Assembly: GCA_030612185.1 (NCBI GenBank)
Contig: JAUWOI010000182.1
Span: forward strand, 1 to 8,116
Source: Anaerolineae bacterium
Lineage (GTDB): Bacteria > Chloroflexota > Anaerolineae > B4-G1
Direction: 5' to 3'
Length of the DNA: 8,116 bases
Below are positions 1-8,116 of this stretch, one piece after another; positions within the stretch are counted from its first letter, which is position 1; every line of letters begins with the position of its first letter. Under the pieces are notes generated by a model. It saw only the letters and a list, made by a program, of their open reading frames with translations, made no database searches and was not told where the DNA came from. The position numbers and the translations under genes were made by a program.

Positions 1-2
1 CC

Positions 3-569
3 CCCAGCCGCCTCCAGGTCGAGGTGGGGCTGTACGACCCTGAAGCGGGTGAGACGCTGGGCGCGGTATGGGTGGGAGAGGCCAAACTGGCCCCCCCGGA
101 GGCCGCCCCCCCGGTGGCCCATCCGCTGGCGGTGGATCTGGCCGATGGGATAGCCCTGCGGGGCTACGGCCTCTCGCCAGCGGGCGGGGAAACACTGCCC
201 CTACAGCAGGCGGTGGGCGCTGCGCCGGGGGAGGTGATCACGCTGACCCTCTACTGGGAGGCGCGGGATGCGCCCTCGGCCGACTACCAGGTCTTCGTCC
301 ATCTGATCGGCGCCGGACCGGAGCCGGTGGCGCAGGGGGATGGGCCGCCGCTGATGGGCGACTACCCGACGACGATGTGGGCCTCTGGTGAGGTCATCGC
401 CGATCCGCACCCGGTAGCCTTGCCGGCCGGCCTTCCGCCGGGGCGGTACCGGCTGCTGGTGGGGATGTACGACCTGGAGACGCTGGCCCGCCTGGCGCGG
501 CTGGACGGGGTGAGGGACAGCGTCGAAATCCCCGCCATCCTGGAGATATCATCTGATCCTAGTCAATGA
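3..569 (+). CDS. C-terminal end of a large envelope protein (glycosyltransferase/membrane-protein C-terminal beta domains), 5' partial
   Basis: The reading frame is open to the left edge of the window and stops at TGA 567-569, so only about 188 C-terminal residues are seen. The sequence has one full copy and the tail of another copy of a domain of about 150 residues. The phrase 'RLQVEVGLYDPEAGETL' at the start is repeated as 'RYRLLVGMYDLETLARL' near the end. Between them are the hallmarks LRGYGL, LTLYWEA, YQVFVHLIG, AQGDGPP, YPTTMW and LPPGRYRL. From memory of the family, this beta-sandwich-like module is common at the C-terminus of Chloroflexota GT39-type glycosyltransferases and related multi-spanning membrane proteins, probably outside the membrane. 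The catalytic part would lie left of the window, so enzyme identity is inferred. The last 7 nt overlap the 3' end of the convergent toxin gene. Confidence 0.75.
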   Translation, partial: PSRLQVEVGLYDPEAGETLGAVWVGEAKLAPPEAAPPVAHPLAVDLADGIALRGYGLSPAGGETLPLQQAVGAAPGEVITLTLYWEARDAPSADYQVFVHLIGAGPEPVAQGDGPPLMGDYPTTMWASGEVIADPHPVALPAGLPPGRYRLLVGMYDLETLARLARLDGVRDSVEIPAILEISSDPSQ

Positions 570-961
570 GAGGAATATTCCGTGACCTCCTGAGCAATTA
601 TGCGCAGGACGTCCTGGATACTGAGAGGTTCACTGGGGATGACACGATTCTCACTGCCGTCGTGACAATGGTGAGGGAAGTTATCCATCTCTGGGTGATG
701 GGGGCTACTATCCCACCGCTTGCGCAGGGTGGCCCGATCACCACTCATCCACTGGTGCCGATAATCAACGACTTCGGCGCCGGTAGTTCTCAGGCGAAAA
801 GCCTCGGCCGCTTCAAGGAAATCGTCATTGCTCAGCTTGACGCGCACGCGGAGGTAGCCGGTCTGCGAAGTCACACGCTGGCGCACAACCGTATAGTCCG
901 CGACGATGTGGCTCTCCACCAGGGCGACGTGGATGGCAGCCAGATACTCATCCGCAGTCAC
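563..961 (-). CDS. TumE-family (DUF6516) toxin-like protein
   Basis: This encodes 132 residues if it starts at GTG 961-959, which shares one base with the stop of the upstream gene (TAGTG); GGAAG lies just upstream as ribosome-binding site. A longer frame to 1036 lies inside the antitoxin gene and is unlikely. The C-terminal half carries the family signature: YLRVRVKLS at 36-44, an RHQW strand at 68-71, RRWD-type 'KRWD' at 81-84, then SPHHPE (86-91) and NFPHHCH (94-100), followed by a helix 'EPLSIQDVLRIIAQEV'. The clustered histidines 88, 89, 97, 98 and 100 are the expected functional residues. The family is described as the toxin of TumE/TumA toxin-antitoxin systems; the mode of action here is inferred. 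It is translationally coupled to the putative antitoxin. Its end overlaps the convergent envelope gene. Confidence 0.82.
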   Translation of the reverse strand: MTADEYLAAIHVALVESHIVADYTVVRQRVTSQTGYLRVRVKLSNDDFLEAAEAFRLRTTGAEVVDYRHQWMSGDRATLRKRWDSSPHHPEMDNFPHHCHDGSENRVIPSEPLSIQDVLRIIAQEVTEYSSH

Positions 962-1284
962 TACGCTTCCACTCTGCTCTGCAACAACTGGAGCCGCTCC
1001 TGCACTTCGAGGGCCATCTGGTACAGCACGTTCCATTCCATAAAATCGGCTGTGTCAGGCATTTCGCCAGCCTGCCAGCGCCGGAAGAATTCGTCGGAAC
1101 TGAGTTGATATCGCTGTTCCAGATCGCGCAGGTCGTGCTCCAGGTCACGTAGCACCACCCTGTCGCGTGCTGCCTGGCTGCTGGCGATCTTGAGCAGGGT
1201 CACATCGGTCACTGTGTCCCGGAATCCATGTTCGTACAATTGCGTCAGGTTGTGTAACACGCGCAGTGGAGCCAGTGTACTCAT
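961..1284 (-). CDS. Putative antitoxin partner of the TumE-like toxin
   Basis: This encodes 107 residues from ATG 1284-1282, with a strong AAGGAG ribosome-binding site six bases upstream. The protein looks all-helical: 'LTQLYEHGFRDTVTDVTLLKIA' (13-34), then a charged heptad-like helix 'RDLEHDLRDLEQRY' (46-59), then SSDEFFRRWQAGEM (62-75) and an aromatic helix DFMEWNVLYQM (80-90). I recognise this pattern (a membership-and-repeat helix, 'LE.rY.mSs.eF..r.qaGe..D..dffeW..ly') as a small protein often next to DUF6516 genes in cyanobacteria and Chloroflexota. It has no obvious XRE helix-turn-helix, unlike the classical TumA antitoxin. It is first in a two-gene operon with a recognisable promoter upstream. 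The antitoxin role is inferred from size, order, overlap and partner. Confidence 0.68.
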   Translation of the reverse strand: MSTLAPLRVLHNLTQLYEHGFRDTVTDVTLLKIASSQAARDRVVLRDLEHDLRDLEQRYQLSSDEFFRRWQAGEMPDTADFMEWNVLYQMALEVQERLQLLQSRVEA

Positions 1285-1358
1285 GAGATACTCCTTAGAT
1301 ACTTCTTGTTTCCAAATGAGAGCCAGGGAAGCGGCAGGATGATTTTAGCGACATTACA

Positions 1359-1387
1359 ATTATACCTCTGTCCTCCCGTAAAAGCAA
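1359..1387 (-). promoter_or_regulatory. Sigma70-type promoter of the toxin-antitoxin pair
   Basis: On the minus strand a -35 box TTGCTT (1387-1382) and a perfect -10 box TATAAT (1364-1359) are separated by exactly 17 bp. Transcription would start near 1352, giving a leader of about 68 nt before the antitoxin ATG. The -10 box lies inside the outermost arm of the inverted-repeat element. Confidence 0.72.
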
Positions 1388-1579
1388 CGCGCGCGCAGCA
1401 CATCGTGGGTGCATTTCAGTTTTGGGGCGAACCTTCCCGAAAGCTTGAAAATGCATTGCAGGCGCCAAAAATGCAGTCCCAAAGCGCCGAAACGATTGCA
1501 GGATGCCTTGTTTGGGCTTTCGGGAAGGTGGCTCGCGGAAACTTGCCCCCAATAGGAAATGCACCCTGATCGTGTGCTA

Positions 1580-1609
1580 TTGGCAGAGTTGGGACATAAG
1601 GGGTATAAT
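1580..1609 (+). promoter_or_regulatory. Sigma70-type promoter for the acidic protein and O-antigen ligase genes
   Basis: A -35 box TTGGCA (1580-1585, five of six consensus bases) and a perfect -10 box TATAAT (1604-1609) are separated by 18 bp. The start would be near 1616, leaving an unusually long leader of about 165 nt before the ATG at 1783. Within the leader I see no riboswitch or tRNA-like fold I can name; it contains a GTACC-TT-GTACC direct repeat at about 1750-1761. Confidence 0.68.
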
Positions 1610-1782
1610 TGTCGTAAGCGTGTATCCTTTTTTGGTCGTGGAGTCATTGTGAAGATTCGGGAGTAACCGGCGTTTGATTTTATGGATGCTTACAAGCCTC
1701 AAGTAGCCAGCCCATCGTCGGCACCGTAGGGGTAGCCTGTCTAAAATCGTACCTTGTACCTGGGGCAAACTGAAGGTCATCT

Positions 1783-2049
1783 ATGATTTACAATCCTGAT
1801 ATGACAGACTCAGACCTGCTGGGTGAAGAGAATCAGAATTCACTTGTTGAGAGAGTCTTCGATAGTCCTGATGCCGTTAGTCAGGGTGAGTATACTGCTA
1901 TCTATGAGTTCTTGCTAAACCCGGATATTTGTGATGATCCTGATGCAATTGCAGGGGTCCTGCAAGAGTTCTCTGGTTGGGCTCAACACATGTTAGAGAA
2001 GATGCGACAACTTGACTTGATAGACCAGACTCGGGCACGTGAGCAATAG
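1783..2049 (+). CDS. Small acidic hypothetical protein
   Basis: This encodes 88 residues from ATG 1783, with GAAGG seven bases upstream; a second in-frame ATG at 1801 has no ribosome-binding site. I do not recognise the family. The protein is strongly acidic (about 19 Asp/Glu against 5 Lys/Arg), has no signal peptide or membrane span, and looks helical, especially 'AIAGVLQEFSGWAQHMLEKMRQLDLI' (55-80, given in parts: AIAGVLQEFSG, then WAQHMLEKMRQ). The codons often end in A or T (GAT, GTT, TAT, CTA, AAC mixed), unlike the GC-ending codons of the genes either side, which suggests a different history. It lies 18 bp upstream of the O-antigen ligase gene on the same strand, so it is probably cotranscribed from the promoter at 1580-1609. 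No function is proposed. Confidence 0.6.
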   Translation: MIYNPDMTDSDLLGEENQNSLVERVFDSPDAVSQGEYTAIYEFLLNPDICDDPDAIAGVLQEFSGWAQHMLEKMRQLDLIDQTRAREQ

Positions 2050-2067
2050 CAGACTGTTTCTCGGTAT

Positions 2068-3540
2068 ATGTCCTCCCAAGACTTGCTCTACCGCATCTTC
2101 ACCTCCCGCCACCGCTGGCTGACGGTGCTGTCGACGCTTGTGTTATGCGCGGCGCTGGCTCTCGCCGTAGGCTACCTGCTGGCTGAGTTCGGCGCTCTCA
2201 TCGCCGGAGCGGGATTGGTGGCCCTGTTCCTCGGCCTATGGATGCTGCGCGATATCGAGGCGGCTTATTGGGCTGTCATCGGCGTCGTTTGCCTCCTTCC
2301 CTTTGCCTCCTTCCCGTTTGAGATTGGCTTCACCCCCACCTTCCTCGACGCCGCCCTGGGGGCGCTGTTCCTCGTGTGGGTGCTCCAGATCGCCACCGGC
2401 GACCAAAGAGAGTTCGTCGGCACGCCGTTGGGATTGCCCATCGCTGTGTTTATGCTGCTGGCGGTGGGGGCCTTTGTCTTCGGGCTGGCCCACGCTCCGC
2501 CGACCTCCTACGTCCTGCGTCACTTCGCCGAGGTGCTGCTCAGCATAGCCCTGTTTTTCCTCATCGTCAACACCGTGCGCGACGCGGGACGGCTGCAACG
2601 TTTCGTGCGCGCGCTGCTCCTGTGCGCCTTCGCCGCTGCCGCGCTCGGCGTTCTGCTCTACATCATCGCCGATCAGATCTCCGACGAGTTCGTCATCCGC
2701 GCCCTCTCCGCGCTGGGTCGGCTGGGCTACCCCGCCGGGCCGGGCGTCCTGCGCTACATCCGCGATGATCCAGAACTGTCAATGCGGGCCGCCTCTACTT
2801 CGGTGGACCCCAACGTGCTGGGCAGTCTGCTCAGTCTGACGCTGTGCATCGGCGTGGTGCAACTCTTTGCCCGGCGGCCCATCATCCGCCGCCGTTATCT
2901 CGTGCCGGTGCTGGGCGTGATGGCGCTCTGCCTGGGGCTGACCATCAGCCGGGGTTCGTGGGCGGGAGCGGGGGCTGCGCTGGCCATCGTCGCCACCCTG
3001 CGCTACCGCAAACTGTGGCCGCTCCTGCTCGTGGCGCTGGTGATCGTGCTTCTCTTGGCCCCGGGCCAGGTTGCGCACTTTATCGAGGGGTTGCGGGGCC
3101 AGGACCTGGCCACCCAGATGCGCTTTGGCGAGTACAAGGACGCGCTCATCTTGATCGGGCGCTATCCGTGGCTGGGCGTAGGTTTCGCCGGATCGCCCGA
3201 CATTGACACCTACATCGGCGTCTCCAACGTCTATCTCCTCATCGCCGAGCAGATGGGGCTGGTGGGCCTGGCCAGTTTCCTCGTCGTGATGGCCGTCTTT
3301 TTCGCCCGCTTCTGGCGCACCCTCGCCCTGGCATTGGCCGACCCGGAACTGGAACCGCTGTTCTGGGGGCTGCACGCCGGCATTGTCGGGGCGCTGGTGG
3401 GGGGCATCTTTGACCATTACTTTTTCAACCTGAATTTCCACCACTCTGTCACCCTCTTCTGGCTGGTGGTCGGGCTGGCGACGGTGGCGACGGAGATGAT
3501 CCGGCGGCGCGCAGGGCAGGCATCACAATCCAACGGGTAG
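2068..3540 (+). CDS. O-antigen ligase/polymerase family membrane protein (Wzy_C)
   Basis: This encodes 490 residues, mostly hydrophobic, with around a dozen predictable membrane segments (for example 20-60, 64-82, 91-108, 122-140, 153-170, 179-200, 248-266, 277-293, 298-311, 316-331, 397-414, 434-447, 460-475). The Wzy_C region is clear: LTISRGSW at 291-298, the periplasmic part with RYPWLGVGF at 365-373, and SNVYLLIAEQMGLVGL at 386-401. FDHYFFN and HHSVTLFW follow at 448-465. Proteins of this family join or polymerise sugar repeat units on lipid carriers at the outer face of the cytoplasmic membrane. The exact acceptor cannot be told from sequence, especially as many Chloroflexota lack classical lipopolysaccharide. 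No good ribosome-binding site precedes ATG 2068, so expression may depend on coupling with the small gene 18 bp upstream. A strong terminator follows. Confidence 0.88.
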   Translation: MSSQDLLYRIFTSRHRWLTVLSTLVLCAALALAVGYLLAEFGALIAGAGLVALFLGLWMLRDIEAAYWAVIGVVCLLPFASFPFEIGFTPTFLDAALGALFLVWVLQIATGDQREFVGTPLGLPIAVFMLLAVGAFVFGLAHAPPTSYVLRHFAEVLLSIALFFLIVNTVRDAGRLQRFVRALLLCAFAAAALGVLLYIIADQISDEFVIRALSALGRLGYPAGPGVLRYIRDDPELSMRAASTSVDPNVLGSLLSLTLCIGVVQLFARRPIIRRRYLVPVLGVMALCLGLTISRGSWAGAGAALAIVATLRYRKLWPLLLVALVIVLLLAPGQVAHFIEGLRGQDLATQMRFGEYKDALILIGRYPWLGVGFAGSPDIDTYIGVSNVYLLIAEQMGLVGLASFLVVMAVFFARFWRTLALALADPELEPLFWGLHAGIVGALVGGIFDHYFFNLNFHHSVTLFWLVVGLATVATEMIRRRAGQASQSNG

Positions 3541-3575
3541 TGTCTGGCGTGGTCTAAATATAGTGTGACCTTGAC

Positions 3576-3624
3576 GTCACCTCAGTCCGGTAAACAGGGA
3601 ACCGGGTTGGGGTGACTTCTTTTT
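3576..3624 (+). terminator. Intrinsic terminator after the O-antigen ligase gene
   Basis: The left arm 3576-3591 and the right arm 3601-3616 pair along all 16 positions when G-U pairs are allowed. The loop is 9 nt (AAACAGGGA) and the tail is TTCTTTTT at 3617-3624. It separates the polysaccharide genes from the sigma-factor operon. Confidence 0.85.
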
Positions 3625-3701
3625 GTGAGAGTGATGCAGTATTTTAGGGCCTCGTGCGTTTTAATAAGTGAGTATGGACTTTCGACCAGAAGGCAAACGT
3701 T

Positions 3702-4289
3702 ATGCAGAGCAGATTGGACTCCAAACAAGAGCGGACGCTGGTGAAGAAAGCCCAGCGGGACCCAACAGCCTTTCAGGAACTGTACAATTATTATTTTCCC
3801 AGAGTCTATGCCTACGTGATCTATCGCGTGGGCCGGGTTCAGGACGCCGAAGACCTGGTCGCCGATGCATTTCTGAGGGTGGTCGAAAGGCTGGATAAGT
3901 TCCAGTGGCGTGGTGAGGGTTCCTTCGCCGCCTGGCTCTTTCGTATCGCCCACAACCTGGTGAGCGACTTTTACCGGCGAGGCCGAGGGCCAGAGGAATC
4001 GGTGCCTTTGGAAGAGCTACCCGAACTAGAGTCCAGCGCTTTGCTCCCCGCCGACGCCGTCTTACAAAAGGAAAAGTTTACCTATCTGCGGCGACTGATC
4101 GGCACCCTCTCCCCCCGCCGGCAAGAGATCATCACCCTCAAGTTCTTCGGCGGCCTGCGCAACAAAGAGATCGCCGCCCTGCTAGAGTTAGATGAGCGCA
4201 CTGTTGCTTCCCATCTCTGCCGGGGGCTGGAAGATCTGAACCGGAAGTACGTGAACGAGTTCGTCCAGACAAAGGAAGGAGACTCTTAA
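3702..4289 (+). CDS. RNA polymerase sigma factor, sigma-70 family, ECF subfamily
   Basis: This encodes 195 residues, the usual ECF length, from ATG 3702 with GAAGG eight bases upstream. Sigma region 2 covers about 23-93: FQELYNYYFPRVYAYVIYR, then the DAEDLVADAFLRV helix (48-60) that contacts the core enzyme, and FAAWLFRIAHNLVSDFYRR (75-93) for -10 recognition. A short acidic linker (97-120) leads to region 4 (about 128-182), with LSPRRQEIITLKFFGG and the helix-turn-helix NKEIAALLELDERTVASHLCRG for -35 binding. There is no extra C-terminal domain. The stop codon overlaps the start of the anti-sigma gene by one base (TAATG), which is typical of co-translated sigma/anti-sigma pairs. No promoter could be assigned with confidence in 3625-3700; autoregulation is usual in such pairs. 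Confidence 0.93.
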   Translation: MQSRLDSKQERTLVKKAQRDPTAFQELYNYYFPRVYAYVIYRVGRVQDAEDLVADAFLRVVERLDKFQWRGEGSFAAWLFRIAHNLVSDFYRRGRGPEESVPLEELPELESSALLPADAVLQKEKFTYLRRLIGTLSPRRQEIITLKFFGGLRNKEIAALLELDERTVASHLCRGLEDLNRKYVNEFVQTKEGDS

Positions 4290-5548
4290 TGAGCAAGCGA
4301 AACAAATTGACCGAACGGGACCGCAGGCTGTTGGAGGAAGTCGAGGAGATCGTGGCCAATGGAGGCGGTGAGCGGTGCGAAGCCGATTCACTTTACGGCT
4401 TTTGCGCCCACCTGGCCAGCACCGTGCCCCAGGCCGACGACGCCTTCCGGCAGCGGTTGGAGGCCCGTCTGGTCGCCAGGTTACAGCAACAACAGGAGGT
4501 TCGAACCCTGGGCACTATGTCCCAGGATAAAGGGGAAGCGCGCTCCCCGTCGTGGTTTCAACGCCTGGCGCAGGGCGTTGGCCGTATCAGACAAGTCTTT
4601 CAAGTTAGAGGAGGTTTAACGATGAAAAAAGGATTCGCTTTGGCCGTCCTCGCGGCCCTGATCATCGCCGTCAGTACGGTGGCCTTTGTCCCCTCTGTGC
4701 GGGCTCAGGTGGCGGCGTGGTTGGGCTTTGGTTTTGAGCAGCAGGAGATATTACCACAGTTGCTCGTTAGAGTGTTGGCCCGTGCGCCCTGGGACACACC
4801 AGAAGGCACAAGTTTTGAGATGTTCACGGTTGAGATCATACAAGATCGATGGGCATTTGTCAAGAGAGCTGAAATGAATGGATTCTCCATACCCGATCCA
4901 GGAACACAGGTCCATTGTCCTAATGGAAATATTTTGCCAGTGCCAGCCTATTTGCCTGAAGGCTATCGCTGGCAAGGTGTGGCTTTACAGAGTCAACGGA
5001 TAAAGCTAGGTTTTCTTCCTCTAGGCAGCCAGAGCGGAGCAGGTGGCGGTTCCCCATTGCCCCCCTACGACAGTGATATCGTGAATTACCTGATCGGGGG
5101 CAACCGCGCGAACCTGCTCCTCCTTCTTGCTCAGTTCAAGGGGGATTTGGATCCAGGTCTACTGTTCCAGGCGTATCATGTCGTGTCGCCGGCAAAGCAG
5201 TCACCAGCATCGATCGAGTATGCCACGTCCAACTCACCGCCGCAGATTGTACCAACACCAACGCCCGGCGCCTCGTTTTATGCTGCAAAGACGCAGGTTG
5301 GGCTCGTCATTCAGCCGGCAGAAGGACAAGAAGGGCTGGTTTTCCTGGTCGGACCGGGCGAACTGCACGAAACCACGGTTGGCGAGACATCAGCCTGGTG
5401 GTATCAAGGTACATGGAACGCTGTCGGGGAGTGGGTTAAAGATGGAACGATCAGCCTGATCTGGGAACAGGGCGGCCTGACCTATCAACTGACCGGGCAG
5501 GAGTTGACACTTGGAGAGCTGGTGTGCATCGCCGAGTCGTTGCAGTAG
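4289..5548 (+). CDS. Single-span anti-sigma-type protein with DUF4367-like extracellular domain
   Basis: This encodes 419 residues from ATG 4289, preceded by AAGGAAGGAG. Residues 1-111 are a cytoplasmic, charged helical region ('DDAFRQRLEARLVARLQ' at 50-66), the expected sigma-binding part. Residues 115-137 are one membrane span, after which VRAQVAAWLG begins the outer part. Residues 200-419 resemble DUF4367 sensor domains: 'PVPAYLPEGYRW' (217-228), a low-complexity 'PTPTPG' hinge (322-327), and a closing 'SLIWEQGGLTYQLTGQELT' (389-407) with 'LGELVCIAESL'. No HXXXCXXC zinc motif is seen. Together with the sigma factor just upstream it would form a membrane stress switch. An in-frame ATG at 4622 (Met112) has a near-perfect ribosome-binding site directly ahead of a signal-peptide-like stretch, so a shorter second product is possible. 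Codons from about 4740 to 5030 are more AT-rich than in the N-terminal part. Confidence 0.82.
   Translation: MSKRNKLTERDRRLLEEVEEIVANGGGERCEADSLYGFCAHLASTVPQADDAFRQRLEARLVARLQQQQEVRTLGTMSQDKGEARSPSWFQRLAQGVGRIRQVFQVRGGLTMKKGFALAVLAALIIAVSTVAFVPSVRAQVAAWLGFGFEQQEILPQLLVRVLARAPWDTPEGTSFEMFTVEIIQDRWAFVKRAEMNGFSIPDPGTQVHCPNGNILPVPAYLPEGYRWQGVALQSQRIKLGFLPLGSQSGAGGGSPLPPYDSDIVNYLIGGNRANLLLLLAQFKGDLDPGLLFQAYHVVSPAKQSPASIEYATSNSPPQIVPTPTPGASFYAAKTQVGLVIQPAEGQEGLVFLVGPGELHETTVGETSAWWYQGTWNAVGEWVKDGTISLIWEQGGLTYQLTGQELTLGELVCIAESLQ
4607..4624 (+). promoter_or_regulatory. Strong internal ribosome-binding site and start codon (Met112 of the anti-sigma gene)
   Basis: AGAGGAGGT ends six bases before an in-frame ATG at 4622-4624. 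The codons that follow encode MKKGFALAVLAALIIAVSTV and then a VRA-Q site, which reads like a complete signal peptide of a 308-residue protein. It is far better than chance for the interior of a gene. It may make a separate exported sensor domain, or be a relic of two genes that became one. Confidence 0.6.
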
Positions 5549-5574
5549 AACGACGATTATTAGATTCTATCTGA

Positions 5575-5619
5575 CCCCAACTTGGCGGTGTAAGCCGCCG
5601 GGTTGGGGCTCTTTGTTTT
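5575..5619 (+). terminator. Intrinsic terminator of the sigma/anti-sigma operon
   Basis: The left arm 5575-5588 (CCCCAACTTGGCGG) pairs over 14 positions with 5595-5608 (CCGCCGGGTTGGGG), two of them G-U. The loop is TGTAAG and a T-rich tail (CTCTTTGTTTT) follows. Between 5620 and 5671 I see nothing assignable. Confidence 0.92.
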
Positions 5620-5671
5620 CAGGCCAAGACTCGCATTTGGTGCGCCAGTCTCAGCGATCCACTGAGCCCCT

Positions 5672-5700
5672 TTGACAAATGAGCCTAAGAGTGGTATAAT
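5672..5700 (+). promoter_or_regulatory. Consensus sigma70 promoter of the kinase-isochorismatase-fur operon
   Basis: The promoter has perfect TTGACA (5672-5677) and perfect TATAAT (5695-5700) boxes with the ideal 17-bp spacer. Transcription should start near 5707. A promoter this strong usually needs a repressor, and a dyad sits exactly over the start. Confidence 0.93.
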
Positions 5701-5708
5701 ACCGCCAG

Positions 5709-5725
5709 TTGAAAATAGTTTTCAA
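5709..5725. promoter_or_regulatory. Fur-box-like operator over the transcription start
   Basis: TTGAAAA-TAG-TTTTCAA is a perfect 7-bp inverted repeat with a 3-bp centre. Read as a 7-1-7 Fur-family box (TGAAAAT-A-GTTTTCA, 5710-5724), it matches the TGATAAT-N-ATTATCA consensus at 11 of 14 positions. Wider CCAG and CTGG flanks lie at 5705-5708 and 5729-5732. The last gene of the operon encodes a Fur-family protein, so autorepression is the simplest reading. Three ACTGG copies follow at 5728, 5733 and 5740. Confidence 0.6.
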
Positions 5726-5781
5726 TTACTGGACTGGATACTGGTAATTCGTTCGTGGTGACGGGCACAGGCAAGAATGGT

Positions 5782-6648
5782 ATGAGTGAGACGTTGCAGA
5801 CCATAGTGGCCGAGGCAACTGGCCTGTCGCCGTCTGCTATAAGCATATCACCCCGCCCGCCTTTGGATAACCAAAGCAACCAGTTGTATGACGTGTGGGC
5901 CAGCAACCGCCACTTGATCGTCAAGGAATTCTTGAAACCGGACGAGTTACAGGACGCACCGGTCCGCGAATTTCGGGCACTGACACTGCTGGCCCCTCTG
6001 GATATTGCCCCCCAGCCTGTGCTTTTCCAACCATTTAGCGAAATCGAGGCCCGTTTCCGCACCCTCTTCCAAACCTACGCTGCCTGGGTAGAAGCCGAAT
6101 TTGCCCCAGGGCGGCAGGCCGTTGACCTGTGCTTCACTCTGTTGGAAAGCCGTCGTATTGTGATACGCGAATTGTCAGACTATACCCCACCGCTCTGCTT
6201 CTGCCGGGCCGACCCGCGTTTCGCCAATGTAATCCAACGTCCTGATGGTCGGTTGGGGCTGGTGGATTGGGAGGATAGTGGCCTGCGCGATCCAGCCAGA
6301 GACCTGGCCGACATCATCACCCATCCCAATCAAGAAGATATCGTCTCGTTAGACAGGTGGCAGGCTTTCCTTCAGCCCTACATTGCCGTTCGGTGCGAAC
6401 TGGATCCTCATCTCCTACGCCGGATGCATCTTTACCTGGCCCTCTTCCCGGTCTTTTGGTTGGCAGTGTTGGTGCGCGAGGGTATGCGTCTGGTCGGTAC
6501 TGACCGACTGGTGGGTTGGAATGTTCATGGATTACCTGGAAACGAGAAACTACGCCGCTACCTGGCTCGTGGCCTGGCGTGGCCAGAGATGGATTTCTCC
6601 AATCATAAGAAAACGCTGGCAGACGTAGAGTTCTTTCCCAACGTGTGA
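5782..6648 (+). CDS. APH/choline-kinase-like phosphotransferase with an apparent internal deletion
   Basis: This encodes 288 residues from ATG 5782, chosen because the frame there begins MSETLQTIVAEATG, a natural family start; GTG codons at 5755 and 5758 are alternatives, and no start has a good ribosome-binding site. The N-lobe has LIVKEF with the likely ATP-binding Lys48 and REFRAL with Glu63. The C-lobe has the Brenner-type motif as CRADPRFANV (141-150), keeping catalytic Asp144 and Asn149 but with Arg in place of the usual His, and the metal-binding VDWED (161-165), followed by DPARDLAD. The stretch between APQPVLF (76-82) and the Brenner motif is only about 60 residues, where APH-type kinases normally have around 100 or more. 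The hinge and first C-lobe helices seem missing, joining at about 85-86 (nt 6034-6040). Substrate is unknown; activity is doubtful. Confidence 0.75.
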   Translation: MSETLQTIVAEATGLSPSAISISPRPPLDNQSNQLYDVWASNRHLIVKEFLKPDELQDAPVREFRALTLLAPLDIAPQPVLFQPFSEIEARFRTLFQTYAAWVEAEFAPGRQAVDLCFTLLESRRIVIRELSDYTPPLCFCRADPRFANVIQRPDGRLGLVDWEDSGLRDPARDLADIITHPNQEDIVSLDRWQAFLQPYIAVRCELDPHLLRRMHLYLALFPVFWLAVLVREGMRLVGTDRLVGWNVHGLPGNEKLRRYLARGLAWPEMDFSNHKKTLADVEFFPNV

Positions 6649-6683
6649 GCAGTCAGTACCCCACCGAAACTGGAGCAGGCTTG

Positions 6684-7328
6684 ATGACGAACATAAAACG
6701 CGACTGGGGGCAGTTTGCTCTGCTTCTCATTGATGTACAGAGAGATTTCTGGTCGGAGCATACGGCCCAGGGTTTCGCTCATTTTCCCACGAATATTGCC
6801 CGACTCCTGACCTTGTGTCGGGCCGAGGGCATAGAGATTGTCCATCTTCGTGCGGTCTTTAAGCCAGACATGTCTGATTGGATGCTGAGATATAAATTGC
6901 GTGGGCACATTCCCTGCGTCCAGGGGACAGCAGGAGTAGGGGCGCTGCCTTTTGCGCTTGATAACCCCGGCGAGACCGTCATTACCAAGCAAGTATTCGA
7001 TGGTTTTCATAACCCGGAACTCTTGCAGTATCTACGGCAGAAACGAAAGCGGTTTGTGCTAACGGCTGGGTTGGTCACTTCCGTTTGTGTGTTCTTGACC
7101 ACAGCGTCGGCTGCGCAGAATGGCTTTCTGACCGTCGTTATTGAAGACTGCTGCGCTGACCAACCACGCACGCACGAGCAAACGTTGGACACGTACCAGT
7201 TCATATTCGAACGGACGACGTTGGATCTCATTCCTGAGCGCTATCCTGAGTGGCTGGCTGATCTGAAGAAACTTGACAAGTTGGAATGTGGGAGAGTCCA
7301 AAACTCGCCAGACTCTAGACAGGAGTGA
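6684..7328 (+). CDS. Isochorismatase-family cysteine hydrolase
   Basis: This encodes 214 residues from ATG 6684, with GGAG eight bases upstream. A GTG at 6645, overlapping the kinase stop, would add 13 residues but has no ribosome-binding site. The family triad is complete: Asp17 in LLLIDVQRDF, Lys102 in VITKQVFDGF, and nucleophile Cys135 in LVTSVCVFLTTASAAQNGF (130-148). The alpha/beta fold pattern and length fit. Relatives hydrolyse isochorismate, nicotinamide, N-carbamoyl amides or similar small molecules; the substrate here cannot be read from sequence. It sits 35 nt after the kinase gene and 4 nt before the regulator gene, in one transcription unit. Confidence 0.88.
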   Translation: MTNIKRDWGQFALLLIDVQRDFWSEHTAQGFAHFPTNIARLLTLCRAEGIEIVHLRAVFKPDMSDWMLRYKLRGHIPCVQGTAGVGALPFALDNPGETVITKQVFDGFHNPELLQYLRQKRKRFVLTAGLVTSVCVFLTTASAAQNGFLTVVIEDCCADQPRTHEQTLDTYQFIFERTTLDLIPERYPEWLADLKKLDKLECGRVQNSPDSRQE

Positions 7329-7332
7329 TACG

Positions 7333-7779
7333 TTGGACGCGGTGCATCTGGAGCAGGAGTTGCGCACTGCCGGTTGTCGGCTGACCAGGCCCCGGCGAGC
7401 GGTGCTGCGCGTGGTCGCTGAGGCGACGTGTCCGCTCACGCCTGCGCAGGTGCACGAGCAGGCGCAGGTGCGCTACCCACAGACTGGTCTGGTCACTGTC
7501 TACCGCACGCTGGAACTGTTGGCCGAACTGGGCCTGGTGCGGCGTATCCACACCGAAGAGGGCTGCCATGGCTACGTGTCTGTGGCAATGGGCGAGGCGG
7601 GGCATCACCTGGTGTGCACCTCTTGCCACCAGGCGGTGGAGTTCCCCTGCACTGGCCTGGAGGAGACGTTGGCAGAGGTTGAGCGTCTGACCGGCTTCTC
7701 CATCCAGGAGCATTGGCTGGAACTATTCGGCCTCTGCCCGGCGTGCCAGGCAAGGAAAGGAGGTGGTGACGAGCGATAA
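7333..7779 (+). CDS. Fur-family metal-dependent regulator, Zur-like
   Basis: This encodes 148 residues if it starts at TTG 7333, where AGGAG lies seven bases upstream; a GTG at 7342 is too far from it. The winged helix covers about 5-80: GCRLTRPRRAVLRVV, LTPAQVHEQAQ, and the recognition region TGLVTVYRTLELLAELGLV (51-69). The metal and dimer domain has two CxxC pairs, Cys95/98 and Cys135/138, for a structural zinc. It also has GHHLVC (90-95), Glu103 and His127 in HWLELFGLC, placed like the zinc-sensing residues of actinobacterial Zur. The TGFSIQEHWLELFG stretch is why I favour Zur over Fur or PerR. It is the last gene of the operon and probably binds the dyad at 5709-5725. An SD-like AAAGGAGG at its end (7756-7763) leads to no gene. 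Confidence 0.9.
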   Translation: MDAVHLEQELRTAGCRLTRPRRAVLRVVAEATCPLTPAQVHEQAQVRYPQTGLVTVYRTLELLAELGLVRRIHTEEGCHGYVSVAMGEAGHHLVCTSCHQAVEFPCTGLEETLAEVERLTGFSIQEHWLELFGLCPACQARKGGGDER

Positions 7780-7799
7780 AGAGGATTGAAAACGAGGAA

Positions 7800-7824
7800 G
7801 GGCACGGGAGTGACGCCCGTGCCC
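7800..7824. terminator. GC-rich hairpin after fur, possible terminator
   Basis: Perfect 9-bp arms GGGCACGGG (7800-7808) and CCCGTGCCC (7816-7824) enclose a 7-nt loop. There is no T-tract on the plus side; on the minus side a weak TTCCTCGTTTTC follows. It may end fur transcription with help, or end the short minus-strand transcript, or both. Confidence 0.5.
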
Positions 7825-7867
7825 CGGTGACAAAAGGCGTATCCCAGTCTGCCTCCCGTCGCAGGTC

Positions 7868-7896
7868 ATTATAGCACTATCGTAACGGTTGCGCAA
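7868..7896 (-). promoter_or_regulatory. Minus-strand promoter pointing towards the fur 3' end
   Basis: A -35 box TTGCGC (7896-7891) and a perfect TATAAT (7873-7868) are separated by 17 bp. The start would be near 7861. No gene start follows; the transcript would meet the hairpin at 7824-7800 after about 40-60 nt. Confidence 0.45.
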
Positions 7897-7912
7897 TCAG
7901 AAGGCACATGTT

Positions 7913-8116
7913 TCATGAAGGCTCGAATTTGAACAGATGCAAAGCCAACTGAACAGCTACCAGGCCAGACAGGCAAATAACAGTCCCAGCAAATGGGCCA
8001 TCCTCGTCGAAGATCAAGATGTGACCGAGGTCATTGCGCACCCAACGCGCACGGGCACGGGAGACAGTACGCACCAATGTTTTGACCTGGCTAAGAGCAC
8101 TGGTGAAGTTGTGGTT
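7913..8116 (-). CDS. C-terminal 67 residues of an unidentified membrane-tail protein, 5' partial
   Basis: The minus strand is open from the right window edge to TGA at 7915-7913. The residues begin NHNFTSALSQVKTLVRTVSR, with a very basic stretch 'SRARARWVRNDLG', then ILIFDEDGPFAG and a hydrophobic tail 'TVICLSGLVAVQLALHLF' that could span the membrane. I do not recognise a family. The plus strand is also open from ATG 7937 to the edge (60 codons), but its translation is polar and featureless, while the minus reading has a sensible hydrophobic pattern. It converges with the fur operon, with the GC hairpin between them. Confidence 0.5.
   Translation of the reverse strand, partial: NHNFTSALSQVKTLVRTVSRARARWVRNDLGHILIFDEDGPFAGTVICLSGLVAVQLALHLFKFEPS

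Follow-up and report, generated by a model that had tools for sequence, protein, structure and literature searches.

Insertion at a fixed distance upstream of sigmaA promoters is known for TnGBS, for ISLre2 and for members of the ISKra4 group. The direction of insertion is set by their unequal ends, and the accessible text of the same study describes 13 elements with nearly equal ends that have promoters on both sides (PMC3942029). Copies of ISLre2 and ISKra4 prefer positions 50-250 bp from the nearest gene according to the available part of PMC9208149, a preference that fits the promoter-aimed reading. The word MITE is absent from the main text of PMC3942029 in its accessible form, 'miniature inverted' occurs in the available part of PMC9208149 only as a reference title, beside ISKra4, and PMC9021871, which also contains that term, names in its available part only ISKpn19 of the ISKra4 family. 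Some miniature elements, Correia elements among them, are known to have internal promoters (PMC10969869, accessible part). As far as the searched literature goes, promoter-aimed insertion is known, but in transposase-less, hairpin-filled miniatures it seems to be undescribed.

Here we analysed a palindromic intergenic region in a stretch of 8,116 nucleotides from an Anaerolineae bacterium, the whole of which is called the window below. The palindrome, at 1356-1612, is genuine, yet it is not a single element. The features are as follows, in window positions.

563-1036, minus strand: TumE toxin gene (Pfam PF20126, E 7.4e-17).
961-1284, minus strand: TumA-like antitoxin gene, the left neighbour (PADLOC PDC-M44A, E 2.1e-10).
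1356-1366: left outer arm, 11 bp perfect with 1602-1612, containing a minus-strand TATAAT (1359-1364).
1359-1387, minus strand: weak candidate promoter directed towards the TumA gene (TTGCTT 1387-1382, TATAAT 1364-1359).
1400-1406: left copy of a candidate decayed target duplication, 5 of 7 letters the same as in 1567-1573.
1407-1566: layer B, putative miniature element whose terminal inverted repeats (1407-1428 and 1545-1566) are of the ISKra4 type.
1430-1530: layer C, a palindrome of about 100 bp from a separate family (arms 1431-1444 and 1516-1529).
1567-1573: right copy of the candidate decayed target duplication, 5 of 7 letters the same as in 1400-1406.
1580-1609, plus strand: sigma70-like promoter facing the 88-aa ORF and the Wzy_C gene (TTGGCA 1580-1585, TATAAT 1604-1609).
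1602-1612: right outer arm, 11 bp perfect with 1356-1366, containing a plus-strand TATAAT (1604-1609).
1783-2049, plus strand: conserved 88-aa ORF, the right neighbour (29 homologues; no Pfam family).
2068-3540, plus strand: Wzy_C O-antigen ligase-like gene (Pfam PF04932, E 1.2e-14).

An earlier note on this DNA had described three nested perfect arms of 11, 11 and 14 bp on one axis, with outward TATAAT boxes that each have a -35 box. All three pairs of arms were recovered. The outer pair extends to 14 bp at 93%, the middle pair (11 bp perfect, 1407-1417/1556-1566) lies within a 22-bp pair at 82% (1407-1428/1545-1566), and the 14 bp of the inner pair (1431-1444/1516-1529) are perfect. The axis is common to within 6.5 nt, the centres lying at 1484 (outer), 1486.5 (middle) and 1480 (inner). 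The region 1350-1620 is predicted to fold as a single long hairpin, with a z of -5.3 as DNA and -5.5 as RNA, and none of 200 shuffles was as good in either. Both TATAAT boxes and the right -35 box stood up to inspection, and the left -35 box is poor. The observation was thus confirmed in part, and the interpretation that the note attached to it was supported in part.

Computation assigns each of the two inner layers to a repeat family. B is 160 bp long, which is below the size for a transposase gene, and it therefore holds none. Compared with 16 related genomes, its sequence gave short scattered matches, chiefly to 1406-1431, and at an E threshold of 0.01 it matched 15 of 99 relatives. When the 22-letter end was searched with at most three mismatches, with the reversed pattern as control, it was found at 72 places in six of the 16 related genomes, and at 289 places in eight of eight further genomes, which had been chosen for having matched earlier; the reversed control gave 0 in both searches. 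Exact patterns of the B end gave 0 matches in viral contigs.

In genomes G003 and G081 a distance of about 75-155 bases mostly separates the end motif from a contig end, as repeats that break assemblies would lead one to expect. The sequence inside the B-type end there encodes the terminus of a transposase, matching the last positions of the ISKra4 model NF033572 (E 9.8e-5). This transposase end has 16 matches in G081 and four in G003; a Pfam search of its 38 aa gave no match. At locus L303, an ORF encoding a longer fragment (NF033572 E 5e-49; 167.5 bits, under the cut-off of 205) overlaps the B-type end GGGTGCATTTCAGGATGGGGGC. ISKra4 genes were detected in 33 of the 99 relatives, six of them over the cut-off, while two of 14 control genomes gave a match, none over the cut-off. 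B thus has the same ends as a transposase-coding member, the mark of an ISKra4-derived MITE. Exact flanking repeats accompany 29 of 58 B pairs (18 of 8 bp, nine of 9 bp and two of 7 bp) and are lacking at the other 29; the window's own pair is counted here, as it is among the 46 C pairs below. The modal length of the related copies is 153 bp (27 of the 58 pairs). At the flanks of B in the window there is no exact target duplication, the best candidate having 5 of 7 letters.

Judging from these sequence comparisons, we hold with high confidence that B is an ISKra4-type miniature. The suggestion of a MITE-like element is therefore upheld for 1407-1566, whose ends are common to ISKra4-family copies with target duplications and to transposase-coding relatives. 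Within the accessible part of PMC3942029, the ISKra4-group insertion sequences are like B in that its ends are common to transposase-coding copies and its relatives have duplications of 7-9 bp; unlike them, B is without a transposase gene, measures 160 bp and has another family's palindrome as its interior. Several B elements elsewhere (L083, L108, L124 in G013, L141 in G043 and L151 in G027) have other inner palindromes instead of C.

The promoter-like sites were scored by a simple consensus count made for this analysis, not by a trained model. Both of them (1359-1387 and 1580-1609) lie outside 1407-1566. The right promoter, TTGGCA-18-TATAAT, agrees with the consensus in 11 of 12 letters, and its -35 and -10 boxes stand 13 and 37 nt outside the B end. 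The left site combines a perfect -10 box with a -35 box, TTGCTT, that agrees in 3 of 6 letters; it scored 10 in one scan and was unlisted in another, and 42 nt separate the B end from the start of its -10 box.

The relatives of B reveal where such promoters usually stand. In the discovery set (65 ends without the window, 67 with its two), outward promoters were present at 28 of the 65 B ends versus inward promoters at two, and for 23 of these 28 the -35 lay at 14-16 nt. As controls, two further families of palindromes gave 5 outward and 5 inward of 57 and 9 and 3 of 125, at scattered distances. With the score fixed beforehand, outward versus inward promoters numbered 20 versus 2 of 42 ends in G027, 8 versus 1 of 23 in G042 and 5 versus 0 of 28 in G043. 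This repeat test comprised 20 regions from each genome, the 42, 23 and 28 usable ends comparing with 85, 25 and 45 listed places. The discovery set had also held loci of these genomes (L139, L147 and L151 of G027; L145 and L292 of G042; L141, L149 and L152 of G043), and three of the 60 regions (L408, L409 and L419), which overlap discovery loci, were kept.

The full set drew on all collected loci; ends were merged if their first 30 outside letters agreed and dropped if fewer than 100 nt lay outside, and those of G048, G049, G054, G058 and G081 entered through automatically gathered loci only. Its 194 distinct B ends, the window excluded, have 80 outward and six inward sigma70-like promoters. 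For 60 of the 80 the -10 starts 36-40 nt from the B end, not one of the 80 has it at 41-45 nt, and three of the six inward promoters fall in the mirrored distance range. The corresponding controls gave 6 outward and 5 inward of 59 ends for family D and 11 and 5 of 120 for family C, with one each at 36-40 nt. By this score, 114 of the 194 B ends are free of an outward promoter; about half would be expected to be so, because only one end should face a promoter. Apart from the -35 and -10 boxes, the sequence outside the B ends is unrelated between copies. The promoter distance is thus fixed in the relatives, as the computation shows, and the right promoter of the window stands at that distance. 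Its -35 at 13 nt is matched by one of the 80 other outward promoters, which puts it at the short edge, and it lies within the 13-17 bp from the element-genome junction given in the accessible text of PMC3942029.

One type of end faces the promoter in G027. There, promoters that score at least 10 and lie at 13-18 nt were seen at 16 ends, every one of the GAAT type, and at 0 of the 21 other ends, and a looser score of 9 yields one pair (L372) with a promoter on both sides. The promoter stands at the same kind of end in five of five one-sided pairs of G043, and at the other end type in the pair L389 of G042. Neither end has a promoter at the usual distance in 5 of 21 pairs of G027, 6 of 10 of G042 and 3 of 8 of G043. 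The fixed distance upstream of a sigma70/sigmaA promoter and, in G027, the single end type that faces it are likenesses to the ISKra4-group elements as presented in the available text of PMC3942029. TnGBS and ISLre2 (p-MULT 3; PMC3942029, same part) are like B in their oriented insertion, theirs being 15-17 bp upstream of the -35, and unlike it in that their transposase is of another branch and that they are conjugative or normal-sized and mostly from Firmicutes. Correia elements, as the accessible part of PMC10969869 presents them, are likewise short inverted-repeat elements beside genes with outward promoter sequences. However, the Correia promoter is inside the element, whereas the promoter-like sites of B are outside its ends. 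The earlier proposal of an element that brings portable promoters is therefore not supported, the sites being external and the outside sequence of the relatives differing from copy to copy.

The direction of the window's own insertion is less clear from its ends. For promoter-aimed members of the ISKra4 group, the right inverted repeat would be expected on the promoter side. The left end reads GGGGCGA, which is promoter-side-like, the right end GGGGGCAA is far-end-like, and similarity scores conflict between genomes; a first reading of the right end as the promoter-side type was not borne out by the fuller end comparison. The resemblance of the left end through GGGGCGA, together with the promoters found on both sides of elements with nearly equal ends (PMC3942029, accessible part), would suit an insertion aimed at the left (TumA) promoter, or a directionless one between two divergent promoters. 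We nevertheless consider this unlikely, as the left -10 lies at 42 nt, in the 41-45 nt interval where none of the 80 outward promoters falls, and only half of the left -35 box agrees with the consensus. The right promoter stands where the B family inserts, and the left one is best seen as the neighbouring gene's own. As far as sequence evidence can carry it, aimed insertion at a promoter thus has our high confidence for the B family and fairly high confidence for the window copy.

Layer C belongs to a second family. With at most one mismatch, its arms occur at one place or more in 37 of 99 genomes, single matches being at control level; counts are well above control in G005 (16), G008 (16), G015 (12), G059 (17) and G094 (15). 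The 46 C pairs comprise 20 at 32-51 bp, 19 at 93-101 bp and seven intermediate ones, with the window's at 99 bp, and the interiors of the long cores align. No target duplication was seen at these 46 pairs, and a single scan of offsets 0-20 next to C likewise showed no sign of one. The short forms, hairpins of 32-51 bp with no duplication seen, look to us like repetitive extragenic palindromes, which we presume them to resemble. Miniature elements of other kinds seem to have inserted in the right arm of C copies at L085/L455 (G015) and L214 (G008); at L085, 8 bp of that arm are repeated.

C copies are found within several kinds of outer arms: GTAACTGCTCAG in G008 and G005, GTAAGCGTTCAGC in G094, a third kind (L216, G094), and B in the window. 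The outer flanks are complementary at p<0.05 in 10 of 50 distinct C copies, the window included, against an expected 2.5; at one of the ten, L183, the flank match is distant from the core and probably fortuitous. The B-C junction, with at most three mismatches, occurs in two of 396 genomes of the class. At L455 a B-like end follows directly after C, and a TATAAT starts 37 nt outside that end. The GTAACTGCTCAG family numbers 320 places in G005, 145 in G008 and 122 in G015 (control 3, 1 and 3), and 13 of 20 GTAACTGCTCAG loci in G008 hold 14 paired copies, mostly layered hairpins, five with exact 8-bp repeats. Its ends presumably resemble IS66 ends. Within the layered hairpins of this family at L316-L335 (G008), L324 and L325 have an extra tip hairpin compared with L323 and L330.

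Without C, B would be an element of about 60 bp with 22-bp ends. The axis common to B and C can be explained thereby, since an insertion into such an element that spares its ends must fall near the axis; a targeting of hairpin tips is unneeded as a cause, the sparing of the ends being sufficient. C stands unevenly between its flanks (3-8 nt on one side, 13-19 nt on the other), but the idea of a fixed geometry was dropped, as L216 has 8 and 0 nt. Because C is a palindrome, its two sides are set by the orientation of the locus. The nested hairpins raise the question why unlike miniatures have a common axis. A rather speculative reading, to which we give low credence, is that C palindromes are mobile, make no target duplication and settle at the symmetry axis of unrelated miniatures, their outer arms being of at least four kinds in these genomes. 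Multi-layered hairpins upstream of promoters would then be modular and kept by selection, as opposed to debris left by chance.

The outermost layer behaved differently from B and C in the searches. Its ends, ACAATTATACC, searched exactly at a spacing of 220-250 bp, gave 0 matches in genome contigs and 0 in viral contigs, and at 60-90 bp, the spacing without B, 0 in the 396 class genomes. A near-exact search of 99 genomes found no convincing relative of the right outer arm; a 36-nt match in G004 (83%, E 0.005 for one of 99 genomes) is at about chance level over all 99. Taken alone, the outer layer aligned locally better than shuffles at p 0.0008, for a region picked after the fact, and the palindromy of the stretch inside the 11-bp arms, up to B, is not significant (p 0.30). 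The layer's support amounts to 11 bp, of which 6 are -10 consensus, and we take the identity of the two -10 regions to be chance plus the common promoter consensus. That the outer arms are a third element is held with low confidence. Searches also gave no Rfam family at the gathering score and no plasmid match; in two phage records about 28 bp matched at E 1, which we attribute to chance. Outside the right arm, GTAAGC at 1614 faces GCTTAC at 1688 (1614-1693), which may be the ends of a further decayed element.

These results bear on the proposal of the earlier note that 1356-1612 is one long-armed element with outward promoters in both ends; such an element would work in the manner of Correia elements. 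The 11 perfect bp at both outer ends, the folding of the whole length and the precedent of promoters inside miniature elements (PMC10969869, accessible part) would all agree with it. However, the exact and near-exact searches of genome contigs, viral contigs and class genomes left its ends unmatched, the related elements end at GGGTGC and have their duplications there, and the stretch between the outer arms and B is palindromic no more than by chance; we therefore regard such an element as quite improbable. The lack of a second copy and of conserved arms, named in the note as counter-evidence, is what these searches found for the outer arms, and it does not extend to the two inner layers, which have copies in relatives.

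The genes around the palindrome have a history of their own. The TumA-like gene, which has homologues in 31 of the 99 relatives, is named for its position beside TumE. The 'polysaccharide operon' of the earlier note is a generous term, for it consists of one Wzy_C gene, the rest being the 88-aa ORF and, next downstream of Wzy_C, an ECF sigma factor gene. The closest named relatives of the Wzy_C protein are of the Anaerolineae/Thermoflexia kind of Chloroflexota. Homologues of the 88-aa ORF and of Wzy_C (P0123 and P0020) are both on 98,853-size contigs, which suggests that the two adjoin elsewhere, and the ORF may regularly stand next to Wzy_C. In five relatives (L008, L012, L013, L014 and L022), less than 50 bp separates the end of the match to the gene at 3-569 from Wzy_C, as compared with 1498 bp in the window, and this interval contains no toxin-antitoxin pair and no 88-aa ORF. 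In the window, a gap in an older gene pair is therefore filled by the toxin-antitoxin genes, the palindrome and the ORF together (570-2060). Among the loci collected, none has the same neighbours as the window, and no copy of the locus without B was found. The closest relative among these loci, L001, has several long tandem repeats upstream of Wzy_C (1-700).

A shared operator palindrome that co-regulates the toxin-antitoxin pair and the polysaccharide gene, the other suggestion of the note, would draw on the symmetric -10 regions with their 11 identical bp. Its half sites would stand 235 bp apart with two repeat-family layers in between, though, conservation of the arms was not found in the searches made, and five relatives have no toxin-antitoxin pair and no 88-aa ORF between the upstream gene and Wzy_C. 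With the outer arms found nowhere else in the contigs and genomes searched, we give this explanation almost no weight.

We consider it probable that the palindrome arose by a nested, promoter-targeted insertion of a non-autonomous ISKra4-family element with C inside. In this account the element at 1407-1566 would have inserted between two outward-facing genes, its interior being a second palindrome of about 100 bp from another family (1430-1530). The insertion point would lie just upstream of the -35 box of the sigma70 promoter at 1580-1609, a choice of site known for ISKra4-group transposases. The right core promoter would be left intact, with about 50 bp between the element end and the start, and the insertion may have been tolerated for this reason. 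The promoters probably predate the element, because the parent transposon family inserts at a set distance upstream of promoters. We infer that an ISKra4 transposase moved the window copy in trans, that the right promoter was its target and that the promoters are active.

Given that promoter-aimed insertion is published for the ISKra4 group (PMC3942029, accessible part), the element would represent a miniature, hairpin-filled version of a known behaviour, and what appeared to be a promoter-carrying element becomes a case of promoter-seeking transposition. The aim of the ISKra4 group is thereby indicated also for transposase-less miniatures, in large numbers, among relatives of uncultured Chloroflexota. 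In genomes without transcription data, copies of B mark promoters and could help to map them.
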